Assembly: GCA_019753175.1 (NCBI GenBank)
Contig: JAIELK010000007.1
Span: 1-64,000 of the forward strand
From: Hyphomonadaceae bacterium
GTDB lineage: Bacteria; Pseudomonadota; Alphaproteobacteria; Caulobacterales; Aquidulcibacteraceae
DNA: 64,000 bases
Direction of reading: 5' to 3'
The translations under genes were made by a program, and so were the position numbers. Positions 1 through 64,000 of the stretch are shown here, one piece after another. The notes under the pieces were generated by a model. That model saw only the letters and a program-made list of their open reading frames with translations. It was not told the origin of the DNA and searched no databases. Numbering within the stretch: position 1 is the stretch's first letter; each line of letters begins with the position of its first letter.

Positions 1-1
1 T

Positions 2-103
2 CCGGCGACCACGGAAGCTCCGGCTGACGCGGCGACGACCACGACCGAAGGCGCGGCTCCTGCCACGACCGAAGGCGCGGCCCCGGCCACGACCACTCCG
101 TAA
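2..103 (+). CDS. C-terminal tail of an Ala/Thr/Pro-rich protein (5' end outside window)
   Basis: An open frame runs from the window edge to TAA at 101-103 and encodes 33 residues of Pro, Ala, Thr and Glu, including the unit TTEGAAPA twice in a row. The start lies upstream of the window. Such tails occur on exported or envelope proteins of this group, but nothing here identifies the protein. A strong terminator follows, so this is the 3' end of a transcription unit. Confidence 0.6.
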   Translation, partial: PATTEAPADAATTTTEGAAPATTEGAAPATTTP

Positions 104-130
104 TCTGCTATCACAAGTAGATTTTCGCTT

Positions 131-163
131 CGAGCCGCCTGCAAAGGCGGCTCGTTTGCGTTT
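131..163 (+). terminator. Rho-independent terminator after the tail gene
   Basis: A perfect 10-bp stem, CGAGCCGCCT (131-140) with AGGCGGCTCG (145-154), closes on a 4-base GCAA loop and is followed by the T-rich tttgcgttt. It lies between the partial CDS and mnmC, only 11 bases before the mnmC ATG, so mnmC transcription must begin very close to its start codon or depend on read-through. Confidence 0.85.
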
Positions 164-174
164 GGGCCCCGACA

Positions 175-2058
175 ATGCCGCGTCTGCCGCCCGAACCCGT
201 CCTGACTTGGTCCGATGACGGCACGCCGTCGGCAGTGGCCTTTGGCGACGTCTACTATTCTCACACCGGAGGTCTTGCCGAGGCCGAGGCCGTGTTCTTG
301 GCTGGCTGTGGGCTGCCCGGAGGCTGGGCGGGCCGCGACCGCTTCACGGTGTGCGAGGTTGGTTTTGGCACTGGTCTCAATGTCTTGGCGCTTTGGGCCG
401 CCTGGAAAAAGACACGATTAGTCCATGCGCAATTGCATATCTCCACCATCGAGGCATTCCCTCTTGCGGTGAGCGATGCTGCACGTGCGCTGGCCACGTT
501 TCCCGAGATTTCTGAGCTCGCGGCGCAGTTGTTGGCGCGCTGGCCGGTGCGCGCGGCGGCCCCGCAGCGGTTATGGTTCCCTGACGACGGGCTGAGCCTC
601 ACCGTCCACACCGGCGTGGCGGCTAGCGTATTGCCGCAGCTGGAGGGCCGCTTCGACGCGTGGTTCCTCGATGGCTTCGCCCCGGCCAGAAACCCTGAGA
701 TGTGGTCGCCGGACCTGATGTTGGAGATCGCGCGCTTGAGCGCTCCGGGCGCGCGGCTGGCGACCTTCACCGTCGCCGGCGAGGTTCGTCGCGGTCTTGA
801 GGCGGCAGGATTCGCAGTGGAGAAGCGCCCCGGTTTCGGGCGGAAGCGCGAACGCTTGGAGGCGCGCTACGATGGCGGTCCGCCAACGCCTTCAGCGAGG
901 CTCTTCCCTTATGCTGCGCCTCATCCGCGTCGCGTCGCCATTGTTGGCGCGGGCATCGCCGGCGCGGCATGCGCGCAAGCCTTTCTTCGGCGCGGCGTCG
1001 AGACGGTTGTACTCGACGCCGCGCGGGCGCCGGCGTCCGGGGCGAGCGGTAATCCTGCCGGCTTGGTCATGCCCCGGCTCGATCGTGGTGGGACGCTGAA
1101 AAGTTTTTATCTCGCCGCGTATCTCTACGCAGTGGCCGCCTACGAGGCGTTCGGCGTTCTTGACCGGTGCGGCGTCGAACAGCGTAGCGACCCGCGCGGT
1201 GCGGAGGCGTTGGCGGATCTGCTGGCAGACCCGCCATTGCCGCCGGATTGGTTCGCGCCGAGCGAAGCCGGTCACGCGTTGCATCAGCGCGCGGGGCTGG
1301 TTCGCCCGCGCGCTGCGATCGACGCCATGCTGCACGGCGCGCAGCTCATTACGGAAACCGAGATCAGAACGCTCACGCCTTCGAGTGAGGGGTGGATGCT
1401 TGTTGCGCCCGATGGCCGCGGATTGCTGCGCGCCGACGCCGTGATGCTCGCATGCGGCGCGGCGCTCACTGCGTTCGAGCCGGCGCGGTTTCTGCCGATC
1501 GCGCTGTCGCGTGGACAGATCGAGTGGGGCGAGGGGGCCGCGCCCCCGCATGCGGTAACGCGCGGCAATTACCTTGCTGCGTTCGACGGCGGGGTGCTGT
1601 TCGGTGCGACCTTCGACCCACACGCCGACGCAGCAACCGCCGCGCAGCACTTTGAACCGGACGCCGACGCGCGTGCGCGTAATCTGGCAGCGCTTGGCGC
1701 GCTGGCGCCTGACGTCGCCGCCAGCGTAAAGGTCGATTCGTTGCGCTCGCGCGCTGCACTGCGTGCAACGACGCCGGATCGCGCGCCCATTGCAGGACTA
1801 TTGCCCGATGCTGAGCGCTGGTTGGAGCAATACGCCCCATTGGCTCAGGGTCAGCGGCCGCCCTCCGCGCTCGCACCGCCGGCCCACCACGGCATCTACG
1901 TGCTTGGCGGACTTGGCGCGCGCGGACTGACGACGGCGCCCTTGCTCGGCGAGGTCATTGCCGGCGAGATGTGCGGTGAGCCGGAGATGTTTTCGCGCGC
2001 GGTGCGTGACGCACTCCATCCGGCGCGCTTTCTCCTGCGTGCGCTTAAGCGAGGTTAG
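175..2058 (+). CDS. mnmC: MnmC: bifunctional tRNA wobble-uridine modification enzyme
   Basis: The 627-residue protein matches the two-domain MnmC architecture. The N-terminal third is a SAM-dependent methyltransferase (glycine motif GFGTGLN near residue 64 and the family signature LDGFAPARNPEMW near 168). The C-terminal part is an FAD oxidoreductase beginning with the dinucleotide motif VGAGIAGAACA near residue 257. The FAD domain converts cmnm5(s2)U to nm5(s2)U at tRNA position 34 and the methyltransferase makes mnm5(s2)U. Length is normal for the fused form. The gene ends 4 bases into the convergent MFS gene. Confidence 0.93.
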   Translation: MPRLPPEPVLTWSDDGTPSAVAFGDVYYSHTGGLAEAEAVFLAGCGLPGGWAGRDRFTVCEVGFGTGLNVLALWAAWKKTRLVHAQLHISTIEAFPLAVSDAARALATFPEISELAAQLLARWPVRAAAPQRLWFPDDGLSLTVHTGVAASVLPQLEGRFDAWFLDGFAPARNPEMWSPDLMLEIARLSAPGARLATFTVAGEVRRGLEAAGFAVEKRPGFGRKRERLEARYDGGPPTPSARLFPYAAPHPRRVAIVGAGIAGAACAQAFLRRGVETVVLDAARAPASGASGNPAGLVMPRLDRGGTLKSFYLAAYLYAVAAYEAFGVLDRCGVEQRSDPRGAEALADLLADPPLPPDWFAPSEAGHALHQRAGLVRPRAAIDAMLHGAQLITETEIRTLTPSSEGWMLVAPDGRGLLRADAVMLACGAALTAFEPARFLPIALSRGQIEWGEGAAPPHAVTRGNYLAAFDGGVLFGATFDPHADAATAAQHFEPDADARARNLAALGALAPDVAASVKVDSLRSRAALRATTPDRAPIAGLLPDAERWLEQYAPLAQGQRPPSALAPPAHHGIYVLGGLGARGLTTAPLLGEVIAGEMCGEPEMFSRAVRDALHPARFLLRALKRG

Positions 2059-3425
2059 ATATCTTCTCCTGCGCGGCGTCTGGCGATTTCTTCACGCAGC
2101 GCATGCTGACGCTGCTCGTCGAGCGGATAATTCTGCAGCGACCACGCGGTGAGGATGTTGAGCATAGCGGGCGCTCCAGCAAACAGCAACGTCAACGCCA
2201 ACAACGCCTCTGGCGAATTGGCGGCGCCGCGTTCAGCCGAGAAGCCGAACGGCGCGAGTAGGATGAGGCTCGCTGGCCCCAACGCCAATCCGACCTTACC
2301 CGTGGTGAGCAGCAATCCGAAGAACAAGCCAGAGCGCTGCTTACCGGTCCGCAACTCATCTTCATCGACGACATCCGCCATCATGGAGCGCACGAGCAGC
2401 GTGCCGGCCACGGCGGGGAGGCCGGCTATGAACATGCCGATGCCGACGATAAGCGCCGATCCGTGTGGCAACAGCGGCACGCACGCCAGCGCCGCCGCCC
2501 ACCAGATGCAAGAGAGCTGCAGCGCGCGGTGCTTGCCCATGCGTCGCCCCAGCCAAAGCCACAGCGGCACGCCGGCAAGCCCTGCCACGAAATAGACGAG
2601 CAGCAGCGTCGATGCCACGGCGCCCAGGCCGTGAACTTGCACCGCGTAAAACATGAACAGTGTGCCCGCGACACCCTGCGTGGCGCCGAGCAGGAAATCC
2701 GGAATGAGGACGCGTCTCAGAGCATCGTTATCGCGTAACGCCGCGAGCGACTGCGCAAAGCCGTGGCTCTTCCCTTCCTCTTCATGGATGGGCGCTGCGT
2801 TTTCCGGAACCGCCCAAACGGCGATCGCCACCGTGATCGGCAGAGCGACGATGATTGTCCAACCCATAAGGCGTACGCCGTCGTCGAAGCCGCCCAAGCC
2901 TGAAAGCTCCACCAGCGCGGGCAGCATCATCACCACGATTTGGCCTATGGACGACGCCGCTTGAACGGCGCTCAATACGCGGGTGCGCCCATGATACTCC
3001 GGCCTGAGTTCGCCGGCCCAGCCAAGGTGCGCGATCATTGCGCTGGCAAAGCTTGCATAGAGCGAAAGCACGGCGAAGCCGAGCACGATGGCGCTTATCC
3101 CTGGCTGGACCGCGATGAATGCGAACCAAACGGCGAGCATGACAACAGGTGTGGCGCCGACAAGCCAAGCGCGCCGTCGTCCAAAAGCAAGGCGGGTGCG
3201 ATCCTGTAGCGAGCCGATGGTCGGATTGATGAACAGGTCGAATATGCGCGCGGCTAGGAACAGCGCGCCGACCGTTGCAGCTGGGATCGCCAAGTACTCT
3301 GCGTAGTATCGAGGCAGAAAGACAATCGGCGGCACCGAAAGCGCCAACAAGGGCGCTCCGGGCAGTGCGAACGCCAACAGTCGCCAACCTCTCGCGGTGC
3401 GCGCTTCGTCCGTTTCAATTGTCAT
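2055..3425 (-). CDS. MFS / GPH-type sugar:cation symporter
   Basis: A 456-residue polytopic membrane protein. The motif near residues 60-90 (ARIFDLFINPTIGSLQDRT followed by GRRRAW) is the cytoplasmic loop signature of the glycoside-pentoside-hexuronide:cation symporters related to MelB. About twelve hydrophobic segments are visible. The substrate cannot be told from sequence and no sugar-catabolic gene is adjacent. It is convergent with mnmC (4-base overlap) and 78 bases downstream of suhB on the same strand. Confidence 0.85.
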   Translation of the reverse strand: MTIETDEARTARGWRLLAFALPGAPLLALSVPPIVFLPRYYAEYLAIPAATVGALFLAARIFDLFINPTIGSLQDRTRLAFGRRRAWLVGATPVVMLAVWFAFIAVQPGISAIVLGFAVLSLYASFASAMIAHLGWAGELRPEYHGRTRVLSAVQAASSIGQIVVMMLPALVELSGLGGFDDGVRLMGWTIIVALPITVAIAVWAVPENAAPIHEEEGKSHGFAQSLAALRDNDALRRVLIPDFLLGATQGVAGTLFMFYAVQVHGLGAVASTLLLVYFVAGLAGVPLWLWLGRRMGKHRALQLSCIWWAAALACVPLLPHGSALIVGIGMFIAGLPAVAGTLLVRSMMADVVDEDELRTGKQRSGLFFGLLLTTGKVGLALGPASLILLAPFGFSAERGAANSPEALLALTLLFAGAPAMLNILTAWSLQNYPLDEQRQHALREEIARRRAGEDI

Positions 3426-3503
3426 GAACGTCCCGTCTGTTCCGGCAAGCGCGCTTTCCCAGCATCATCGCTAACCCGATGATGGGTGCGCCGTAAACAA
3501 TGA

Positions 3504-4289
3504 TTAGTCGCGCAGCGTTTGCGTGAACGGCCCGATCAGCGTGGTGTTTGCCGCTACGATAGCGCCACTGATCATGAAGTCGCCGTCGTCGATCTCGTTG
3601 ACGACCCCGCCGGCTTCGCGCACCAGCAGCGCGCCTGCGGCGACGTCCCAGGCGCTCAAGCCGCGCTCCCAGAAGCCGTCGAAGCGGCCAGCGGCGACAT
3701 AGGCCAAGTCGAGCGAGGCCGCGCCCCATCGGCGCACGCCCGCGGCTTTGGCGATGATGCGCTCGACTTCTCGCAGCGACACCTCGTGGCCTGGCCGTCC
3801 ATGGTAGGGAATGCCGGTGGCGAATATCGCGTCTCGCATGTCGGTGCGTCCGGCCACGCGCAGGCGACGATCATTGAGGTAAGCGCCTACGCCTTTCTCC
3901 GCCCAAAACAGTTCGTCACGCACGACGTTGTAGATCACGCCGGCAACGAGCACGCCCTCGCGTTCCAGCGCAATCGAGATGGCGAAGTGCGGCAGGCCGT
4001 GCAGGAAGTTGGTGGTGCCGTCGAGCGGATCGACGATCCAACGATGGGTCTTGTCTGTGCCCTCGACTACGCCGCGTTCTTCCATGAGGAAGCCGTAGCC
4101 TGGACGCGCTTTTGAAAGTTCTTCGAAGATTGTTCTCTCCGCTTTCATGTCGGCGGCGGAGACGAAGTCGCTTGGCCCCTTGCGCGACACCTGCAGATTC
4201 TCGACCTCGCCGAAATCGCGCGCCAATGCCCGCGCCGCTTTGCGGGCGGCGGCGAGCATCACGTTCATGGTGGCGGAGGCCTGGGGCAT
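3504..4289 (-). CDS. suhB: Inositol-1-monophosphatase family protein (SuhB)
   Basis: A 261-residue Mg2+-dependent phosphatase of the inositol monophosphatase family. The metal-binding motif WIVDPLDGTTNF is near residue 84, preceded by the MEERG element, and the second motif WDVAAGALLVREAGG is near residue 218. Length is typical of SuhB, which hydrolyses inositol phosphates and in enterobacteria also takes part in rRNA antitermination. A second ATG eight codons in (MNVMLAAARK) is an alternative start. carA lies 42 bases upstream on the same strand. Confidence 0.9.
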   Translation of the reverse strand: MPQASATMNVMLAAARKAARALARDFGEVENLQVSRKGPSDFVSAADMKAERTIFEELSKARPGYGFLMEERGVVEGTDKTHRWIVDPLDGTTNFLHGLPHFAISIALEREGVLVAGVIYNVVRDELFWAEKGVGAYLNDRRLRVAGRTDMRDAIFATGIPYHGRPGHEVSLREVERIIAKAAGVRRWGAASLDLAYVAAGRFDGFWERGLSAWDVAAGALLVREAGGVVNEIDDGDFMISGAIVAANTTLIGPFTQTLRD

Positions 4290-4331
4290 GGGCTGGGCCT
4301 GCTAGCAGGGCGGGCCCCGCTGAGCAAGCAA

Positions 4332-5567
4332 TCACGCCGCTTTCGCGCGTTTGGCCATCAGCTTGGCGAAGCGCTCGAACAGGTAATGACTGTCCTGCGG
4401 TCCGGGCGAGGCTTCGGGATGATACTGAACCGAGAACACCGGCTTGCCTTCAAGTTCGATGCCGCAATTGGAGCCGTCGAACAGCGAGACGTGGGTTTCC
4501 TTCACGCCCTTAGGCAGTGTCGCGGCATCGATGGCGAAGCCATGGTTCATCGATACGATCTCGACCTTGCCGGTCTTCTTGTCTTGTACAGGATGGTTGG
4601 CGCCGTGGTGGCCTTGGCTCATCTTCTTGGTCTTGGCGCCGAGCGCCAAGCCGAGCATCTGGTGGCCGAGGCACACCCCCATCACTGGCACGCCGCTTTC
4701 GACCAGCGTCTTGATCTGCGGCGCGGCGTAAACGCCGGTTGCGGCGGGATCACCAGGGCCGTTCGAAAGCAGTACGCCGTCCGGCTTGTGCGACAACACC
4801 TCTTCGGCAGTCGCCGCCGCGGGCACCACGATACACTTGGCGCCGACATCGCCGAGCGCACGCAGAATGTTGCGTTTCACCCCATAATCCATGACCACGA
4901 CGGTGAATTTCGGCTTCTTGATCGCTGGCGCGCCGCCGGGCCAGCGCCAGCGTCCCTCCGACACGGTGTAGGTTTGCGCTGTGGTGACGTCCTTGGCGAG
5001 ATCGAGCCCCTCAAGACCCGACCATGCTTGTGCGCGTCTGATCAACGCGTCGAGGTCGAGCGCACCGTCGGGCGCGTGCGCGATCACGCCGTTCGGCATG
5101 CCGCGTTCGCGAATGCGTCGCGTCAGCGCGCGCGTGTCGATGCCGGCAAGGCCTATGACATTGCGCGCCTTCAGCCACGCGCCGAGCGTGTCGCTTGCGC
5201 GCCAGTTCGACGGCGCCGTCGGACGCGCGCGAAACACTGCGCCCCGGGCTGCACTGGCGGCGGCAGGCGAACTTGCTTCGACGTCTTCGTCATTGGTCCC
5301 GACATTGCCGACGTGTGGGAAGGTGAAGGTGACGATTTGGGCGGCGTAGGAGGGGTCGGTAAGGACTTCCTGATACCCGGTCATTGCCGTGTTGAAGCAG
5401 ACCTCGCCTTCGGCCGCTCCGATGGCCCCCAATCCCTCGCCGAAAAACACGGCGCCGTCCGCGAGAACCAAGGCGCCGGTAGCTGAAATGCGAGTCGAAT
5501 GGGGCAAAGCGCACGTGAGATAGGGGGCGTCGGCCAGGGTGTCAAAATCCACATGAGAGGGCGGCAA
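4332..5567 (-). CDS. carA: Carbamoyl-phosphate synthase small (glutaminase) subunit
   Basis: The 411-residue protein has the CarA N-terminal domain ([14 protein letters not shown]) and a C-terminal class I glutamine amidotransferase domain. The nucleophile is the Cys of GVCLGHQML and the catalytic His is in [10 protein letters not shown]. It hydrolyses glutamine and passes ammonia to CarB for arginine and pyrimidine synthesis; carB is not in the window. The frame opens with TTG at 5567; an in-frame GTG at 5552 is equally possible, so the N-terminus is uncertain. It diverges from the S9-family gene. Confidence 0.93.
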
Positions 5568-5650
5568 TGTCGGCGCCTGCCCCAGACCTGCCGCAAAGCT
5601 GAACTCCTTGGCAGAGCGCGGTTGGCCGAAGGATGACGTTCTTGTAAGGT

Positions 5651-7819
5651 TTGGGTGTGGGGACGCGACGCATCAGTACCTGGGCGGGAGCCAGCGCGGC
5701 TTTGTGCCTCTCGGCCGGCGTTGCCGGCTGCGACCGCGAGGCGAGCCAGGCGCCTGCGCCAACCCAGGCTTTGCCACAGACGATTGCCCGCGCCGTTCTG
5801 TTCGGCGATCCGGCGCGCTCCGCTGGCCAGCTGTCGCCGCGCGGGGACCGTGTGGCCTTTCTGGCGCCGCGCGATGGCGTGCTGAACCTCTGGGTGCTTT
5901 CGGTCGACGCAATGGACCAGGCGCGTCCGCTGACCGATGAGCGCAGCAATGGCGGCGTGCGTCAGTTCCTGTGGGCGCGCGACAACTCCACGCTGGTTTA
6001 CTCCGTCGATGTCGACGGCAACGAGACTTGGCGATTGTTCGCCGTCGATGCCGCGGGCGAGACGCCATCGCGGGCGCTGACGCCGGCTGGGGCGCGCGCC
6101 GAAATCCTCGGCATGAGTGACGAGGAACCGGGAACGATCGTCGTCAGCCTGACCGAACGCGGCCGTGTGTGGCCCGACGTGGTCAAGATCGACTTGGCAA
6201 GCGCGACGCGAACGCTCGTGCTGCGCAACCCCGGCGGATTTACCCGCTTCGCCGTCGACGGCAATAATCAAGTGCGCCTCGGCGTGCGCTCGCGCGACGA
6301 CGGCGGCGCCGAGATCGCTGTGCTATCGCCAAACGGTCGCTGGCGAACCGTCTCCGAGATTCCATTTGAGGACGCGTTGTCTTCTCAACTCATAGCGCTC
6401 GACCCTGACGGCGCGTCGTTCCTGATGTTCGATTCAGCCGGGCGCGATCGCACCGCGCTGGTGCGGGTTGACATCGCCACCGGCGCCAAGACTGTGTTAG
6501 GTGAGAGCGAGCGCGCGGACGTCGTCGATCTGTGGCTCGACCCAACCACAGGCGCTCCAGAAGCTTTCGCGACCGAGTACCTGCGCCGCGAGTGGCGCGC
6601 GCTCGATCCCGAAGCGCAGGCCGACCTTGCCTTTCTTGATGAGCAGCTCGACGCCGACTTCCATGTCGTGTCGCGTAGCGCCGACGATGCGCGCTGGATC
6701 GTCGTGGAAGCGGGGCCGACAACGTCGCCGCGCTCGTACCTTTACGATCGCGTGGACCGTGCGGGGCGGCGCTTCTCGCTGCTGTTCCGTCATCGGCCCG
6801 ATCTTGAGACCGCGCCGCTGCAGCCGATGGCCCCGGTGGAGATCGCCGCGCGCGATGGGCTGACGCTTGTCTCCTACGTGACGTTGCCGATTGGCGCCGA
6901 CGAGAACGGCGATGCGCGGCCGGAGCGTCCTGCGCCATTGGTGATTGCGCCGATGTCAGCGCCCTGGACGCGCAGCTCGTTCGGCTTCGACGCTTTGCAC
7001 CAATGGCTGGCAAACCGCGGCTACGCGGTGATGAGCGTCAACACGCGCGGTTCGAGCGGCTTCGGCAAAGCGTTTCTCAACGCCGGCAATGGCGAGTGGG
7101 GCGGGCGCATGCAGGAGGATCTGCTCGATGCGGCGCAGTGGGCGGTCGCCAGCGGTGTCGCGGAAGCGGATCGCATCGCAATCGTTGGCTCTGGATTCGG
7201 CGGTTATGCCGCGTTGGCGGGCATGACGTTCGCACCCGAGACCTACCGATGCGGCGCAAGCTTTGGCGGCTTCGCCAACCTGTTCACGCGAGTGGATGCC
7301 GCGCCGCCGGCTGAGCGTGCTGCGCTTTATGCCCGCGTCGGCGATCCGCGCAGCGCCGAGGGCCGCCAAGTGCTGCGCGAGCGTTCGCCGCTGTTTAATG
7401 CAGCGCGGATCCGAAACCCGATGCTGTTGGCGATGGGCGGCCGCGACATGCAGGCGTCACGGTCGGAACTCGACCTGATCGCTCAAGCCATTCGCCCTCG
7501 GCGTAACGGCCTGACCTACATGGTCTTTCCGAACGAAGGGCGCAGTCTGCTGTCGATCGAGAATCGGCTCTCGTACTTCGCCGTGCTCGAGCATTTCCTC
7601 GGCGATTGCCTCGGCGGCCGGGTCGAGCCGGTGGGCGCCGCTCTGGAAGGCGCCGAGATCGAAGTGTTCGATGGCGCGGTGAACGTGCCCGGCTTGAGTG
7701 CGTTCGCGCGCCGTCTTCCAGGGCCGCAAGCACCGGAGCCGGCATTGCGAATCTATGCGCCGGGCGAGGGGCCTGACGATGTAGCGCCGCCGGACGAGCC
7801 AATCTCGACGGCGCCGTGA
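5651..7819 (+). CDS. S9 (prolyl oligopeptidase) family lipoprotein, probable pseudoenzyme
   Basis: The 722-residue protein has a type II signal (SAGVAGC, Cys27), an N-terminal beta-propeller region and a C-terminal alpha/beta-hydrolase domain of the S9C type. The nucleophile elbow, usually GxSxGG, reads GSGFGG: Gly515 sits where the catalytic Ser belongs. The acid Asp599 (GGRDMQ) is present, but the His of the usual DEGHGF motif is Arg631 (NEGRSLL). Two of three triad residues are lost while the fold motifs are kept, so peptidase activity is unlikely; a binding or scaffold role is inference. The start is TTG at 5651, or GTG at 5657. Confidence 0.85.
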
Positions 7820-8770
7820 TCAAAGCGCGTGTAGCGAGCGCACGCGCAGTTTGCGGCTCGAGAAGCTATCCCAAACCAGCGTGTCGACATGAGCGGTGCG
7901 CTCGTCGAAGCGTACGCCGCCGAACATCGAGCCGTCAGTGACGCCCGATGCGGCGAACACGACGTCGCCCGGCGCCATGTCGTCGAGCGTGAGCTTGGCG
8001 GCGACATCGCGGCCCATCTTGCGCGCCCGCTCAGCCTCCTGGTCGGTTTCGGGCTTCAGCCGCGCCTGCATCTGACCGCCGGCGCAGCGGATCGCGGCGG
8101 CGGCCAACACGCCTTCGGGCGCCCCGCCGGAACCGAAATAGATGTCGACGCCTGAGCGCGCGACCTCGGTGGTCCAGAACACTCCAGCGACATCGCCGTC
8201 GGGGATGAGGCGAATGCCTGCGCCGGCGCGGCGGAGTTCTTCGATGATGTGCTGATGCCGGTCGCGATCGAGCAGGCAGGCGCGGATATCGGTCACCGCA
8301 ACGCCTTTCGCTTGCGCAAGCCGTTGGACGTTTTCCGTGGGCGAGAGGTCGAGATCGATCAGCCCCGGCGGGTAGCCGGGCCCGATCGCCAGCTTCTCCA
8401 TGTACATGTCCGGCGCGTGCAGCAGCCCGCCCTTGAGCGCGAGCGCCACCACGGTCATCGCATTGGGCGCATCGTTGGCGCAGAGCTTGGTGCCTTCGAG
8501 CGGATCGACGGCGATGTCGACGCCAATCCCGCCCGCGCCAAGTTCTTCGCCGATATAGAGCATCGGCGCTTCGTCGATCTCGCCTTCACCGATGACCACC
8601 TTGCCGGAGAAGGGCGCGTCCGCGAACGCCTTGCGCATGGCGTCGACAGCGGCTTGATCGGCGTCGTTCTTCTTGCCGAAGCCGCGCCAGCGCGCGCTGG
8701 CGATGGCGGCGACTTCCGTGGCGTGCTGGGCGATCTGGGACAGCAGCAAACCGGTCTGATGCTTATTCAT
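7820..8770 (-). CDS. glpX: Fructose-1,6-bisphosphatase class II
   Basis: The 316-residue protein carries the GlpX metal and substrate motifs GEGEIDEAPMLYIGEELG (near 61) and DIAVDPLEGT (near 86), plus the IPDGDVAGVF and FGSGGAPEGV segments. It hydrolyses fructose-1,6-bisphosphate in gluconeogenesis. It is tail-to-tail with the S9 gene with no intergenic bases, and its start overlaps the end of the upstream alpha/beta-hydrolase gene by 8 bases, which suggests a shared transcript. Confidence 0.94.
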   Translation of the reverse strand: MNKHQTGLLLSQIAQHATEVAAIASARWRGFGKKNDADQAAVDAMRKAFADAPFSGKVVIGEGEIDEAPMLYIGEELGAGGIGVDIAVDPLEGTKLCANDAPNAMTVVALALKGGLLHAPDMYMEKLAIGPGYPPGLIDLDLSPTENVQRLAQAKGVAVTDIRACLLDRDRHQHIIEELRRAGAGIRLIPDGDVAGVFWTTEVARSGVDIYFGSGGAPEGVLAAAAIRCAGGQMQARLKPETDQEAERARKMGRDVAAKLTLDDMAPGDVVFAASGVTDGSMFGGVRFDERTAHVDTLVWDSFSSRKLRVRSLHAL

Positions 8771-9752
8771 GCCTGCTTCTTAGCGTGGGGGCGGCGTGGG
8801 GCAAGCCGCTGCCATGCGCGCGCAGGAACGCGCTGACGCGTGAACGAACGTCGCTATGGCGGCCCAGCAAGAGGTGGCCGCCGTCGTCGAGCGGCATGAA
8901 CGCGGCGCCCGGGATGCGCTCGGCGGTGTATCGGCCAAAGGCGAACGGGTTGATGCCGTCGTCGCGCGCATGGATCACCAGCGTCGGCGCCGCGATGCGT
9001 TCGAGGGCGTATGTCGCTGCCGGGTCGATCGCCGCGCCTTCGTTGGCGAGGCCCCTGGTGCGGTCGGTGACCGGCTGAAAGCTGTCGACCATGCGCGCGA
9101 CGAACGCTGCCTCGTCTTGCGTGAGCCGGGCGCGCATGGGCGGCTTGACGTCGAAGATAGCGTCAAGCGGCGCTCGCGCCGTGTGCTGCATGATCCAGTA
9201 CGGAAAGTTGGAGCTGAACAGCGCTTGGTACGCCCAGGCTGGCAACGGCAGGTCCTGCTGTTCAGCGGTCAAGGGCGTGTAGGGCGCTGACGAGATCAAC
9301 ACCAGCGCTGATGTGCGCTCCGGATAGCGGAGTGCGAACTGCAGCGCGGGCGGCGCGCCACCCGAGATGGCGACAATGGCGGTGCGGTCCACACCTTGCA
9401 GATCGAGCAGCGCCGCGAAAGCGTCCGCTTGCGCCGCCGTGCTCGCATCGCTCGGCAATGTCGAACGGAGGTAACCGAAGCGCGAGGGGGCGATCCAGCG
9501 GAAGCCGTCGCCGCCGAACGCTGCAGCGACCGCGCGTCCCTGGTCGTACCCGCCGCCGGCGCCATGGATGACGAGCACCGGCGGCCCTTCGCCCCAGGCC
9601 GCGAATTCGACATCGCCTTGCGGCGTGGCGGCGACTTGGCTCTGCGCCGCCAGCTGGGCGCGAAGACGGTCGATTTCATATTGATGGAGCGCGTATGCGG
9701 CGCTGACAGCCGCCGTCGCCAGCACCAGAACAATCAGTCCAATCACGCGCAT
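8763..9752 (-). CDS. Membrane-anchored alpha/beta hydrolase
   Basis: The chosen ATG at 9752 gives 329 residues; the frame extends about 100 codons further upstream, but that part is Arg/Ser-rich read-through of the next gene. The N-terminus (MRVIGLIVLVLATAAVSAAY) is a signal anchor. An alpha/beta-hydrolase core follows: oxyanion segment HGAGGG, nucleophile elbow VAISGGAPP, acid in HARDDGINPF, and His in DDGGHLLLG. The substrate is unknown. It overlaps glpX by 8 bases and follows the sulfoxide reductase gene by 13 bases. Confidence 0.85.
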   Translation of the reverse strand: MRVIGLIVLVLATAAVSAAYALHQYEIDRLRAQLAAQSQVAATPQGDVEFAAWGEGPPVLVIHGAGGGYDQGRAVAAAFGGDGFRWIAPSRFGYLRSTLPSDASTAAQADAFAALLDLQGVDRTAIVAISGGAPPALQFALRYPERTSALVLISSAPYTPLTAEQQDLPLPAWAYQALFSSNFPYWIMQHTARAPLDAIFDVKPPMRARLTQDEAAFVARMVDSFQPVTDRTRGLANEGAAIDPAATYALERIAAPTLVIHARDDGINPFAFGRYTAERIPGAAFMPLDDGGHLLLGRHSDVRSRVSAFLRAHGSGLPHAAPTLRSRHE

Positions 9753-9765
9753 GCTTGCCCCGCGA

Positions 9766-10266
9766 TCACGCCAGTCGCAGCAAATCTCCGCAGATCGCCT
9801 CCAGTCCCGCGCGGTCGACGTCATCGAATGCGTCGAACTGGGTCGAGTCCACATCGAGCACGCCGGCGAGCGCACCGGCCGCATCGAACACCGGTACGAC
9901 GATCTCCGAGTTCGAGCGGCTGTCGCAGGCGATGTGGCCGGGAAAAGCGTGCACGTCCGGCACGATGATGGTTTCACGCCTCTCCGCCGCCGCGCCGCAG
10001 ACGCCTTTGCCGAACGGGATGCGCAGGCAGCCAAGCGTGCCTTGGTAGGGGCCAACCACCAATTCGTCCGGCTTGTGCTCGTCCACCAGATAAAACCCGG
10101 TCCAGAAGAATCGCTCCGGGAATGCCTGCGCCAGCAGGCACGTGGCGCTGGCGTAGCGAGCGATGCGGTTCGGCTCGCGGGCGATCACGGCGGCGACTTC
10201 TGTACGCAGCGCCTCATATCGCTCTGCTTTTCCGGGAGGCAGTTCGGTGCGAAGCGCTTCCGCCAT
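9766..10266 (-). CDS. Free methionine-(R)-sulfoxide reductase (GAF domain)
   Basis: The 166-residue GAF-domain protein has the fRMsr signature: Cys in GTLGCLRIPFGKGVCG (two Cys ten residues apart) and a third in HIACDSRSNSEIVVPV. These match the three redox-active cysteines of the YebR/fRMsr family, which reduces free Met-R-sulfoxide with thioredoxin. The ATG at 10266 is preferred over the longer open frame because the upstream part belongs to a small membrane protein whose TGA overlaps this ATG (TGATG), so translation is probably coupled. Confidence 0.88.
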   Translation of the reverse strand: MAEALRTELPPGKAERYEALRTEVAAVIAREPNRIARYASATCLLAQAFPERFFWTGFYLVDEHKPDELVVGPYQGTLGCLRIPFGKGVCGAAAERRETIIVPDVHAFPGHIACDSRSNSEIVVPVFDAAGALAGVLDVDSTQFDAFDDVDRAGLEAICGDLLRLA

Positions 10267-10427
10267 CACATATTCGACTTGCGGTGTTTCAGCGCTCCAG
10301 AGGTCTTCAGCGCCATCATTTCCTCGCGCGACAGCTTGTGCTTGTCGCCGCTCTTCACGGTGCGGCCGACAAGTACCGATACGCCGATAATGGCCACGAT
10401 CAGCACGGCAATGGTGATCCAGAACAT
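10266..10427 (-). CDS. 53-residue single-pass membrane protein upstream of fRMsr
   Basis: A short frame starts at ATG 10427 with a GGAG element about ten bases upstream. The N-terminus MFWITIAVLIVAIIGVSVLV is a clear transmembrane helix, followed by a basic cytoplasmic-type tail (GRTVKSGDKHKLSREEMMAL). Its TGA overlaps the ATG of the methionine sulfoxide reductase by one base. I do not recognise a named family. The hydrophobic/basic layout, ribosome site and coupling make it a credible gene; linkage to the reductase suggests a role in the same envelope or oxidative-stress response (inference). Confidence 0.7.
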   Translation of the reverse strand: MFWITIAVLIVAIIGVSVLVGRTVKSGDKHKLSREEMMALKTSGALKHRKSNM

Positions 10428-10485
10428 GGGCTTCGCTCCAGCTTCCAGAATCCAACATAGGGCGCGGTTACGAGAAACAGAAGCA

Positions 10486-10561
10486 TGGTGGGCCTGGAGG
10501 GACTCGAACCCCCAACCAGACCGTTATGAGCGGCCGGCTCTAACCATTGAGCTACAGGCCC
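10486..10561 (-). tRNA. tRNA with CAU anticodon (tRNA-Ile2 or elongator tRNA-Met)
   Basis: The minus strand folds into a full 76-base cloverleaf including encoded CCA. The acceptor GGGCCTG pairs perfectly with CAGGCCC, the D stem is GCTC/GAGC, the anticodon stem is GGCCG/CGGTC with loop CTCATAA (anticodon CAU), and the T arm is GGGGG-TTCGAGT-CCCTC. The discriminator is A. A CAU anticodon can mean elongator Met, initiator Met or the lysidine-modified Ile2. The fully paired first acceptor pair excludes an initiator. Ile2 versus Met needs a tRNA-specific model. Confidence 0.95.
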
Positions 10562-10670
10562 CAGAAGGGGAGAGCGACCTAGCACCCCCCGGCGAGCGCC
10601 GGAAGATGTCGCGAGGCGGTTCCCAACGCCCAAGGACGCGCCTAATCAGGTTTGTGGGGAGGCGACGACT

Positions 10671-10982
10671 ATGCGTTTCATGCTGGTGGCGGCGCTTGTG
10701 GTTCTAGCGGGCTGCGCCACGCCCTGTCCGGTGACGGCCACCGGACCGCTGGAAGCCCGATTTCGATGTGAGGACGGGTCGACGCTTGAGGCCACCTTTA
10801 CCCGCGCACCTGACGCGGTCCGCGTACGCCAGGATGGCTACCCTCCGGTTGCCTTACGGGCGCGCCTAGGTGGGGCGGCGCTGCGCTATGTCGGTGGGGG
10901 CGCTGAGTTGCGTGGCGGCGGCGCCGCCGTGCGATGGATACGACCCGGCGCGGCGGAAACCTCCTGCCGGCGCGCGGCTTAG
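10671..10982 (+). CDS. Small lipoprotein, MliC-like (C-type lysozyme inhibitor fold)
   Basis: The 103-residue protein has a lipobox (VLAGC, Cys15) and a short beta-rich domain: FRCEDGSTLEATF, then QDGYPPVALRARLGGAALRYVGGG, and a final Cys in AETSC. The spacing of the two Cys and the CEDGSTL segment resemble the MliC/PliC periplasmic lysozyme inhibitors. It has a good ribosome site (GGGGAGG). Assignment rests on pattern recognition. It is transcribed divergently from the tRNA. Confidence 0.68.
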   Translation: MRFMLVAALVVLAGCATPCPVTATGPLEARFRCEDGSTLEATFTRAPDAVRVRQDGYPPVALRARLGGAALRYVGGGAELRGGGAAVRWIRPGAAETSCRRAA

Positions 10983-11076
10983 CGCAATCCCGCCGCAATT
11001 CAGCTTAGACTCAGGCGCGTTCAGGCTTTTTTGACGCGCGCGTCAAGCACGCGGGATAAGCAACGGAGGTTCATCG

Positions 11077-11586
11077 ATGAAGAAATTGCTTCTGAGCGTC
11101 GCCCTCGCTGGCGCGTTGGCGGTGTCGGCGTGCGAAACCACGGGCGGTTATGGCGGTGGCGGCTACGGCCAACCACGCACGCAACTCTCACAGTGCATGC
11201 GCAATGCACTGGTCGGCGCCGCCGTCGGCGCAGTGGTCGGCGCCGCGCAAGACAGCCGTGATAATCGCGCTGAGAACGCGGCCATGGGCGCGGCCGTCGG
11301 CGGGCTTGCGACTTACGGCGTTTGCCGCTGGCTTACCGCGCGCGAACAGCAGCGGGTCGAGAATGCGTACTACCAGTCGCTCAACACGGGCGGGCCGGTG
11401 AATCAGAGTTGGCAAGGCGAGCAGGGCGGCAATCGCTCGCTCTCTGTCGCGCCTCCGGCGCCGGCGCCGGGCTACGGTCCGGAATGCCGCCGCATCAACG
11501 CGACCGTGAGCGACGGCCAATCCACGCAATCGCTGCCGGCGGAGACCTTCTGCCGCACGCCGAGTGGGCAGTGGGCGCCGGCGTAG
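11077..11586 (+). CDS. Glycine-zipper lipoprotein
   Basis: The 169-residue precursor has a lipobox (AVSAC, Cys19), a Gly/Tyr-rich linker, and a glycine-zipper segment (NALVGAAVGAVVGAAQ and AAMGAAVGGLATYGVC). A C-terminal domain contains two Cys (PECRRI, TFCRTPSG). It resembles surface-antigen-like lipoproteins of the Rickettsia 17-kDa type in layout. The ribosome site is GGAGG. A palindromic terminator follows 24 bases downstream. Its exact role is unknown. Confidence 0.75.
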   Translation: MKKLLLSVALAGALAVSACETTGGYGGGGYGQPRTQLSQCMRNALVGAAVGAVVGAAQDSRDNRAENAAMGAAVGGLATYGVCRWLTAREQQRVENAYYQSLNTGGPVNQSWQGEQGGNRSLSVAPPAPAPGYGPECRRINATVSDGQSTQSLPAETFCRTPSGQWAPA

Positions 11587-11609
11587 CGGGTCTAAGCGAC
11601 GCATGAATC

Positions 11610-11636
11610 AAGGGCCGGAGCTTGGCTCCGGCCCTT
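11610..11636. terminator. Strong hairpin between convergent genes
   Basis: A perfect 12-bp stem, AAGGGCCGGAGC paired with GCTCCGGCCCTT, has a 3-base TTG loop. It lies between the glycine-zipper lipoprotein (+) and the S41 protease (-), so it can serve both strands. There is no T-run on the plus side, so its efficiency is uncertain. Confidence 0.65.
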
Positions 11637-11682
11637 GGAACTTGGCTCTAAGTCCGGCGTAACGTTCCATCATCGCGCCGCC

Positions 11683-13131
11683 TTACAGGGAAAGCGCCGC
11701 CGCCATCGCGGTGTCGCGGCCGGCGGCAATGTCTTCGACGCTGTCGCCAATCGCGATATCTGGCGCGAGCCCAGCGTCCGGCATTGCCGACAGCGGGAAA
11801 CGGCCGATTAGCGGCACATCGCACTCCAGCCCGGATGCGGGCAGCCGGAGAAAGAAGAACGCGCCGCCATTGATGCCGCGCTTATTGCCTCCCGTGGGCT
11901 GTCCGAGCAGACGGCCAAGCCGGTTCTGCTGAATGCTGTTGGCGAACTGGAAAGTGGCGGAAGAATTCTGCGCATCGATGAGGATGACTACATCGCCGCG
12001 AAAGCGCGGTCCCTTCGGCGTGATGACCTCGTCCTCCGCTTCGGCCGACAGACGATAGAAGCCGTCGCCGATCGGCGTCGCCCGTGCGCCCCAGTCGCGA
12101 AATGAATCGTCCCATGTGTCGAGATAGGCGTCGAGTCGCTCCGGCGTGCGTTGGTAGCGGACGCGCCGCTCGTAGCGTTCCCGCGCCATCGGCGCGTCAA
12201 TCAGACGTGCAATGATGGCGTCGCCGCAATCGTTGCCGCCCTCATTGCCGCGGATGTCTACAACAAGCCTGGTCGCTCCGCGGGCGGCAATTTCATTGAA
12301 ACTGGCGTCGAGAAACCCACGCCAGTCCCAGCGTGTGTTGTACATGGCCCAGTTCGGCGTAGTGAGCACTGCAATCTCCGATCGCGGGAACGTCAGCGTC
12401 CAGCCCGCACCCGCATCGCTGAGTTCACCATTGCGCATCTGCGCGCGACGCATCGCGAGATCGATCGCCCCAGCACTGAAGGCGTGAACCTCCGTCGCGC
12501 CGAATGGACGCACGCGTAGGCGAAAGCGCGGCCCGGGCTGGAAAACTAGCCCATAGAAGATGTCGAACGTCTCATAGGAATCGGCGCCACTCACCTCCAG
12601 TAAGGCCCGACGCTTGAAATTGTTGCCGCCGTCAGCGCGCGCGTACGACATGAGGGTGCGCAGTATATGGCGCACGGGCGCGCCGTTGATCGCCATGATT
12701 TCGGCGCCTGGCTCAAGGCGTGCATCGCCGGAAGCGTTGCGCGTCACGATCATGCGCTCGCCCAGCCATGCGAACTGAAAGGGCAGGCGCGGCTGCGCGT
12801 CGAACAGCGCGGCGCGTACTGCTTCGGACTGGTTGTAGAAGTTCGCGTAACTGTGACCGCAACGAATGGCGCCGAGGAAGCGAGACAAGGACAGGTAGGC
12901 CTCCGCCAGCGACTGGTCGCGGCCCCACGCCCGCGTTAGAGTTCGGAAGCGCGCCCTGATTTCCCCCGGCGTGTTGTACCGGTATAGCCCGGGATGCAGG
13001 GTCTCGTAGGTGTCGCGCAAGATTGCGACGTCGCCGGCTAGGTCTGCACCGCGCAGGCTAGTCTGGGCCCACGCCGATGGCGCGAGCGCCAATGCGCCGG
13101 TTGCGGCGGTAAAGGTGCGGCGTGAAAGCAT
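11683..13131 (-). CDS. S41-family (tail-specific) peptidase with Tat signal
   Basis: The ATG at 13131, eight bases after GGGAG, gives 482 residues; the frame opens 23 codons earlier but that part lacks a signal. The N-terminus MLSRRTFTAATGALALAPSAWAQ is a twin-arginine signal peptide. The C-terminal half has the S41 core: LVVDIRGNEGGN, VVILIDAQNSSATFQFAN (Ser nucleophile region) and GQPTGGNKRGINGG. Such proteins are exported serine proteases; the substrate is unknown. It diverges from ettA. Confidence 0.82.
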   Translation of the reverse strand: MLSRRTFTAATGALALAPSAWAQTSLRGADLAGDVAILRDTYETLHPGLYRYNTPGEIRARFRTLTRAWGRDQSLAEAYLSLSRFLGAIRCGHSYANFYNQSEAVRAALFDAQPRLPFQFAWLGERMIVTRNASGDARLEPGAEIMAINGAPVRHILRTLMSYARADGGNNFKRRALLEVSGADSYETFDIFYGLVFQPGPRFRLRVRPFGATEVHAFSAGAIDLAMRRAQMRNGELSDAGAGWTLTFPRSEIAVLTTPNWAMYNTRWDWRGFLDASFNEIAARGATRLVVDIRGNEGGNDCGDAIIARLIDAPMARERYERRVRYQRTPERLDAYLDTWDDSFRDWGARATPIGDGFYRLSAEAEDEVITPKGPRFRGDVVILIDAQNSSATFQFANSIQQNRLGRLLGQPTGGNKRGINGGAFFFLRLPASGLECDVPLIGRFPLSAMPDAGLAPDIAIGDSVEDIAAGRDTAMAAALSL

Positions 13132-13241
13132 GAACCGTCTCCCTTGGCGGGCGTTACGCGCCGGGGGACCGGTTGGATCGCCTCGACGGATGCGGCGCAC
13201 CCCGCTATATCGCGCCGCTCAGCTTTATCCCGAGGGAACCC

Positions 13242-14912
13242 ATGGCGGCTCAACCCGCGCAATACATTTTCACCATGCAGGGCCTGACCAAGGCCTATCC
13301 GGGCGGCAAGAAGGTGTTCGAGAACATCTGGCTGTCGTTTTTCCCGGACGCCAAGATCGGCGTCGTCGGCGTCAACGGCTCGGGCAAGTCGACGCTGATG
13401 AAGATCATGGCCGGGCTCGACAAGGATTTCACCGGTGAAGCCAAGGCCATGGCCAACACCAAGATGGGCTATCTCGAACAGGAGCCGCACATCGATATGA
13501 GCCTCTCGGTGCGCGAGAACGTCGAGGCGTGGTGCGTGGAAAAGCAGCTGGTCGCGCGCTTCAACGACGTCAGCATGAAGATCGGCGAGGATTATTCCGA
13601 CGACCTCATGGAAGAGATGACGGCGCTGCAGGAGAAGATCGACGCCGCCGAAGCCTGGGACATCGACTCTAAGATCGAGATGGCGATGGACGCGCTGCGC
13701 TGCCCGCCCGACGATGCGGACGTGACCAAGCTCTCCGGCGGTGAGCGCCGGCGCGTTGCGCTGTGCCGCTTGCTCTTGTCAAAGCCCGACATGCTGCTCT
13801 TGGACGAGCCCACCAACCATCTCGACGCCGAAAGCGTCGCCTGGCTGCAGCATCACCTCGAGAATTTTCCCGGCTGCGTAATCCTGGTCACCCACGACCG
13901 CTATTTCCTCGATCAGGTGACGAAGTGGACGCTCGAACTCGATCGCGGCAAGGGCATTCCGTACGAAGGCAATTACAGCGCCTGGCTGGAAGCCAAAGCC
14001 AAGCGCATGGCGCAGGAGGAGCGCGAAGCCGAAGGCAAACAGAAGGTGATGAGCCGCGAACTCGAATGGGTGCGCCAATCTCCCAAAGCGCGGCAAGCCA
14101 AGAGCAAAGCGCGCATGCAGCGCTACGAGGAAATGGCCGCCGAGGCCGAACGCGCCAAGCAGACTTTCGCCACCATACAAATTCCGCCCGGGCCCAGGCT
14201 CGGCCACAACGTCATCAATTTCGACGGCCTGAAGAAAGGTTTCGGCGACAAGCTGCTGATCGATGGTCTCACTTTCAAGCTGCCGCCCGGCGGCATTGTC
14301 GGCATCATCGGTCCCAACGGCGCGGGTAAATCGACGTTGTTTCGCATGATCACCGGGCATGAGAAGCCGGACGCGGGCAAGATCGAGATCGGGGAAAGCG
14401 TGAAGCTCGGCTTCGTCGATCAGTCGCGCGACAGCCTCGACGACAAGAAGAACATCTGGGAAGAAATTTCCGGCGGGCTCGACATGATCCAGGTCGGCGG
14501 CCGCGAAGTGCCGAGCCGCGCTTATGTGTCGAGCTTCAATTTCAAGGGCGCTGATCAGCAGAAGAAAGTGGGACAACTCTCCGGCGGCGAACGCAATCGC
14601 GTGCATCTGGCCAAGACGCTTTTGACTGGCGCCAACGTGCTGCTGCTCGACGAACCCACCAACGATCTCGACGTCGAAACGCTGCAGTCGCTGGAAGCCG
14701 CGCTCGAAGATTTCGCCGGCTGCGCCGTGGTGATCAGCCACGATCGCTGGTTCCTGAACCGGCTAGCCACGCACATCCTGGCGTTCGAAGGCGATTCACA
14801 CGTGGAATGGTTCGAAGGCGATTTCGACTCGTATGAAGCCGACAAGATGCGCCGCCTGGGCGTGAGCGAGATTATTCCGAGCCGGATCAAGTTCCAGAAG
14901 TTTGGGCGGTAG
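13242..14912 (+). CDS. ettA: EttA: energy-dependent translational throttle, ABC-F ATPase
   Basis: The ATG at 13242 gives 556 residues, matching EttA (about 555). Two ABC domains are present: Walker A GVNGSGKST (near 45) and GPNGAGKST (near 360), signatures LSGGERRRV and LSGGERNRV, and Walker B LLLDEPTNHLD and LLLDEPTNDLD. A charged linker with KARQAKSKARMQRYEE lies between them, as in ABC-F factors. EttA binds the ribosomal E site and gates the first elongation step by ATP/ADP ratio. It acts in the cytosol and has no membrane domain. Confidence 0.95.
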   Translation: MAAQPAQYIFTMQGLTKAYPGGKKVFENIWLSFFPDAKIGVVGVNGSGKSTLMKIMAGLDKDFTGEAKAMANTKMGYLEQEPHIDMSLSVRENVEAWCVEKQLVARFNDVSMKIGEDYSDDLMEEMTALQEKIDAAEAWDIDSKIEMAMDALRCPPDDADVTKLSGGERRRVALCRLLLSKPDMLLLDEPTNHLDAESVAWLQHHLENFPGCVILVTHDRYFLDQVTKWTLELDRGKGIPYEGNYSAWLEAKAKRMAQEEREAEGKQKVMSRELEWVRQSPKARQAKSKARMQRYEEMAAEAERAKQTFATIQIPPGPRLGHNVINFDGLKKGFGDKLLIDGLTFKLPPGGIVGIIGPNGAGKSTLFRMITGHEKPDAGKIEIGESVKLGFVDQSRDSLDDKKNIWEEISGGLDMIQVGGREVPSRAYVSSFNFKGADQQKKVGQLSGGERNRVHLAKTLLTGANVLLLDEPTNDLDVETLQSLEAALEDFAGCAVVISHDRWFLNRLATHILAFEGDSHVEWFEGDFDSYEADKMRRLGVSEIIPSRIKFQKFGR

Positions 14913-15002
14913 GAGGCCGCGATCGCAAGGAAGAAGCCTACCAAGCCTGGGGCGCTGTTTGACGCGAATCCCGCACCGATCCTCGACGAAGCGGGGTTGT
15001 CT

Positions 15003-16100
15003 ATGGAGCGCTTCGACTATCTGAACCGCAGTGCGCGACCCGAAGCTGCGCTGGTGAGGTCACTTTTGGAGGAATGCCTTACGCGCTTCCCTCAAGTTAC
15101 GAGGGCGCGTCTCATCGGGGCGTTCCGATCTCGCGATCGGATACCACATCTCTCAGCGGCTTTCGAACTTGTCGTCCACGAGTTATTGTTGCGGTCCGGA
15201 GCAAAGGTAATCGCCGTTGACGCTGCGGTCGCGAGGGGAACTGCGCCGGACTTCTTGGTGGAACTAACCAACGGTCAGAGAATTTACATTGAAGCGACGT
15301 TAGCGACAGGGGTAACGCCAGACGCTGTTGGCGCAGAGAAGCGTATCGATGATGTTGTCAATGCCATTGACGACGTGATTTCGCCAGATTTTTTCTGGGA
15401 CCTCAGCTATCGAGGCGTCCCTACAAGGCCCGTCCGCATCGCGCTCCTCAAGAGCAAGGTTCAAGCATGGGCGAAAGACCTCGATTACGACGCGGTCGTT
15501 TCGTCACCTCAGGCGCCTCCTTCATTTTCTTGGGACGAGCATGGGCTGTCTCTTCAGATCAAACCTCGGCCCCGCCAGCGATCGCGGGGGAATACGGGGC
15601 CATCATCCATAGGCGTGGTGATGCCGCAGGTATCTTGGGGAAATAGCCGCGAGCCTATTCGGGTTCGCGCATTGGACAAGGCAGGCAAATACGGTGAACT
15701 CGATTATCCACTTGTCGTTGTGGTGAACAGTTTCGCGGGCCCGGCAGGACCATCAGAGTTGGCCGAAGTATTGTTCGGAGATATTGTCGCTCTGGTCGAC
15801 AGCAGAACGGGCAGCGCGACCGAGGGTAGGGATACCAACGGCATCTTCTTTGACGGCGTCAATTGGATCAATCCCAGACTGGACGCGTTAGCGGTTGTGC
15901 CCAGACTCACCCCGTGGACGTTGGCGCATCGATCATTTGCCTCGATGGTTCGTCCAGACAAGCATCCGTACGGACTGGCACTACCATTCCCAAGTTCATC
16001 GTTGCGTCCAAAAGGTCAGGGACTTGAGGTCGTGCAGGGGGTTACCGTTGGAGCCGCGCTGGGCCTGCATCAAGGCTGGCCAAACCCGCAAACAGAGTAG
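15003..16100 (+). CDS. Uncharacterised protein with PD-(D/E)XK nuclease-like core
   Basis: About 365 residues. The segment FELVVHELLLRSG, then TAPDFLVEL and RIYIEAT some 13 residues later, follows the E...PD...(D/E)xX spacing of PD-(D/E)XK nuclease folds, though the usual Lys is Thr. Codon choice is less GC-biased than in neighbours, suggesting acquisition. The start is unclear: ATG 15003 or TTG 14997 are the usual candidates, but the frame is open back to the ettA stop and a perfect AGGAGG (14911-14916) lies five bases before an in-frame ATC at 14922. No partner methylase or other defence gene is adjacent. Confidence 0.6.
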   Translation: MERFDYLNRSARPEAALVRSLLEECLTRFPQVTRARLIGAFRSRDRIPHLSAAFELVVHELLLRSGAKVIAVDAAVARGTAPDFLVELTNGQRIYIEATLATGVTPDAVGAEKRIDDVVNAIDDVISPDFFWDLSYRGVPTRPVRIALLKSKVQAWAKDLDYDAVVSSPQAPPSFSWDEHGLSLQIKPRPRQRSRGNTGPSSIGVVMPQVSWGNSREPIRVRALDKAGKYGELDYPLVVVVNSFAGPAGPSELAEVLFGDIVALVDSRTGSATEGRDTNGIFFDGVNWINPRLDALAVVPRLTPWTLAHRSFASMVRPDKHPYGLALPFPSSSLRPKGQGLEVVQGVTVGAALGLHQGWPNPQTE

Positions 16101-16153
16101 AGCAGGGTGCCGGCATCGCCACGCGCATCGTTCGATGCCATATTCCATGCACC

Positions 16154-16345
16154 ATGCGCAGCACGCTCGCCCTCGATGAAAATCTCCTTGCCGAAGCCGA
16201 AGCGCTAACCGGCATCAGCGAGAAAGCCGCTCTCGTCCACGAAGCGCTCAAGGCGCTGATCGAGCGCGAGAGCGCTCGGCGGCTCGCGCGTCTCGGCGGC
16301 TACGATGCAGAGGCGTGCGCGCCTCGAAGGCGTCGGAACGATTGA
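16154..16345 (+). CDS. vapB: VapB-type antitoxin, orphan
   Basis: The 63-residue protein has the ribbon-helix-helix form of the VapB/DUF2191 group: MRSTLALDENLLAEAEALTG, then KAALVHEALKALIERES and the tail RRLARLGGY. These antitoxins bind their operator as dimers and neutralise a VapC PIN RNase usually encoded immediately downstream. Only 56 bases separate its stop from the convergent next gene, so there is no room for VapC. It sits next to the foreign-looking PD-(D/E)XK gene. Confidence 0.8.
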   Translation: MRSTLALDENLLAEAEALTGISEKAALVHEALKALIERESARRLARLGGYDAEACAPRRRRND

Positions 16346-16401
16346 GCGCGTTCACCGCGATGCGTTGCGGCGTCGCGCCGAGTGCTTCGCTGAGCTGAAC
16401 G

Positions 16402-17619
16402 CTACCCCTCCACCCCAAACGTCAGCCCCGCTTTCTCCTGTAGCCGCGCGATCAGCGCGCCGCCCATCGCCGCCGCGGGCGTCCAGATGCCGCCGGGCGT
16501 CTCATCGCGCGGGGTTGCCGCCAGGCACAACGCCGCTTCCGAGAGCATCATCGAGGTCGAGCCGTAGCCCGGGTCCTTCTCGCCTTTGACGCCCACGCGC
16601 AGGGTTTGTCCCTCGCCCGCATCGCCGACGAACAGCACGTCGTACGAGCCGCTCTCGCGCTCCTCCTTGCTCGGTCCTTCGCCTGGCTTTGGCAGCGCGA
16701 AACGGCGCAGCAGCGCGCGCGTCGGGCCGAACGCGAGCAGCGCCATCTGCGTGCGCGACTGGTTGAACGCCGCCTTCGCGCGCCGCTCGCCCGCGGCGCC
16801 CTCGCCCATCAGCTGCATCTCGTCGTAAGTGAAGTCACGCCCGTACGGACAGCCGCGCAACGCGTTCGAGCGATGCACGTTCTTGGTGTTGATCGCGGCC
16901 ATAACGAACGGCGCCGACCAGCCAATGCCCTCGTCGTGCACAACAGCGTCGCCGCGCGGCTGGCGCACGCTCGGGGGATCGCTCACCAAAGCGTAGGGGT
17001 TGGTCATGGTGCGCACGATGTTCGGATCGCGCCGGCCTGCCTCCAATGTCGCCAGCATCGAGGCGAGGGTGCCGCCGGAGAAGGTGCCCTTCATTTTGCG
17101 CACGCGCCCGCGCACGCGGGACGCCGGCTTGCCGAACCGCCGCTGCGCTTCCTGCTGCAGAAACCAGACGCCGCAATCGAACGGGATCGAGTCGAAACCG
17201 CACGAGAACACGATGCGCGCGCCGCTGGCTTTCGCTTGCGCTTCGTACTTGGCGATCATTGCCGCCATCCAGGCCGGCTCGCCGCAGAGGTCGACATAGT
17301 CGGCGCCGGTGCGCGCACAGGCCGCCACCAGCGGTTCGCCGTAAAGCTGGTAGGGGCCGACGGTGGTGATGATCACTTTAGCCCGTTGCACCAGGGCTTC
17401 CAGCGCGGCTGCGTCGCTCGCATTCGCCACCAGCAGCGGCAGCGCCTCCGGCCCGCCGATCTCGTGGCGCACGCGTTCGAGCTTGGCTTGGTCGCGCCCC
17501 GCCATGGCCCAGCGCAACGACGCGCCGACAGTGTAGCGCTTCAACAAATGCTCGGCGACGAGACGGCCGGTGAAGCCGGTGGCGCCGAAGACGATCAGGT
17601 CGAACTCTTTTTCGCTCAT
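16402..17619 (-). CDS. Saccharopine dehydrogenase-like / trans-acting enoyl reductase family protein
   Basis: The 405-residue protein begins with a Rossmann motif VFGATGFTGRLVAEHLL and continues with VGPYQLYGEPLVAACA and DYVDLCGEPAWM, which mark the saccharopine-dehydrogenase-like reductases (Rv2449c type). They are NAD(P)-dependent, but the substrate here is unknown. There is no Shine-Dalgarno; a candidate promoter (TTGCGA-18-CATAAA) ends five bases before the ATG, consistent with a leaderless mRNA. Confidence 0.82.
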   Translation of the reverse strand: MSEKEFDLIVFGATGFTGRLVAEHLLKRYTVGASLRWAMAGRDQAKLERVRHEIGGPEALPLLVANASDAAALEALVQRAKVIITTVGPYQLYGEPLVAACARTGADYVDLCGEPAWMAAMIAKYEAQAKASGARIVFSCGFDSIPFDCGVWFLQQEAQRRFGKPASRVRGRVRKMKGTFSGGTLASMLATLEAGRRDPNIVRTMTNPYALVSDPPSVRQPRGDAVVHDEGIGWSAPFVMAAINTKNVHRSNALRGCPYGRDFTYDEMQLMGEGAAGERRAKAAFNQSRTQMALLAFGPTRALLRRFALPKPGEGPSKEERESGSYDVLFVGDAGEGQTLRVGVKGEKDPGYGSTSMMLSEAALCLAATPRDETPGGIWTPAAAMGGALIARLQEKAGLTFGVEG

Positions 17620-17624
17620 GGCGC

Positions 17625-17654
17625 TTTATGGCGTGCTTGGTCTGCACCTCGCAA
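17625..17654 (-). promoter_or_regulatory. Candidate leaderless promoter of the saccharopine dehydrogenase-like gene
   Basis: On the minus strand TTGCGA (17654-17649) is 18 bases before CATAAA (17630-17625), and gcgcc then leads directly to the ATG at 17619. The -10 match is moderate. The same five-base gap to ATG occurs before three other SD-less genes in this window. Confidence 0.4.
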
Positions 17655-17710
17655 TGGGGATTGAAGGCGGCGCTGGCCTCATCGCCTCCGCCTGACTAAG
17701 CTTCGCGTCC

Positions 17711-18076
17711 ATGTCCGATCTCCAGATCATCCGCATCGACGACGCCAAGGCCATCGTTCGCGTCGGCGTGCCCGATCCCGAGCGCGCGTTGCCCCAGGAG
17801 GTGCGGGTCAGCGTCGCGTTGATCCTCGAAGAGCCGCCGCGCTTCGTGGCGCACGACCGGATCGGCGCGACCGTCGACTATGACCGCATCATCGCCTTCA
17901 TCCGCGACGATCTCGGCGAGCCGGCGCATCTGATCGAAACGCTGGCCGATCGTGTCGCCGGGCATTGCCTTTCGCTCTCCGCGCGCGCCCGCGCGGTCGA
18001 AGTGACGGTGAAGAAGCCATCGGTGCTGTCCGGCGACGGCGTGGTGGCGGTGACGATCCGGAGGGAACGGCAATGA
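17711..18076 (+). CDS. folB: Dihydroneopterin aldolase
   Basis: The 121-residue protein matches FolB: GVPDPERALPQEVRVSV near 19-35 (substrate-binding Glu region), TVDYDRIIAFIRD, HLIETLADRVAG, and the catalytic-Lys segment VTVKKPSVL. It converts dihydroneopterin to 6-hydroxymethyl-dihydropterin in folate synthesis. Its TGA overlaps the ATG of the next gene (ATGA), an SDR of the pteridine-reductase type, so the two form a pterin operon. Confidence 0.88.
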   Translation: MSDLQIIRIDDAKAIVRVGVPDPERALPQEVRVSVALILEEPPRFVAHDRIGATVDYDRIIAFIRDDLGEPAHLIETLADRVAGHCLSLSARARAVEVTVKKPSVLSGDGVVAVTIRRERQ

Positions 18077-18822
18077 ACTGGGCGCTCGTGACTGGCGCGG
18101 GCCAACGGCTCGGGCGCGCGGTTGCGCTCCATCTCGCGCGTCATAGTTGGAACATCGCCGTCCATTATCGCAGCTCCGTGAGTGAAGCCGAAGCCGTCGC
18201 CGATGAAGCGCGTGTCTTCGGCGTGTCGGCGCTCGCCATCGCCGCCGATCTCGCCGAACAAAGCGAGCGTCATGCACTGATCTCACGCGCGGTCGCCGCC
18301 GCTGGCGCGCCGATCACCGCGCTGGTCAATTGCGCGGCGTTGTTCGAGCACGACACCATCGATACGTTCACGGAAGACGCTTTTGCGCGCCACATGGCGG
18401 TCAATGCGTTGACGCCGGCGCTGCTGGCGCGCGAGTTCGCCGAAGCGCTGCCGGAGGACGCGCGCGGCGCCATCGTCAACTTCCTCGACTTCAAACTGGC
18501 GAACCCGTATCCGGATCACTTCTCGTACACGTTGTCCAAGTACGCGCTCGCTGGCGCCACCGATCTGCTGGCGCGAGCATTGGCGCCGCGGGTGCGCGTC
18601 AACGCGGTCGCGCCCGGTTACGTGCTGCCGGCGCCAGGGCAGAGCGACACCGATTTTCGGCGACTGCACGACGACACGCCGTTGCAAAGCGGCCCAACGC
18701 CGGAGCAGATCGCCTACGCCGTGCGCTTCCTGGTCGAGAATGACGCGATCACCGGCCAGACCATCTATGTCGACAGCGGCCGCCGCTTCAGCAGTCACGA
18801 CCGGGACATGGCGTTCATGTGA
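18073..18822 (+). CDS. folM: SDR oxidoreductase, FolM/pteridine reductase-like
   Basis: The ATG at 18073 overlaps the folB stop and gives 249 residues. The cofactor motif is TGAGQRLGRAV, where the Arg (TGxxxRxG) is typical of pteridine reductase PTR1 and FolM rather than generic SDRs. Later motifs are LVNCAALFEHD, the catalytic Tyr/Lys in FSYTLSKYAL and RVNAVAPGYVLP. Together with the folB overlap this indicates reduction of dihydromonapterin or dihydrofolate. The motif and context are seen; the substrate is inference. Confidence 0.75.
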   Translation: MNWALVTGAGQRLGRAVALHLARHSWNIAVHYRSSVSEAEAVADEARVFGVSALAIAADLAEQSERHALISRAVAAAGAPITALVNCAALFEHDTIDTFTEDAFARHMAVNALTPALLAREFAEALPEDARGAIVNFLDFKLANPYPDHFSYTLSKYALAGATDLLARALAPRVRVNAVAPGYVLPAPGQSDTDFRRLHDDTPLQSGPTPEQIAYAVRFLVENDAITGQTIYVDSGRRFSSHDRDMAFM

Positions 18823-18884
18823 GGCTTGGCGCGGCGTGCCCCATGTCACAGCGGCCCTGAACCCCCGCGGCTAGTTTCTCTTCA

Positions 18885-18903
18885 TCGGATCACGGTGATC
18901 CGA
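18885..18903. repeat. Perfect 19-base inverted repeat upstream of the micropeptide pair
   Basis: TCGGATCAC and GTGATCCGA are exact reverse complements around a single G. The element ends 20 bases before the first micropeptide ATG and just before its ribosome site (AGGAG). It could be a repressor site or a hairpin at the 5' end of the message. It contains GGATCA and TGATCC three bases apart, as in the rpoE/FAD promoter region, but no matching -10 lies downstream. Confidence 0.5.
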
Positions 18904-18923
18904 CCCGAGCAGGAGCTAAACCA

Positions 18924-19016
18924 ATGTTGAAGTTCTACACCTTGATCGCCGCCTTGGCCGTGTTTGCCCCGGTCGCCTTCGCAACCTTGAACCAAGCCTC
19001 GCACATGTTTGCGTAA
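18924..19016 (+). CDS. Exported micropeptide 1 (30 residues)
   Basis: ATG 18924 is preceded by AGGAG nine bases upstream. The peptide starts MLKFYTLIAALAVFAPVAFA, a minimal secretion signal with an Ala-x-Ala site, and ends TLNQASHMFA. A second peptide 25 bases downstream shares the pattern LIAA..VFAPVA.AT..QAS, so this is a tandem duplicate under selection rather than a chance frame. The expected mature product is about ten residues, unless the segment stays as a membrane peptide. No named family is recognised. Confidence 0.7.
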   Translation: MLKFYTLIAALAVFAPVAFATLNQASHMFA

Positions 19017-19041
19017 GCGCCGACCAAAGAGGAGCACGCCA

Positions 19042-19131
19042 ATGACCAAGTTGTCTTGCCTGATCGCCGCTTGCTTCGTGTTCGCGCCCGTGGCGCTGGC
19101 CACGCTCGCGCAAGCCAGTCTCATCGTCTGA
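19042..19131 (+). CDS. Exported micropeptide 2 (29 residues), paralogue of micropeptide 1
   Basis: ATG 19042 follows GAGGAG by seven bases. The product MTKLSCLIAACFVFAPVALA plus TLAQASLIV aligns without gaps to micropeptide 1, with identity concentrated in LIAA, VFAPVA, AT and QAS. A UUCG-loop terminator follows 29 bases after the stop, so the two peptides form a self-contained transcript. Function is unknown. Confidence 0.7.
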   Translation: MTKLSCLIAACFVFAPVALATLAQASLIV

Positions 19132-19159
19132 AGGACGCCATGATTATCAAGGGACGCTA

Positions 19160-19187
19160 GGCGCCGGTTTCGACCGGCGCCATTTTC
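19160..19187 (+). terminator. Terminator of the micropeptide operon
   Basis: The 9-bp stem GGCGCCGGT / ACCGGCGCC with a TTCG tetraloop is followed by ATTTTC. This is a textbook intrinsic terminator. It separates the micropeptides from the radical SAM gene whose own promoter starts 16 bases later. Confidence 0.85.
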
Positions 19188-19202
19188 ATGCGCGCGATGT
19201 TC

Positions 19203-19231
19203 TTGAAATGTTCTCATGCCGACGCTATACT
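19203..19231 (+). promoter_or_regulatory. Sigma-70-type promoter giving a leaderless start at 19237
   Basis: TTGAAA (19203-19208), a 17-base spacer and TATACT (19226-19231) are followed by cagcc and then ATG at 19237. The predicted transcription start falls on or next to the A of the ATG. The alternative ATG at 19216 would lie inside the promoter, so 19237 is preferred. Confidence 0.65.
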
Positions 19232-19236
19232 CAGCC

Positions 19237-20301
19237 ATGTCCGTTGGTCCGCTGCACGGGCGCGGCGCGCGCAGCAATGCGGGCGGCCGCTACGAGCGCT
19301 TCGCGCGCGAAGCCTTCGACGACGGCTGGGCCGCCGGTGAGGTGACGCGGCTGGAAACCATCGTCACGCCGGAGGTGGCGAAGTCGATCATCTCCACCAA
19401 CGACAGCCCCGACATCTCGTTCGATCAGTCGATCAATCCCTATCGCGGCTGCGAGCACGGCTGCGTCTATTGCTACGCGCGCCCCAACCACGCCTATGTC
19501 GGCCTCTCGCCGGGGCTCGATTTCGAGACAAGATTGTTTGCGAAGACGAACGCAGCGGCGCTGCTCGAAGACGCGTTCGCGAAGCCGGGTTACACCCCGA
19601 AGACGATCATGCTGGGCGGCGTCACCGACATCTACCAGCCGACCGAGCGCAGCCACAAAATCACCCGCGCGCTGCTGGACGTGATGGAACGCTGGCGCCA
19701 TCCGGTTGCGCTGATCACCAAATCGCAGCTGATCCTGCGCGATATCGATATCCTCGCGCGCTTGGCCGAGCGCGGCCTAGCGAAAGCGGCGATCTCTGTG
19801 ACCACGCTCGACCGGCGCATCGCGCGGGTGATGGAGCCGCGCGCGGCCGCGCCGCACCGGCGCATCGAGGCGATCCGCGCGCTTGCGGATGCCGGCGTGC
19901 CGACGACAGTAATGGTCGCACCCATCGTGCCGGCGATCAACGACGCCGAGATCGAGGCTATACTCGAAGAGTGCGCCAAGGCCGGCGCCGGCGCCGCAGG
20001 CTATGTCGTGCTGAGGCTGCCGCACGAAATCAAGGATCTGTTCCGCGAATGGCTGCATGCACACTTTCCCGACCGCGCCGCGCGGGTGATGGCGCTGGTG
20101 CGTGCGATGCGCGGCGGGCGCGACTACGATCCACAGTGGAGCAAGCGGCAGAAGGGGACGGGCGTCTACGCCCAGTTGATCGCCGACCGGTTCGCGACGG
20201 CGTGCCGCCGCCTCAATCTAAACAAGCCGCGCCTGCCGCTTGACTGCACCCAGTTCCGCAACCCGAATTCCGCCCAAGGAGACCTCTTTGCCGCGTCTTG
20301 A
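19237..20301 (+). CDS. PA0069-family radical SAM protein
   Basis: From ATG 19237 the protein has 354 residues; a 7-codon longer form from 19216 is open but overlaps the promoter. The 4Fe-4S motif is NPYRGCEHGCVYCYARPNH (CxxxCxxC). SPL-like TIM-barrel motifs follow: GVTDIYQPTER, ALITKSQLILRD and VPTTVMVAPIVPAIND. This family (PA0069, Rv2578c) is related to spore photoproduct lyase; the reaction is not established. There is no Shine-Dalgarno, consistent with leaderless translation. Confidence 0.88.
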   Translation: MSVGPLHGRGARSNAGGRYERFAREAFDDGWAAGEVTRLETIVTPEVAKSIISTNDSPDISFDQSINPYRGCEHGCVYCYARPNHAYVGLSPGLDFETRLFAKTNAAALLEDAFAKPGYTPKTIMLGGVTDIYQPTERSHKITRALLDVMERWRHPVALITKSQLILRDIDILARLAERGLAKAAISVTTLDRRIARVMEPRAAAPHRRIEAIRALADAGVPTTVMVAPIVPAINDAEIEAILEECAKAGAGAAGYVVLRLPHEIKDLFREWLHAHFPDRAARVMALVRAMRGGRDYDPQWSKRQKGTGVYAQLIADRFATACRRLNLNKPRLPLDCTQFRNPNSAQGDLFAAS

Positions 20302-20365
20302 ATTTCCTGCATTGGCCTTGGCCGCGCACACGCGGTAAGACGTGCTGCAGGGGCAGGAGGACGCC

Positions 20366-21292
20366 ATGCGTACGGAAGGTCATCGTCGTTCGGATAATTT
20401 CGAAGACCGCGGACGCGGTGGCGGCGCCGCCGGCGCTGGGCTTGGCGCGGGCGTGCTGTTCGCGATTGTGCGCCGCATCGGCATCCGCGGCACGCTGATC
20501 GCTGTTGTGCTGCTCGCAGGCATCTACTTCTTCAATCCATTCGGGCTTCGCGAAACCGTGTTCGGCACGCTGTTCGGCGGCGTGCCGGGGCAAACGCAAA
20601 CCACGACCGAGGCTGGGGCCGCTGGCGGCGTCTGCGAAGCCTCGCCCACCAACACCAACGCTTGTGATTTCTCGCGCGTGGTGTTGGCGTCCACGGAGGA
20701 CGTGTGGGCGCAGAAATTCCAGAGCAACCAGTTGCCGAGCTATGGCGCGCAGCCCGGCGCCTACCAGAACCCGACGCTGGTCGTGTTCACCGGCGGCGTG
20801 CAGACGCAAGGCTGCGGCGCGGCGTCATCCGATGTTGGCCCATTCTACTGCCCGGGCGACCGCAATCTCTATATCGATCCGTCCTTCTATCAGGTCATGG
20901 AAAGCCGGCTGCGCGCGCCGGGCGATTTCGCCCAGGCTTACGTGATTGCGCACGAAGTCGGCCACCATGTGCAGAATCTTATTGGCGCCACACAGGTCGG
21001 CGTGCGTGGCGAAACGCAGAATCAGACCTCCGTGCGCGTCGAATTACAGGCCGATTGCTTCGCCGGCGTGTGGGGCCATCGCGCCCAGGCCTCGCTGCAG
21101 ATCACCGAAGACGATCTGCGCGAAGCGCTGAACGCGGCGCACGCGATCGGCGACGACACGCTCGGCCACGCCGACGAACGCCAGTTCACGCACGGCTCGT
21201 CGGCGCAGCGGATGCGCTGGTTCCGTCGCGGCTTCGACTCAGGCGACGCACGCCAGTGCGACACCTTCAACGTGCCGGCGAACCAGCTCTAG
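20366..21292 (+). CDS. ypfJ: YpfJ-like neutral zinc metallopeptidase
   Basis: ATG 20366 follows AGGAGG by six bases and gives 308 residues. The N-terminus is charged and glycine-rich, then one transmembrane segment (GTLIAVVLLAGIYFFNPFG). The catalytic region has the zincin motif HEVGHHVQNL and the downstream ELQADCFAGVWGH, both diagnostic of the KPN_02809/YpfJ family (PF04228). It is probably a membrane-anchored periplasmic protease; the substrate is unknown. Confidence 0.9.
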   Translation: MRTEGHRRSDNFEDRGRGGGAAGAGLGAGVLFAIVRRIGIRGTLIAVVLLAGIYFFNPFGLRETVFGTLFGGVPGQTQTTTEAGAAGGVCEASPTNTNACDFSRVVLASTEDVWAQKFQSNQLPSYGAQPGAYQNPTLVVFTGGVQTQGCGAASSDVGPFYCPGDRNLYIDPSFYQVMESRLRAPGDFAQAYVIAHEVGHHVQNLIGATQVGVRGETQNQTSVRVELQADCFAGVWGHRAQASLQITEDDLREALNAAHAIGDDTLGHADERQFTHGSSAQRMRWFRRGFDSGDARQCDTFNVPANQL

Positions 21293-21296
21293 GCCT

Positions 21297-21914
21297 TCAC
21301 TGGCTCGCCCACACGATGCGCGCGATCCAGTCGATGTCGGGCGTGGCGATCAGGCGCGGCGCGTGCGCGGGGTTGAGCGAGACAAGCTCGACGCTTTGAT
21401 CGTTGCGGCGGCCAAGCACCTTGGCCATCACTTCGCCCGCGCGCGTGCGAACGACGACGCGATCGCCGCGCCGAACCGATGCGCCAGGCTGGACGATGAC
21501 GATGTCGCCGGCGCGGTACATCGGCTCCATGGAATCCCCGGCGATCTCCAGCGCATAGACGCGCTCCTCGCCGAGATCGGGAAAGCGCACCGTCTCCTCC
21601 GTGCTGACCGGAAAGCCCTGGTCGTCGAAGAAGCCGTCCGCGCCCGCGCGCGCCATGCCGACAATGGGAATGGCGCGACCGGAATCCTGACCTGAGACAA
21701 GCGTGGCGAACTCGCCCCAGCCGGTATCCGCAGCCCCGAGCGCGCGGGCGATGCTTTCGGTCGAAGGCCAGCGCGGCTTGCCGTCTGGGGCTTGGCGTTT
21801 GGACTTGTTGAAGGTGGTGGGGTCGAGCCCCGCCGCACGCGCCAGCGCCGAAGCGGAAAGCCCGCGCCGGGCCGCCAAAGCGTCAATGGCCCGCCAAATC
21901 TGACCGTGATCCAT
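21297..21914 (-). CDS. S24-family (LexA/CI-like) HTH regulator
   Basis: The 205-residue protein has an N-terminal HTH (LSASALARAAGLDPTTFNKS) and a C-terminal S24 domain with the catalytic Ser in GDSMEPMYRAGDIV and Lys in GEVMAKVLGRR. S24 regulators often inactivate themselves by autocleavage after DNA damage, but the usual Ala-Gly cleavage site is not obvious here. A near-consensus promoter lies right before the ATG with no ribosome site, so the mRNA is predicted to be leaderless. It diverges from pyrD. Confidence 0.85.
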   Translation of the reverse strand: MDHGQIWRAIDALAARRGLSASALARAAGLDPTTFNKSKRQAPDGKPRWPSTESIARALGAADTGWGEFATLVSGQDSGRAIPIVGMARAGADGFFDDQGFPVSTEETVRFPDLGEERVYALEIAGDSMEPMYRAGDIVIVQPGASVRRGDRVVVRTRAGEVMAKVLGRRNDQSVELVSLNPAHAPRLIATPDIDWIARIVWASQ

Positions 21915-21919
21915 GGCGC

Positions 21920-21948
21920 ATTATATGGAATGGAGCGAGGACTATCAA
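21920..21948 (-). promoter_or_regulatory. Near-consensus promoter of the S24 regulator, leaderless
   Basis: On the minus strand TTGATA (21948-21943), a 17-base spacer and a perfect TATAAT (21925-21920) are followed by gcgcc and the ATG at 21914. The predicted +1 is the A of the start codon. Confidence 0.75.
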
Positions 21949-22008
21949 CCCAACATAGGAACAAATTCCGGTTGCCCCCATCAGCAATGCCCGCCAAGAC
22001 GGTCCGGT

Positions 22009-23061
22009 TTGCTTTACGACCTCGCGACATCGGCGCTGCGGGTGCTCGACCCGGAGGATGCGCACAGGGCCGCGCTGGCCGCCGCAGCGGCGGGGCTAGG
22101 GCCGCGCTTCCGCGCCGATCGTTATCCGCGGCTCAGGACGGAGATCGCCGGCCTTGCGCTCGCGAACCCAGTCGGACTTGCCGCCGGCTTCGACAAGGAC
22201 TGCACCGCGCCGCGCGCGATGCTTGCCGCGGGGTTCGGCTTTGTCGAATGCGGCACGGTTACGCCGCTGCCGCAACCTGGCAACTCGCGTCCGCGGATTT
22301 TTCGCCTCAGCGAAGACCGATCGGTGATCAATCGCCTGGGTTTCAACAACCAGGGGCTCGATGCGTTCGCTGATCGGCTCGGCGCCGCCGCCCGCAAGGG
22401 CTGCGTCATCGGCGCCAATGTCGGCGCCAACAAGGACAGCGCCGATCGCGCGAGCGATTATGTGCGCGGCATGGGCCGGGTGTGGAAGCATGCTTCCTAC
22501 GTCACGGCCAACATTTCCTCGCCCAACACCCCAGGCCTGCGCGGCTTGCAGGAGCGCGGCGCGCTCGAAGATCTGCTTGGACGCTTGAACGAAGCGCGCG
22601 CAGCGCTTGAAGCCGCGCACGGGCGGAGACCATTGTTGCTCAAAGTCGCGCCCGATCTCGACGAGCTTGCGGTGCGCGACATTGCCGAGCTTGCGCTCGC
22701 CTATCGGCTCGACGCGCTGATCGTGTCGAACACGACGCTGCAGCGCCCGCCGCAGCTTACCTCAGAATTCCGCGAGCAGGCAGGCGGATTGTCGGGCCAG
22801 GCGCTATTCCATATCGCCACTCAAACGCTGCGTCTGTTCGCCCAAGTCTTGAACAAGCGCCTGCCGCTGATCGGCGTGGGTGGCGTCGCGAGCGGGGAAA
22901 CCGCACTCGCCAAGATCAGGGCGGGCGCAAGCGCCGTGCAACTCTACACCGCTTTGGTGTTTGAGGGCCCGGGCTTGGTGGGCCGCATCTTGAACGAACT
23001 CGACGGTTTGCTCGCCGCCGAGGGCTTTGACTCGGTGAGTGAAGCCGTTGGCGTTGCTTAA
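22009..23061 (+). CDS. pyrD: Dihydroorotate dehydrogenase, class 2 (quinone)
   Basis: The TTG at 22009 gives 350 residues beginning LLYDLATSALRVLDPEDAHR after the initiator, the usual class 2 N-terminal helix pair. The open frame begins at 21913, but that extension would overlap the S24 regulator promoter and has no family resemblance. Family motifs include NPVGLAAGFDKD, GFVECGTVTPLPQPGN, NRLGFNNQGLD, NISSPNTPGLR (Ser base) and IGVGGVASGETALAKI. It oxidises dihydroorotate in pyrimidine synthesis. It overlaps convergent mlaC by 4 bases. Confidence 0.9.
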   Translation: MLYDLATSALRVLDPEDAHRAALAAAAAGLGPRFRADRYPRLRTEIAGLALANPVGLAAGFDKDCTAPRAMLAAGFGFVECGTVTPLPQPGNSRPRIFRLSEDRSVINRLGFNNQGLDAFADRLGAAARKGCVIGANVGANKDSADRASDYVRGMGRVWKHASYVTANISSPNTPGLRGLQERGALEDLLGRLNEARAALEAAHGRRPLLLKVAPDLDELAVRDIAELALAYRLDALIVSNTTLQRPPQLTSEFREQAGGLSGQALFHIATQTLRLFAQVLNKRLPLIGVGGVASGETALAKIRAGASAVQLYTALVFEGPGLVGRILNELDGLLAAEGFDSVSEAVGVA

Positions 23062-23723
23062 CCGCGCGCGACGACGCGTTGGCGCATCGACGCGGTCAGC
23101 CCGCGCACGTTGCCGATCAGCGCACGGATGTCACCATTATTGCGGCCGAGGAAGGCGATGAACTCGGCCTGCTGTTGCTGCGCCAACCAGATCTGATTGC
23201 CCTCAATCAGCAGCGATACGTCGACGACTTTCCAAGTATCGCCGGAGCGGAGCATCCGCCATTGCACTGGCAATGGGCGGTTTGCGCCGCGCGGCACGAT
23301 TTCGCTAGTGACGATCACGTCACGGCCCGGCACGCGCTCAACGGAATCGGTGACGCGAATCGTGCCGCCGCTGTAGCGGTCGAGCTGGGTTTCATAGACC
23401 GCGATCGAGTATTCCTGGAACGCTGCGACCCATTCGGTGCGCAAAGCCGCGTCTGACCGCAGTTGCGCGCCATACCGGCCCAAAACGAAGCCCGCGACGC
23501 GCGGCACATCGGCGAAGCGCGTCATCAGCAGGTTGAAGGTCTGTCGGCGCTGTGTTGCTGGCACGCTGCGATCGCCAAGTGTACGCAGGGCTTCGGCGGC
23601 GTTTTCTTGCACATACCGTTCGGCATCCGCGTTGCGCGCGGCGTAGGCTGGCGCGGCGGCGATCATGCCAAGCCCCACGATCCCGGCTACGAAGGCTGCG
23701 CGGGTGAGGGAGAGCGTGTTCAC
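23058..23723 (-). CDS. mlaC: MlaC/Ttg2D-type periplasmic phospholipid-binding protein
   Basis: The 221-residue precursor has a signal peptide (to AAPAYA) and the MlaC fold pattern: RFADVPRVAGFVLGRYG, FQEYSIAVYETQLDRYSG and WKVVDVSLLIEGNQIWLAQQQQAEF. It would shuttle phospholipid between the outer-membrane MlaA complex and the inner-membrane MlaFEDB. Its ATG overlaps the stop of mlaA (ATGA). The inner-membrane Mla genes are not in the window. Confidence 0.88.
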   Translation of the reverse strand: MNTLSLTRAAFVAGIVGLGMIAAAPAYAARNADAERYVQENAAEALRTLGDRSVPATQRRQTFNLLMTRFADVPRVAGFVLGRYGAQLRSDAALRTEWVAAFQEYSIAVYETQLDRYSGGTIRVTDSVERVPGRDVIVTSEIVPRGANRPLPVQWRMLRSGDTWKVVDVSLLIEGNQIWLAQQQQAEFIAFLGRNNGDIRALIGNVRGLTASMRQRVVARG

Positions 23724-24559
23724 GGTTTTCCTCCTGCGTCCTGCTCCAGCGCCGGCGTTTCGAGCGTCACGCCGGTTGAGAGCAGATTGGATTGCGTCCC
23801 TTCATCGTCGTTCGTTTCACCGTCTTCGGGTGTGACAGGCGTCGCATCGAATTCAGGCAAATCTTGTATGTTCGTGCGTCCGTTTTGGATCGCGCTTTCG
23901 CGCAATTGCAAATAAGATGCACGGAGCGCGGCGTATGGATCCACGGAATTGGCGCGTACGCTGGCGATCGGGTCTAACAATTGCTCGCGCGTGGACAGCA
24001 CGGTGAACACGGTTTGGCCGGCGCGGAACTCGTCTGCGTCTTCGCCTTCGGCGTAGGTTAGCGGGTCGAGCCCGCGGTCGACAACGCGCCCAAAAGCGTC
24101 GCGAACCGTCGAGGGTCCGAGCAACGGGATAAAAACGTACGGGCCCGAATCGACACCCCAAACCGCGAGCGTCTGACCGAAATCCTCGTCGTGGCGCTCA
24201 AGCCCCATGCCGGAGGCGGGATCCAGCACGCCGGCGACACCGATCGTCGTGTTTAGCCCAAAGCGCGCCGCGGTGACGCCAGCCCGCCCGAACTCGCCTT
24301 GCAGCACGTCGTTGGCGAAGACCACCGGTCCACGCAGATTGCGCAGGAAGTTTTGGACACCCGTTCGGACCGGACGCAGCGTGATCGCGCGGTAGCCGCG
24401 GGCAACGGGTTCGACCACGGCTTTGTCCACCGTCTCATGGACCGCAAACATGCTTCGGTTGAAGCCTTCCCAGGGGTCGTGAGGCTCCTCCTGCGCAAAG
24501 GCCGCCGTTGGCGCGGCTAAGCAAGCCGCCAAGACCAGGAGCGAAGGCGCGTTACGCAT
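23720..24559 (-). CDS. mlaA: MlaA (VacJ) outer-membrane lipid-asymmetry protein
   Basis: From ATG 24559 the protein has 279 residues; the frame also allows a start at 24589. The family signature DPWEGFNRSMFAVHETVDKA follows the N-terminus, then NFLRNLRGPVVFANDVLQGE and GPYVFIPLLGPSTVRD. The leader contains both a lipobox-like LAAC at residue 13 and an Ala-x-Ala site before Gln, so lipidation is uncertain. The acidic C-terminal tail (about 45 residues) is longer than in E. coli. It is coupled to mlaC by an ATGA overlap. Confidence 0.9.
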   Translation of the reverse strand: MRNAPSLLVLAACLAAPTAAFAQEEPHDPWEGFNRSMFAVHETVDKAVVEPVARGYRAITLRPVRTGVQNFLRNLRGPVVFANDVLQGEFGRAGVTAARFGLNTTIGVAGVLDPASGMGLERHDEDFGQTLAVWGVDSGPYVFIPLLGPSTVRDAFGRVVDRGLDPLTYAEGEDADEFRAGQTVFTVLSTREQLLDPIASVRANSVDPYAALRASYLQLRESAIQNGRTNIQDLPEFDATPVTPEDGETNDDEGTQSNLLSTGVTLETPALEQDAGGKP

Positions 24560-24785
24560 TTCCCACCATCCTTTGAGGTACCGGCACATAATGGGAGCTT
24601 AATGACGATCAACGTTATCAGAGGGGAGAAAGGCGTCTCCCCTTAGGCAGCGAGCCGCGCCAACTCTAACTTAACGCATTGGAATAATAGAATATTTGCA
24701 AGCATCGCGGCGCACGCGCCACAGCCTGAAATTGTTTTCGCGCAGCGAACTTTTTCACTTGCTGACAGGGCCCTTGGGTAATCAT

Positions 24786-24801
24786 ATAAACATATGTTTA
24801 T
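24786..24801. promoter_or_regulatory. Perfect 16-base palindrome over the start of the ArsR-methyltransferase gene
   Basis: ATAAACATATGTTTAT is its own reverse complement and includes the first candidate ATG (24794) and part of the second (24800). With TTGCTG 18 bases upstream of CATATA, it would cover the -10 region. It is the likely operator for autoregulation by the ArsR-type protein and hence of the metF-metH operon. Confidence 0.6.
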
Positions 24802-25765
24802 GTCTTCAACTTCGGCGGATCGAACCGACGCTGGGGCTGTTGTCATGGCCCTGCGCGCCGCCGGCGAGCACACCCGCCTCCGGGTGTTGGCCCTGCTTCG
24901 GGAAGGAGAATTGTCGGTGGGCGAGCTGGCTCAAGCGCTCGTGCAGAGCCAGCCGCGCGTGAGCCGCCACCTCAAGCTGTTGACCGAAGCTGGTTTGGTT
25001 GAGCGCGCGCCGGAGGGGGCGTGGGTGTTCTACCGGCTTCCGCGTGGCCAAACGACGGGACGTCGCCTCGCGGAAGCGGCGCTTGCCATGCTGGATTCGA
25101 GCGACCCGGCGTTGGCGCCGGACCTCGCGCGGCTATCGGCGATCCGCGCGACGCGGGAAGCTGCTGCGGCGCAATACTTCGAGCAGAACGCGTCGGACTG
25201 GGATCGGCTGCGCGCGCTTCATTTGCCTGAGGCCGACATCGAGAGCGCCGTGCTGAGCGCCGCAGGCACGGGCCCGTTCGATTTCATGGTCGATGTTGGC
25301 GTGGGGCAGGGGCGCATGATTCAGCTCTTCGCCGACCGCGTGCGCCGGGCCGAGGGCTTCGACACGTCGCGGCAGATGCTGGCGATCGCGCGCGCGACGC
25401 TGGACGACATGCACGCCAAGGCCGCTGTGCGCTTTGGAGATGCGTACGCTCCCCCGATCGAAGCTGGGGCGGCCGACTTGGTCACCATCCACCAGGTGCT
25501 CCATTTCTTATCAGAGCCCGGACGCGCCGTGGTGGAGGCTGGGCGCATGCTGAAGCGCGGTGGACGGCTCGTGATCGTCGACTTCGCGCGCCACCAGCTC
25601 GAGTTCCTGCGCGAGCGGCACGCGCATCGCCGGCTCGGCTTTGCCGACGACGAAGTGCAGGCTTGGTGCAGTGAAGCGGGTGTGAAGCAAGTGAAGACAA
25701 CAGCGTTGGCGCCCGACAAAGCTGGTGCGCTCACGGTGAAGATTTGGGCGGGGGACAAAGCATGA
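24794..25765 (+). CDS. ArsR-type HTH fused to a SAM-dependent methyltransferase domain
   Basis: The 323-residue protein has an ArsR winged helix (LRVLALLREGELSVGELAQAL and PRVSRHLKLLTEAGLVE, residues about 30-80). After a linker comes a class I methyltransferase fold (FMVDVGVGQGRMIQLFADR, DLVTIHQVLHFL, MLKRGGRLVIVDF). Proteobacterial ArsR regulators of this layout control methionine genes and sense SAM or SAH. Its stop overlaps metF (ATGA), which supports that role here. Whether the domain still methylates is unknown. The ATG at 24800 is an alternative start. Confidence 0.85.
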   Translation: MFMSSTSADRTDAGAVVMALRAAGEHTRLRVLALLREGELSVGELAQALVQSQPRVSRHLKLLTEAGLVERAPEGAWVFYRLPRGQTTGRRLAEAALAMLDSSDPALAPDLARLSAIRATREAAAAQYFEQNASDWDRLRALHLPEADIESAVLSAAGTGPFDFMVDVGVGQGRMIQLFADRVRRAEGFDTSRQMLAIARATLDDMHAKAAVRFGDAYAPPIEAGAADLVTIHQVLHFLSEPGRAVVEAGRMLKRGGRLVIVDFARHQLEFLRERHAHRRLGFADDEVQAWCSEAGVKQVKTTALAPDKAGALTVKIWAGDKA

Positions 25766-26670
25766 GCGCCACGCACAATCTCATCGCCGAAGCGGCGGAG
25801 CGGCTCGGCAGCCCGCGGGTTTCGTTCGAGTTCTTTCCACCGAAGACCGAAGCACTCGAAACGCAATTGTGGGAGGCGATCCGCAAGCTCGATCGGCTCG
25901 CACCGAGCTTTGTCTCGGTGACATACGGCGCTGGCGGCTCTACCCGTGATCGCACCCACCGCACGGTTGCGCGTATCGTGGCGGAGACCACGATGAAACC
26001 CGCAGCGCACCTCACGTGCGTCGGCGCCAGCCGCGCTGATGTCGACGACGTGCTGCGCGACTATTGGCAGGCTGGCGTTCGCCACATCGTGGCGCTGCGC
26101 GGCGATCCTCCCGGCGGATTGGGGACGCCCTTTGCGCCACACCCGGAGGGCTACGCCAACGCCGCCGAACTTGTGACCGGCGCCCGCCGCGTCGCCGATT
26201 TCGAGATTTCCGTCGCCGTGCATCCGGAGAAGCATCCGAACAGCCCGTCCTGGGACGCTGAGATCGACAATTTCAAGCGCAAGCTCGACGCCGGCGCCGC
26301 ACGCGGCGTGTCGCAGTTTTTCTTCGACGCCGACGTATTTTTGGCATTCCGCGACCGCCTTGCGCGCGCCGGCGTCACTGCGCCGATCGTGCCAGGCATC
26401 ATGCCGGTTACGAACTACAGAGGGCTGGTCAAGATGGCGCAGGGGTGCGGCGCCCGCGTGCCGCGCTGGCTCTCAACGATCTTCGATGGACTCGACGATG
26501 ATCCCGAGACACGGCGGCTCGTCGCCGCGGCGACGACGGCTGAACTTTGCGCACGCCTCTCCGCCGAAGGGGTTGAGGACTTTCACTTCTATACGCTTAA
26601 CCGCGCCGATCTCACGCTCGCCATTTGCCGAATCGTCGGCGTGCGCGTGGCGAAGGAGGCGACGCCGTGA
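25762..26670 (+). CDS. metF: 5,10-methylenetetrahydrofolate reductase
   Basis: The 302-residue TIM-barrel flavoprotein has MetF motifs: VSFEFFPPKTE (catalytic Glu region), FVSVTYGAGGSTRDRT, HLTCVGASRADVDDVL, IVALRGDPPG, SVAVHPEKHP and VPGIMPVTNY. It makes 5-methyl-THF, the methyl donor used by the MetH proteins encoded next. Starts and stops overlap on both sides (ATGA with the regulator, GTGA with metH), indicating a tightly coupled operon. Confidence 0.95.
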   Translation: MSATHNLIAEAAERLGSPRVSFEFFPPKTEALETQLWEAIRKLDRLAPSFVSVTYGAGGSTRDRTHRTVARIVAETTMKPAAHLTCVGASRADVDDVLRDYWQAGVRHIVALRGDPPGGLGTPFAPHPEGYANAAELVTGARRVADFEISVAVHPEKHPNSPSWDAEIDNFKRKLDAGAARGVSQFFFDADVFLAFRDRLARAGVTAPIVPGIMPVTNYRGLVKMAQGCGARVPRWLSTIFDGLDDDPETRRLVAAATTAELCARLSAEGVEDFHFYTLNRADLTLAICRIVGVRVAKEATP

Positions 26671-27728
26671 CTCGCGAACGCCGGCTCGCCGCCCTCAACG
26701 CCGAGCTGAACAGGCGCATCTTGATCCTCGACGGATCGATGGGCGCGTATCTTCAGGACTTCGGCCTCGACGTGAACGACTTCCACGGCGAGCGCTTCGC
26801 TGAGCACCCGATGTCCTTGAAGGGCGATAACGACCTCCTGGTGCTGACGCAGCCGCAGATCATAACGCAGGTGCACGAGGGCTATCTCGCCGCTGGCGCC
26901 GACATCGTCAGCACCAACACGTTCAATGCGACGCGCATCAGCCAGGCCGAGTACGCGCTCGAAGACGTCGTGTACGAGATCAATGTCGAAGCGGCGCGGC
27001 TGGCGCGGGCCGCCTGCGATGCGTTCGAGGCGAAAGACAAGCGGCCGCGCGCGGTCGCTGGCGCGCTTGGACCGACAACAAAATTGCTGTCGATGTCGCC
27101 CGAAGTTGGCGATCCGGGGCGCCGCGATGTCGATTTCGTCACTATGGCGAAGGGCTATGAGGAGCAAGCGCTCGGCCTCATCGAGGGCGGCGCTGATCTC
27201 TTGCTGATCGAGACCATCACCGACACGCTCAATGCGAAGTCGGCGCTCTGGGGCGCTTGGGAAGCGTTCGACAAAACCGGCATCGAGCTGCCTTTGTGGA
27301 TCAGCGGCACCATCACGGATCGCTCCGGGCGCACGCTGTCGGGGCAGACGGTGGAGGCGTTCTACAATTCCGTGCGCCATGCCAATCCGTGGGCGGTGGG
27401 CTTGAACTGCGCACTCGGTCCCGCCGAAATGCGCGCGTTTCTCGCTGATCTCGCGCGTGTCGCCGAGTGCCCGGTGAGCGCCTACCCGAACGCGGGTTTG
27501 CCGAACGCCATGGGCGGTTATGACGAGACGCCGCATTCGATGGAGACGCACTATTCCGAATGGGCGCGCGCGGGCTTGCTCAACATCGCCGGCGGCTGCT
27601 GCGGCACAACACCAGAGCACGTGGAGCACATGAAGCACGCGGTGGAAGGCGTCGCGCCGCGGGTTGCGCCAGCGCGCGATGTGCGCATGCGGTTGGCGGG
27701 TTTGGAACCGTTCAATGCTGTGGCTTGA
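26667..27728 (+). CDS. metH: MetH N-terminal half: homocysteine S-methyltransferase domain protein
   Basis: The GTG at 26667 overlaps the metF stop and gives 353 residues equivalent to the first module of MetH. Zinc ligands are visible as GLNCALGP and GGCCGTTPEH; the N-terminus has ILDGSMGAYLQDFGL. It activates homocysteine thiol. In this lineage the enzyme is split, with the folate, cobalamin and reactivation modules encoded by the next gene. Confidence 0.9.
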   Translation: MTRERRLAALNAELNRRILILDGSMGAYLQDFGLDVNDFHGERFAEHPMSLKGDNDLLVLTQPQIITQVHEGYLAAGADIVSTNTFNATRISQAEYALEDVVYEINVEAARLARAACDAFEAKDKRPRAVAGALGPTTKLLSMSPEVGDPGRRDVDFVTMAKGYEEQALGLIEGGADLLLIETITDTLNAKSALWGAWEAFDKTGIELPLWISGTITDRSGRTLSGQTVEAFYNSVRHANPWAVGLNCALGPAEMRAFLADLARVAECPVSAYPNAGLPNAMGGYDETPHSMETHYSEWARAGLLNIAGGCCGTTPEHVEHMKHAVEGVAPRVAPARDVRMRLAGLEPFNAVA

Positions 27729-27748
27729 TTTACTCTCAGAGGAAGCAG

Positions 27749-27793
27749 CACCGTCATCCCGGGGCGCTCGGAGCGCGATCCGGGATGACGGTG
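27749..27793 (+). repeat. Long REP-like hairpin between the two metH genes
   Basis: The 14-base arms CACCGTCATCCCGG and CCGGGATGACGGTG are perfect complements, and the enclosed loop holds a further GCGCTC/GAGCGC stem. The arm sequence resembles dispersed CGTCATCCCGG palindromes of alphaproteobacterial genomes. Sitting between two genes whose products must assemble 1:1, it may act as RNA stabiliser, partial terminator or mobile palindrome. Confidence 0.7.
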
Positions 27794-27818
27794 AGCTTCG
27801 TGCTCCGGTCACCGCACC

Positions 27819-30464
27819 ATGAGCAACCCCTTCGCCAATTTCGTCATTGTCGGCGAGCGCACCAATGTCACAGGCTCGGCCAAGTTTCGCAAGCTGATCG
27901 AGGCGGATGATTACGCAGGCGCACTTGTCGTTGCGCGTCAGCAGGTCGACAGCGGCGCGAACGTGCTCGACGTCAACGTCGATGCGGCGATGATCGATGG
28001 GCCCGCGGCGATGACGCGGTTTCTCAATCTGATCGCGTCGGAACCCGATATCGCCCGCATTCCGCTGATGATCGATTCCTCCAAATGGGAAGTGATCGAG
28101 GCGGGGCTGCGCTGCGCGCAGGGCAAATCGATCGTCAACTCGATTTCGATGAAGGAGGGCGAGGAGAGATTTCTCGAGCAGGCACGCAAGGTGCGCCGCT
28201 ATGGGGCCGCCGCCGTGGTGATGGCGTTCGACGAGCAGGGCCAAGCCGACACCGCCCAGCGCAAGATCGAGATCTGCACCCGCGCCTATCGCTTGCTGAC
28301 GGACCACGGATTTCCGCCCGAAGACATCATCTTCGATCCCAACATTTTCGCCGTCGCCACCGGCATCGAGGAGCATGCCGATTACGCCAAGGCGTTTTTC
28401 GAAGCGACGGCCTACATCCGTTCCGAGTTGAAGCACGCCCACGTTTCCGGCGGCGTCTCCAACGTGTCGTTCTCCTTCCGTGGCAACGACGCTGTGCGCG
28501 AGGCGATGCACGCGGTGTTCCTCTATCACGCTATCCGCGCTGGTATGGACATGGGCATCGTCAATGCCGGTTCGCTCACGCTTTACGATGATGTCGAGCC
28601 GGAGCTGCGCGAGCGGGTCGAAGACGTGCTGCTCAATCGCCGCAGCGACGCCACCGAGCGGTTGCTGGAATTCGCCGAGCAGGTAAAGGGCGGGGCCAAG
28701 AAGAAGGACACGGCCAAGGACCTCGCCTGGCGCGAAAGGCCGGTGCGCGAGCGGCTGAGCCACGCTTTGGTGCACGGGCTCAATGAATTCATCGTCGCCG
28801 ACACCGAGGAAGCGCGGCTGCAAGCCGAACGCCCGCTGCACGTGATCGAAGGCCCGCTGATGGACGGCATGGGCATCGTCGGCGATCTGTTCGGCGCGGG
28901 GAAGATGTTCCTGCCGCAGGTCGTGAAGTCGGCCCGCGTGATGAAGCAGGCGGTGGCGCATCTCATCCCGTACATGGAAGAGGAAAAAGAACGCACCGGG
29001 CTTGCCGGGAAGTCCAACGGCAGGATCGTGATGGCTACCGTGAAAGGCGACGTGCACGATATCGGCAAGAACATTGTCGGCGTGGTGCTGCAGTGCAATG
29101 GCTATGAGATCGACGATCTCGGCGTCATGGTTGCCTGCGACAAGATCCTCGATCGAGCCGCCGAGATCGGCGCCGATGCGATCGGGTTGTCGGGCCTGAT
29201 CACGCCGAGTCTCGACGAGATGGTGTTCGTCGCCAGCGAAATGCAGCGCCGCGGCATGAAACTGCCGCTCTTGATCGGCGGCGCCACCACGTCGCGCACG
29301 CACACGGCGGTAAAGATCGCGCCCGCCTATAAGGGACCGACGATTTATGTGCCCGACGCGTCAAAAGCCGTTCCGGTGGTGCAGAAGCTCCTTGGCGCCG
29401 ACCGCGAGGCGCTGATTGCGGAAGTCAAAGCCGATCAAGTTACCGCGCGCGAAAGCTACCTCGCTGGCCAGGACAAACGTCCGCGCTTGCCGTTGGCCGA
29501 AGCGCGCGCGCGCGCGCCCAAATTGGAGTTCAAGCCGGTGAAGCCGAGCTTTCTCGGCGTACGGTCGTTCACCGACTACCAGCTGGACGAGCTTGTTCCT
29601 TACATCGATTGGACGCCGTTCTTCGCCGCGTGGGAATTGGCGGGCCGCTTCCCGGCGATCCTTGAGGACGACATCGTCGGCGAGGCCGCGCGGAACTTGT
29701 ACAAAGACGCCCAAGCGATGTTGGCGCAGTTGGTGGCGGAGAAGTGGGTGCGCGCTTCCGGCGTGGTCGGGTTCTGGCCGGCGAACGCCGACGGCGACGA
29801 CATCGTGCTGTGGACGCCCGATCGCAGGCGCGAGAAAGCCCGGCTCCACACGCTGCGCCAGCAGATGGACAAGGGGCAGGGCAAGCACAACTTTGCGCTG
29901 GCGGACTTCGTTGCGGCTGCCGGAACTGAAGACTATGTCGGCGCCTTCGCGGTCACCGCGGGCCTCGGCGAAGCGGAGGTCGCCGCCCGATTCAAGCGCG
30001 CAAACGACGATTACGCCGCCATTCTAGCGCAAGCCTTGTGCGATCGCCTCGCGGAAGCCTTCGCCGAAGCGCTGCACGCCAAAGTGCGGCGCGAGCTCTG
30101 GGGCTACGCGGCGGAAGAGACGCTCAGCCACGAAGAGCTGATTGCCGAAAAATATCGCGGCATTCGTCCAGCGCCCGGCTATCCGGCGCAGCCCGACCAC
30201 ACTGAAAAGCGCACGCTGTTCGACCTGCTCGATGCGCGCGATCGCTGCGGCATGGATTTGACCGAGAGCCTCGCGATGACGCCGCCGTCGTCGGTGTCAG
30301 GCTTGTACTTCGCGCATCCGCGCGCGGAATATTTCGGCGTGGGCCGCATCGATCGCGACCAGGTCCAGGACTACGCGCACCGCAAGGGTTGGAGCGTGGC
30401 CGAAGCGGAACGCTGGCTCGCGCCGATCCTGGCGTATGATCCGGTGCTGAAGGTGAGTGTTTGA
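27819..30464 (+). CDS. metH: MetH C-terminal half: folate, cobalamin and reactivation domains
   Basis: The 881-residue protein begins with the pterin-binding barrel ([16 protein letters not shown]). It continues with the cobalamin cap and Rossmann domain ([19 protein letters not shown], with the axial-ligand His in DxHxxG), and ends with the SAM-binding reactivation domain ([15 protein letters not shown]). It transfers methyl from 5-methyl-THF via B12 to homocysteine bound by the N-half protein. No clear Shine-Dalgarno precedes the ATG; the REP-like hairpin ends 25 bases before it. Confidence 0.95.
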
Positions 30465-30478
30465 CCTGCCGCCGCCCT

Positions 30479-30514
30479 GGCGCTGCGAGAGCGACAGCGC
30501 CGCTGCTCTCGCAG
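30479..30514 (+). terminator. Candidate terminator/attenuator after metH with two exclusive folds
   Basis: Starting 15 bases after the metH stop, GGCGCTG/CAGCGCC (30479-30501) competes with CTGCGAGAGC/GCTCTCGCAG (30483-30514). The second stem is stronger, at 10 bp. No T-run follows, so intrinsic termination is uncertain. Confidence 0.45.
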
Positions 30515-30708
30515 CCCCGCCACGGACCCGCGCAAAGTTAAGAGGGCTCTATCCACGCGGTTTGCGCCGCAACACCTTGGTGCCGCGCGGGTTCAAAAAG
30601 ATCTGTCCGACCTCGATTGGACAAGCTTTACATTGGTCTCGCTCTGACGCGGGAGGATTTCGAGAGCTCCGAAACCTTGGAAGGTCAGAGCGGCGTTCGG
30701 TGTGAAGT

Positions 30709-30766
30709 AAGCGTAGCGATGTTTCGCGAAGCTTCAGCAAAAAGCGTAGCGATGTTTCGCGAAGCT
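30709..30766 (+). repeat. Tandem 25-base direct repeat, period 33
   Basis: A 25-base unit beginning AAGCGTAGCGATGTTTCGCG and ending AAGCT occurs exactly at 30709-30733 and 30742-30766. The 33-base period preserves frame, so a minus-strand reading gives the ten-residue unit AEASRNIATL twice. Each unit contains the palindrome TTCGCGAA. It may be a relic of a coding repeat or a replication-slippage product. Confidence 0.75.
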
Positions 30767-31082
30767 GAAAGTGCTCGTCGGGGATGCGAACCGCGAGGCC
30801 CAAGGTTTTTCGGAAAACCTTGCACACGGAACCGGTCATGTCGGGTGGACCTAAGTCGCCGGGCGGCTTGCGTACGTTGCGTCGCTGACGCAAGGCGCGC
30901 ACCTGCACCGGACGGCATGGACACAGTCCCAGCGAAAGTCCTGCACCGGCATCCGGGAAAGAACGAACGTCACGGGGCGCGTTGGACGCGCAGGTCTGCG
31001 GCGACGCAGACCATTTAGGCTACTACCCGGCGCTTCCCACGCGCCCCGCCTCCCGGCTCGGGAGAGGAACGTAAAAGGCCCC

Positions 31083-31113
31083 GCACCTTCAAGCGCGCCG
31101 CGCTTGAAGGTGC
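31083..31113 (+). repeat. 14-bp perfect hairpin before the M16 protease gene
   Basis: GCACCTTCAAGCGC (31083-31096) pairs with GCGCTTGAAGGTGC (31100-31113) across a GCC loop. It lies 110 bases upstream of the M16 start codon, in the likely 5' leader or promoter region. Confidence 0.7.
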
Positions 31114-31223
31114 TGGCGCGCGCTCGATCCCGCTCATCCGCTCCGCGCGCCTGCCCGTCGCAAATCCGGTGGCGTGGACGCGCGAGGCTGGCTATGACCG
31201 GACCCAACTTGCGAGGGTTCCTC

Positions 31224-34046
31224 ATGAAGCGCTTTGTCTCGTTCTTTGCCGCCGCGCTCGCGCTGGCCGCCTGCGCCACGTCAGCGGTTCCAGACGAAAG
31301 CGCAGGCGTCGAAGTCGCGCCGCTGCAATACACGATGCGCACGCTGCCGAACGGCCTGCGTGTGTACGCGATGCCCGATTCCAATACCGCGAACGTGTCG
31401 GTGCAGGTTTGGTACGATGTCGGCTCGGTTGACGATCCGGCTGGCCGTTCGGGTTTCGCGCACCTGTTTGAACACATGATGTTTAAGGCGACGCGCAACA
31501 TGCCGTCGGAGACTGTCGATCGGCTTACTGAAGACGTCGGCGGTTTCAACAACGCCTCGACCTATGACGACTTCACCAACTACTTTCAGGTCGTGCCCGC
31601 GAACCATTTGCGCCGCATCCTTTGGATGGAAGCGGACCGCATGAGCACCCTCGTGGTCGACGAAGCGACCTTCGCTTCCGAGCGCGACGTGGTGAAGGAA
31701 GAACTGCGCCAGCGCATCCTCGCTTCGCCGTATGGGCGCCTGTTCGGGTTCTACTTGGCGCAAGCCAATTTCAGCGTGCATCCCTATGGCCGTCCCGGCA
31801 TCGGCTCGATCGAAGAGCTCGATGCGGCGACCGTCGATGATGTACGCGCCTTCCACGCTATGTGGTATCGGCCCGACAATGCGGTGCTGGTCGTCGCTGG
31901 CAACTTCAATCCGGCCGAACTCGACCAATGGGTGAACGAGTACTTCGGCGATATCGCACGCCCTGCGCGTCCGATGCCGCGCGACTACCCGACCGAGCCG
32001 GCGCGCACGCAGCCGCGTGAATACACCGTGCACGCACCGAACGTGCCGCTGCCGGCGGTGATGATCTCCTACCCGCAGCCGGAATCGACACATCCCGATC
32101 TGCCGGCGCTGATGGTTCTCGATGCGATCATGGCGCGCGGGGAATCGTCGCGCCTCTACCAGTCGATGGTCTATGAGCAGCAGGTCGCTGCACAGGTGTT
32201 CACCAACCTCGAAGCGACGCAGGATCCGGGCGCGTATTCGCTGTTCGCGATCCTTTCGGCGGGTCAAACCGCCGATGAAGGCGTCGCGAGTTTGAGCGCA
32301 GAAATCGCGCGCTTACGCGATCAACCGGTCACACAAGCCGAACTTGACGAAGCCAAGAACGAAATCGTCACCGCGACAATCGAGAATCGCGAGACCGCTT
32401 TCGGCCGCGCCTTCGAACTCGCCGACGCCGTCATCCGTTATGGCGACGCGGCGGCGGCGGATCGCATCCTTGCAGCCATCCAAGCCACGACCGCCGTCGA
32501 TGTGCAGCGGGTGGCGCGCGCGATCCTCAACGATCAGCGCCGCGTCGTCGTGCATTATCTGCCCGAGGAGGAGGGCGCGACCGGCGATGTCATCACCACC
32601 GCGCCGACCATTCAGGCGCGCCCGCTTTCGGTTCCCGCCTCAGAGATCACGATCCATGCATTGGCGCCGGAAGCTCAACGCGAGCAGCCGCCTGCGGCGG
32701 GCACGCCGATCAATGCGCGCGTGCCGGCGACGGCACAGCGCACGCTCGCCAACGGCTTGCGCGTGATCGTGGCCCCCAACCGCGCGCTGCCGTTGATCAG
32801 CGCAGACTTGCGCGTCGCGTCCGGCGGCAGCGCCGATCCGCGCGGCCGCGCCGGCCTCGCGAGCATGTCGGCTGATCTCTTGACGCGCGGCACGACCACG
32901 CGCAGCGCTACCGAGATCGCGCGCCAGATCGAGTCACTCGGTGCGGAGATTTCGTCCGGCGCTGGCGTCGATTCCTCAGCGGTATCTTTGCAGACCCGCT
33001 CAGACCGCGCCAACGACGCCTTCGCCGTGTTCGCCGATGTCGTGCGCAATCCCGCCTTCGCCGACGAGGAACTTGATCGCGCGCGCCAGCAGGCGCTGGA
33101 CGGCCTGCAGGTGGCGTTGAGCGAACCAGGTTCGATCGCGAGCTTTGCGATGACGCGCGCGCTCTACGGCGAAAATCCATATGGAGCGATCGCTTCGCCG
33201 GCCAGCCTCACCGCGATCACACGTGACGATGCGGCCGCGTTCCATGGCGGCCATTGGCGGCCGGACAACGCGGTGCTGGTGATCACGGGCGACGTCTCGA
33301 ACGACGAGGGCCTCGCGCTGGCGCAGCGTTTCTTCGGCGATTGGGTCAACCCGCCAGGCGAGCGGCCGGCGCCGCCCAACGCTAACGCCTATGCCCCGGC
33401 GCCTCGAACGATCGTCGTCGATCTGCCCGAGACGGGCCAGGCCGCCGTGGCGATGGGCATGCGCGGCGTTGCCCGCACCGATGCGGACTACTTCCCGCTG
33501 CTCGTCGCCAACAACGTACTCGGCGGCGGTTACTCGGCGCGGCTCAACGCGGAAATCCGCATCCGTCGCGGGCTCTCGTATGGCGCGGGGTCGAGCTTCT
33601 CGCCGCGTCTCGCGCCCGGACCCATCGTCGCGCAAGCGCAGACGCGCAACGATGCGGCGGCGCAAGTCTATCAATTGATGGCGGCCGAGATCGATCGCAT
33701 CGGCGATCAGCTGGCGTCGGAGCAGGAACTGACCGCGCGCAAGGCGGTGCTGATCGGGTCGTTCGGCCGCAGCGTCGAGACCACGTCGGGGCTCGCGGCG
33801 CAAATCTCATCGCTGGCGCTGTTCGGTTTGCCGCCGGAGCGCCTCGGCGCTTACGTCTCTGACGTGTCGGCGGTGACGCCGGAGCAGGCGCGCACGGCAG
33901 CCTCGCGCTACTTCGATCCCGCGCGCGCCGACCTCGTGGTCGTGGGCGATGCGCAGCACTTCTACCCGGCGATCCGGCGCCTGAGGCCCAACGCCGAGCG
34001 GATCGCTGCATCGGACCTCAATCTGGACAGCGAGACGTTGCGTTAG
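31224..34046 (+). CDS. M16-family zinc metallopeptidase lipoprotein (two-domain)
   Basis: ATG 31224 gives 940 residues; the frame is open 40 codons further upstream without a signal. A lipobox (LALAACA, Cys15) follows MKRFVSFFAAA. The N-terminal M16 repeat has the inverted zinc motif HLFEH (FAHLFEHMMF) and a downstream Glu in FASERDVVKEEL. The second repeat (after about residue 500) lacks HxxEH but keeps the substrate-binding RRGLSYGAG segment, as in processing-peptidase-like pairs fused in one chain. It is predicted periplasmic or outer-membrane anchored. Confidence 0.92.
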   Translation: MKRFVSFFAAALALAACATSAVPDESAGVEVAPLQYTMRTLPNGLRVYAMPDSNTANVSVQVWYDVGSVDDPAGRSGFAHLFEHMMFKATRNMPSETVDRLTEDVGGFNNASTYDDFTNYFQVVPANHLRRILWMEADRMSTLVVDEATFASERDVVKEELRQRILASPYGRLFGFYLAQANFSVHPYGRPGIGSIEELDAATVDDVRAFHAMWYRPDNAVLVVAGNFNPAELDQWVNEYFGDIARPARPMPRDYPTEPARTQPREYTVHAPNVPLPAVMISYPQPESTHPDLPALMVLDAIMARGESSRLYQSMVYEQQVAAQVFTNLEATQDPGAYSLFAILSAGQTADEGVASLSAEIARLRDQPVTQAELDEAKNEIVTATIENRETAFGRAFELADAVIRYGDAAAADRILAAIQATTAVDVQRVARAILNDQRRVVVHYLPEEEGATGDVITTAPTIQARPLSVPASEITIHALAPEAQREQPPAAGTPINARVPATAQRTLANGLRVIVAPNRALPLISADLRVASGGSADPRGRAGLASMSADLLTRGTTTRSATEIARQIESLGAEISSGAGVDSSAVSLQTRSDRANDAFAVFADVVRNPAFADEELDRARQQALDGLQVALSEPGSIASFAMTRALYGENPYGAIASPASLTAITRDDAAAFHGGHWRPDNAVLVITGDVSNDEGLALAQRFFGDWVNPPGERPAPPNANAYAPAPRTIVVDLPETGQAAVAMGMRGVARTDADYFPLLVANNVLGGGYSARLNAEIRIRRGLSYGAGSSFSPRLAPGPIVAQAQTRNDAAAQVYQLMAAEIDRIGDQLASEQELTARKAVLIGSFGRSVETTSGLAAQISSLALFGLPPERLGAYVSDVSAVTPEQARTAASRYFDPARADLVVVGDAQHFYPAIRRLRPNAERIAASDLNLDSETLR

Positions 34047-34055
34047 CGAGCCGAG

Positions 34056-34097
34056 CGGCCGCGCGCGCTGCGCTTTGGGGCGTGGCGCCCGCGGCCG
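34056..34097 (+). terminator. Possible terminator after the M16 gene
   Basis: CGGCCGCG (34056-34063) can pair with CGCGGCCG (34090-34097) over a GC-rich 26-base loop just after the stop codon. There is no T-run. This is a weak call. Confidence 0.3.
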
Positions 34098-34118
34098 ACT
34101 CAGTTAACCTTTAACGCC

Positions 34119-34328
34119 TTGATCCGGATCGATCTCCTCCGTATCGCGGCGGCGGCGCTGGTGTTGACGGCGTTTTCGTTTGCCGTCGGCGTCATCGGCG
34201 ATTTGGCGCAACCGGCGTCGGCCAACTCGGGCGCGCGCGTGGTGCTGCGGATCCCACCGGAGATCCGGCCGCCGGCGGACGTCGGCGAGGCCGCCCCCGC
34301 CGAAAACGCGGTCGAGGACGCTGCTTAA
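34119..34328 (+). CDS. Small single-pass membrane or secreted protein
   Basis: A 69-residue frame from TTG at 34119 starts MIRIDLLRIAAAALVLTAFS, a signal-like hydrophobic segment, followed by an Ala/Pro/Glu-rich tail. Codon third positions are strongly GC as in real genes here. There is no good ribosome site and no recognised family, so the start is uncertain. It lies just upstream of the DUF4908-like gene on the same strand. Confidence 0.45.
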   Translation: MIRIDLLRIAAAALVLTAFSFAVGVIGDLAQPASANSGARVVLRIPPEIRPPADVGEAAPAENAVEDAA

Positions 34329-34421
34329 CCATCCTGGACGATGCGCCGCCGCCACACTGGCGCCGAAGCTCTGCAACACCGTCAAAAAAGCGCCCAGGTC
34401 GGAAGGCTTCTCGCTCGCGGC

Positions 34422-35177
34422 ATGAGCGAGTCACACGGGCCGAGCTTGGGAGGACGCAGCGCAGCCGCGCTGGCTGCCGCCCTTGCCTTGTCCGCACCAG
34501 GCGTCGCGTTGGCGCAGCGCCAACCGCAGGACCCCGCCGTCCGTCCGCTCTACCAGGAGACCGGCGCCACCCGCTATTCGACGCCTGACGGCGCCGTGCG
34601 CTTCGTGTTCGATCGCAGCGGCGGGCGCGCCGCGTTGGTCCGCTTCGAGGGCGATCCGGAAGTCCATGTGCTGCGGCCGGTGATGGGCGCGGGCGGTGGC
34701 GAAATCTACCGCACCGAGGACGGTGCGGTTGAGCTTCGCGTCACCCCGCACGGCGGCATCACCGTGTTCACGCGCGCGATCCGCACCGGCGCGCCGGCGT
34801 CGGAAGAGGGGCGCGTTGCGCCGCTGACCCCCGAGCAGGTGGCGTTCGCGGAAATGCAGGCGCGCTTCCAGCAGCTGCAGGCGCAGTCGCGCCGCCGTAT
34901 CGGCCAAACGGTGATGTTCACGGTGCCGGCGCGCATGACCGCGCAGGAAGCGGGCATCGTCATCGACGCGGCTGAACGCGCGGCGCAGGGCTTGTCCGCG
35001 GCGCCGATGACCAATGTGCAGCAGGTGATCATCAGCATCGGGCCGACACCGCGCGTGGTGTTGAACGGGGACCGGCTGTTCATCCAGGTGGCGCCGCAAA
35101 TGGGCTTCGCCGGCCGCCCATCCTCCATCGCCATCCGCAATGTCGTCAGCGGCGAAGTGCAGGGCCCGGAGCAATAG
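34422..35177 (+). CDS. DUF4908-like secreted protein
   Basis: From ATG 34422 the product has 251 residues, with an Ala-rich signal peptide ending GVALAQ. The domain has GAVRFVFDRSGGRAALVRFE, then DPEVHVLRPVMGAGGGEIYR and GGITVFTRA, a pattern I associate with DUF4908 of Caulobacterales-type bacteria. The C-terminal part (QTVMFTVPARMTAQEAGIVI) resembles a small periplasmic domain with successive strands. Function unknown. Confidence 0.65.
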   Translation: MSESHGPSLGGRSAAALAAALALSAPGVALAQRQPQDPAVRPLYQETGATRYSTPDGAVRFVFDRSGGRAALVRFEGDPEVHVLRPVMGAGGGEIYRTEDGAVELRVTPHGGITVFTRAIRTGAPASEEGRVAPLTPEQVAFAEMQARFQQLQAQSRRRIGQTVMFTVPARMTAQEAGIVIDAAERAAQGLSAAPMTNVQQVIISIGPTPRVVLNGDRLFIQVAPQMGFAGRPSSIAIRNVVSGEVQGPEQ

Positions 35178-35224
35178 CAACAGCAGGACGGCGCGCGGCG
35201 CGTCTGCCGGCGACCGCTGGTTCG

Positions 35225-35713
35225 TCACGACGTGTCGGCGGCGCGCGGCATCGCCGTCAGCGACGACGTTAGCGGCGTGTCTGCTTCAGGCAACGCGCGC
35301 GGCCCGCGCAAGCGCGTCAGCCCACGCGGCAGGCGACGCGCGACGCGATCGATGAGGTCTTCGATGCTTTGTCTGAGCGCGGCGATGCGCATGCGCAGAT
35401 CGCCGAGATGCAGCGCGCGCCGCAAACGCAAACCAAGTATGGCGCGTCGCTTCGGACAGAGCTGGCGCTGCGGCCCGTAGTGTCGGCGCAGCAGCGGCCG
35501 CACGCGTTTCGCGGCGCGGATCAGCACAATGTTGGTGATGAGCGTCTCGATGAAATCGAGCCAGCCGTGCGCTATGCGCTGCGCTTGGCGTGAGAGCGGC
35601 GCAAATTGCGTCGCGACATCGAGGAACGCTGTGAACCATCTGAGCCACAACATCGCCCAGCGGTGAAACCGCTGGAGGCGATGGTGGGAGATGGCGGGGG
35701 CGTCAAAGCGCAT
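35225..35713 (-). CDS. Hypothetical basic protein, 162 residues
   Basis: The frame opens at ATG 35713 with MRFDAPAISHHRLQRFHRW, has an amphipathic Trp-rich N-terminus (AMLWLRWFTAFLDVATQF), a hydrophobic stretch (LITNIVLIRAAKRVRPLL) and an Arg-rich C-terminus. Third-position GC bias supports coding. It overlaps no other gene but is unrelated to anything I recognise. It is not an obvious immunity gene for the RHS fragment upstream of it. Confidence 0.5.
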   Translation of the reverse strand: MRFDAPAISHHRLQRFHRWAMLWLRWFTAFLDVATQFAPLSRQAQRIAHGWLDFIETLITNIVLIRAAKRVRPLLRRHYGPQRQLCPKRRAILGLRLRRALHLGDLRMRIAALRQSIEDLIDRVARRLPRGLTRLRGPRALPEADTPLTSSLTAMPRAADTS

Positions 35714-35870
35714 GGCGCGAGTTTACGCGCGGATGAAGAGGGGTTGGAGAAGGTTGACGCTATCCGCCGAATTGGTGGGGCGGCAACATAAGTGTATGTC
35801 ACTCATTCGCAGCCGCTACGCTTCAGTTGGAAAAAGTCAGTCTAGGCATCGATCCGGAGCGCTGGCACCG

Positions 35871-36647
35871 TCAACCGCCGCGTACTTCTATCATCGCCTT
35901 ATCCTCTCTCACAATACGAGAAACGAGTTGAGTCAGTCCGTCGATGGTTGCCAGCCAGCACTTTCGTTGCTGTTTCGTCAGCAAGACGCTGAAGCTGTTC
36001 GCCTCGTTGCCAAACGTAATTTCTACGGTGCCATCTTTTGAAGAGTTCGCGTGCAATACGGATAGGCCTATCCACTCTTCAAAGGAGTCATTTTTGAGCA
36101 AGGCGTCTACTCGGCACGTGGGTGGCCTAAAGGTGGGCGGCCTTTTGCCCACCACTACGATCTCTGGACTATCGGTCCCCTGCAATCCCCAGGGGTCGAT
36201 CGCATTCAGCGGATCGTTGCCGACATAGGCATAGAGGTTCATGCCGCCGGCAAAGCCAATCGGATCGGTCTGTGCGAAGCGGCCGAGCTGGGGCAGGTAG
36301 GCGCGCGCCTTGTAATGGTAGAGCTGCGCTTCGCCGAGCCACATCTGCCCGGTGTACTGAAAGCGCCCGACGTTCGTTGAAGCTGGCAGACCGTACTCGT
36401 CGTAGGCGTTGATGCTGGTCGCTGTTCCGCTTCCGTTGGTCACCGCGATCACCGAACCGCGCTCGTCGGCCAACAGCCAGCGCCGGTCGCTGGTCCCCGC
36501 GCCCTCGTACCAGACCAGAGCCTCATCGATCCCCGGCCCGAACACGAACCGCCGCTGCAGCACGTTGCTCGCACTGTATTCCGCGATCGCATTGGCGCCA
36601 TCGTACAGGAAGCGCGTCGTCGCCGCGCCGGCGCTCGCTTCCCGCAA
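35871..36647 (-). CDS. Orphan RHS C-terminal module A, unknown tip
   Basis: 258 residues from a TTG; RHS similarity begins at once after an in-frame TGA at 36681, the stop of the preceding lipoprotein gene. The core shows SFAYDALGRL just upstream of the TTG, then FLYDGANAIAEY, YHYKARAYLPQLGRFAQTDP and LYAYVGNDPLNAIDPWG. The variable tip is about 105 residues starting with EIVVVGKRPPTFRPP, has two Cys and is of unknown type. There is no N-terminal RHS shell or own start signal, so it is probably a silent displaced cassette. GC is below neighbours. Confidence 0.7.
   Translation of the reverse strand: MREASAGAATTRFLYDGANAIAEYSASNVLQRRFVFGPGIDEALVWYEGAGTSDRRWLLADERGSVIAVTNGSGTATSINAYDEYGLPASTNVGRFQYTGQMWLGEAQLYHYKARAYLPQLGRFAQTDPIGFAGGMNLYAYVGNDPLNAIDPWGLQGTDSPEIVVVGKRPPTFRPPTCRVDALLKNDSFEEWIGLSVLHANSSKDGTVEITFGNEANSFSVLLTKQQRKCWLATIDGLTQLVSRIVREDKAMIEVRGG
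36259..36354 (-). repeat. RHS core repeat copy A (96 bases)
   Basis: This 96-base stretch encoding the RHS core (TGQMWL...KARAYLPQLGRFAQTDPIG) matches 38163-38258 with two mismatches. It is the homology through which RHS tip cassettes can recombine. Confidence 0.9.
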
Positions 36648-36680
36648 CCGCCCCAGCGCATCATAGGCAAAGCTCGCCGC

Positions 36681-37502
36681 TCACCGCGCTGCAATCCACG
36701 CTTCCGCATACTCTGCTTGAGTCATCTCGCGGAGTGAAGCGTTCAGCACTTCCAGTTCCGCTTCAATCGCCTGATCGTTGCTCGCTACGGCAACGCTTCG
36801 AAAGAACTCAGCAACCTGCTCGCGCGCTTCCGGGCACGATGTGCGCAGGGCAAAAGCGATGCGTCCCTCGCCGAAACGGAACTCCACGAGACTGGCCACA
36901 TTAGGATGCTGCCGCAGACTCGGCGTCCAATCGTGGAGGGCGTTCCAGGTCTCTCGAGAGATATCGCGAACGCCATCGAAACGTCTCTCTGGGAAGCCCG
37001 GGGAATAGCGACCGATCAGAAAACAACGTGGCGGACCGAGGCCGATTTGATCGAGAATACTCTGTGCGCTCGCGCGCGTTGAGCTATCCCCCACGTCAGC
37101 CACTTTGTTCGCCAGCAGAGACATCAGTTCACTATTTCCACTCACGTCGTAGGCCCCGGTTTGCACCATTTCTCGAAAGACCACGAGCGTGTCGAAAGTC
37201 GTCATCGAATGTCTTGATTCCCGGAGTTTCGACGCGAGCAGTAGTGCCATCGGCTCACCTTGCAGCGCCAAGCTCGTGACAGCATATCCATTGCGCCCTG
37301 GGTGGACATACTGATGCGCACAGATGAAAATCTTGTACTGCACCTCTGGAGCATAATCAGAGAAGCTCGGCACAAGCGATAAGTTTGGCTGGTCGCGAAT
37401 GTATAGATCAAACGTACCACGACAATCCCCCACTGCTGGATCATTGCCTCCAGTGCAACCCAGCAGCAACGCGCACAGGAGTGTTGCGAGCGAGAGCCTC
37501 AT
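36681..37502 (-). CDS. Lipoprotein next to RHS toxin module, candidate immunity protein
   Basis: ATG 37502 overlaps the stop of RHS module B (ATGA). The 273-residue product starts MRLSLATLLCALLLGC with a lipobox, followed by a helical domain (ALLLASKLRESRHSMTTFD and similar) with paired Cys. No family is recognised. Its coupling to a module ending in a zincin-like tip, and its predicted anchoring facing the periplasm, suggest immunity to that tip. That is inference from position only. GC is lower than flanking core genes. Confidence 0.6.
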   Translation of the reverse strand: MRLSLATLLCALLLGCTGGNDPAVGDCRGTFDLYIRDQPNLSLVPSFSDYAPEVQYKIFICAHQYVHPGRNGYAVTSLALQGEPMALLLASKLRESRHSMTTFDTLVVFREMVQTGAYDVSGNSELMSLLANKVADVGDSSTRASAQSILDQIGLGPPRCFLIGRYSPGFPERRFDGVRDISRETWNALHDWTPSLRQHPNVASLVEFRFGEGRIAFALRTSCPEAREQVAEFFRSVAVASNDQAIEAELEVLNASLREMTQAEYAEAWIAAR

Positions 37503-38281
37503 GGCGCATCCGCACAAGCAACGCCTGCGGCGATTATTGCCTTCCGCAACCGCTCTGCCTGCAATTCATACACGTTTCCGGCCCAGATGTTGCCTGTCAT
37601 CATTTGACTCCAGGCACTGGCCAAAGCGTACGTCGCAACGTTCAGCTCGCCGCGCCTGTTTTGCCCGACATGCCCCACTTCGTGCCCAATGTTTGCTGTC
37701 GTTAGTTCTCCCGGGCGAAAGTAAACGTTTCTTCCCAGTGTAATGGCCCCGGCTCCACGCGTGAGCCACGTGGGCGTTCGCCCGTCCCAAATTCGCGTAC
37801 TCGCAACGTCTTGCGGATCGGCACCTTGGTTGAGGAGCGTGTCCTGCTCGCAAGGGCTTAGCTCGCGCGGAGCGTCCGGCCCTGGCGTCTCTAAACCAAG
37901 GAGCTGGCGTGAGTTGCCTCTCCCCCTGAAAAGATCAGCCAGTTGATCTTGCGACAGACCGGACCCATCGCTTTCGCAATGTAGCGCCCAGCCCCAGTAC
38001 GTGCCGCTACTTACTCCTAGGCCACCATTCGCATCACGATACTCATAGACAAACCACATTCGCTCTCGTCGATAATAACAATCGAGTAGCCCGCTCGGAT
38101 CGACCAGGTTCACCGGGTCGTTGGCAACATAAGCGTAGAGATTCACGCCGCCCGCCATGCCGATCGGATCGGTCTGTGCGAAGCGGCCGAGCTGGGGCAG
38201 GTAGGCGCGCGCCTTGTAATGATAGAGCTGCGCTTCGGCGAGCCACATCTGCCCGGTGCGAAAGGGTGACACACACGCCAC
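37499..38281 (-). CDS. Orphan RHS C-terminal module B with zincin-like toxin tip
   Basis: About 260 residues from GTG 38281, six bases after GAGG and nine bases after the gloB stop. It begins within the RHS core (TGQMWLAEAQLYHYKARAYL) and passes the hyperconserved LYAYVANDPVNLVDPSGL junction. The tip is about 190 residues with ITLGRNVYFRPGELTTANIG then HEVGHVGQ, a zinc-metallopeptidase motif of the DUF4157 type. The RHS N-terminal part is missing, so secretion by an RHS shell is impossible; translation after gloB is possible. Confidence 0.72.
   Translation of the reverse strand: MACVSPFRTGQMWLAEAQLYHYKARAYLPQLGRFAQTDPIGMAGGVNLYAYVANDPVNLVDPSGLLDCYYRRERMWFVYEYRDANGGLGVSSGTYWGWALHCESDGSGLSQDQLADLFRGRGNSRQLLGLETPGPDAPRELSPCEQDTLLNQGADPQDVASTRIWDGRTPTWLTRGAGAITLGRNVYFRPGELTTANIGHEVGHVGQNRRGELNVATYALASAWSQMMTGNIWAGNVYELQAERLRKAIIAAGVACADAP
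38163..38258 (-). repeat. RHS core repeat copy B (96 bases)
   Basis: Matches 36259-36354 with two mismatches. Homology stops abruptly at 38258, 32 bases before the end of gloB, marking the truncation point of RHS module B. Confidence 0.9.
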
Positions 38282-38289
38282 CTTCTTCC

Positions 38290-39051
38290 TCACCGAAACA
38301 CATCCTTCCGCCGCCGCAGCTCGCCGAACGCTTCCCAATCTGTTGCGCCCGCCATGCCCAGCGCGCCTTTCAGCAAAGGCGCGCGCAGGAACGGGTTGGT
38401 GGCTTTCTCCTGCGCCAGCGTCATCGGCACGGTGGGTTTGCCGGCCGCGCGCGCCGCATCGATCTCGCGCGCGCGCGCCTGCAAAGCGGCATTCTCCGCA
38501 TCGACGCTCAGAGCGAAACGGGCGTTCGATTGCGTGTATTCGTGCGCGCAATAGAGCGTGGCATCATCCGGCAGCGCTGCAATTTTCGTGAGGCTCGCCC
38601 ACATCTGTTGCGGCGTGCCTTCGAACAGGCGCCCGCAGCCGAGCGCGAAGATGGCGTCGCCGACGAAGGCGACGCGCGCTTGGTCGAACACGTAGGCGAT
38701 GTGGCCCAAGGTATGGCCGCCGACATCCAAGACGCGCGCTTGAAGCGCGCCCAAAGCAGCCACGTCGCCCTCGACGACAACGCGGTCCGGCGCGGCGCCG
38801 ATACGCTCGACTTCCGCCGGCCCGGTCACGACAGCGCCGGTGGCGGCCTTGATCGCGGCGTTGCCGCCGGCGTGATCGGGGTGCCAATGCGTGTTCCAGA
38901 TGTCGGTGATGCGCCAGCCTTTCGCGGCCGCCTGGCGGAGAATCTCATCGGCGTCGGGGGTGTCGATGGTCGCGACCGCGCCGCTCTCGGGGTCGTGGAT
39001 GAGGAACCCGTAATTGTCGGCAAGGCATGGAAATTGATGAACTTGAAGCAT
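38290..39051 (-). CDS. gloB: Hydroxyacylglutathione hydrolase (glyoxalase II)
   Basis: From ATG 39051 the protein has 253 residues, normal for GloB; the longer frame to 39072 runs into the divergent gene. It has the binuclear metal motif THWHPDHAGG, then GHTLGHIAYVF, FVGDAIFALGCGRLFEGT and YCAHEYTQSN. It hydrolyses S-lactoylglutathione. No ribosome site is seen; a candidate promoter ends five bases before the ATG. Confidence 0.93.
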   Translation of the reverse strand: MLQVHQFPCLADNYGFLIHDPESGAVATIDTPDADEILRQAAAKGWRITDIWNTHWHPDHAGGNAAIKAATGAVVTGPAEVERIGAAPDRVVVEGDVAALGALQARVLDVGGHTLGHIAYVFDQARVAFVGDAIFALGCGRLFEGTPQQMWASLTKIAALPDDATLYCAHEYTQSNARFALSVDAENAALQARAREIDAARAAGKPTVPMTLAQEKATNPFLRAPLLKGALGMAGATDWEAFGELRRRKDVFR

Positions 39052-39056
39052 AGGGC

Positions 39057-39085
39057 AGTGTAACGGTCTCACCCATGCGCGTCGA
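39057..39085 (-). promoter_or_regulatory. Candidate leaderless promoter of gloB
   Basis: On the minus strand TCGACG (39085-39080), 17 bases, then TACACT (39062-39057), then gccct and the ATG at 39051. The -35 lies within the first codons of the divergent methyltransferase gene. Confidence 0.5.
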
Positions 39086-39800
39086 TGTTCTGGCTCTGCA
39101 GCGTTTCTATGCGTCTCCGCTCGGCGACGCCGCGCAGCGTGCGGTGGCGCGCCGGCTGGCGGCGCTGTGGCCGAGTCTCGGAGGGCTCGACGTCTTGGGG
39201 CTGGGGTATCCCACGCCCTACCTCAACAGTGCGCGCGAAAGCGCGCGGCGCGTGGTGGTGATGATGCCCGGGCCGCAGGGCGCCGAAGCGTGGCCCGGCG
39301 AGGGCGCCTGTCTCACGACGCTGGGCGAGGAAACGCGGTTGCCGTTCATGGACGCCGTGTTCGATCGCATCGTGCTGGTGCACGCGCTGGAAGAAACGCC
39401 GTCGGCCCAGACGCTGCTGCGCGAAGTCTGGCGCGTGCTGGCGCCGGAGGGGCGGCTGCTCGTCATCGTCGCCAATCGCTGGAGCTTTTGGGCGCTGTCG
39501 GAGGCGAGCCCGTTCGGACAGGGGCGGCCGTACTCGCGCGCCCAGCTCTCGGCATTGTTGACCGACGCCATGTTCCAACCGGTGGTGTCAGCGCGGGCGT
39601 TGTTCGCGCCGCCGTCGAACTGGACCCCGTTCGTGCGCGCCGCCGAGGCGTTCGAACGCGTGGGGGAGGCGCTTTGGCCGGCGTTCGGCGGTCTGCTGCT
39701 GATGGAGTCGGTCAAGCGGCTCTATGCCGACACCGGGCGCTCGCGCGGCCGGGTGCTGCTGGCCCAGGCGCCGGCGCGGGCGAGCCCGCCTGGCGGCTAG
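39075..39800 (+). CDS. Class I SAM-dependent methyltransferase
   Basis: The 241-residue protein has a degenerate SAM motif (DVLGLGYPTPYL), then FDRIVLVHALEETPSAQTLL and VLAPEGRLLVIVANRW, typical of a class I methyltransferase. The divergent pairing with gloB recurs in alphaproteobacteria as I recall it. The substrate is unknown. Confidence 0.82.
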   Translation: MRVDVLALQRFYASPLGDAAQRAVARRLAALWPSLGGLDVLGLGYPTPYLNSARESARRVVVMMPGPQGAEAWPGEGACLTTLGEETRLPFMDAVFDRIVLVHALEETPSAQTLLREVWRVLAPEGRLLVIVANRWSFWALSEASPFGQGRPYSRAQLSALLTDAMFQPVVSARALFAPPSNWTPFVRAAEAFERVGEALWPAFGGLLLMESVKRLYADTGRSRGRVLLAQAPARASPPGG

Positions 39801-39895
39801 GGTGGCGAACGCCGCTCGTCGCAAGCGCTCTGTTTTTTGCTTGGGCCGCCCTCTAAACTGGTGGGCCAAATTGGATCCCGAGGGAGGAAATACAG

Positions 39896-41734
39896 ATGAT
39901 CATGTCACGCCGCGCCATGCTGGGCGCGTCGGCGGCTGGCTTTGTGCTGGCCGCATGCAGCCGCCAAGCCGGACCCGAGCTCGCCCCGATCCTCGACCAG
40001 CTTGCGATCGACTTTCTGCGCGAGTCACCGGAGTTCGCCACCAGCCTCGCCGTCTCCGAAGAGCAGGCGGGCGGGCGCTACATCGACCGCCTGAGCGATG
40101 CGTCGAAGGACGGCTTCATCCGGCAGCGGCAGATTGGCGAGCGCGCGCTGGAAGCGCTGCGCCGCATCGATCGCGCGCGCTTGAGCGGTCAGGACGCGGT
40201 GAGCCATGACGTCGTCGTCACCGCGCTCGAGAACAATATCGCGACCGCGCAGTTCGAGTATGGCGGCGGCGCGGGCGCGCCGTATATCCTGACGCAATTG
40301 ACCGGCGCCTACACCGGCATTCCGGACTTCCTCGCCAGCCAACATCCGGTCACCAACCGCGATCAGGCCGACGCCTATCTCACGCGGCTGACCGAATACC
40401 GTCGCGTGCTCGATCAGGAGGTGGCGCGCTTGAACGAGGACGTCGCGGCCGGCGTCATCGCCCCGGACTTCGCCATCGACGGCGCCATGCGTCAGCTGCG
40501 TGAGTTCACCGAAATTGCGCTTGCGCAGAACCCGTTGGTGACGTCGTTCCGGGCGAAGCTGGCCGACGTTGCGGACATCCCGGAAGCGGATCGCACCGCC
40601 ATGGCGCAGCGCGCCGAAGCGCTGGTGCGTGACGAAGTTTTGCCGGCCTACGGCCGCCAGATCGACGCCCTCGCAGCGGTGCGCCCGCGGGCCACGCACG
40701 ACGCGGGCGTCTGGAGGCTGCCGCGCGGCGCGGAGATGTATGCGGCGTCGCTGCGCAACCAGACCACGACGACGATGTCGCCGGACGAGGTCCACGACAT
40801 GGGCGTTGCGCTGGTGCAATCGCTGAATGCGGAGATGGACTCGATCCTTCGGGCAAACGGCATGACGCGCGGCACCGTGGCCGAGCGCGTGCAAGCGTTG
40901 TCACGTCGGCCGGATCAGATTTATCCAAGCACGGCGGCGGGACGTGAGCGGTTGCTGGCTGATCTCAACGCACAGGTGGAGGCAATCAAGGCGCGCATGC
41001 CGGATTATTTCGGCACGCTGGCGCAAGCTGCGCTTGAGATCAAACGCATCCCAGAATACACGCAGGCAGGCGCGCCTGGCGGCTATTACCAACCTGCCGC
41101 GCTCGATGGCTCGCGTCCTGGCGCCTACTACATCAATCTGCGCGATCCGGCGCGCGAATGGCCGAAGTTCACGCTGCCGACGCTATCCTACCACGAAGGC
41201 GTGCCCGGCCATCATTGGCAGATCGCGATCCAGCAGGAAGCGGGCTCGTTGCCCTTCATTCGCAGCGCGCTCCTAGGCTTCAACGCTTACGCCGAAGGCT
41301 GGGGGCTCTACGCCGAGCAATTGGCGGACGAGATCGGCATGTATGCGACCGATCCGTTCGGCAAGGTCGGCTATCTGCAGTCAGCGGCGTTCCGCGCGTC
41401 GCGTCTGGTTGTTGATACCGGCATCCACCACAAGCGCTGGACGCGCGAACAGGCCATCGCTTCGATGGTAGAAGCCACTGGCGATCAGGAAAGCAATGTT
41501 GTCACAGAAATCGAGCGCTATTGCGTTTGGCCGGGCCAAGCCTGCGGCTACATGGTGGGTCGCCAGGCGATCAACCGCATGCGCGAGCAGGCGCGCACGA
41601 CGCTCGGCGCAAACTTCGACATCAAGGGCTTCCACGACACCATTCTCACCAACGGCTCAACGCCGCTGTCGGTGACCGAGCGGCTGGTGCAGGAGTGGGC
41701 GGCCACGGTATCGGGACCGGCGGGGAACGGGTAG
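39896..41734 (+). CDS. DUF885 family putative metallopeptidase lipoprotein
   Basis: The 612-residue protein has a combined Tat-like and lipoprotein leader (MSRRAMLGASAAGFVLAAC). The family zinc motif is YHEGVPGHHWQ (HExxPGHH) near residue 438, with supporting GFNAYAEGWGLYAEQLADE and CVWPGQACGYMVGR. The ribosome site is GGGAGGAAA. It is likely exported and membrane anchored; the peptide substrate is unknown. A strong terminator follows. Confidence 0.88.
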   Translation: MIMSRRAMLGASAAGFVLAACSRQAGPELAPILDQLAIDFLRESPEFATSLAVSEEQAGGRYIDRLSDASKDGFIRQRQIGERALEALRRIDRARLSGQDAVSHDVVVTALENNIATAQFEYGGGAGAPYILTQLTGAYTGIPDFLASQHPVTNRDQADAYLTRLTEYRRVLDQEVARLNEDVAAGVIAPDFAIDGAMRQLREFTEIALAQNPLVTSFRAKLADVADIPEADRTAMAQRAEALVRDEVLPAYGRQIDALAAVRPRATHDAGVWRLPRGAEMYAASLRNQTTTTMSPDEVHDMGVALVQSLNAEMDSILRANGMTRGTVAERVQALSRRPDQIYPSTAAGRERLLADLNAQVEAIKARMPDYFGTLAQAALEIKRIPEYTQAGAPGGYYQPAALDGSRPGAYYINLRDPAREWPKFTLPTLSYHEGVPGHHWQIAIQQEAGSLPFIRSALLGFNAYAEGWGLYAEQLADEIGMYATDPFGKVGYLQSAAFRASRLVVDTGIHHKRWTREQAIASMVEATGDQESNVVTEIERYCVWPGQACGYMVGRQAINRMREQARTTLGANFDIKGFHDTILTNGSTPLSVTERLVQEWAATVSGPAGNG

Positions 41735-41758
41735 CGTACCGTCGGCTTCCAGCCGGCA
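41735..41758 (+). repeat. Left REP
   Basis: It begins CGTACCGTCGGCTTCC and continues AGCCGGCA, forming an imperfect foldback (TCGGCTT / AGCCGGC). Inverted partner at 42350-42373. Confidence 0.8.
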
Positions 41759-41763
41759 TGCTG

Positions 41764-41795
41764 ATGCGGGCCGATGATTGCATCGGCCCGCATTT
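41764..41795 (+). terminator. Terminator after the DUF885 gene
   Basis: A perfect 13-bp stem, ATGCGGGCCGATG (41764-41776) with CATCGGCCCGCAT (41781-41793), has an ATTG loop and a short T-stretch after it. It sits inside the RAYT element, just upstream of the transposase start. Confidence 0.75.
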
Positions 41796-41813
41796 CGGTC
41801 ACGGCATGGTCCA

Positions 41814-42359
41814 ATGCATAGAGGATGGCGTTCCCGCGGCTATCTCCCGCATTTTGATGCTTCCGGGTTGACTCAACATGTCGTGTTCGGACTTGCCGAC
41901 GCGTTTCCCTTCGAGTCTGAAGCGCCCGCGGACAGCAAGTTGCGTGATGCTTGGCGAGACGCTGCGCTGGACATGGGATACGGCGCATGCCTGTTAAGGG
42001 ACACTGCCGCCACAGTCGTGGAAGATGCTCTGCTCCACTTCGACGGGTTGCGCTACGGGCTGTGCGCGTGGTGCGTTATGCCCAATCACGTGCACGTGCT
42101 CGCGATCACGGGACATGGCTGGGCGCTTGATCGCATCGTGCATTCTTGGAAGTCCTACACCGCAAACAAGATCAACGAGCTCCGCGGGCGATCGGGACGG
42201 CTCTGGCGACGCGAGTACTACGATCATTTCATTCGCGACGAAGACGAGTTTCAGACCGCGCGCGTCTATGTAGAGAATAATCCAGTCGCCGCTGGTCTGG
42301 TCGCAAGCGCCGACGAGTGGCGTTGGTCGTCGGCTTGGCGGAATCGAGTTGCCGGCTAG
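41814..42359 (+). CDS. REP-associated tyrosine transposase (RAYT, Y1 family)
   Basis: ATG 41814 gives 181 residues beginning MHRGWRSRGYLPHFDASG, the family N-terminus. The metal motif HVH is in CVMPNHVHVLAI, and the single catalytic Tyr lies in the EYYDHFIRDEDEF segment followed by YVENNPVAAGLV. These enzymes nick and rejoin single-stranded REP DNA. The gene appears intact. Its stop codon lies within the right REP. Confidence 0.9.
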   Translation: MHRGWRSRGYLPHFDASGLTQHVVFGLADAFPFESEAPADSKLRDAWRDAALDMGYGACLLRDTAATVVEDALLHFDGLRYGLCAWCVMPNHVHVLAITGHGWALDRIVHSWKSYTANKINELRGRSGRLWRREYYDHFIRDEDEFQTARVYVENNPVAAGLVASADEWRWSSAWRNRVAG

Positions 42360-43125
42360 AAGCCGGCGGTACGATGGGCGCCGCCGCCGCACGCTGCCCG
42401 CGTCGCCCAAGATAGCGCACGCCCTTGAGCCACATCTGCAGCGCTTCCCAGTGGATGCCGGCAATGACTTTGAGCGTCATCAGCGGATTGCCGGCCCAAG
42501 CGCGCAGTAGGTTTGGGTCGGTGAGTTCGCGCCGTTCGCCCGCGAACGAGGCGGTGAGTGCAATGTCGTGGCCGCGCTTGACCGCCATCGCAACCACTGC
42601 CTTCTCGCCGGGGGGCGTCACTTGAAACTCGTAGCGTAGGCCGCCTTCAAGGAACGGCGAGACAAAGAACGCTTTGTCACAAGCTTGTGTGATCGCGCCG
42701 TTCTCGCGTTGCGTCGGCGGCAGCACGTAGAAGTGGCGCTCGCCGAACGTGTTTGACACCTCGTGCATGAGCGCCGCGAGTTCGCCATTTCGGCGCATAC
42801 AGAAATAGACGCTGAGCGGATTGAACACGTAGTTGAGCAAGCGCGGCATCGCTAGCAGAACGATGCGCCCGCCGTCCCAGGCAACGCCCGCTTCGCGCAG
42901 TTTAGCCTCGATCTGCGGCCTGATCGGCGCGCCGGTGCGCTCACCATGATCGCGGTCGTGCAGCGCCAGGAGATTCAGACGATTGTGCGAGAACCAGCGT
43001 AGATCACGGTCAAGCGCTGGCAGCTCGTCGATATCCAGGGCCAGCATGAACACGCTGTACCGTAGGCGATGCTTGCCGGGGCGGCGATGGGCGACGTGGC
43101 CCTGATAGATTGCCGAAACGGTCAC
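42229..43125 (-). CDS. DUF1365 family protein with C-terminus extended through the RAYT element
   Basis: GTG 43125 overlaps the stop of the FAD oxidoreductase gene and gives 298 residues. Family motifs are YQGHVAHRRPGKHRLRYSVF, LLNYVFNPLSVYFC, ALMHEVSNTFGERHFYVL and HWEALQMWLKG. Natural family members end soon after that last motif; here about 45 further residues are encoded by the right REP and antisense of the transposase 3' end. DUF1365 genes accompany rpoE-chrR in the Rhodobacter singlet-oxygen regulon. Confidence 0.85.
   Translation of the reverse strand: MTVSAIYQGHVAHRRPGKHRLRYSVFMLALDIDELPALDRDLRWFSHNRLNLLALHDRDHGERTGAPIRPQIEAKLREAGVAWDGGRIVLLAMPRLLNYVFNPLSVYFCMRRNGELAALMHEVSNTFGERHFYVLPPTQRENGAITQACDKAFFVSPFLEGGLRYEFQVTPPGEKAVVAMAVKRGHDIALTASFAGERRELTDPNLLRAWAGNPLMTLKVIAGIHWEALQMWLKGVRYLGRRGQRAAAAPIVPPASSRQLDSAKPTTNATRRRLRPDQRRLDYSLHRRARSETRLRRE
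42350..42373 (-). repeat. Right REP
   Basis: The minus strand reads CGTACCGCCGGCTTCT then AGCCGGCA, the inverted partner of the left REP with two differences. It includes the transposase stop codon and part of the DUF1365 frame. Confidence 0.8.
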
Positions 43126-44477
43126 GCGGCCAAGGCGTGCGGCGCCGGCGGCTGCGCGCCGAGAAAGATGCGACCGCTCTCGTCGGCGACGGTCCATGGC
43201 CGGCGGATGCCGCCCAATTGCTCGGCGACCGCTAGCCCCGCTTGCAGCCCGTCTTCATGGAAACCGGCGCCGAAATGAGCGCCGCAGTACCAGGTGTTGC
43301 GCACGCCCTGCAGCGACCAGAGCTGTTCCTGCGCGCGGATCGCTGCGGCGTTGAACAGCGGATGTTCGTACTCGGTGTCGTAGAGAACCGTCTGCTCCTG
43401 CGGCATGGTGCGTGGATTGAGCGTCAGGAACAGCTGCTCTTTGCTCTCGATGCGCTGCAGCTTGTTCATCCAGTAGGAGACGACGCAGCCGCCGCCCGGA
43501 TTGTCGCCGACATAGTTCCAGCTGGCCCAAAGCTTCTGCCGCCGCGGCATCAACGCGCGGTCGGTGTGCAGCACCGCGCGGTTCCTGGTGTAGCCGAACG
43601 CACCCAGCAGCGCGCGCTCTTGCGGGCTCGCGTCGTCGAGCATGGCCAGCGCTTCGTTGGCGTGCGTGGCGATCACCACATTGTCATAGCGCTGCACGTC
43701 GCCCGCGGCGTCGCGGACCCAAACGCCGGCGCCGTCGCGCCGCACCGAAACCGCGCCGGCATTGAGCCGCGCGCGCTCGGCGTAGGGCGCGGTCAGGCGG
43801 GCGACATAAGCTTGGCTGCCGCCTTCCACCGTGCGCCATTTCGGGCGTCCCTTGAGCTTCAGGAGGCCGTGATTTTCGAAGAACCGGACAAAGGCACAGG
43901 CGGGGTAGTGGTGAATTTCCGCCATCGAGGCCGACCAGATCGCCGCGGCTTGCGGCAGCAGGTGGTCATTGCGGAAGGCGTCGCCATAGCCTTGACGCGT
44001 CAAGTAGTCGCCGAGCGAAACCAAGTCCTCACGGGTGCTTTCGATGTCTGCGGGCGCGCGCTCATAGAAGCGCAGCAGGTCGCGCGTCATCGACCAGAAG
44101 CGCGGATTGAACAGGTTGCGGCCGCCGCACAGAAACGCCGAAGCATCAACCGATGAGTACTCGAAGCGGCCCCCGTCCAGGGATACGCCGAATGACATAT
44201 CCGAGGCCTTCGTGGGCACGCCTAGATGTTCGAACAGTGCAATCAGGTTGGGGTAGGTGGCGTCGTTGTAGACGATGAAGCCGGTGTCGACGGGCGTGCG
44301 CCCGAGGCTGGTGTCGACCCACACCGTGTTGGAGTGGCCGCCGAGCCGCGGGCTCTTTTCGTAAACGGTGACATCGTGTCTCTTGCTCAAGAGCCACGCC
44401 GCCGACATTCCCGCTATGCCCGAGCCGATCACGGCGATATTTTGCCGGCGGTCGGCGTCAGCGGAGGAAAAAGCCAT
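43122..44477 (-). CDS. FAD-dependent oxidoreductase (amine-oxidase fold) of the ChrR/RpoE regulon
   Basis: ATG 44477 gives 451 residues. It has the dinucleotide motif IAVIGSGIAGMSAAWLLS, YEKSPRLGGHSNTV, DTGFIVYNDATYPN and a C-terminal NTWYCGAHFGAGFHEDGL. In Rhodobacter the equivalent gene (next to DUF1365) is an RpoE target linked to fatty-acid changes under singlet oxygen. The divergent ECF-type promoter here supports the same control. The exact substrate is unknown. Confidence 0.88.
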   Translation of the reverse strand: MAFSSADADRRQNIAVIGSGIAGMSAAWLLSKRHDVTVYEKSPRLGGHSNTVWVDTSLGRTPVDTGFIVYNDATYPNLIALFEHLGVPTKASDMSFGVSLDGGRFEYSSVDASAFLCGGRNLFNPRFWSMTRDLLRFYERAPADIESTREDLVSLGDYLTRQGYGDAFRNDHLLPQAAAIWSASMAEIHHYPACAFVRFFENHGLLKLKGRPKWRTVEGGSQAYVARLTAPYAERARLNAGAVSVRRDGAGVWVRDAAGDVQRYDNVVIATHANEALAMLDDASPQERALLGAFGYTRNRAVLHTDRALMPRRQKLWASWNYVGDNPGGGCVVSYWMNKLQRIESKEQLFLTLNPRTMPQEQTVLYDTEYEHPLFNAAAIRAQEQLWSLQGVRNTWYCGAHFGAGFHEDGLQAGLAVAEQLGGIRRPWTVADESGRIFLGAQPPAPHALAA

Positions 44478-44526
44478 TCGTAAGGTCCCCACCAGAGCGG
44501 TTGCTTCCGTCTGGTATGGGAGCGCA

Positions 44527-44552
44527 TACGGGGCCTCTGGATGCCTGGATCA
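44527..44552 (-). promoter_or_regulatory. ECF sigma (RpoE-type) promoter for the FAD oxidoreductase-DUF1365 operon
   Basis: On the minus strand TGATCC (44552-44547), exactly 16 bases, then CGTA (44530-44527). This matches the TGATCC and TA-rich elements known for Rhodobacter RpoE. It is the mirror partner of the rpoE promoter 3 bases away. Confidence 0.75.
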
Positions 44553-44555
44553 GAC

Positions 44556-44581
44556 TGATCCGCAGGCGGGATTCGGCCGTA
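44556..44581 (+). promoter_or_regulatory. ECF sigma promoter for rpoE-chrR (autoregulation)
   Basis: TGATCC (44556-44561), exactly 16 bases, then CGTA (44578-44581). The two -35 elements form GGATCA-N3-TGATCC, so one compact site can fire both ways. Confidence 0.75.
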
Positions 44582-44653
44582 ATGGCTTTTATGCTCGCCG
44601 CTTCCGCAGTTTCGGCTCATGCGCGCCCCGGTCGTTGCGAACGGACGGTGGCT

Positions 44654-45211
44654 GTGAACAACCGTAATGAACCGAGTGACGAGGCGCTGTTGGGGCGGGT
44701 GGCCGCGGGAGACCGCGAGGCGTTCGCGCGGCTGTTCGAGGGCTATGCGCGTCGTGTGAAGTCCTACCTCATCCGTTTGGGCGCGCCCGGCGCCATCGCC
44801 GAGGATCTCGCCCAAGACGCCATGGTTTCGATCTGGCGGCGCGCTGGGTCGTACGATCCGACCAAGGCAAAGGCCTCGACCTGGATCTTCGTCATTGCGC
44901 GCAACGCTTGGATCGATCGGTTGCGGCGCGAACGCGTCGAGGTCGCGTATCGAGATACGCTGTTCGAAGATGAGGAAAGCAGCGATGAATCGCCGGACGA
45001 AGCAGCCGTGCGCTCGCAGACTGAGGCACAGATGACCGCGGCGCTCTCAATCCTGTCGCCAGAGCAGCGGCAGGTGGTGCAGCTGTCCTTTTTTGAAGAT
45101 AAACCGCACTCGGAAATAGCCCAGCACCTGTCTCTGCCGCTGGGAACCGTGAAATCCCGCCTTCGGCTCGCGCTCATAAAGCTGAAGGCGCACTGGGAGC
45201 AGTACAAATGA
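44654..45211 (+). CDS. rpoE: ECF sigma factor, RpoE/ChrR-associated type
   Basis: From GTG 44654 the product has 185 residues, close to Rhodobacter RpoE. Region 2 shows DREAFARLFEGYARRVKSYL and AEDLAQDAMVSIWRRAGSYD; region 4 shows LSPEQRQVVQLSFFEDKPHSEIAQHL and LGTVKSRLRLAL. It would transcribe singlet-oxygen and peroxide response genes when released from ChrR. The frame is open further upstream (ATG 44583), but that would begin at the promoter. It overlaps chrR by ATGA. Confidence 0.9.
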   Translation: MNNRNEPSDEALLGRVAAGDREAFARLFEGYARRVKSYLIRLGAPGAIAEDLAQDAMVSIWRRAGSYDPTKAKASTWIFVIARNAWIDRLRRERVEVAYRDTLFEDEESSDESPDEAAVRSQTEAQMTAALSILSPEQRQVVQLSFFEDKPHSEIAQHLSLPLGTVKSRLRLALIKLKAHWEQYK

Positions 45212-45831
45212 GCCCGCGTCATCATCCTTCCGTCGACGTCCTCGCGGCGTACGCTTCGGGGACATTGGAGTCCGGCTTTGGATTGGTCGTCGGCACCCAC
45301 GTTGAGGGGTGCGCCGAATGCCGTCGCCAAGTGTCGCAGCTGCAGGCCTTGTCGGGCGAGGCGCTGCGGGCGCTTCCGCAGGCGGAGATGGCCGGCGATG
45401 CGCTGGCGCGCGTGATGGCGCGGCTCGACGATGCGCCCGTCCCGGCAGCCCGGATCGAGACGGACCGCAGACCGCTGCTGGACCGTTTGCCGCTGAAACC
45501 ACGCAAGTGGATCACGCCGGGCGTGTGGGTCGCCGCGGTGGACACGCCGCACGATGCCGACAATCGCGTCTACGTGCTTTCTGTTGCGCCGGGCTGGCCG
45601 ACAGCGCGCCACGAGCATACGGGCGCGGAATTCTGCACCGTACTCAAGGGCGCTTTCCGCGACGAGATCGGTCTATTCCAAGCAGGCGACTTCGCCGCCA
45701 CGGAAGGCGAACTCAATCACCAGCCGATCGTGCAGGGCGATGAAGCCTGCGTGTGCTTGTTCGCGACCGAGGGCCGCCTCAAACCGCAAGGTTTGCTGGG
45801 CCGGTTGGCGTTTGGGTACGCCAACGTCTGA
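45208..45831 (+). CDS. chrR: ChrR-type zinc anti-sigma factor with cupin domain
   Basis: The 207-residue protein has the N-terminal zinc anti-sigma fold: HPSVDVLAAY, then THVEGCAECRRQV (H-x3-C-x2-C). It also has a C-terminal cupin (TARHEHTGAEFCTVLKGAF and GELNHQPIVQGDEACVCLF). In Rhodobacter the cupin domain is needed to respond to singlet oxygen. The ATG overlaps the rpoE stop, which couples sigma and anti-sigma synthesis. Confidence 0.92.
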   Translation: MSPRHHPSVDVLAAYASGTLESGFGLVVGTHVEGCAECRRQVSQLQALSGEALRALPQAEMAGDALARVMARLDDAPVPAARIETDRRPLLDRLPLKPRKWITPGVWVAAVDTPHDADNRVYVLSVAPGWPTARHEHTGAEFCTVLKGAFRDEIGLFQAGDFAATEGELNHQPIVQGDEACVCLFATEGRLKPQGLLGRLAFGYANV

Positions 45832-45950
45832 TCAGGCGGCTTGCGGATCGACAGTCCAACGAAGCTGTGCGGTTTCGTGGATGTCCTCGAGACGATGGAG
45901 CCGCTTTGCGCCAGCGCTGGCCGGCGAGGCTGAGCACTGGCTCCCAAGAG
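45832..45950 (-). pseudogene. Decayed 3' fragment of the DUF2235 gene
   Basis: Compared with the intact gene 880 bases away, 45846-45940 aligns to 46722-46814 with many substitutions and one extra base, which breaks the frame. One frame reads SLAGQRWR, another EDIHETAQLRWTVDP, both matching the end of the intact protein. There is no start. It was left behind by duplication of the gene end around the intervening methyltransferase. Confidence 0.8.
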
Positions 45951-45995
45951 TCTGAACCCTAGTCTCTATGTCCATGAGCCGGTAATGCATGGCAT

Positions 45996-46610
45996 ATGCC
46001 TGACCTGGACACAAAGTTGCACTTGGAGATGCTCGCCCGGGAACGCCGGCCGGGAGAGCTTTACGGACTTCACTGGGGCGACCCCGAGGCTAATCCGGTG
46101 CTGAGGCGCGTGGTCGAGCGCTTCATCAAACCCCACGTGGGACGAGATAAAGTGCTACTGGAAATCGGCCCCGGCGGCGGGCGTTGGACGCGCTATCTCA
46201 TCGACAACTGCAAAACGCTCTATGCGGTCGACTACCATCGTGAACTGTTGGATGTATTGCATGAGAATTTCAATCATCCGCACATTGTCGATATCGTAAA
46301 CAGTGGGTGCGACTTCCCGGGTGTCCCGGCTAAAGAAGTCGACTTCTTATTCACATTCGGGGTCTTCGTTCACCTCGACCTCGATATCATCGAACAATAC
46401 CTCGAGAACATGCGCGCGATCCTGAAGCCAGACGCACGTGTTTTCATCCAGTATTCCGATAAGACTAAGCCCGAAGGCAAAGCCAACCCCGGCTTCTCTG
46501 TGAACACGCCGGCCGTTATGCGTGGTCTCGTTAAAGAGAAGGGCTATACGATCCTTGAAGAGGATACAGAGAGTCTGTGGCACTCCTCTATCGTCCTGTT
46601 CAGACCCTAG
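45996..46610 (+). CDS. Class I SAM methyltransferase, probably acquired
   Basis: 204 residues with a canonical SAM motif VLLEIGPGGGRWTRYL, then ADY-type acid in LYAVDYHREL and FLFTFGVFVHLDLDIIEQYL. Codon usage and base composition are clearly less GC-rich than neighbours (Lys, Asn, Ile common). It is bracketed by two copies of the DUF2235 3' end, one decayed, pointing to insertion with target duplication or gene conversion. The substrate is unknown. Confidence 0.82.
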   Translation: MPDLDTKLHLEMLARERRPGELYGLHWGDPEANPVLRRVVERFIKPHVGRDKVLLEIGPGGGRWTRYLIDNCKTLYAVDYHRELLDVLHENFNHPHIVDIVNSGCDFPGVPAKEVDFLFTFGVFVHLDLDIIEQYLENMRAILKPDARVFIQYSDKTKPEGKANPGFSVNTPAVMRGLVKEKGYTILEEDTESLWHSSIVLFRP

Positions 46611-46641
46611 CGCGACACCTGTCCGCTCAGCGCTATTCAGG

Positions 46642-47739
46642 TCACGCGGCTCGTCGCATGTGCCGCACGGCGCATTCGATCTGCCGTGTATGTCGAATGA
46701 GCGGCTTTGGGCGATATTTCGGATCGACGCTCCAACGCAGTTGCGCCGTCTCGTGCACGTCCTCGTACCGGTTCAATCCCTGGCGCCAGCGCTGGCCGGT
46801 GAGGCTGAGCACCAGCGAACCCTTGCCGGACAAGCGCGCGTGCAGCGGGTCGATGTTCGCAAGCGCGGCCGAGATCACTGAGCCGGGCTCGCGCGCAAGC
46901 GTCAGCCCGGTGTGTTCGGCGCCGTCAAGCACCCAAAGCAACGCGCAGTTGGAAAGCCCTCGCGAAACGTCCGAGCCGCCGACGCCGCCGTGATCGCCGG
47001 GGAACCAAGCTTGCATGACGCGCGGCGGCGCGCCCTCCACATTGAAGGCGTCGACATTGGTCCACAGCGTCGGCGCGAACGCGGCGCGGCGCTCATCGAT
47101 GGCGACGGCATGGCGCGCGGCGATCACGGCGCGTGAGAGCGCGGTGTCGTGGAAACGGTAGTGCGCGCGGAGGCCGATGTCGAAGGGCAGGAGGCGCGGT
47201 ATGCCAAGCGAGCCGACCGTGTCCCAGACGCCGACATAGGTGATGCGCAAGTCGAACGGCGGTTCTGCGCCGGCCTTGTCAAGTTTCGGCCATGCTGCGG
47301 CATGCGCGGCCCGGAACCGCGCGGCGTCGAGGCTGTCAGCACTCTTCTCGCGATGCCGGTAGAGTTCGAGGGCGACGCGGGCTTTGTCGACGTGGGCGCG
47401 TCTCAGCACGCCGCATTTGCGCAACAGACCGACCAGGCTGCGCACCGTGTAGGCGCCGCGCGAAAAGCCGAACAGGTAGATTTGATCGCCCGGCTCGTAG
47501 TTGAGGTTGAGGAAGAGATACGCATCGAGCAAATTGTCGTCGAGGTCAGCGCCGGTCATGCCGTTCCACATGCTGACGCCATCCATGTTCGCGCCGACGC
47601 CGGCGGAATAATAGACGATCTGCGGGCGTCCTTTGGGGTCGCGGGTGGCGATTGCACGCGCGGTCAGTGCAACGTTGGTGAGGCTCGTCTGGTCGAGCCG
47701 TTGCCAGGTGCCGTCGCAACAGATGACAATCCGCTTCAT
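46642..47739 (-). CDS. DUF2235 (T6SS Tle-like alpha/beta hydrolase) family protein
   Basis: From ATG 47739 the product has 365 residues. It starts MKRIVICCDGTWQ, the family signature, and has the nucleophile elbow LFGFSRGAYTVRSL, VGVWDTVGSLG, and PGDHGGVGG. DUF2235 includes T6SS phospholipase effectors and housekeeping hydrolases; no T6SS gene or immunity gene is near, and the gene is coupled to metW (ATGA), so a housekeeping role is more likely. Confidence 0.85.
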   Translation of the reverse strand: MKRIVICCDGTWQRLDQTSLTNVALTARAIATRDPKGRPQIVYYSAGVGANMDGVSMWNGMTGADLDDNLLDAYLFLNLNYEPGDQIYLFGFSRGAYTVRSLVGLLRKCGVLRRAHVDKARVALELYRHREKSADSLDAARFRAAHAAAWPKLDKAGAEPPFDLRITYVGVWDTVGSLGIPRLLPFDIGLRAHYRFHDTALSRAVIAARHAVAIDERRAAFAPTLWTNVDAFNVEGAPPRVMQAWFPGDHGGVGGSDVSRGLSNCALLWVLDGAEHTGLTLAREPGSVISAALANIDPLHARLSGKGSLVLSLTGQRWRQGLNRYEDVHETAQLRWSVDPKYRPKPLIRHTRQIECAVRHMRRAA

Positions 47740-48350
47740 GGCGCCAACAGAAACACCGCCTGTTCCGCAAACCAGTTGGCGCGCCAGAGGACGCGCGCGA
47801 AGGGGGCGCCGTGGCGTCCGCCGCCGATGGGCGTGGCGCGCTCGACGTTGAGATGCGCTGCGCGCGCCAAAGCGACAAAGTCGCGCACGGTGCAGAATGC
47901 ATCGGACCGCCAAGTCTGGAGACGGCCTGACGCGACATGGCGAAGCCGGGTGCGCCAGTGACCAGCATTGTCGATCGATACGATGACACGCTCGCCTGCG
48001 CCCGCCGCCGCGCGCAGCGCCCTTTGGGGATCGCGCATGCCGAGCAAAGCGTGCGAGAGCACGACATAGTCGAAACTGCGGGCAGGAAAGTCGGCGAGGC
48101 TATGCTCGGGGTCGCCCTGCACGACAGACAGGCCGCGTCGCACGCACGTCAGCACTTTCTGCGGATCGACTTCGATGCCGCGCGCTCTGGCGTTGCGCTC
48201 GCGCGTTAACAGGGTGATCAATGCGCCGTCGCCGCAGCCCACATCGAGGACGCGCGCGCCGTCTTTGATCAAAAGGGCGACCGCCGCTTGCAGCGCTGTC
48301 GGCTCGACAGCCGCGGGCGGCAGCGGTTGCACCAAAGTAAGCGCCGCCAT
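47736..48350 (-). CDS. metW: MetW, methionine biosynthesis methyltransferase-like protein
   Basis: From ATG 48350, whose A overlaps the metX stop (TGATG), the product has 204 residues. It has VLDVGCGDGALITLL, GIEVDPQKVLTCVRRGLSVVQGD and FDYVVLSHALL, matching MetW. MetW works with MetX in homoserine acetylation in several proteobacteria. GGAGG lies eight bases upstream of the ATG. Confidence 0.9.
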   Translation of the reverse strand: MAALTLVQPLPPAAVEPTALQAAVALLIKDGARVLDVGCGDGALITLLTRERNARARGIEVDPQKVLTCVRRGLSVVQGDPEHSLADFPARSFDYVVLSHALLGMRDPQRALRAAAGAGERVIVSIDNAGHWRTRLRHVASGRLQTWRSDAFCTVRDFVALARAAHLNVERATPIGGGRHGAPFARVLWRANWFAEQAVFLLAP

Positions 48351-49498
48351 CAAAAGCCTCCGGTGTTGAGCGCCAGGCCGCGCGCGGCCGCCGCCGTGTC
48401 GACGAACCCAGTGAGCGCCGCTTCGAACCCGGGTTCGTGACCGTAGGCGGCGTCGTGACCCTTCTCACTCTGGATCTCGACATAGGCCGCTTCCACGCCG
48501 GCTGCGATCAGAGCGCGGGCGATGGCGCGGCTTTCCTCGACCGGAAAGCGCCAATCGCCGGAGAAAGCGAACACCCCATGGCGTGTCGCGGCCCCTCGGA
48601 AGGCGTTGGCCAGCGCGCCGCCGAAGTCGGCGGCAAGATCGAAGCGGTCCATGGCGCGGCTAAGATAAAGGTAGGAGTTGGCGTCGAAGCGCTCGGCGTA
48701 GCCACGCTGGCCCGCCTCCGGCGCGTCGGTCAGCAGCGCCTCGGTAATCGCCGATGATTGCGCGCGCGTGCGCACCTCCTGCGCAGAAAGGCTGGCGATC
48801 TGCGAGGCCGCGCGTGCAACGCTGCAGCCGCCGGCCGGGCGAACGCCAAGCGCGGCGTAACCGCCGCCTTTCCACTCCGGATCGGCCATGATCGCCTGCC
48901 GGCCAAGCTCGGCCAGCGCGACGTTGTGCGCCGCTTGCCGCGCTGCTGCCGCCACTGTGGCGCAGGCGAACACACGTTTGGGATAGGCGCTGGCCCACTG
49001 CAGCGCCTGCATGCCGCCCATCCCGGGGCCGATCGCCAGGAACAGCGTCTCGATGCCGAGCGCTTCGATCAGCATGGATTGCGCGCGGACGATGTCGGCG
49101 ATGGTGATGGCGGGGAATCGCAAACCGTAAGGCTTGCCATCGCCCGCAGGCGAGCCAGGTCCGGTCGTTCCCATTGAACCGCCCAGCACGTTGGAACACA
49201 GGACGAAAAACCGGTTGGTGTCGATGGGCCGGCCGGGACCGACAATGTGTGGCCACCAGGCAGGGCGCCCGGTCACGGGGTTCGGGCTGGCCACGAACTG
49301 GTCGCTGCCGAGGCTATGGCAGACGAGGACGGCGTTGCTTTGATCGGCATTGAGCGCGCCGTAGGTCTCAAAGCCGATGGTGAGCGGCGCCAGCCGCTCT
49401 CCGGTTGAAAGCTGCAGCGGCGAGGACGGTTCGAAGTTCAGAGCCCGAACTCCGCCCGCCGCCTGAACTCTTGGTGCTGCTGCGCCCGCCTGAATCAT
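48350..49498 (-). CDS. metX: MetX-family homoserine O-acetyltransferase homologue without nucleophile Ser
   Basis: From ATG 49498, 382 residues (ATG 49528, after a G-rich ribosome-like site, is an alternative). Motifs are FETYGALNADQSNAVLVCHS, CSNVLGGSMGTTGPGS and QAIMADPEWKGGGYAALG. The elbow normally GGSMGG or GPSMGG reads GPGMGG: codon GGG (49022-49024) encodes Gly159 at the catalytic Ser position. Asp (GDWRFP) and His (SEKGHDA) are intact. A Ser codon needs two base changes, so a single read error is unlikely. Activity by the usual acetyl-Ser route is doubtful. Confidence 0.87.
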   Translation of the reverse strand: MIQAGAAAPRVQAAGGVRALNFEPSSPLQLSTGERLAPLTIGFETYGALNADQSNAVLVCHSLGSDQFVASPNPVTGRPAWWPHIVGPGRPIDTNRFFVLCSNVLGGSMGTTGPGSPAGDGKPYGLRFPAITIADIVRAQSMLIEALGIETLFLAIGPGMGGMQALQWASAYPKRVFACATVAAAARQAAHNVALAELGRQAIMADPEWKGGGYAALGVRPAGGCSVARAASQIASLSAQEVRTRAQSSAITEALLTDAPEAGQRGYAERFDANSYLYLSRAMDRFDLAADFGGALANAFRGAATRHGVFAFSGDWRFPVEESRAIARALIAAGVEAAYVEIQSEKGHDAAYGHEPGFEAALTGFVDTAAAARGLALNTGGF

Positions 49499-49621
49499 GG
49501 CGCACATGCATAGACTGCTTTGCGCCATTGGAACCCCCCGAAGGCGAAAGCAGCTGCACATCATGTGAGGCTGAGAGCGACAATTGGCGGTAGCCGCGAA
49601 ACGTCGTTATGGTCCTGAGTC

Positions 49622-50419
49622 ATGAACGACGGCGCAACGGACGCTCTCGAAACGATTCGCCGGGAGATCGATGAGATCGACGACGGCCTGCTGCGCCTGT
49701 TCGCACAGCGGCTGCAGCGCGCTGACCAGCTCGCGGCGCTGAAGCGCTCGGCGGCGGCGCCGCTTCGCCCGGGGCGCGAAGTCACGCTGTTGCGCAGGCT
49801 GGTGGCCGCGGCGCCAGGGGGGCTCGACGCCGAGCTTATCGTCGAACTTTGGCGCCCGATCATTGCCGCCACGCTGCGGCGTCAGCGGGAGATTGAAGTC
49901 GTCGTCGGCGGCGGACGCGGCGACCTCACGCGGCTGTTCGATTTGGCCCGCCGTCACTTCGGCGGCCGCACCAAGATTCGGGACGTCGGCGAACCGCAAA
50001 CCGCGCTGCAGCGTGTGAGCGAAAACCCCGAGCGGGTTGTCGCGGTCACGTCATGGCCGTCCGCACCCGGCGTTGGGGCCTGGTGGCCGGCCTTGAGCGA
50101 GCGCCGGTTCGCCAGCGTTCGCCTTGTCGCCGCGCTGCCGCAGTTCGGCGCTGAAGACCCAGAGGCGGCGCTGTTCGGGGCGCTCGACAATGAGGAGGCG
50201 GGCGGCGACATTTCTCTTGTGCTTGCGTTCGACCCGCATCATCGCGTGCAACGCGCTTTGGCCGAACAGGGCTTAAGCGGCCGCGAGGTGGCGCGCGCCG
50301 AACCGCGCGTGCTGTTGCGCATCGAGGGTTTTCTCAGTGCGGATGACCCGCGGGCGACGGCTTTGACGCGCGCCGGACTCGACAGCGTCCGCGTGCTTGG
50401 CTCATACGCGCGCATCTGA
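49622..50419 (+). CDS. Chorismate mutase (AroQ-type) with C-terminal domain
   Basis: The 265-residue protein begins with an AroQ helix bundle (IRREIDEIDDGLLRLFAQRL, then QLAALKRS and ELWRPIIAATLRRQ). A roughly 170-residue C-terminal domain resembling prephenate dehydratase/ACT layout lacks clear catalytic motifs. It converts chorismate to prephenate. Its stop overlaps tyrC (TGATG). The promoter region is shared with divergent metX. Confidence 0.82.
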   Translation: MNDGATDALETIRREIDEIDDGLLRLFAQRLQRADQLAALKRSAAAPLRPGREVTLLRRLVAAAPGGLDAELIVELWRPIIAATLRRQREIEVVVGGGRGDLTRLFDLARRHFGGRTKIRDVGEPQTALQRVSENPERVVAVTSWPSAPGVGAWWPALSERRFASVRLVAALPQFGAEDPEAALFGALDNEEAGGDISLVLAFDPHHRVQRALAEQGLSGREVARAEPRVLLRIEGFLSADDPRATALTRAGLDSVRVLGSYARI

Positions 50420-51330
50420 TGATATTCGAGCGCATCGCCATCATTGGCGCGGGCCTGATCGGTTCCTCCGTCGCCCGCGCAGCCCGAGAGACCGGCGCGG
50501 CGGAGACCATCGCCGTTTTCGATGCGAGCGAAGATGTGCGCGTGCGTGCGTGCGCGCTTGGCTTGGGGGAGGTCGCCGACAGCGCCGAAGAAGCCGTGGC
50601 GAAGGCCGATCTGGTGCTACTTTGCGTCCCGGTCGGGGCCATGAAGGACGCCGCGCTCAGTGCGGTTTCGGAGGTCAAGACCGGCGCGATCGTCACCGAT
50701 GTCGGCTCGGTCAAGAGCGCGGTCATCGCCGATGTCGCCCCGCACGTGCCAGCGCATGCGTTCTTCGTTCCGGGCCACCCGATCGCGGGCACCGAACGGT
50801 CCGGGCCGGAGGCGGGCTTCGCTGCGCTGTTCAAGCGCCGCTGGCACATACTGACCCCGCTTGCCGACCCGCGCGCCGAATATGCGGCGGCGGTCGAAAA
50901 GCTCGAGGCATTCTGGCGCGCTCTCGGCGCCGATGTCGAACGCATGGACGCCGCGCGCCACGATGTCGTGCTGGCGGTGACCAGCCACTTGCCCCACCTG
51001 ATCGCCTTCAACATCGTCGCCATGGCGGAAGACCTGGAGAGCGTCACCGAAAGCGAAGTGGTGAAATATTCCGCTTCCGGATTTCGTGACTTCACGCGCA
51101 TCGCCGCCTCCGATCCGATCATGTGGCGCGATGTATTCCTGAACAACCGCGAGGCGGTGTTGGAAGTGCTCGGACGCTTCACGGAGGATTTGGCGGCGCT
51201 ACAGCGGGCGATCCGCTGGGGCGACGGCCAAGTGCTGTACGACATCTTCGACCGCGCGCGCCGCATGCGCCGCGAAGTGATCGAAGCCGGGCAGGAGACG
51301 CCGGCTCCGAACTGGGGACGCGAAAACTAG
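50419..51330 (+). CDS. tyrC: Prephenate/arogenate dehydrogenase
   Basis: The 303-residue protein has the Rossmann motif IAIIGAGLIGSSVARAA, LCVPVGAMKD, DVGSVKSAV and the substrate motif GHPIAGTERSGP, all typical of prephenate dehydrogenase, plus the helical C-terminal domain (LVSHLPH-like TSHLPHLIAF). With the overlapping chorismate mutase it channels chorismate to tyrosine. Confidence 0.92.
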   Translation: MIFERIAIIGAGLIGSSVARAARETGAAETIAVFDASEDVRVRACALGLGEVADSAEEAVAKADLVLLCVPVGAMKDAALSAVSEVKTGAIVTDVGSVKSAVIADVAPHVPAHAFFVPGHPIAGTERSGPEAGFAALFKRRWHILTPLADPRAEYAAAVEKLEAFWRALGADVERMDAARHDVVLAVTSHLPHLIAFNIVAMAEDLESVTESEVVKYSASGFRDFTRIAASDPIMWRDVFLNNREAVLEVLGRFTEDLAALQRAIRWGDGQVLYDIFDRARRMRREVIEAGQETPAPNWGREN

Positions 51331-51767
51331 CGCAACATCTCCTTGAGTCGCGTACGCAAGGACGCCTCGTCTTCGGAAAGCACGTCCTTGCTTACATCGC
51401 CGCGGATGGCCGCGCGCGCCGCGTCCGATAACAGCGTGCGCAACGATCCGAGTGCGCGCGGCGGAGCGGCGATGGCGAGATGAGCAAACTGCTTGTGCTT
51501 GGCGGCGTCGTTCAGCCGTGCTGCCAACCGCTTCAGGAACTTCTCTTCCTCCTGCTCGTGCAGGTCGCGGCCCTTATCCATGGCGTGACGCCCCGGGCCG
51601 ACGCGATCAAAGCTGCGCGCCGGGCGGTCCTGCGGATCGTATGCGTCCTCCGGCCCGAGCTCCATAGCGAACTCCTCGCGCAGCGCATCTCCGCGCTTGC
51701 CCTCGACAAGCACGCGCGCGCGGCGGCCGTCCGCCAGCACCAGCCACAATACGCCTGGCTCGAGCAT
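51327..51767 (-). CDS. Host attachment (AtsE-like) family protein
   Basis: ATG 51767 follows AGGAGG by six bases and gives 146 residues. It starts MLEPGVLWLVLADGRRARVL and has the acidic middle (EQEEEKFLKRLAARLND) and FAHLAIAAPPRALGSLR of this family. Named after Agrobacterium attachment, the family resembles archaeal release-factor-like folds; its function is unclear. It overlaps tyrC by 4 bases tail-to-tail. Confidence 0.82.
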   Translation of the reverse strand: MLEPGVLWLVLADGRRARVLVEGKRGDALREEFAMELGPEDAYDPQDRPARSFDRVGPGRHAMDKGRDLHEQEEEKFLKRLAARLNDAAKHKQFAHLAIAAPPRALGSLRTLLSDAARAAIRGDVSKDVLSEDEASLRTRLKEMLR

Positions 51768-51838
51768 GATCTTCCTCCTGGTTCGGCAAACGCTGAGCTT
51801 GAAGCGCGTGCAGGGACTTGATCCAACGCAAACGCGCT

Positions 51839-53065
51839 TCAAAGTTTACGCGCGTTGTACCCCGCGGCACAGAGAGCGCCAACGATGCCGTCGGCATGGG
51901 CGGCGTCGCGTACTTCGATCTCGATGTCGAACTCGACTGCTTTCGCCGGCGCATCGAGCGAGGTGCGGTGATGGGAGACGTGCATGATGTTGCCGCTCTG
52001 ATCGCCGATGATGCGCGTAACGGTAGAGAGAATGCCGGGACGGTCATCGCCAATGAAACGCAGCGTCGCTATCCTCCCCTCGCGGACCAGCGAGCGCTCA
52101 AGCACCGAGGCGAGCAAGCGCGTGTCGATATTGCCGCCGGACAGCACGATGCCGACTTTAAGGTCGCGGAATGTGGTTGGCGCTGCGAGCAGGGCCGCGA
52201 GCGTGGCCGCGCCGGCGCCTTCGGCCACGGTCTTCTCCGCATTGACATAGAGCGCGATGGCGCGCTCGAACGTCGGTTCGTCGATGAGGATAATGTCTTC
52301 GATCAGATCGCGCGCCAACGCGAAGGGCAGATCGCCGACCCGCTTTACCGCGATCCCCTCGGCGATTGTCTGCGCGCGCGCATGGCACGCATCGCCGCGG
52401 ACGCGCGCGTGGAACGAGGGATAGATCGCCGCTTCGACGCCGAAGATGCGGATGCCCGGCCTCAGCGCCTTGGCCGCCACCGCCATGCCAGCCAATAGCC
52501 CGCCGCCGCCGATCGGGATCAGCAGCGCCTCCAACTCGGGGGCGTCCTCCAGCATTTCGAGCGCGGTGGTGCCCTGGCCGGCGATGACGCCGGCGTCGTC
52601 AAAGGGGTGCACGAATACGAGATTTCGCGAGTCGCGCAGCTCGATTGCGCGGGCGAAGGCGTCGTCGAAAGTCTCGCCTTCGATGACGATGGCCGCTCCG
52701 CGCGCGCGGGTCTGCTCGATCTTCACGTTCGGCGTGCCGCGCGGCATGACAATCGTGGCGGGCACGCCGAGCGCCTGAGCATGGTGCGCCAGCGCCTGCG
52801 CGTGGTTGCCGGCAGAGGCCGCGATCACGCCGCGTTCTCTCTCGCCTTCGTTGAGTTGCAGCAGGCGGTTGAGCGCGCCGCGCTCCTTGAAAGCGCCGGT
52901 CAGGTGCAGGTTTTCGTACTTCACCCAGACGTCCGCGCCTGTGACCTTGGACAAGGTGCGTGAGTGGTGCATCGGCGTGCGGTCGATGCGACCGGCGATG
53001 CGCTCGCGCGCTTGGCGGATCACGTCCAGCGTGACGGGGGGCGGGGCGGAAGCGGGCTCGAACAT
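51839..53065 (-). CDS. ilvA: Threonine ammonia-lyase (threonine dehydratase) with ACT domain
   Basis: The 408-residue PLP enzyme has the cofactor Lys in HLTGAFKERGALNRL, the phosphate-binding loop PIGGGGLLAGMA, SAGNHAQALAHHA and GVEAAIYPSF. A C-terminal ACT domain (IATLRFIGDDRPGILSTVT) suggests feedback control by isoleucine or valine. It converts threonine to 2-oxobutanoate. Confidence 0.92.
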   Translation of the reverse strand: MFEPASAPPPVTLDVIRQARERIAGRIDRTPMHHSRTLSKVTGADVWVKYENLHLTGAFKERGALNRLLQLNEGERERGVIAASAGNHAQALAHHAQALGVPATIVMPRGTPNVKIEQTRARGAAIVIEGETFDDAFARAIELRDSRNLVFVHPFDDAGVIAGQGTTALEMLEDAPELEALLIPIGGGGLLAGMAVAAKALRPGIRIFGVEAAIYPSFHARVRGDACHARAQTIAEGIAVKRVGDLPFALARDLIEDIILIDEPTFERAIALYVNAEKTVAEGAGAATLAALLAAPTTFRDLKVGIVLSGGNIDTRLLASVLERSLVREGRIATLRFIGDDRPGILSTVTRIIGDQSGNIMHVSHHRTSLDAPAKAVEFDIEIEVRDAAHADGIVGALCAAGYNARKL

Positions 53066-53097
53066 GCGTCGCCGCGGACCCTAGTCTCGGCGCGCGC

Positions 53098-54333
53098 TCA
53101 GTTCAACGCACGCTTGGGCTTGCCCGCCGCCGCGCCTCGGAACGGCGCGCCGGTGCGGCCGGCCACGAAGTCGGCAAGCCGCGACTGGAATGCGCCAGCG
53201 CCAACGGCAATGTAGATAAATGGGCCATTGGGGTTCGAGCGGAAGTTGGAGTCGACGCCGATCAGATCGAACCGGTCCCCGTCACGCACCAGGAACCCTG
53301 AACCGGAATCGCCCCGGGTCGTATCGCACTCATGCGCGAATGTGTTGTCGCGGTGCGTTTCGATGATGTGGCAGCCCACATTGCCCGACAATGTCTCGCC
53401 GGTATCCCAGGAATATCCGGCCTGGTAGAGGTCGGCGGCGCGCGCGGCCGCAGCCCCTTCGCCCGCCAAATTGCGGACGCCGGCAAAGCCCAGCCGGTCG
53501 CCAAGCCGGCGATCGAGGCGGACGAGCGCCCAATCGAGGCCGTCGATATCGTCGCCCGCAGTGAAGCGCGCATAGTTGAAGCGGCGATCGAGCAAATACG
53601 CGACAGCGGTTGCGCTGTCGCCGCCAGCGGCCGGCTCGAACGTACCGCCGTCGCTGACGCCGTTGCCGGAGTGGATGCAATGCGCTGCGGTGGCGATGAT
53701 GTCGGGCGCGATCAGCGTGGCGGTGCAAGCCTCGCCGGCGGCGTTGACGAACCTGCCCATGAAGCGCCACGGCGCCTCCTGCGCGTTCACGCGCACGCGG
53801 TCGTCGCGGCCGAAGAAATGATCGTTGATGCGCATCGGCCGTTCGCGGCTCAGGCAATCGGAGCGATCGGTGCGCGCCGCGCATTGACCGTTGCCACGGC
53901 CTGGCTCTTCGCAGACGCCGTTGAAAGACGTGGCGCAGCTGTCATTCTGATTGCGCATCCAGGCGATGTCGCCGCAATCGTTGCGATCGGTTCCCTGTAC
54001 GCAAGCGCCCGTGCCGAAGCGCGGCTCGTCGCATTCGCCGTCATTGGCCCAGCGGCACGAATTGTCCTCGATGCCGGCGCGGATGCGGCGGCAATCGGAA
54101 TAGTCGGTGGCGGCCGTGCACGCGCCCGTGCCAATGTCAGGTTCGTCGCACTCGTTGTCGTTGGCCCATTGGCAGCTGTCATCGCCGCCGGTTCGGGGAG
54201 GCTTTGCGCCCGTTTGCTTGGCCGCCGTCGCCATGCCGTATAGATCGGGGCCGGTGATCGCCTCGCCGCCATAGAGCGTCGCGCTCGCGCCGAGGCAAGC
54301 CGCCACAATCGCCCCAATCGCCAGAAACCGCAT
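53098..54333 (-). CDS. Trypsin-like serine protease with three Cys-rich repeats
   Basis: The 411-residue exported protein. After a signal peptide come three tandem repeats at residues about 51-81, 90-120 and 130-160. Each follows SC-x-W-AND-x-ECDEP-x2-GTG-x-C-x3-TD-x2-DC (the third diverged), resembling calcium-binding LNR-like modules. The S1 domain follows with His in IATAAHC, Asp in GLDWALVRL and Ser in TRGDSGSGFL. The triad is complete. The ribosome site is GGGAGG. It is predicted periplasmic or secreted. Confidence 0.88.
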   Translation of the reverse strand: MRFLAIGAIVAACLGASATLYGGEAITGPDLYGMATAAKQTGAKPPRTGGDDSCQWANDNECDEPDIGTGACTAATDYSDCRRIRAGIEDNSCRWANDGECDEPRFGTGACVQGTDRNDCGDIAWMRNQNDSCATSFNGVCEEPGRGNGQCAARTDRSDCLSRERPMRINDHFFGRDDRVRVNAQEAPWRFMGRFVNAAGEACTATLIAPDIIATAAHCIHSGNGVSDGGTFEPAAGGDSATAVAYLLDRRFNYARFTAGDDIDGLDWALVRLDRRLGDRLGFAGVRNLAGEGAAAARAADLYQAGYSWDTGETLSGNVGCHIIETHRDNTFAHECDTTRGDSGSGFLVRDGDRFDLIGVDSNFRSNPNGPFIYIAVGAGAFQSRLADFVAGRTGAPFRGAAAGKPKRALN

Positions 54334-54436
54334 GGCGCCTCCCTTTGGTCTTCAACTCTAGAGGTCCGCGACGATCCAGGGAAGCGCGCATCGCCACCCT
54401 TGATCTCCCTGCGACGCTCTGAAACAACGACGCCCC

Positions 54437-55102
54437 ATGCCCGCGCTCCGGCTTTACATTGGCAACAAGAACTACTCGTCGTGGTCGATGCGCCCGTGGC
54501 TGGCGCTGAAATGGGGCGGGATTGCGTTCGAAGAACAGCTGATCCCGCTCGGCGGCGAGGGCTACGGTCAGTCGCAGATCGCCGCCGTCCGCGCTGTGTC
54601 GCCGAGTGGGCGCGTCCCTTCGCTGCATGTCGACGATGCGGTGATTCACGAGAGCATCGCCATTTGCGAGTGGGCGGCTGAGCAGGCGCCGTCGTTGTGG
54701 CCGGCCGACGCGATCACGCGCGCCGAGGCGCGCTCGGCGGCAGCGGAGATGCATGCAGGCTTCGCCGCGTTGCGCCGCGATCTGTCGATGAACATCCGCC
54801 GCCGGCTATCGTCGCAGCCAGCCTGGCCGCAGGACACCCAGGCCGACCTTGCGCAGCTCAACGCGCTCTGGGACCGGCTCTACGCCAAACATGGCGGGCC
54901 GTTCCTGTTCGGCGCGCGCTCGATCGCCGACGCCATGTATGCGCCAGTGGCGACGCGGCTGCGCACGTACGGCGTGCCGTTGCACGCGGCGGCGAAGTCA
55001 TTTTGCGATGCGATCTTCGCTGACGCGACATTCCAGGCGTGGGAGCGCGCGGCGGAAGCGGAACCGTGGTCCATTGAGCAAACGGAAGCACTCTATCGAT
55101 GA
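54437..55102 (+). CDS. Glutathione S-transferase
   Basis: The 221-residue protein has a thioredoxin-fold N-terminus (LRLYIGNKNYSSWSMRPWLAL) with the catalytic Ser region YSSWSMR, then SPSGRVPSLHVDDAVIHES (cis-Pro and GSH-binding Glu-Ser), and a helical C-terminal domain. It conjugates glutathione or acts as a GSH peroxidase. Its stop overlaps the FKBP gene (ATGA). Confidence 0.9.
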   Translation: MPALRLYIGNKNYSSWSMRPWLALKWGGIAFEEQLIPLGGEGYGQSQIAAVRAVSPSGRVPSLHVDDAVIHESIAICEWAAEQAPSLWPADAITRAEARSAAAEMHAGFAALRRDLSMNIRRRLSSQPAWPQDTQADLAQLNALWDRLYAKHGGPFLFGARSIADAMYAPVATRLRTYGVPLHAAAKSFCDAIFADATFQAWERAAEAEPWSIEQTEALYR

Positions 55103-55644
55103 TCAGATCAATTCTCCTCGCCGCGGCGTTTGCGCTGGCGGCCTGCACCGAAGATAGCGGCGTCATGCGTGAGATCGAGCGCGCTGAAAAAGCCGACGCC
55201 GACGCTGCACAACAAGTCAGCGCCGATGCCGGCGCATTCCTGGAACAGGCACGGGCGCAGCCAGGCGTCGAAGCGCGGCCGTCAGGGCTGTTGCTTGAGC
55301 GGCGCGGACGCGGGCCTGATCAATCTTTGCCGCGCCCGACGGCGAACGCGACGGTGCTGGTGCACTATGAAGGCCGGTTGGCGGACGGGTCGGTGTTCGA
55401 TTCCTCGTTCGCCCGCAACGAGCCGGCGGAGTTTCCCTTGAACGCGGTTGTCGATGGCTTTTCCGAAGCGATTCAGCAGATGCGTCCGGGCGACGAAGTT
55501 GTGGCCACGTTCCCGATGGAATTGGGTTACGGACCAGAAGGCCGGCCGCCCGTGATCCCACCCGCCGCGCCGCTGCAGTTCCGCATCATCCTGCTTGCTT
55601 TCCAGGAGCCGGGCGGACGCGTCGTGCAAGCGCCGCCGCGCTGA
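55099..55644 (+). CDS. FKBP-type peptidyl-prolyl isomerase lipoprotein
   Basis: The 181-residue precursor has a lipobox (ALAAC, Cys16), a helical linker and a C-terminal FKBP domain (VLVHYEGRLADGSVFDSSFA, FSEAIQQMRPGDEVVATFP, LGYGPEGRPPVIPP). It assists folding of envelope proteins. It is translationally coupled to the GST. Confidence 0.9.
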   Translation: MIRSILLAAAFALAACTEDSGVMREIERAEKADADAAQQVSADAGAFLEQARAQPGVEARPSGLLLERRGRGPDQSLPRPTANATVLVHYEGRLADGSVFDSSFARNEPAEFPLNAVVDGFSEAIQQMRPGDEVVATFPMELGYGPEGRPPVIPPAAPLQFRIILLAFQEPGGRVVQAPPR

Positions 55645-55656
55645 AGTGCTGCGGCC

Positions 55657-56466
55657 CTAAACGTTGAGCGCCCTGCGTGCAGCGTTTGCGGCAGCCACGT
55701 TCGCATACGCGACGAAGCCGCGGATCAGGAAGTCTTTGTCGCCGCCGTAGCGGAGCGGCTCTCCATCGAGCCGCATAACGCCTCCGCCCGCGGCGGAGAG
55801 AATGGCGTGGCCGGCGGCGGCGTCCCATTCGCTGACATTGCCGAAGCGGGGGTAGAGATCCGCCGCGCCCTCGGCCACCCGGCAAAACTTGATCGACGAA
55901 CTCGCATGGGTGGTGACGCCGTTGAGTTCAGCGACGAAACTCGCGGTCTTCGCGTTTCGTCCGGAATAATCCGAGGCGACGATGCGCCATTGCTCGGGCG
56001 ATCGCACGCGCGTCCTGATGCGGCGAAGGCTGCCACGCGCTTGCGCCGACTTTGGATTGCAACGCCCGGCGAGGGCGCGGCCCGGCTCGCCTGCGTACAG
56101 GGCGCCTGTCGCCGGCGCGTAGATGACTCCCATGTTCGCTTCGCCGTCTTCGATCCAAGCGATGTTGACGGTGAACTCATCTCCGCCCTCAGCGAAGCCG
56201 CGCGTGCCGTCGAGCGGATCGACGCAGAAAAAGCGCGCGCCGAGTTTTGGTGCGCGTCCACTGGCCACGGCTTCCTCACCGAGCATTGGGATGCCGGGCG
56301 CGATGCGCGCCAAGCCGTCTTCGATGATCGCTTCCGCGCGCTGATCGGCGACGGTGACGGGCGAGCCGTCGCGTTTCGATTCCGTCTCGAAGCCGGCGGC
56401 GCGCACGTTCATGATTTCTCGCCCGGCGTTGAGAGCGAGCGAAATCAGATCTTCAAGATGCGGCAT
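55657..56466 (-). CDS. cysQ: CysQ: 3'(2'),5'-bisphosphate nucleotidase
   Basis: From ATG 56466 the protein has 269 residues, the CysQ length; the open frame runs 47 codons further upstream without homology. It has GSPVTVADQRAE, CVDPLDGTRGFAEGGDEFTV and SEWDAAAGHAILSAAGG, the metal sites of the inositol-phosphatase superfamily with CysQ-type RGF. It removes PAP made in sulfate assimilation. Downstream of nadE on the same strand. Confidence 0.9.
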   Translation of the reverse strand: MPHLEDLISLALNAGREIMNVRAAGFETESKRDGSPVTVADQRAEAIIEDGLARIAPGIPMLGEEAVASGRAPKLGARFFCVDPLDGTRGFAEGGDEFTVNIAWIEDGEANMGVIYAPATGALYAGEPGRALAGRCNPKSAQARGSLRRIRTRVRSPEQWRIVASDYSGRNAKTASFVAELNGVTTHASSSIKFCRVAEGAADLYPRFGNVSEWDAAAGHAILSAAGGGVMRLDGEPLRYGGDKDFLIRGFVAYANVAAANAARRALNV

Positions 56467-56494
56467 TACGAATAGTCGAGCATGGGATTTGCGG

Positions 56495-58522
56495 TTAGTC
56501 CAGCGCTTGCGGCGCGTTGGCGTCCAGTTCGGCGAGCCACGCCGCACCGTTCGCATCGCTGGGCATGCGCCAATCGCCGCGCGGGCTGAGCGCGCCACCG
56601 GAGACAAGCTTTGGGCCGTTGGGAACCGCCGAGCGCTTGTACTGGTTGGCGAAGAAGCGCTTGAGGAACACGATCAGCCACTTGCGCAGCTCGTCATAGC
56701 TGTATTCATCGCCCCACGCGCTCAAAGCCAGGAACAACACTTTGCTTGGCGCAAAGCCGTAGCGTGTGATCCAGTACAGGTTGAAGTCCTGCAATTCGTA
56801 AGGACCCACGGATGCTTCGGTGCTCTGCGGCGCGGCGCCGGGGATCAGTTCCGGGCTGATCTCAGCGTCGAGCACGCGAAGCATCGTCTTAGAGGCTTCC
56901 GCATCGAACAGGCGTGCGTCCGCCACCCAACGGATCAGATGCTGGATCAGCGTTTTCGGTGCGCCGCCATTGACGTTGTAGTGGCTCATGTGGTCGCCGA
57001 CGCCGTACGTGCACCAGCCGAGCGCCAGCTCCGAGAGGTCGCCGGTGCCGACGACGAAGCCGCCTTCCTTGTTGGCGAGGCGGAACAGGTAGTCTGTGCG
57101 CAGCCCCGCCTGCACGTTCTCGTAGGCGATGTCGTACACCGGCTCGCCGCGCGCGGCCGGGTGGTCGAGATCTTCCAGCATACGCTGCGCCAGCGGTTCG
57201 ATGGAAACCTCGCGCGCGTCGATGACGAGCGAGCGCATCAGCGCCCAAGCGTTGGCTTTGCTGGCGGCGCTGGTGGCGAAGCCCGGCATAGTGACGCCGA
57301 TAATGTTCTTGCGCGGCAGTTCAAGCAGATCGAATGCGCGTGCGGCGACGATCAGCGCCTGCGTGGAATCAAGCCCGCCCGATATGCCAATCACCACGCG
57401 CTTGGTATTGGTGGCCTCGATCCGCTGCGCGAGGCCAGCGACTTGGATGTTGTAAGCCTCGAAGCAGTCGCGGTCGCGCTTGCCAGCATCATCCGGAACG
57501 AACGGAAAGCGATCGATTCTGCGCTGCAAGCGCAGGGCGGTTTGCGGGGCGCCAAGCTCGAACGTGATATGCGCCCACTTGATCAGCTCGTCCTTCTTGC
57601 GCGCTTGCGCATCGCGGAAGTTCGAGAGCCGCCGGCGCTCCTGCGCGATGCGCCCGACATCGATGTCGGCGATCACGAGCTTGGGCTCGCGCGCGAAGCG
57701 TTCGCCTTCGGCGATCTTCTCGCCCATTTCGTAAGCGACGATCTGGCCGTCCCAGGCGAGGTCGGTTGTGCTTTCCCCGCGTCCCGATGCGGCGAACACA
57801 TAGGCCGCGGTGCAGCGGCGCGATTGCGCATCGCAAAGGATGGCGCGGTCTTCGGCTTTGCCAATGGTGATGTTCGAGGCCGACATGTTGAGCAGGATGG
57901 CGGCGCCCGCCAGCGCGCCCATGGTCGAAGGCGGGGTCGGCGCCCACATGTCTTCGCAGATTTCGACATGGAAGGCGAAGTCTGGATGATCGGTGGCGAC
58001 GAAGATGGCGTCGCGAAGGAAGCCCACGTCCTTGCCATTGAGGGTGATTAAGCCTTCTTCGGTGTCGGCGGCGCTGGCAAAATGACGTTTCTCGTAGAAT
58101 TCACGATAATTCGGCAGGAAGCTCTTCGGCACGACGCCAAGAATATGCCCGCGATGGATCACCACAGCGCAATTGAACAAAGCGCCCCGCGCGCGGATCG
58201 GTGCGCCGACAATGAGAACCGGGAACAGCTTTTCGCTTTCCGCCTTCAGCCGTGCGATGGCGGCTTCGGCGGTGTTGAGCAGCACATCCTGGTGCAGAAG
58301 ATCGTCGATGGCATAGCCGGTCAGCGACAGCTCGGGCGTCAGCAGAATAGCGGCCTTGGCCGCGTCCGCCTCACGCGCGAAGGCGAGAATGCGCTCGGCG
58401 TTCGTGGCCGGATCGGCGGGCGTGACCACGGGCGCGCATGCCGCCACGCGTACGAAGCCGTGTGCGTAGAGCGAGCGGAAATCGCGCTTTGAGGGGGTGT
58501 TGCCAGACTTGGCGCGGGCCAT
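56495..58522 (-). CDS. nadE: Glutamine-dependent NAD+ synthetase
   Basis: The 675-residue protein has the two-domain layout of the long, glutamine-using NadE. The N-terminal nitrilase-type amidase has Glu in LLTPELSLTGY, Lys in VPKSFLPNY and Cys in VEICEDMWAP. The C-terminal synthetase has the PP-loop VIGISGGLDSTQAL and VGTGDLSELALGWCTYG. It makes NAD from deamido-NAD. A hyphenated dyad lies just upstream of the start. Confidence 0.95.
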   Translation of the reverse strand: MARAKSGNTPSKRDFRSLYAHGFVRVAACAPVVTPADPATNAERILAFAREADAAKAAILLTPELSLTGYAIDDLLHQDVLLNTAEAAIARLKAESEKLFPVLIVGAPIRARGALFNCAVVIHRGHILGVVPKSFLPNYREFYEKRHFASAADTEEGLITLNGKDVGFLRDAIFVATDHPDFAFHVEICEDMWAPTPPSTMGALAGAAILLNMSASNITIGKAEDRAILCDAQSRRCTAAYVFAASGRGESTTDLAWDGQIVAYEMGEKIAEGERFAREPKLVIADIDVGRIAQERRRLSNFRDAQARKKDELIKWAHITFELGAPQTALRLQRRIDRFPFVPDDAGKRDRDCFEAYNIQVAGLAQRIEATNTKRVVIGISGGLDSTQALIVAARAFDLLELPRKNIIGVTMPGFATSAASKANAWALMRSLVIDAREVSIEPLAQRMLEDLDHPAARGEPVYDIAYENVQAGLRTDYLFRLANKEGGFVVGTGDLSELALGWCTYGVGDHMSHYNVNGGAPKTLIQHLIRWVADARLFDAEASKTMLRVLDAEISPELIPGAAPQSTEASVGPYELQDFNLYWITRYGFAPSKVLFLALSAWGDEYSYDELRKWLIVFLKRFFANQYKRSAVPNGPKLVSGGALSPRGDWRMPSDANGAAWLAELDANAPQALD

Positions 58523-58538
58523 TCGGCCACCCTAACAT

Positions 58539-58561
58539 CTTATGCTCATATTGAACATAAG
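58539..58561. promoter_or_regulatory. Operator-like dyad upstream of nadE
   Basis: CTTATG-n-TCA, three bases, TGA-n-CATAAG: nine of eleven positions per arm are symmetric. It ends 17 bases before the nadE start on the minus strand, the usual place for a repressor site. An NAD-responsive repressor (for example the NadQ type of alphaproteobacteria) is a plausible binder; that is inference. Confidence 0.55.
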
Positions 58562-58579
58562 CATGGTTAAGCGTGCCTG

Positions 58580-58813
58580 CTAGGACGGGTCGTCGAGCCG
58601 ATCCGGCTCGACCCGGTCGTCATAGCCCTTGCGCGCAGAGTAAAAGACCAGCGCCATCAGCCCGCCGCCGAGCAAGAGCGAGAGCACGGTGCCAGCCGTC
58701 AGCGCGATCCAGCCGTGGACGCTGAGCGCCGAGGCGTCCCAATCCGACAGCGCGCCGAACATGGCGAAAGCGAGAATGCCGCCGAGAACGAGCGTGAGAA
58801 GAACGACCCTCAC
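58580..58813 (-). CDS. Small two-TM membrane protein
   Basis: From GTG 58813, 77 residues (TTG 58834 would overlap the ydbL stop). Two helices are visible: VVLLTLVLGGILAFAMFGAL and GWIALTAGTVLSLLLGGGLM, followed by a charged tail (YSARKGYDDRVEPDRLDDPS). The pattern recurs as a hypothetical protein in alphaproteobacteria. As last gene of the ydbH-ynbE-ydbL unit it may share its envelope role. Confidence 0.65.
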   Translation of the reverse strand: MRVVLLTLVLGGILAFAMFGALSDWDASALSVHGWIALTAGTVLSLLLGGGLMALVFYSARKGYDDRVEPDRLDDPS

Positions 58814-58821
58814 CGCCGCTG

Positions 58822-59220
58822 TCAGTCGCCGCAAAAGCTGGGCGCTGCAACCGGCGCGCTGGCGGTGTGCTGGCGCCATTGCCCAGTTTCGTCGCGATAC
58901 CGCTCGCCGACGGCGATGCGGCTTTCAAACACTTCGCAGGCCACGGCCGCGGCCATTTCGTTGACTGAGACGTTGCGTTCGGCGGCGCGGCGCGTGTAAA
59001 GCGCACGGCGCTGGATGTTGACCTGGTCCATGCGGCCGCGGACATCGGCTGAAACCGAAGCGCCGGGGACCGCGCCGAGATAACCATCGGCTTGTTCGCC
59101 AACGAGGCCGCTCGCGCGCGCCTGCGCCAGTATCGGATCGGATTGCTGCGCATAGCTCGCGCCCGCGATCATCAATGCGGCGGCGGTGAATGCGACTAGG
59201 AACGTCGTTTTGCGTGTCAT
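58822..59220 (-). CDS. ydbL: YdbL family (DUF1318) periplasmic protein
   Basis: The 132-residue precursor has a signal peptide (to GASYAQQ) and the DUF1318 pattern ARASGLVGEQADGYLG and RAAERNVSVNEMAAAVACEVF. In E. coli YdbL modulates the YdbH-YnbE assembly. It follows ynbE by 9 bases. The C-terminal Cys-containing extension (HTASAPVAAPSFCGD) is extra. Confidence 0.85.
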   Translation of the reverse strand: MTRKTTFLVAFTAAALMIAGASYAQQSDPILAQARASGLVGEQADGYLGAVPGASVSADVRGRMDQVNIQRRALYTRRAAERNVSVNEMAAAVACEVFESRIAVGERYRDETGQWRQHTASAPVAAPSFCGD

Positions 59221-59229
59221 GGTCTTGCC

Positions 59230-59415
59230 TCAGAACAAATTGCCGTTCTGCTCAAGCAGCTCCTGTGCGTCGCGTTCGAGCCGCACGATCACTTCCTGGC
59301 GGATGTTGACGTTGAGATTGATTTCGATCGGCTCGTCCGGCGCCTGAATCTGCACCGGGATGCAGCCGGCGACGGCTACCGCCGCAGCTAATCCGCTCAG
59401 CATTGCAGTGCGCAT
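59230..59415 (-). CDS. ynbE: YnbE family outer-membrane lipoprotein
   Basis: From ATG 59415, 61 residues with lipobox VAVAGC, then IQAPDEPIEINLNVNIRQEV, the YnbE signature. In E. coli YnbE caps YdbH at the outer membrane to complete a phospholipid bridge. Length and order match the conserved ydbH-ynbE-ydbL locus. Confidence 0.9.
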   Translation of the reverse strand: MRTAMLSGLAAAVAVAGCIPVQIQAPDEPIEINLNVNIRQEVIVRLERDAQELLEQNGNLF

Positions 59416-59450
59416 CACGGGACTCCTCTGAGTTGGCTCTAACAACCCGA

Positions 59451-62400
59451 TCATGAACTGGGGCTGAAGGCTGTGTTATCCGGCTGAGGGGCGGGGTTGG
59501 CAACGGGTTCTGGCGGTTCTTCGGGCTCGGCCGCCTCGCGGGCGCGGTCCAAGATGACGCCAGGGTCGGTGATCGAGGCGGCGGTGCGGGCCAGACTGCG
59601 GAAGGGCGCGGTGATCCGCACGTTGAAGTCGAACGGCACGCCGCGAACGGTGACACGGCCCACGCCCGGAACGTCGGACAAGGCGGCCAGATCGATCGGT
59701 TCGCCGCGGTTCTCGCCGCTGAATTCGATCGAAGAGACCACCTCACCGTTGAGATCGCCATCCAGCCTCAGCGTAAGCTCGTCGTAGCGGAAGCTGCGCA
59801 GCGCATCGAACGCGAGGCGCGCGGCGCCGGTGGCGGACTGGCCGGCTTCGCCGGTGTAGGAGATAAGGCCACCGCCGGCTTCAGCACGCAGCACGCCGTT
59901 CTCAATGAAGGCTGTTCGCCGCGTCAACAGAAGCGGGAACTCACCTTCGACGCGGCCGGTGGCGGCAAGATCGGGGATTTCGAGATTCGCCAACAGTTCG
60001 GCCGCATCGACGCTGCGCAGGCGTAACTCGAAACGGGTTTCGTCAGCGCCGAGGCGGATCGCCGTCGGCGCCATCGCCACGACGCCGCCGGCGAAATTGA
60101 ACGAAGCGGATTCTATGGCGACGTGCTGGTCTGCCAACAGTTGGAATTGCACGCGACCGTCTCGCACCGCGACCCCGGGATTGAGCAGGCCCACCGTGAC
60201 GCTTTGGCTTGGCGGCGTGGTCAGGGCGAACAGGTCGTCAAAGAACACCTCGCCGCGCACGTCATTGACGATCGGGATGGTCGCCGTGGCCAGCGAGACG
60301 CCGTCGAGCGCGACGCGGCCGACGGCGGCGATCTCGTCGCGTGTCCAACGAATAGTGGCGGCGACGCTTGCCGGCCCGCGCACGTTGTCAACCAAGCCGC
60401 GTGTGCGTTCGCTGATGTCGTAGGGTCGCAGCGTTTCGTTGAACTCAATCCGCTCGCTCAGCACGTTGGCGGCGCCGACGCCCTCGGCGACAGCGTGTTC
60501 GGCGTTGAAGCGCGCGAGCTGCTGGGCTGTGTCCGCGAGCAGGATATCGCCGGCGGCGGTGATCGCGCCGTCGCGCACGGTGGCGTCCACGCTGACAAGC
60601 CGAAGCGGATTGAACAGCGGACGCTCGGCCTCGCTGGCGGGGCGGTTGGCGGTCAGCACGGCTTCCCCGGCCGCCACCCGGATGACCGCCGCACCGTCTT
60701 CAGGCTGAGCGTTCCACTGGCCTTCGATGGCGGAGACCGAACCCGGCAGCGCCGGATCGGAGAGCGTGCCGCGCTCGAAACGCCCGTCGACTCGCCAGCT
60801 TTCGGCAAGATGGGCGTCGGCTGTGATGCGGCGCACGGACACTGCCAGCGTGCGCTGCTCACCCATGGCGATCGCCAGGGTCGGCGTCGCGGCGCTGAGG
60901 GAGAGGGTCAAATCGCCGACGCGGCCGCGAAAACGGCCAGCGATGTTGGAGGCGTTGAGCTGTGCGACTTGCGCGCCCTCTGCGGCCATGCTGCCGGTCA
61001 GCGAGAGCCGTTGCACCGTGAATCCGCCGGAGAGGTTGCGTCGTGCATCGGCAGCGATCAATGCGCCGTCCAGCGGGCAGAGCGCGAACGCCCCGTTCTG
61101 AAACGCAAGGCCTGCCGCACTGACGCCATCGACGCGCAGGGGAATGCAGCCGCTGGTGGGTGTGACGCGCCAACCCGCTTCGTTCCAGCGCGCCGTGACA
61201 TCGAGCTGTGCGACGAGGTTGCGGACTTCCCCATCGCCGAGGGGGCCGGTGACGGCGAGCGGCCCGTTCAACTCGACGCTGCTGTCATTCGGCCGCAAGG
61301 CGATCGTGACGCCAAGATCGTCAGCGGCGATACGCGCGCCGTCCGCCTGCCAATCGGCAAGGCTCAATGTGCCGTCAGCTTCGAACTGCGATACGGCAGC
61401 CGTCCAAGAAACCGTGTCCAGCAGCAGCGACGCCCGTGGCGCGCCCCCGCCCGCGAGCGTCAGATCGACAGCGCCGAACAACACCGGATGCTCTGCGTTC
61501 GCCGGCCATTGCAGCACGAGACCTGGCGAGTCTTCGCGCAGCGGCGCCAGGCGAACGCGTGCGCCGCTGGCGGCGCGCGCTTCCGCCGGCGTGACGAGAG
61601 AGATGCGGAAATTCGCGTCGCTCAGTGCAAAGGTCAGCGGCGCAACGAGCGTGAAGGACGCGAACGCTCGGTCAAGCGCTTGCTCGGCTGCGGCGAGCGT
61701 CGGCCCCACTGGCGAACCCGAGGCCGCGGGAATGGCGTCGAGCAGGCGCTGACGCGCCCGCGGTGTGAGCGCCGCTTGCGCCAAAGTGATGAGAGCGTCG
61801 CCGCGCACGCCTGCATCGCTGAGAAAAACATGACCGCGCGCTGCGGCCTGGCGCGAGGCGACGCCATTGCTCTCAAATCGATCGGCGCCGAGCGTCCATT
61901 GCGCGCGCGCGTCGGCGCCCTGGCCCATGGCGCGCGCCGTCGCTCGCGCCGCGTTCAGCGTTGTATCACTCCGCGCGACGCGCTCGGCGTTCGCGTTCGC
62001 GTCGACGCGCCAGCCTGCGATCTCGAGCGCGTCGTCGCGCATCTGGGCGCTGCCCTCGGCGCCGCCAGACAACGCACGGGCTTCGATCTGGGGCGCGGAC
62101 AAGGCGGCGGCGAACCACGATGCCTGCGCCTCGACAGTCGCGAGATCGAGCGGCGTCCGCGCGTCGACGCGCAGCGACGCATCGCCAAGCGACACGCCCG
62201 CCCAGGTCAGACCCGCTGCGTTTGCGGTAATGCGCACGTCGACGTTCTCGCCTTGAGCGAGCGCGACGACTTCCCCCGAGGCGCGATTGAGCGCATGCGT
62301 GGTTCCCGCGCGCGTGGTCTCATCAAGCCGGATCTCGGCAGCGAAGTCTTCACCGATCACGCCTTGGCTTCGCACCGACGCCTGCAGCGCGCCGAACGGC

Positions 62401-62921
62401 GCATCAAGCACGATGACGCCATCCACGATCTCAAGGCCGATGTTCGGGATGCTCGGCCGTCTGCGGCTTGGCGTGCCACGTTCGAAATGGTCGAGCGCCC
62501 CTGCGGATACATGGCCGGCGCTATCGAGCCGCAGCCGAAGTTCAGGCGCTGTAATGCGCACGCGCGCAAGGCGTGGGCTAAGTCCGCGCCATTCCCAGGT
62601 CGCATCGACGGCGCGCATGGCGGCGTCCGGCGTAGCACCTTCGCCGACGCGGACATCGGTGAGCGTCAGGCCGCTGAAATCGAGCGCGGTCACGTTGAAG
62701 TCCGCCGGCACGCCGCGGTCGGACAGGACGGCTTCGAGCACGAATTCCGCGAGGGGTTTGCGCAACAGCCAAACCGCACCCGCCACCAGCGCCGAACTTA
62801 CGCCCAAAGCGGCGAGCGCCGTCGCCCAGCCGATCAGCAAACGCCGAGCGGAGGTCGAGTCTGCTTCCGCGCTGGGCGTCTGCTCTTGACTCGCAAGGTC
62901 CTGGTTAGACGTATGTGGCAC
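59451..62921 (-). CDS. ydbH: YdbH: AsmA-like intermembrane phospholipid transport protein
   Basis: The 1156-residue protein has one N-terminal transmembrane helix (ALAALGVSSALVAGAVWLL) followed by a long beta-rich periplasmic region of the AsmA-like/TamB group, ending IEFSGENRGEPIDLAALSDVPG. It is thought to bridge inner and outer membranes and let phospholipids pass, redundantly with TamB and YhdP. The start is GTG 62921. It heads the ydbH-ynbE-ydbL operon. Confidence 0.88.
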   Translation of the reverse strand: MPHTSNQDLASQEQTPSAEADSTSARRLLIGWATALAALGVSSALVAGAVWLLRKPLAEFVLEAVLSDRGVPADFNVTALDFSGLTLTDVRVGEGATPDAAMRAVDATWEWRGLSPRLARVRITAPELRLRLDSAGHVSAGALDHFERGTPSRRRPSIPNIGLEIVDGVIVLDAPFGALQASVRSQGVIGEDFAAEIRLDETTRAGTTHALNRASGEVVALAQGENVDVRITANAAGLTWAGVSLGDASLRVDARTPLDLATVEAQASWFAAALSAPQIEARALSGGAEGSAQMRDDALEIAGWRVDANANAERVARSDTTLNAARATARAMGQGADARAQWTLGADRFESNGVASRQAAARGHVFLSDAGVRGDALITLAQAALTPRARQRLLDAIPAASGSPVGPTLAAAEQALDRAFASFTLVAPLTFALSDANFRISLVTPAEARAASGARVRLAPLREDSPGLVLQWPANAEHPVLFGAVDLTLAGGGAPRASLLLDTVSWTAAVSQFEADGTLSLADWQADGARIAADDLGVTIALRPNDSSVELNGPLAVTGPLGDGEVRNLVAQLDVTARWNEAGWRVTPTSGCIPLRVDGVSAAGLAFQNGAFALCPLDGALIAADARRNLSGGFTVQRLSLTGSMAAEGAQVAQLNASNIAGRFRGRVGDLTLSLSAATPTLAIAMGEQRTLAVSVRRITADAHLAESWRVDGRFERGTLSDPALPGSVSAIEGQWNAQPEDGAAVIRVAAGEAVLTANRPASEAERPLFNPLRLVSVDATVRDGAITAAGDILLADTAQQLARFNAEHAVAEGVGAANVLSERIEFNETLRPYDISERTRGLVDNVRGPASVAATIRWTRDEIAAVGRVALDGVSLATATIPIVNDVRGEVFFDDLFALTTPPSQSVTVGLLNPGVAVRDGRVQFQLLADQHVAIESASFNFAGGVVAMAPTAIRLGADETRFELRLRSVDAAELLANLEIPDLAATGRVEGEFPLLLTRRTAFIENGVLRAEAGGGLISYTGEAGQSATGAARLAFDALRSFRYDELTLRLDGDLNGEVVSSIEFSGENRGEPIDLAALSDVPGVGRVTVRGVPFDFNVRITAPFRSLARTAASITDPGVILDRAREAAEPEEPPEPVANPAPQPDNTAFSPSS

Positions 62922-63012
62922 TCTGTCGTCGATCGGGCGCGATCCTTACTCATTGCCTAAGTAGGCGGGCGGACCCTAAATTGGAGCCGCGGGCAAAGGA
63001 TGGCGCGATTAT

Positions 63013-63049
63013 GGTTTCCGGCCCAATAAGGCCGTGCCGGAAACCTTAT
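63013..63049. repeat. Competing inverted repeats upstream of the M23 peptidase
   Basis: GGTTTCCGG (63013-63021) pairs with CCGGAAACC (63037-63045); alternatively ATAAGG (63026-63031) pairs with CCTTAT (63044-63049). Both cannot form at once. The element lies 28 bases before the GTG start and may be an operator or 5'-leader switch. Confidence 0.5.
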
Positions 63050-63076
63050 CTGTCGGAGGCGATCCGGCGGCAGGGA

Positions 63077-64000
63077 GTGGCGACATTGGCAGGGCCAAAT
63101 CGGCTTCGGCGTATTAACGCCAAGAAAGGTCTGACCGTGGCGCGCCTGTCGGCCGCGGCGATCTGCATTGGCGTGGGCGTCGCGTGGAACGCCGGTCTGT
63201 TCGATGGTCTGAATGGCGCGGCCGACGCCGCGGCGCTGCAAGCGATCCGCGACGAGGCGGGGCGACGCGCCGAGCACTTGGCGTTTACGGAAGTTTACCT
63301 GACGCGCGAGCAGCGCGAAGTGCGTGTCGGTCCAGGCGAAACGCTGGCAGGCTTGCTGACGCGCGCGGGCGCCACCGCCGCCGAAGCGCACGCCGCGCTC
63401 GCGTCGATCGACGATGTGTACGACCCGCGCCGGGTGCGGCCAGGGCAGCCAGTGAGCCTGTTCTTCGATCGCAGCAGCGGCGAAGCGCGTTTGACCGGCG
63501 TCGCGTTCCGCTCCGATCCCGGCGCTTCGGTGACCGCCAATCGTACGACGGCGGGCGGCTTCGCCGCGCGCGAAGTGCTGATGCCGGTGACTTATGAGAT
63601 CGCGCGCATCGCCTCGCAGGTGGAGACGAGCCTGTACGCCAGCGCATTGCAGCTTGGCGCCACCGACCGCGAAGTCGCCGCGCTCGCCGATGCGTTCGCG
63701 TATGACGTCGACTTCCAGCGCGACGTGCGCCCGGGCGACGATTTCGAACTGGTGTTCGAACGCTTCTACGATGACGAAGGCAACACCGTGCGCACGGGCA
63801 ATCTCTTGTTCGTGTCGCTGGAGTCGAGCCGGGGCTCGCGCGCCTTCTACTCGTTCCTGGCGCCCGGCGACACGCAGCCCGATTGGTACGACGCCGACGG
63901 CAAGAGCGCGCGGCGCTTCCTGATGAAGACGCCGATCAACGGCGCGCGGCTGTCCTCCGGCTTTGGCATGCGCCGCCACCCGATCCTCGGCTATTCGCGT
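63077..64000 (+). CDS. M23 family metallopeptidase (3' end outside window)
   Basis: The frame starts at GTG 63077 and is open to the window edge (308 codons seen). It has a basic N-terminus and one transmembrane segment (ARLSAAAICIGVGVAW), a LysM/OapA-like domain (VGPGETLAGLLTRAGATAAE, VRPGQPVSLFFD), a second domain (SLYASALQLGATDREVAALA) and the start of the M23 fold (GFGMRRHPILGYSR) containing the first zinc His. It is probably a periplasmic murein endopeptidase or division-related factor. It diverges from ydbH. Confidence 0.88.
   Translation, partial: MATLAGPNRLRRINAKKGLTVARLSAAAICIGVGVAWNAGLFDGLNGAADAAALQAIRDEAGRRAEHLAFTEVYLTREQREVRVGPGETLAGLLTRAGATAAEAHAALASIDDVYDPRRVRPGQPVSLFFDRSSGEARLTGVAFRSDPGASVTANRTTAGGFAAREVLMPVTYEIARIASQVETSLYASALQLGATDREVAALADAFAYDVDFQRDVRPGDDFELVFERFYDDEGNTVRTGNLLFVSLESSRGSRAFYSFLAPGDTQPDWYDADGKSARRFLMKTPINGARLSSGFGMRRHPILGYSR

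Follow-up and report, generated by a model that had tools for sequence, protein, structure and literature searches.

We found that the 64,000-nucleotide stretch analysed here (the window; Hyphomonadaceae bacterium, contig JAIELK010000007.1) carries an S9-family gene whose product is probably a lipid-anchored, S9C-like pseudopeptidase, inactivated in place and most likely working by binding (a probability of roughly 0.6 in our judgement). Comparison with relatives shows export and lipidation signals, an S9 fold, loss of the nucleophile, base and oxyanion loop, selective maintenance and an origin in place. New here are the fixation across the genus, the in-place origin beside carA, the finding that relatives lost different sets of residues, and a shift of relative constraint within the protein.

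The gene product and its catalytic positions

The reading frame given in the initial annotation (5651-7819, forward strand) is open throughout and translates into a 722-residue S9 protein; residue numbers below are counted from its TTG at 5651. The frame stood, but its start probably lies elsewhere. TTG 5651 directly abuts the 3' end of a conserved -10-like box, so GTG 5657 and a leaderless message are likelier. The longer motif GTAAGGT lies 5-7 bases upstream of a GTG in 24 of the 25 genus orthologues examined, with a TTGGCC-like hexamer farther upstream. GTG 5657 is thus probably the better start, and a leaderless transcript is probable from this conserved sequence. Another conserved block was seen upstream of the promoter-like sequence, AAAGGTGAAC..TGTCAGCCAT in relatives, and may belong to carA. 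The gene had been described as full length with normal codon use, in agreement with the 711-754 residues of full-length family relatives and with a GC3 of 0.78, inside the range of nine neighbouring genes (0.68-0.83).

Table 1. Features of the S9 gene and its locus (window coordinates)
Feature	Position	Strand	Basis or remark
S9-family pseudopeptidase lipoprotein	5657..7819	+	GTG start at 5657 probable; TTG at 5651 in the initial annotation
Promoter-like TTGGCC (5622-5627) and TAAGGT (5645-5650)	5622..5650	+	Spacer 17; 6 bases before the GTG
Predicted lipoprotein signal peptide, lipobox VAGC, Cys27	5657..5731	+	Lipobox scan; Cys27 invariance
Beta-propeller, residues 45-390	5783..6820	+	Model and PDB matches; exact edge set by us
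Alpha/beta-hydrolase domain, residues 391-660	6821..7630	+	PF00326 and model; exact edge set by us
Eroded oxyanion-loop motif MSAP, residues 435-438	6953..6964	+	HGGP in active relatives
Nucleophile elbow GSGFGG, residues 513-518, Gly515 instead of Ser	7187..7204	+	Translation; orthologue comparison
Asp599 retained, in GGRDMQ	7445..7447	+	Translation; Asp in 26/29 genus orthologues
Arg631 instead of catalytic His, in NEGRSLL	7541..7543	+	Translation; orthologue comparison
carA, divergent neighbour marking the orthologous locus	4332..5567	-	
GAF-domain protein, second synteny marker	9766..10458	-	

By descent the protein belongs to peptidase family S9: Pfam detected Peptidase_S9 (PF00326) at residues 446-656 with 106.4 bits (cut-off 22.6), and this hydrolase is joined to a propeller. 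An AlphaFold2 model built from 43 alignment rows had a mean pLDDT of 89.1 and a pTM of 0.87. It was matched by S9 enzymes over nearly its whole length in both Foldseek (5l8s, E 8.1e-36) and VIA-align (best PDB match 7c72, Z 34.5, rmsd 3.7, 579 residues). The S9C acylaminoacyl peptidases and puromycin hydrolases 5l8s, 7c72 and 3azo, which carry the same Pfam domain, aligned along the whole fold with Z 32.5-34.5 over 579-588 residues; the window protein is S9C-like. The initial annotation had called the fold motifs intact, and an intact fold was borne out by the model (pLDDT 89) and by S9 enzymes matching at Z up to 34.5. A narrower assignment as an Atxe2-type lasso peptide isopeptidase (NCBIfam NF033523) was rejected at 62.1 bits against a curated cut-off of 400. 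The predicted signal peptide and lipobox VAGC mark the protein as a putative bacterial lipoprotein; the lipobox cysteine is invariant in 26/26 full-length genus orthologues.

The initial annotation had placed Gly515, Asp599 and Arg631 at the triad positions, and both the translation and alignment to a known structure upheld this. In a phmmer search against PDB chains, Gly515 lined up with the Ser of GGSYGG, and Arg631 with the His of EGH, in the acylaminoacyl peptidase 5l8s. Since elbow and His loop both align to active S9 enzymes, the replaced positions are read correctly. The initial count of two replaced catalytic residues holds for Ser and His but is incomplete, as the HGGP oxyanion loop is changed too. 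Among the features of active S9 enzymes, the Ser nucleophile, the catalytic His and the HGGP loop are therefore missing and only the Asp is present; unlike the S9C enzymes, the window protein combines these replacements with a lipobox. Elsewhere in the genus the loop mostly reads HDGP, its second residue being Asp in 21 of 26 full-length orthologues, and P438, W439 and R441, right behind it, are invariant. A search for relocated catalytic residues came up empty: none of the residues that became fixed in the hydrolase domain across the genus is a Ser, Cys, Thr or His. The newly fixed positions are Arg, Val, Gly, Phe and similar residues, the only exceptions being Ser84 and Thr114 (96%), both in the propeller.

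Retention and constraint across the genus

Orthologues were found in 29 of 30 genus genomes, with 59-69% identity outside the window's own genome, so the S9 pseudopeptidase is no quirk of a single genome. All 20 genomes with a completeness of 90% or more and a contamination of 5% or less carry the gene, and the sole genome without it (G028) is 57% complete. We looked for orthologues sharing the Gly/Arg pair. Gly515 is universal (29/29), encoded by GGA, GGC, GGG and GGT; Arg631 is found in 19, its place being taken by Ala in eight and Gly in two, and His occurs in none. Position 599 is Asp in 26, Glu in two and Tyr in one. In intact relatives Ser at position 515 is mostly encoded by TCN codons. 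The use of four glycine codons against this background means that Gly is held by selection and that a single step from TCN did not produce it.

Three of the 29 copies are interrupted, one by a run of N at an assembly gap (G001) and two by frame breaks (G014 and G023). The break in G023 coincides with a stretch of six G, and G014 has a short carA frame as well (365 codons), which suggests read errors behind both. That the gene is a maintained pseudoenzyme and not a decaying one, as first proposed from the window, now has the support of genus-wide retention, Gly515 in four codons, low dN/dS, an invariant Cys27 and a conserved promoter-like sequence.

In three close genus pairs dN/dS was 0.035, 0.088 and 0.071, against 0.031 to 0.367 in pairs of active enzymes; dS was about 0.4-1.2 even in close pairs, so the absolute ratios are rough. 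Within residues 506-640 the close pairs gave 0.02-0.06, and the pocket segment showed no relaxation in the closest of them. These values indicate strong purifying selection on the gene. Measured against carA, the gene diverges much as it does in active relatives: the median ratio was 2.39 over 231 pairs from the genus and 2.07 over 10 active pairs.

Relative constraint within the protein has moved from the hydrolase towards the propeller. Dividing hydrolase by propeller divergence gave 0.48 over 136 pairs of active enzymes, 0.89 over 300 pairs within the genus and 1.65 over 36 pairs from a distant genus, g11, the pairs being non-independent. The 19 active sequences share 130 conserved positions, 97 of which lie in the hydrolase domain; the genus departs from them at 19, and 18 of these 19 fall in the hydrolase. 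Part of this enrichment is expected because most conserved positions are there. The catalytic loops are enriched in changes (8 of 23 conserved positions, P 0.006). Residues 391-505, the N-terminal half of the hydrolase, retain more identity within the genus than the propeller does (0.77 vs 0.64), so the propeller cannot by itself be credited with the function. Residues 641-688 (window 7571-7714) reach an identity of 0.75 in the genus vs 0.54 in active enzymes and contain the genus-fixed F685 and R687; this C-terminal stretch is a possible interface. Newly fixed Arg residues were seen at 74, 272, 316, 576, 615 and 687. The gain of a basic patch was considered and rejected: net charge over residues 45-690 is -12.5 vs -11.7 in active family relatives, Lys being largely swapped for Arg.

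The carA locus and losses in relatives

In 24 of the 29 genus genomes the S9 gene and carA are divergent neighbours; the remaining five copies reach a contig edge. Five genomes from sister genera within the family (L029, L054, L055, L062/L052 and L063/L053) have, likewise divergent from carA, an S9 lipoprotein gene at the orthologous position (46-50% identity). Unlike the window protein, its product keeps an intact S-D-H triad with HGGP, and these proteins are called active from their sequence. Two more intact copies (L058 and L060) lie at contig ends. In genus g20, all three copies found beside carA are damaged, two reading W-D-H (L056 and L057) and one S-D-A (L061). The Trp of L056 and L057 replaces the Ser nucleophile in GQWFGG, Asp and His being kept. 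A fourth g20 genome (G072) gave no match, and the orthologue is absent from, or too diverged to detect in, several more genera of the family. As the carA-adjacent orthologues of sister genera are either intact or differently damaged, the loss occurred in place, and the pseudopeptidase arose without duplication. The loss in place at an orthologous locus, together with its recurrence in relatives, takes the pseudoenzyme call beyond what could be seen in the window alone. The window's own genome also encodes S9 paralogues of the active S-D-H type, 28-30% identical to the window protein; a paralogue at 39-42% identity occurs in only 2 of 30 genus genomes. The surroundings further include a Peptidase_S41 family protein (11683-13200, reverse strand) and the GAF-domain protein of Table 1, which presumably resembles a free methionine-R-sulfoxide reductase.

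A search of the wider order covered 398 genomes, of which 66 gave a match at E 1e-57 or better; 33 of the 66 fall outside the family, and all 33 were retrieved. S-D-H is intact in 11/11 sequences of family f2, 4/4 of f3 and 5/5 of f5, and in 3/13 of f4, one of these three being in pieces. The triad is lost in 9/9 sequences of f4 genus g11 and in one g53 fragment, which has Arg at 515. The g11 gene adjoins EttA in 9/9 cases and has a GAF gene nearby in 4/9 at the threshold used; in the window, the GAF gene and EttA (13173-14912) both lie downstream of the S9 gene. The proximity of both genes to GAF and EttA hints at a shared ancestral position. Pfam still detected Peptidase_S9 in 5/5 g11 proteins scanned. 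The g11 proteins (L095-L101, L103, L104) are far more degenerate S9 lipoproteins, fixed next to EttA and varied in their catalytic residues, and their hydrolase domain diverges faster than the propeller. One of them, L100, has Ser at 515 and neither Asp nor His, the alignment of the catalytic loops in g11 being uncertain owing to divergence.

A careful tree of 30 rows, a further choice from 66 rows, was computed with the catalytic columns removed. The genus formed one clade (100/100) and g20 a separate branch (82/97), with the intact L029 and L055 beside both. A single clade of the genus and g20 was not rejected by the AU test (p 0.21); how many losses were independent is therefore judged from the identity of the missing residues (G-D-R/A/G, W-D-H and S-D-A complement one another) and from parsimony counts. 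In g20, two genomes lost Ser while keeping His and one did the reverse; unless a residue was regained, these were separate losses. By parsimony Ser and His each changed at least twice on the 30-row tree, and any loss occurred at least three times on a quick 65-row tree, in which several long branches meet and g11 is placed with little certainty. Nine fragments (of L031, L042, L043 and L092) were left out of the trees before anything was counted, as were 11 full-length rows that lay close to other rows. A contig-edge fragment from another family genome (G030, L059:4714-5394) reads GEGFGG, with a Gly nucleophile, and DEGHAL, with the His kept; this G-D-H case was not counted as an independent loss.

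Possible roles and parallels

In the reading we prefer, the genus ancestor encoded an active, lipidated S9 peptidase beside carA. The comparison shows that in this enzyme the nucleophile Ser gave way to Gly, and the His to Arg, Ala or Gly, in place and without duplication, the fold, export, lipidation signal and promoter-like sequence being retained through the loss of catalysis. Most likely the protein now works by binding: a peptide, or a partner protein of the envelope, would be held by the propeller together with the altered interdomain cavity, and the conserved C-terminal stretch perhaps joins in.

S9 folds enclose a cavity between propeller and hydrolase. With its lipidation signal and the invariant residues behind the former oxyanion loop, the protein could use this cavity as a periplasmic or surface lipoprotein that captures peptides or small molecules and passes them to a transporter, with no stable protein partner. 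We consider this rather unlikely: no peptide transporter lies beside the gene among the neighbours examined, and an MFS gene (2055-3425) is three genes away. S9 enzymes are often oligomeric and active paralogues exist in the same genome, so a regulatory subunit that tunes the activity or location of such a paralogue in mixed oligomers was also weighed. It is unlikely given the low identity of the own-genome paralogues, the rarity of the closer one, and a gene that changed in place and not as the duplicate of a surviving partner.

Hydrolysis or transfer by a mechanism without Ser515 and His631 would account for the purifying selection on fold and pocket segment and for Asp599 in most orthologues. 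This is quite improbable, since the hydrolase domain has gained no fixed candidate residue, the oxyanion loop is eroded to a mostly Asp-bearing form, and Asp599 itself is Glu or Tyr in 3/29. Slow decay, with the gene losing its function and persisting by chance, might be read from the two broken frames and from the patchy detection in other family genera. It is very improbable in view of the low dN/dS, the fixation of Gly515 over four codons, the conserved promoter-like sequence and lipobox, the presence in every near-complete genome and breaks that look like read errors. Binding by an inactivated S9 fold remains the explanation that we favour.

The best-known S9 pseudopeptidases are those of animals, in which DPP6 and DPP10 have become subunits of ion channels. 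The literature that we searched, with most subscription journals outside its scope, yielded no bacterial S9 pseudopeptidase, which does not prove their absence, and a search on the genus found nothing on this S9 gene. In the excerpts of PMC4350108 and PMC4873792 available, DPP6 (DPPX) and DPP10 (DPPY) are membrane-anchored proteins that, like the window protein, keep the fold with the catalytic Ser replaced (by Asp and Gly); DPP10 has Gly at the nucleophile (GKGYGG) and binds Kv4. The same excerpts describe fly DPP10 as both channel subunit and peptidase, an orthologue with activity, to which the predicted active orthologues of the window protein would correspond. DPP10 offers the nearest parallel to the binding role proposed here. 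DPP6 and DPP10 differ in being animal proteins of subfamily S9B, with a partner, Kv4 channels, known only there, and DPP10 keeps His and Asp whereas the window protein has lost the His too. A bacterial peptidase family including a class without catalytic residues is reported in an excerpt on pseudo-orthocaspases (PMC6426788), which have an unrelated caspase-like fold.

Annotating this gene as an 'S9 family peptidase' misleads across the whole genus. That related lineages lost different sets of residues suggests that a non-catalytic role was already present in the active ancestors. A wider proposal, which we put forward tentatively and at somewhat less than even odds, is that the lipidated S9 proteins of this lineage are binders or scaffolds first and peptidases second, with a dispensable triad lost at least three times (in this genus, in the sister genus with Trp or Ala changes and in the distant genus beside EttA) while the shell was kept. 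Intact and inactivated bacterial orthologues at one locus within one family could be used to test whether the non-catalytic role preceded the loss of catalysis. If the proposal is true, these proteins would be a bacterial counterpart of DPP6 and DPP10 that can be compared with intact orthologues occupying the same place in the genome.

Follow-up and report, generated by a model that had tools for sequence, protein, structure and literature searches.

A dispersed, lineage-specific family of micropeptide genes with CRP-type promoters and probably uncleaved membrane products

The VcdRP system of Vibrio cholerae combines a 29-aa peptide, VcdP, which binds citrate synthase, with the base-pairing RNA VcdR, and is repressed by CRP (PMC8672173). 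A further dual-function RNA repressed by CRP, AzuCR of Escherichia coli, is named in the same publication (PMC8672173). Other short genes of a comparable layout are the Cuckoo/CcsR RNAs with the DUF1127 protein CcaF1 (CIN1 locus, PMC10253847; Rfam RF02791) and the type I toxins Ibs, Ldr and Fst, short hydrophobic peptides of which some are multicopy or arranged in tandem (PMC8309996). In the 64,000 nucleotides of DNA analyzed here (the window), a short transcription unit for two micropeptides was studied (Table 1) that resembles each of these systems in part. With VcdRP it shares a peptide of approximately 29-30 aa, a short RNA putatively controlled by CRP and a C-rich candidate pairing element, while it differs by up to 24 copies per genome, hetero-pairs of genes, an activator-type promoter geometry and a predicted membrane helix; no homology is claimed. 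A short RNA under apparent CRP control that encodes a tiny peptide is also reminiscent of AzuCR, whose peptide is very small, but AzuCR is repressed by CRP and we know of no sequence relation between the two. As in the Cuckoo/CcsR loci, an alphaproteobacterial small ORF is followed by stem-loops with C/U-rich motifs; the micropeptide, however, does not belong to DUF1127 and the promoter is of the CRP type instead of being RpoH-dependent. By analogy, the unit may work most like VcdRP, while in layout it is reminiscent of the CcaF1-CcsR locus, membership of either system not being shown by the tests made.

A sequence-only reading of the locus had described two frames of 30 and 29 codons, each with its own ribosome site, followed by a terminator with a TTCG loop, and had regarded them as tandem paralogous micropeptides under selection. 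The frames lie exactly where that reading had placed them, both Shine-Dalgarno sites and the terminator are present, and selection on many copies was corroborated by the data given below. By contrast, it had overlooked the CRP-type promoter (18836-18877), the hairpin at the 5′-end of the RNA, a six-codon ORF ahead of the terminator and the dispersed multicopy nature of the genes. DNA of the window locus recurred in relatives with E values down to 2e-46, and the recurrence of its ORFs is far beyond chance. For ORF1, profile and DNA matches were obtained throughout the own genus, with a dN/dS ratio of 0.23.

Table 1. Features of the micropeptide unit in the window (TSS, transcription start site; SD, Shine-Dalgarno)
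Feature	Position	Strand	Remarks
CRP-type palindrome GTGCCCCATGTCAC	18836-18849	+	consensus GTGAC-N4-GTCAC; centre at -41.5 relative to predicted TSS
-10 hexamer TAGTTT	18872-18877	+	exactly 22 nt past the palindrome; predicted TSS 18884
5′-terminal RNA hairpin ATCGGATCACGGTGATCCGA	18884-18903	+	conserved hairpin in most of 111 distinct 5′UTRs
SD of ORF1, GGAGC	18912-18916	+	GGAGC precedes 117 of 140 first ORFs
Micropeptide 1 (ORF1), 30 aa	18924-19016	+	MLKFYTLIAALAVFAPVAFATLNQASHMFA; first-position type (AFA before TLNQ)
SD of ORF2, AGGAGC	19030-19035	+	read from the sequence
Micropeptide 2 (ORF2), 29 aa, partner paralogue	19042-19131	+	MTKLSCLIAACFVFAPVALATLAQASLIV; matches family profile
Six-codon ORF MIIKGR-stop	19140-19160	+	own SD AGGA (19132-19135); stop abuts terminator stem
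Intrinsic terminator, TTCG loop	19160-19181	+	GCTCCC-loop variants in other units

Judged from the sequences, the unit in the window belongs to a lineage-specific family dispersed over the genomes of its carriers. The genome from which the window originates contains approximately 14-16 copies, mostly in tandem pairs (DNA and profile searches), and up to 24 copies per genome were detected by the profile search within the same genus, so that a lack of conservation in relatives, named beforehand as an outcome that would refute the reading, is clearly contradicted. In a DNA search of 41 genomes, 25 had matches, most of them several. The collected set comprises 204 distinct ORFs in 140 units with 62 tandem pairs (139 units and 63 tandem units in some counts). 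Exactly 30 aa were found in 171 of the 204 peptides; among these 171, lysine or arginine occupies position 3 in 99%, acidic residues are absent throughout and the net charge is +1 in 168. The maximal hydropathy over 19 residues exceeds 1.6 in 99% of the peptides, and the C-terminal QAAxIVA is conserved. Family copies showed dN/dS ratios of 0.22-0.27, from which it can be inferred that the micropeptides are constrained as proteins and are almost certainly translated. First-position ORFs were most closely related to the first ORF of another unit (42 of 44) and second ORFs to a second one (52 of 58); hence, the two ORFs form a conserved hetero-pair. At codon 24, glutamine is encoded by CAA in approximately 94% of cases while the codons of Q27 are mixed, which points to a possible additional constraint on the nucleotides CCAAGCC. 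Two units of the own genome (L022 and L023; G000:C1 and C6) encode the same peptides and have near-identical intergenic DNA despite a different CRP site and terminator. This suggests gene conversion, which is likely among the family copies.

When 299 genomes of the order were searched with a broad profile, the family was detected in 36, and all of these carriers belong to five genera of one family. Pfam and NCBIfam did not contain any family matching the micropeptides, the candidate PF20023 gave no match, relatives were not found in phages and plasmids, and no description was met with in the literature searched. The gene family is apparently undescribed. Micropeptides of this size are easily overlooked by annotation, and here a whole putative regulon of them, with approximately 16 genes in the genome of the window and as many as 24 in related genomes, matches no known family. 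The position of the window unit, ahead of a radical-SAM gene and in most cases beside an SDR gene, is occupied by a unit at 15 other loci as well, indicating that the window locus was inherited in place. A mobile element as the main explanation was rejected because of this syntenic locus and the varied flanking genes, several of which are housekeeping-like (FolB according to Pfam, others as judged by inspection).

The palindrome of the window unit is one base off the core GTGAC-N4-GTCAC, a CRP-type palindrome (TGTGA-N6-TCACA) which was detected in 119 of 139 units. In nearly all of these 119 units a hexamer of the type TA(C/G)(C/G)TT follows at exactly +22. Due to this fixed position of the putative -10 element, the palindrome is centred at -41.5 from the predicted TSS, in place of a -35 element. 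A site centred at -41.5 is the geometry of class II activators. The remaining 20 units lack the palindrome, and another motif is common to many of them. A search with the promoter pattern yielded one to 16 sites in nearly all carrier genomes and about none in non-carriers; the reversed pattern, used as control, gave near zero sites. Downstream of the sites mostly a micropeptide of 29-35 aa is encoded, sister genera included, and this also holds true for genus g19 though the first profile had detected almost none there. Since different small exported proteins are encoded behind some of the sites, the regulon is not restricted to the micropeptides. Apart from this, two loci (L175, G000:C26, and L291) encode members of a second family under the same promoter type, with peptides of 43-44 aa (..LPIxLAxLGFQAL). 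The promoter pattern was also seen ahead of proteins of about 154 aa that are apparently exported (CRIHYEALP..AAMECEHA) and of a protein with 95 aa (L294, L295, L301; L289, L309), for neither of which Pfam provided a family. Moreover, a second promoter-like motif, GCATCC-N15-GGCATCTC with the spacing taken by eye, is located ahead of divergent members (L084, L192, L202, L207, L235), some of which sit in clusters of several units.

A single dedicated regulator of the CRP type apparently activates the family. The candidates are orthologues of G000:C6:151-837, a protein with a cNMP-binding domain and a Crp helix-turn-helix. Of the Crp-family members in the own genome, one combines a cNMP-binding domain with a recognition helix of the form R-E-x-x-x-R (ASREKVNR), and this helix is identical in most orthologues. 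Orthologues were identified in 33 of 36 carriers versus two of 24 non-carriers (p = 4e-11 in Fisher's test without phylogenetic correction), and this co-occurrence may largely stem from shared ancestry. Those of the two non-carriers showed 52% identity; two weak matches of 31% in g18 were left out of the count, and g24 contains the regulator while no micropeptide was detected. At nine of 20 crp loci read, a fraction biased by the partial choice of loci for a linkage already visible, crp is followed on the same strand by a micropeptide promoter at a distance of 150-2401 nt. One further locus (L322) has such a promoter upstream of crp. In the own genome, crp is located at a contig end. It directly follows an apparent ccrM gene there (L329, G000:C6:1-3000; by inspection), and such a gene also precedes crp in several relatives. 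The fixed promoter geometry together with a linked and co-occurring crp gene makes this unannotated network testable through one regulator.

The observations are probably best explained by a dispersed family of CRP-regulated membrane micropeptides with a dedicated regulator and products that remain uncleaved single helices. The regulator would bind to GTGAC-N4-GTCAC at -41.5 and activate class II promoters that give rise to short mRNAs. These are each predicted to carry a 5′-terminal hairpin and one micropeptide gene or a hetero-pair, in some cases also the six-codon ORF. The micropeptides of about 30 residues, with a basic residue near the N-terminus, a proline-bearing hydrophobic helix and the QAAxIVA end, would insert into the inner membrane and modulate a target there, and C-rich 3′ loops (GCUCCC) may base-pair with GGAGC Shine-Dalgarno sites as a second function. 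A tentative extension goes further and assumes that one CRP-type regulator drives a concertedly evolving hetero-pair family whose joint output is peptide, hexapeptide and trans-acting RNA, which would be a new kind of network.

As to the fate of the peptides, the sequence-only reading had interpreted them as bare signal peptides with a remainder of 9-10 residues, and had named signalling peptides, membrane micropeptides and toxins as options. Within the own genus the first part of this interpretation fits: P16, A18 (98%) and A, S or G at position 20 (92%), with a bulky residue at 19, form a pattern P16-x-A18-x-A20 resembling a signal peptidase site. Cleavage by signal peptidase I after A20 would release a peptide of 9-10 residues (TLNQAAQIVA) with a periplasmic or signalling role, and the C-terminal decapeptide is strongly conserved. 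Family-wide, however, the interpretation fails. In the sister genera, all 16 of 16 peptides compared carry P20 and lack P16, the AxA site being lost, yet the length of 30 residues, K/R3 and AA25-26 are retained. AxA is also missing in some divergent members of the own genome, and N-terminally extended versions occur. AlphaFold2 predicted one continuous helix comprising residues 2-29 (pLDDT 91.6). Due to the P20 of the sister genera and this single helix, an uncleaved membrane helix is moderately favoured, while cleavage and release appear unlikely; positive evidence for a signalling peptide was not found. Most likely, the products are CRP-activated, uncleaved inner-membrane micropeptides.

It is conceivable that the units act mainly at the RNA level, either as dual-function genes or with GCUCCC loops working in trans on Shine-Dalgarno sites and the peptides being secondary. 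The 5′ hairpin is in line with this idea, as its stems change their bases but keep the pairing in most of 111 distinct 5′UTRs, and so is the synonymous constraint at Q24. Any terminator would be expected to show covariation in its stem; what is unusual here is the conserved loop. A loop of the GCTCCC type was present in 40 distinct terminators with unlike stems. It was less frequent among the remaining hairpin-plus-T sites at these loci, and several of the background cases listed resemble a degenerate unit or the reverse complement of a unit terminator. In addition, CTCCC immediately follows the stop codon in 31 of 63 tandem units. These data suggest a second, base-pairing function of the loops on GGAGC sites. 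That this function should be the principal one is nevertheless quite improbable, considering that the loop is absent from the window unit and many others and that selection on the peptides is strong. At the units, no Rfam family reached the threshold; in the Rfam search, only the tRNA attained its gathering score. The CcsR1 model (RF02791) scored 22.2 bits on one copy, compared to a gathering score of 65.3. Weak Rfam matches were judged to be chance GC-rich hairpins.

A role as type I toxins, i.e., small hydrophobic membrane-damaging peptides under antisense-RNA control, would agree with the size, hydrophobicity and multicopy or tandem layout known from Ibs, Ldr and Fst (PMC8309996), but is highly doubtful given that positive evidence was not found, that the window locus showed no promoter-like site in antisense direction, that no conserved block for an antisense gene was noticed in the unit flanks inspected, that phage or plasmid relatives were not found, that a sequestration of the Shine-Dalgarno site by the 3′ loop, considered and discarded, was inconsistent across units, and that an activator-type promoter, long-term synteny, a charge of +1 without acidic residues and the QAAxIVA end set the micropeptides apart.

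A short frame consisting of ATG, five codons and a stop codon at the terminator stem was detected in 25 of 119 units including the window unit, counts that are non-independent because the radical-SAM locus contributes many of these 25 as orthologues. Shuffling gave a mean of 0.3 and a maximum of three such frames, and every other length between three and 12 codons occurred at this position not more than once. All three types of stop codons are used. Few candidate conserved ORFs are as short as this six-codon ORF, which would lend itself to the study of minimal translation units close to terminators. Beyond the terminator of the window unit, the sequence GTTC-N7-GTTC (19199-19213), which corresponds in form to the alphaproteobacterial LexA box, overlaps a promoter-like site ahead of the radical-SAM gene (19216-20301).

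Follow-up and report, generated by a model that had tools for sequence, protein, structure and literature searches.

A 55-bp element separates two divergently oriented gene pairs in the window, by which we mean the whole 64-kb stretch of DNA analyzed (Table 1). On the plus strand, rpoE encodes an ECF sigma factor that consists of region 2 and region 4 only (PF04542 and PF04545/PF08281). Its closest PDB match is Rhodobacter sphaeroides SigE (2Q1Z_A, E=2.1e-34), with which the region-4 stretch aligns well. The adjacent chrR product passes the cut-off of the ChrR subfamily model TIGR02451 (158.5 bits, cut-off 124.5), falls below that of the NCBIfam equivalog NF051881 (163 of 300 bits), and matches the Cupin_7 domain. 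Its His-x3-Cys-x2-Cys motif (HVEGCAEC) and its cupin H-x-H-x3-E motif align with PDB 2Z2S_B (E=6.7e-30), zinc-ligand residues included. Sigma domains, a neighboring ChrR with both a zinc site and a cupin domain, and a promoter upstream of rpoE together assign the pair to ECF11, the RpoE-ChrR group. In-frame TTG and ATG starts for rpoE (44501, 44582) were ruled out by their positions before or at the promoter; the ATG abuts the -10 element and lies upstream of the expected transcription start, and we therefore placed the rpoE start at the downstream GTG.

On the minus strand, genes for an FAD oxidoreductase and a DUF1365 protein lie next to each other and beside rpoE-chrR, the combination by which we identify furan-fatty-acid genes. 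Their R. sphaeroides counterparts, RSP1091 and RSP1090, have been named UfaD and UfaO and function in methylated furan-fatty-acid synthesis (PMC7380195); by analogy with that work, the products here probably have the corresponding enzyme activities. The putative GTG start of ufaO overlaps the ufaD stop codon (GTGA), consistent with a single ufaD-ufaO operon, and the ufaD open reading frame reaches further upstream, to a GTG at 44492. Domain and profile matches thus bear out all four gene identities proposed in an earlier, sequence-only reading of this DNA. An open reading frame with a Y1/IS200-like transposase domain (PF01797; 41778-42359) lies just downstream of ufaO and is read from the opposite strand; it could be a REP-associated transposase. 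Beyond chrR, a small methyltransferase gene (45996-46610) precedes a minus-strand gene (46642-47913) whose product has a Tle1-like phospholipase catalytic domain (PF09994, E=1.2e-76).

Table 1. Genes and predicted promoter elements at the rpoE-chrR/ufaD-ufaO locus, in window coordinates
Feature	Position	Strand	Remarks
ufaO-like DUF1365 protein (RSP1090 type)	42229..43125	minus	PF07103, E=2.8e-76; putative GTG start
ufaD-like FAD oxidoreductase (RSP1091 type)	43122..44477	minus	Amino_oxidase/NAD_binding_8; start taken as ATG 44477
ufaD-ufaO promoter, ECF11/RpoE-type (predicted)	44527..44552	minus	TGATCCAGGCATCCAGAGGCCCCGTA; perfect TGATCC-N16-CGTA
ufaD-ufaO promoter elements	-35 TGATCC 44547-44552, N16, -10 CGTA 44527-44530	minus	
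Inter-hexamer spacer	44553..44555		3 bp, GAC
rpoE-chrR promoter, ECF11/RpoE-type (predicted)	44556..44581	plus	TGATCCGCAGGCGGGATTCGGCCGTA; perfect TGATCC-N16-CGTA
rpoE-chrR promoter elements	-35 TGATCC 44556-44561, N16, -10 CGTA 44578-44581	plus	
rpoE, ECF sigma factor	44654..45211	plus	Sigma70_r2/r4; putative GTG start 44654
chrR, zinc-binding anti-sigma, cupin domain	45208..45831	plus	Overlaps rpoE stop

The intergenic element carries one consensus copy of TGATCC-N16-CGTA on each strand, and the window holds no other perfect copy. The geometry described in the sequence-only reading, in which a 3-bp gap separates the -35 hexamers and 16 bases lie within each site, is exact. The -10 elements lie 47 bp apart, and the two promoters share no core element. 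We expect transcription to start near 44588 on the plus strand and 44520 on the minus strand, roughly 70 bp apart. The motif is the experimentally derived consensus reported for ChrR-linked sigma factors of Pseudomonas syringae (PMC5507510) and Shewanella (PMC4336711); the PSPTO_1043 and RpoE2 regulons share this consensus, with ChIP, qRT-PCR or primer-extension support, but no back-to-back geometry is apparent from the descriptions consulted.

A genome scan for the motif, suggested by the sequence-only reading, returned 7 perfect copies in the 3.13-Mb genome, against 2 for a reversed-pattern control. One copy alone is therefore weak evidence, and the case has to rest on the pair. This pattern search also served to sample the regulon. 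One perfect site lies 45 bp upstream of a gene for a secreted fasciclin-domain protein (L151:2408-3005, C10), a candidate regulon member, and another lies just upstream of a DUF3833 gene elsewhere in the genome. DUF3833 is, we assume, the family of RSP1088. RSP_1088 is listed against a lipoprotein in PMC5507510. As a possible counterpart of ufaM, the CFA-type methyltransferase gene of the furan-fatty-acid set, we noted a CMAS (cfa-like) gene immediately after one for a photolyase (photolyase L161:1629-2870, cfa-like 2910-4343, C5), an order resembling the photolyase and CFA-type methyltransferase of R. sphaeroides RSP2143-RSP2144; a one-mismatch site, TCATCC-N16-CGTA, lies 40 bp upstream of the cfa-like gene and overlaps the photolyase stop codon. 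The perfect copies on C17 and C23 have no downstream gene that makes sense as a target and look like chance matches, so the 10-base consensus alone over-predicts.

Pairs of sites are a different matter. A scan of GTDB genomes for two perfect sites separated by a 0-30 bp spacer found at least 119 back-to-back pairs; from 20 fixed bases, 31 spacers, and 257 Gb, we put the chance expectation at about 7. Among the matches listed, 76 pairs fall between RpoE and UfaD, 4 between RpoE and UfaO, and 6 between UfaD and UfaO; ChrR lies close to 99 of the pairs. Most of the pairs are from Alpha- and Gammaproteobacteria and a few from Betaproteobacteria (Burkholderiales). Across 385 alphaproteobacterial genomes, spacers of 0-30, 31-61, and 62-92 bp yielded 17, 11, and 1 pairs, respectively, and the reversed control yielded 0; among 396 genomes drawn from the phylum, 9 contained a pair, again with 0 for the control. 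Proteobacterial lineages outside the genus show spacers as short as 2 bp and as long as 60 bp. Six loci from several Rhodobacteraceae (Shimia, Leisingera, Aliiroseovarius, and others) carry the pair between ufaD and ufaO, with a nearly fixed spacer of 28-29 bp; in four Ruegeria loci, the pair lies between rpoE and ufaO and its spacer is 16 bp long.

For a footprint within the genus, we compared ChrR-bearing relatives, which provided 17 loci (L120-L136) with rpoE and ufaD in divergent orientation. Every one of these loci has both sites. None of the 34 promoters departs from the N16 length or from CGTA, and their -35 hexamers read TGATCC or TGAACC. Mean pairwise identity is accordingly 100% in the -10 elements and 91-96% at -35 positions, as compared with 36-38% in the N16 stretches. 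The spacer between the hexamers measures 3 bp at 15 loci and 2 bp at the remaining two (L128, L130), and its sequence varies. Exactly one site has the weakened TGAACC at 11 of the 17 loci (9 on the ufaD side, 2 on the rpoE side), and no locus has it on both. Scanned genome-wide, this variant was not enriched (2 copies, 6 in reversed controls), and it is thus credible solely by its conserved position here. The minus-strand site depends on its gene neighbor: at the three loci with no ufaD found upstream (L137, L148, L149), the rpoE-side site occurs alone. One genome (G008) has two rpoE-chrR copies, of which L148 is the one lacking a ufaD match upstream; L149, from G011, likewise lacks it. At a locus from a more distant relative (L142), both -35 hexamers read TCATCC across a 2-bp spacer, a shared change that is expected if one sigma factor reads both.

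On the strength of this comparative sequence evidence, the 55-bp element is very probably a divergent promoter pair for a single ECF11-group sigma factor, co-driving rpoE-chrR and ufaD-ufaO. Co-induction of the sigma factor with the FAD-oxidoreductase and DUF1365 genes, which the sequence-only reading had predicted, is strongly supported by the footprinting. Under this model, photo-oxidative or peroxide stress, the presumed signal, would cause ChrR to release RpoE, which is predicted to bind both sites. RpoE-RNA polymerase at the plus-strand promoter would then raise expression of rpoE-chrR in an autoregulatory manner, and at the minus-strand promoter that of ufaD-ufaO, the output of which, by analogy with R. 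sphaeroides, may close a positive feedback loop on ChrR.

The likeness to the Rhodobacter singlet-oxygen response drawn in the sequence-only reading holds up well. In R. sphaeroides, rpoE-chrR and RSP_1091-1087 are also divergent, each operon has an RpoE-dependent promoter before it, and the circuit forms a positive loop in which RSP1091 and RSP1090 promote ChrR degradation under singlet oxygen (PMC3818230). The sigma factor, anti-sigma factor, FAD oxidoreductase, and DUF1365 protein are homologous, and the closest structures to our proteins are the SigE-ChrR complexes 2Q1Z and 2Z2S. The two loci differ in that the divergent operon here apparently consists of ufaD and ufaO alone, with the DUF3833 gene located elsewhere under its own site. 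Stenotrophomonas maltophilia likewise has a divergent cluster, smlt2375-smlt2367, beside rpoEc-chrR-chrA, which is up-regulated upon chrR loss in a sigma-dependent manner; however, this cluster comprises nine genes, is accompanied by an extra chrA, and contributes to superoxide rather than singlet-oxygen tolerance (PMC11832516). The bidirectional promoters described by Warman et al. resemble our element in that polymerase can load in two orientations and may compete, but they share a -10 element, have pseudo-symmetrical core elements, and typically start transcription 10-23 bp apart (PMC12825309). Our element falls outside that shared-core class: its -10 elements do not overlap, and it consists of two complete promoters whose -35 ends adjoin. 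Co-induction by RpoE is thus largely known and the arrangement is conserved; what is new is confined to the 2-3 bp geometry fixed across the genus and a possible helical phasing.

Such tight packing raises the question of competition, which the sequence-only reading had also considered. Two holoenzymes might exclude each other at 2-3 bp, creating a competitive switch that balances or de-noises sigma factor and enzyme output, an idea we entertain tentatively while leaning against it. Two usual RNA polymerase footprints need more than about 70 bp, and the expected starts here are only about that far apart. The spacer also stays at 2-3 bp throughout the genus, but this constancy counts for little when a 3-bp spacer offers few positions for indels, and the far wider spacers of other lineages argue that exclusion is no conserved requirement. 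Weakening of one -35 hexamer and never both would fit a switch as well, yet with 2 events on one side the pattern is not significant. Finally, strong activation of one direction does make divergent polymerases compete at bidirectional promoters of E. coli, although no competition was seen at basal transcription (PMC12825309).

Less probable by a wide margin is that just one site still functions here, the second being a remnant in decay; one-sided TGAACC variants are indeed common in the genus, but both window sites match the consensus, and every congeneric locus with an adjacent ufaD keeps both -10 elements and both spacings exactly. We consider it slightly less probable still that GGATCA-N3-TGATCC is the operator of a dimeric transcription factor, its likeness to promoters being secondary. 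Although the perfect inverted repeat and short spacer would suit a dimer, such an operator needs fixed spacing and we rejected this reading because the distance between the hexamers varies widely in homologous loci; moreover, without exception in the genus, a half-site has its CGTA exactly 16 bp away, and the half-site facing the ufaD position is lost where ufaD is missing. A chance match in GC-rich DNA has a negligible probability, for while single perfect copies arise at an appreciable rate (7 versus 2 reversed), the pair-level controls in alphaproteobacteria and the invariance of the sites in all 17 relatives, despite divergent spacers, refute it.

Returning to the divergent promoter pair, we asked how its spacer lengths are distributed around the DNA helix. 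For this we used the GTDB pairs listed, collapsing near-identical sigma factors; perfect motifs were sampled and clade structure was handled coarsely. At a period of 10.5 bp, chosen on physical grounds, spacers among these matches cluster with R = 0.25 (Rayleigh p ~0.0025) and a preferred phase of 3.7 bp. As a hold-out set we took 31 sites found in the class and phylum scans, excluding the window's genus and keeping about one site per family; these agree modestly with the GTDB phase (V = 0.39; p = 0.0012 analytically, 0.0003-0.004 by jitter). By itself, the GTDB set of matches listed fits a period of 8.25-8.5 bp slightly better, whereas the hold-out sets alone favor 10.5-11 bp. A 3.5-bp phase would set the centers of the -35 hexamers whole turns apart, and hence on the same face of the DNA. 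Back-to-back ECF11 -35 spacing may thus be helically phased near 3.5 + n x 10.5 bp, with polymerases docking on one face, a suggestion we advance with reserve; the strict 10.5-bp phase is a lead and not proven. If true, the phasing would point to a selected physical relation between the complexes, which might exclude each other, share upstream contacts, or load cooperatively; 2-3 bp would be the tightest state of that relation.

The pair provides base-level evidence for how a sigma factor and the lipid-oxidizing enzymes that feed back on its anti-sigma factor are co-induced across Proteobacteria. Its natural spacers, from 2 to 60 bp, offer a comparative series for how near divergent promoters can get before their polymerases interfere.
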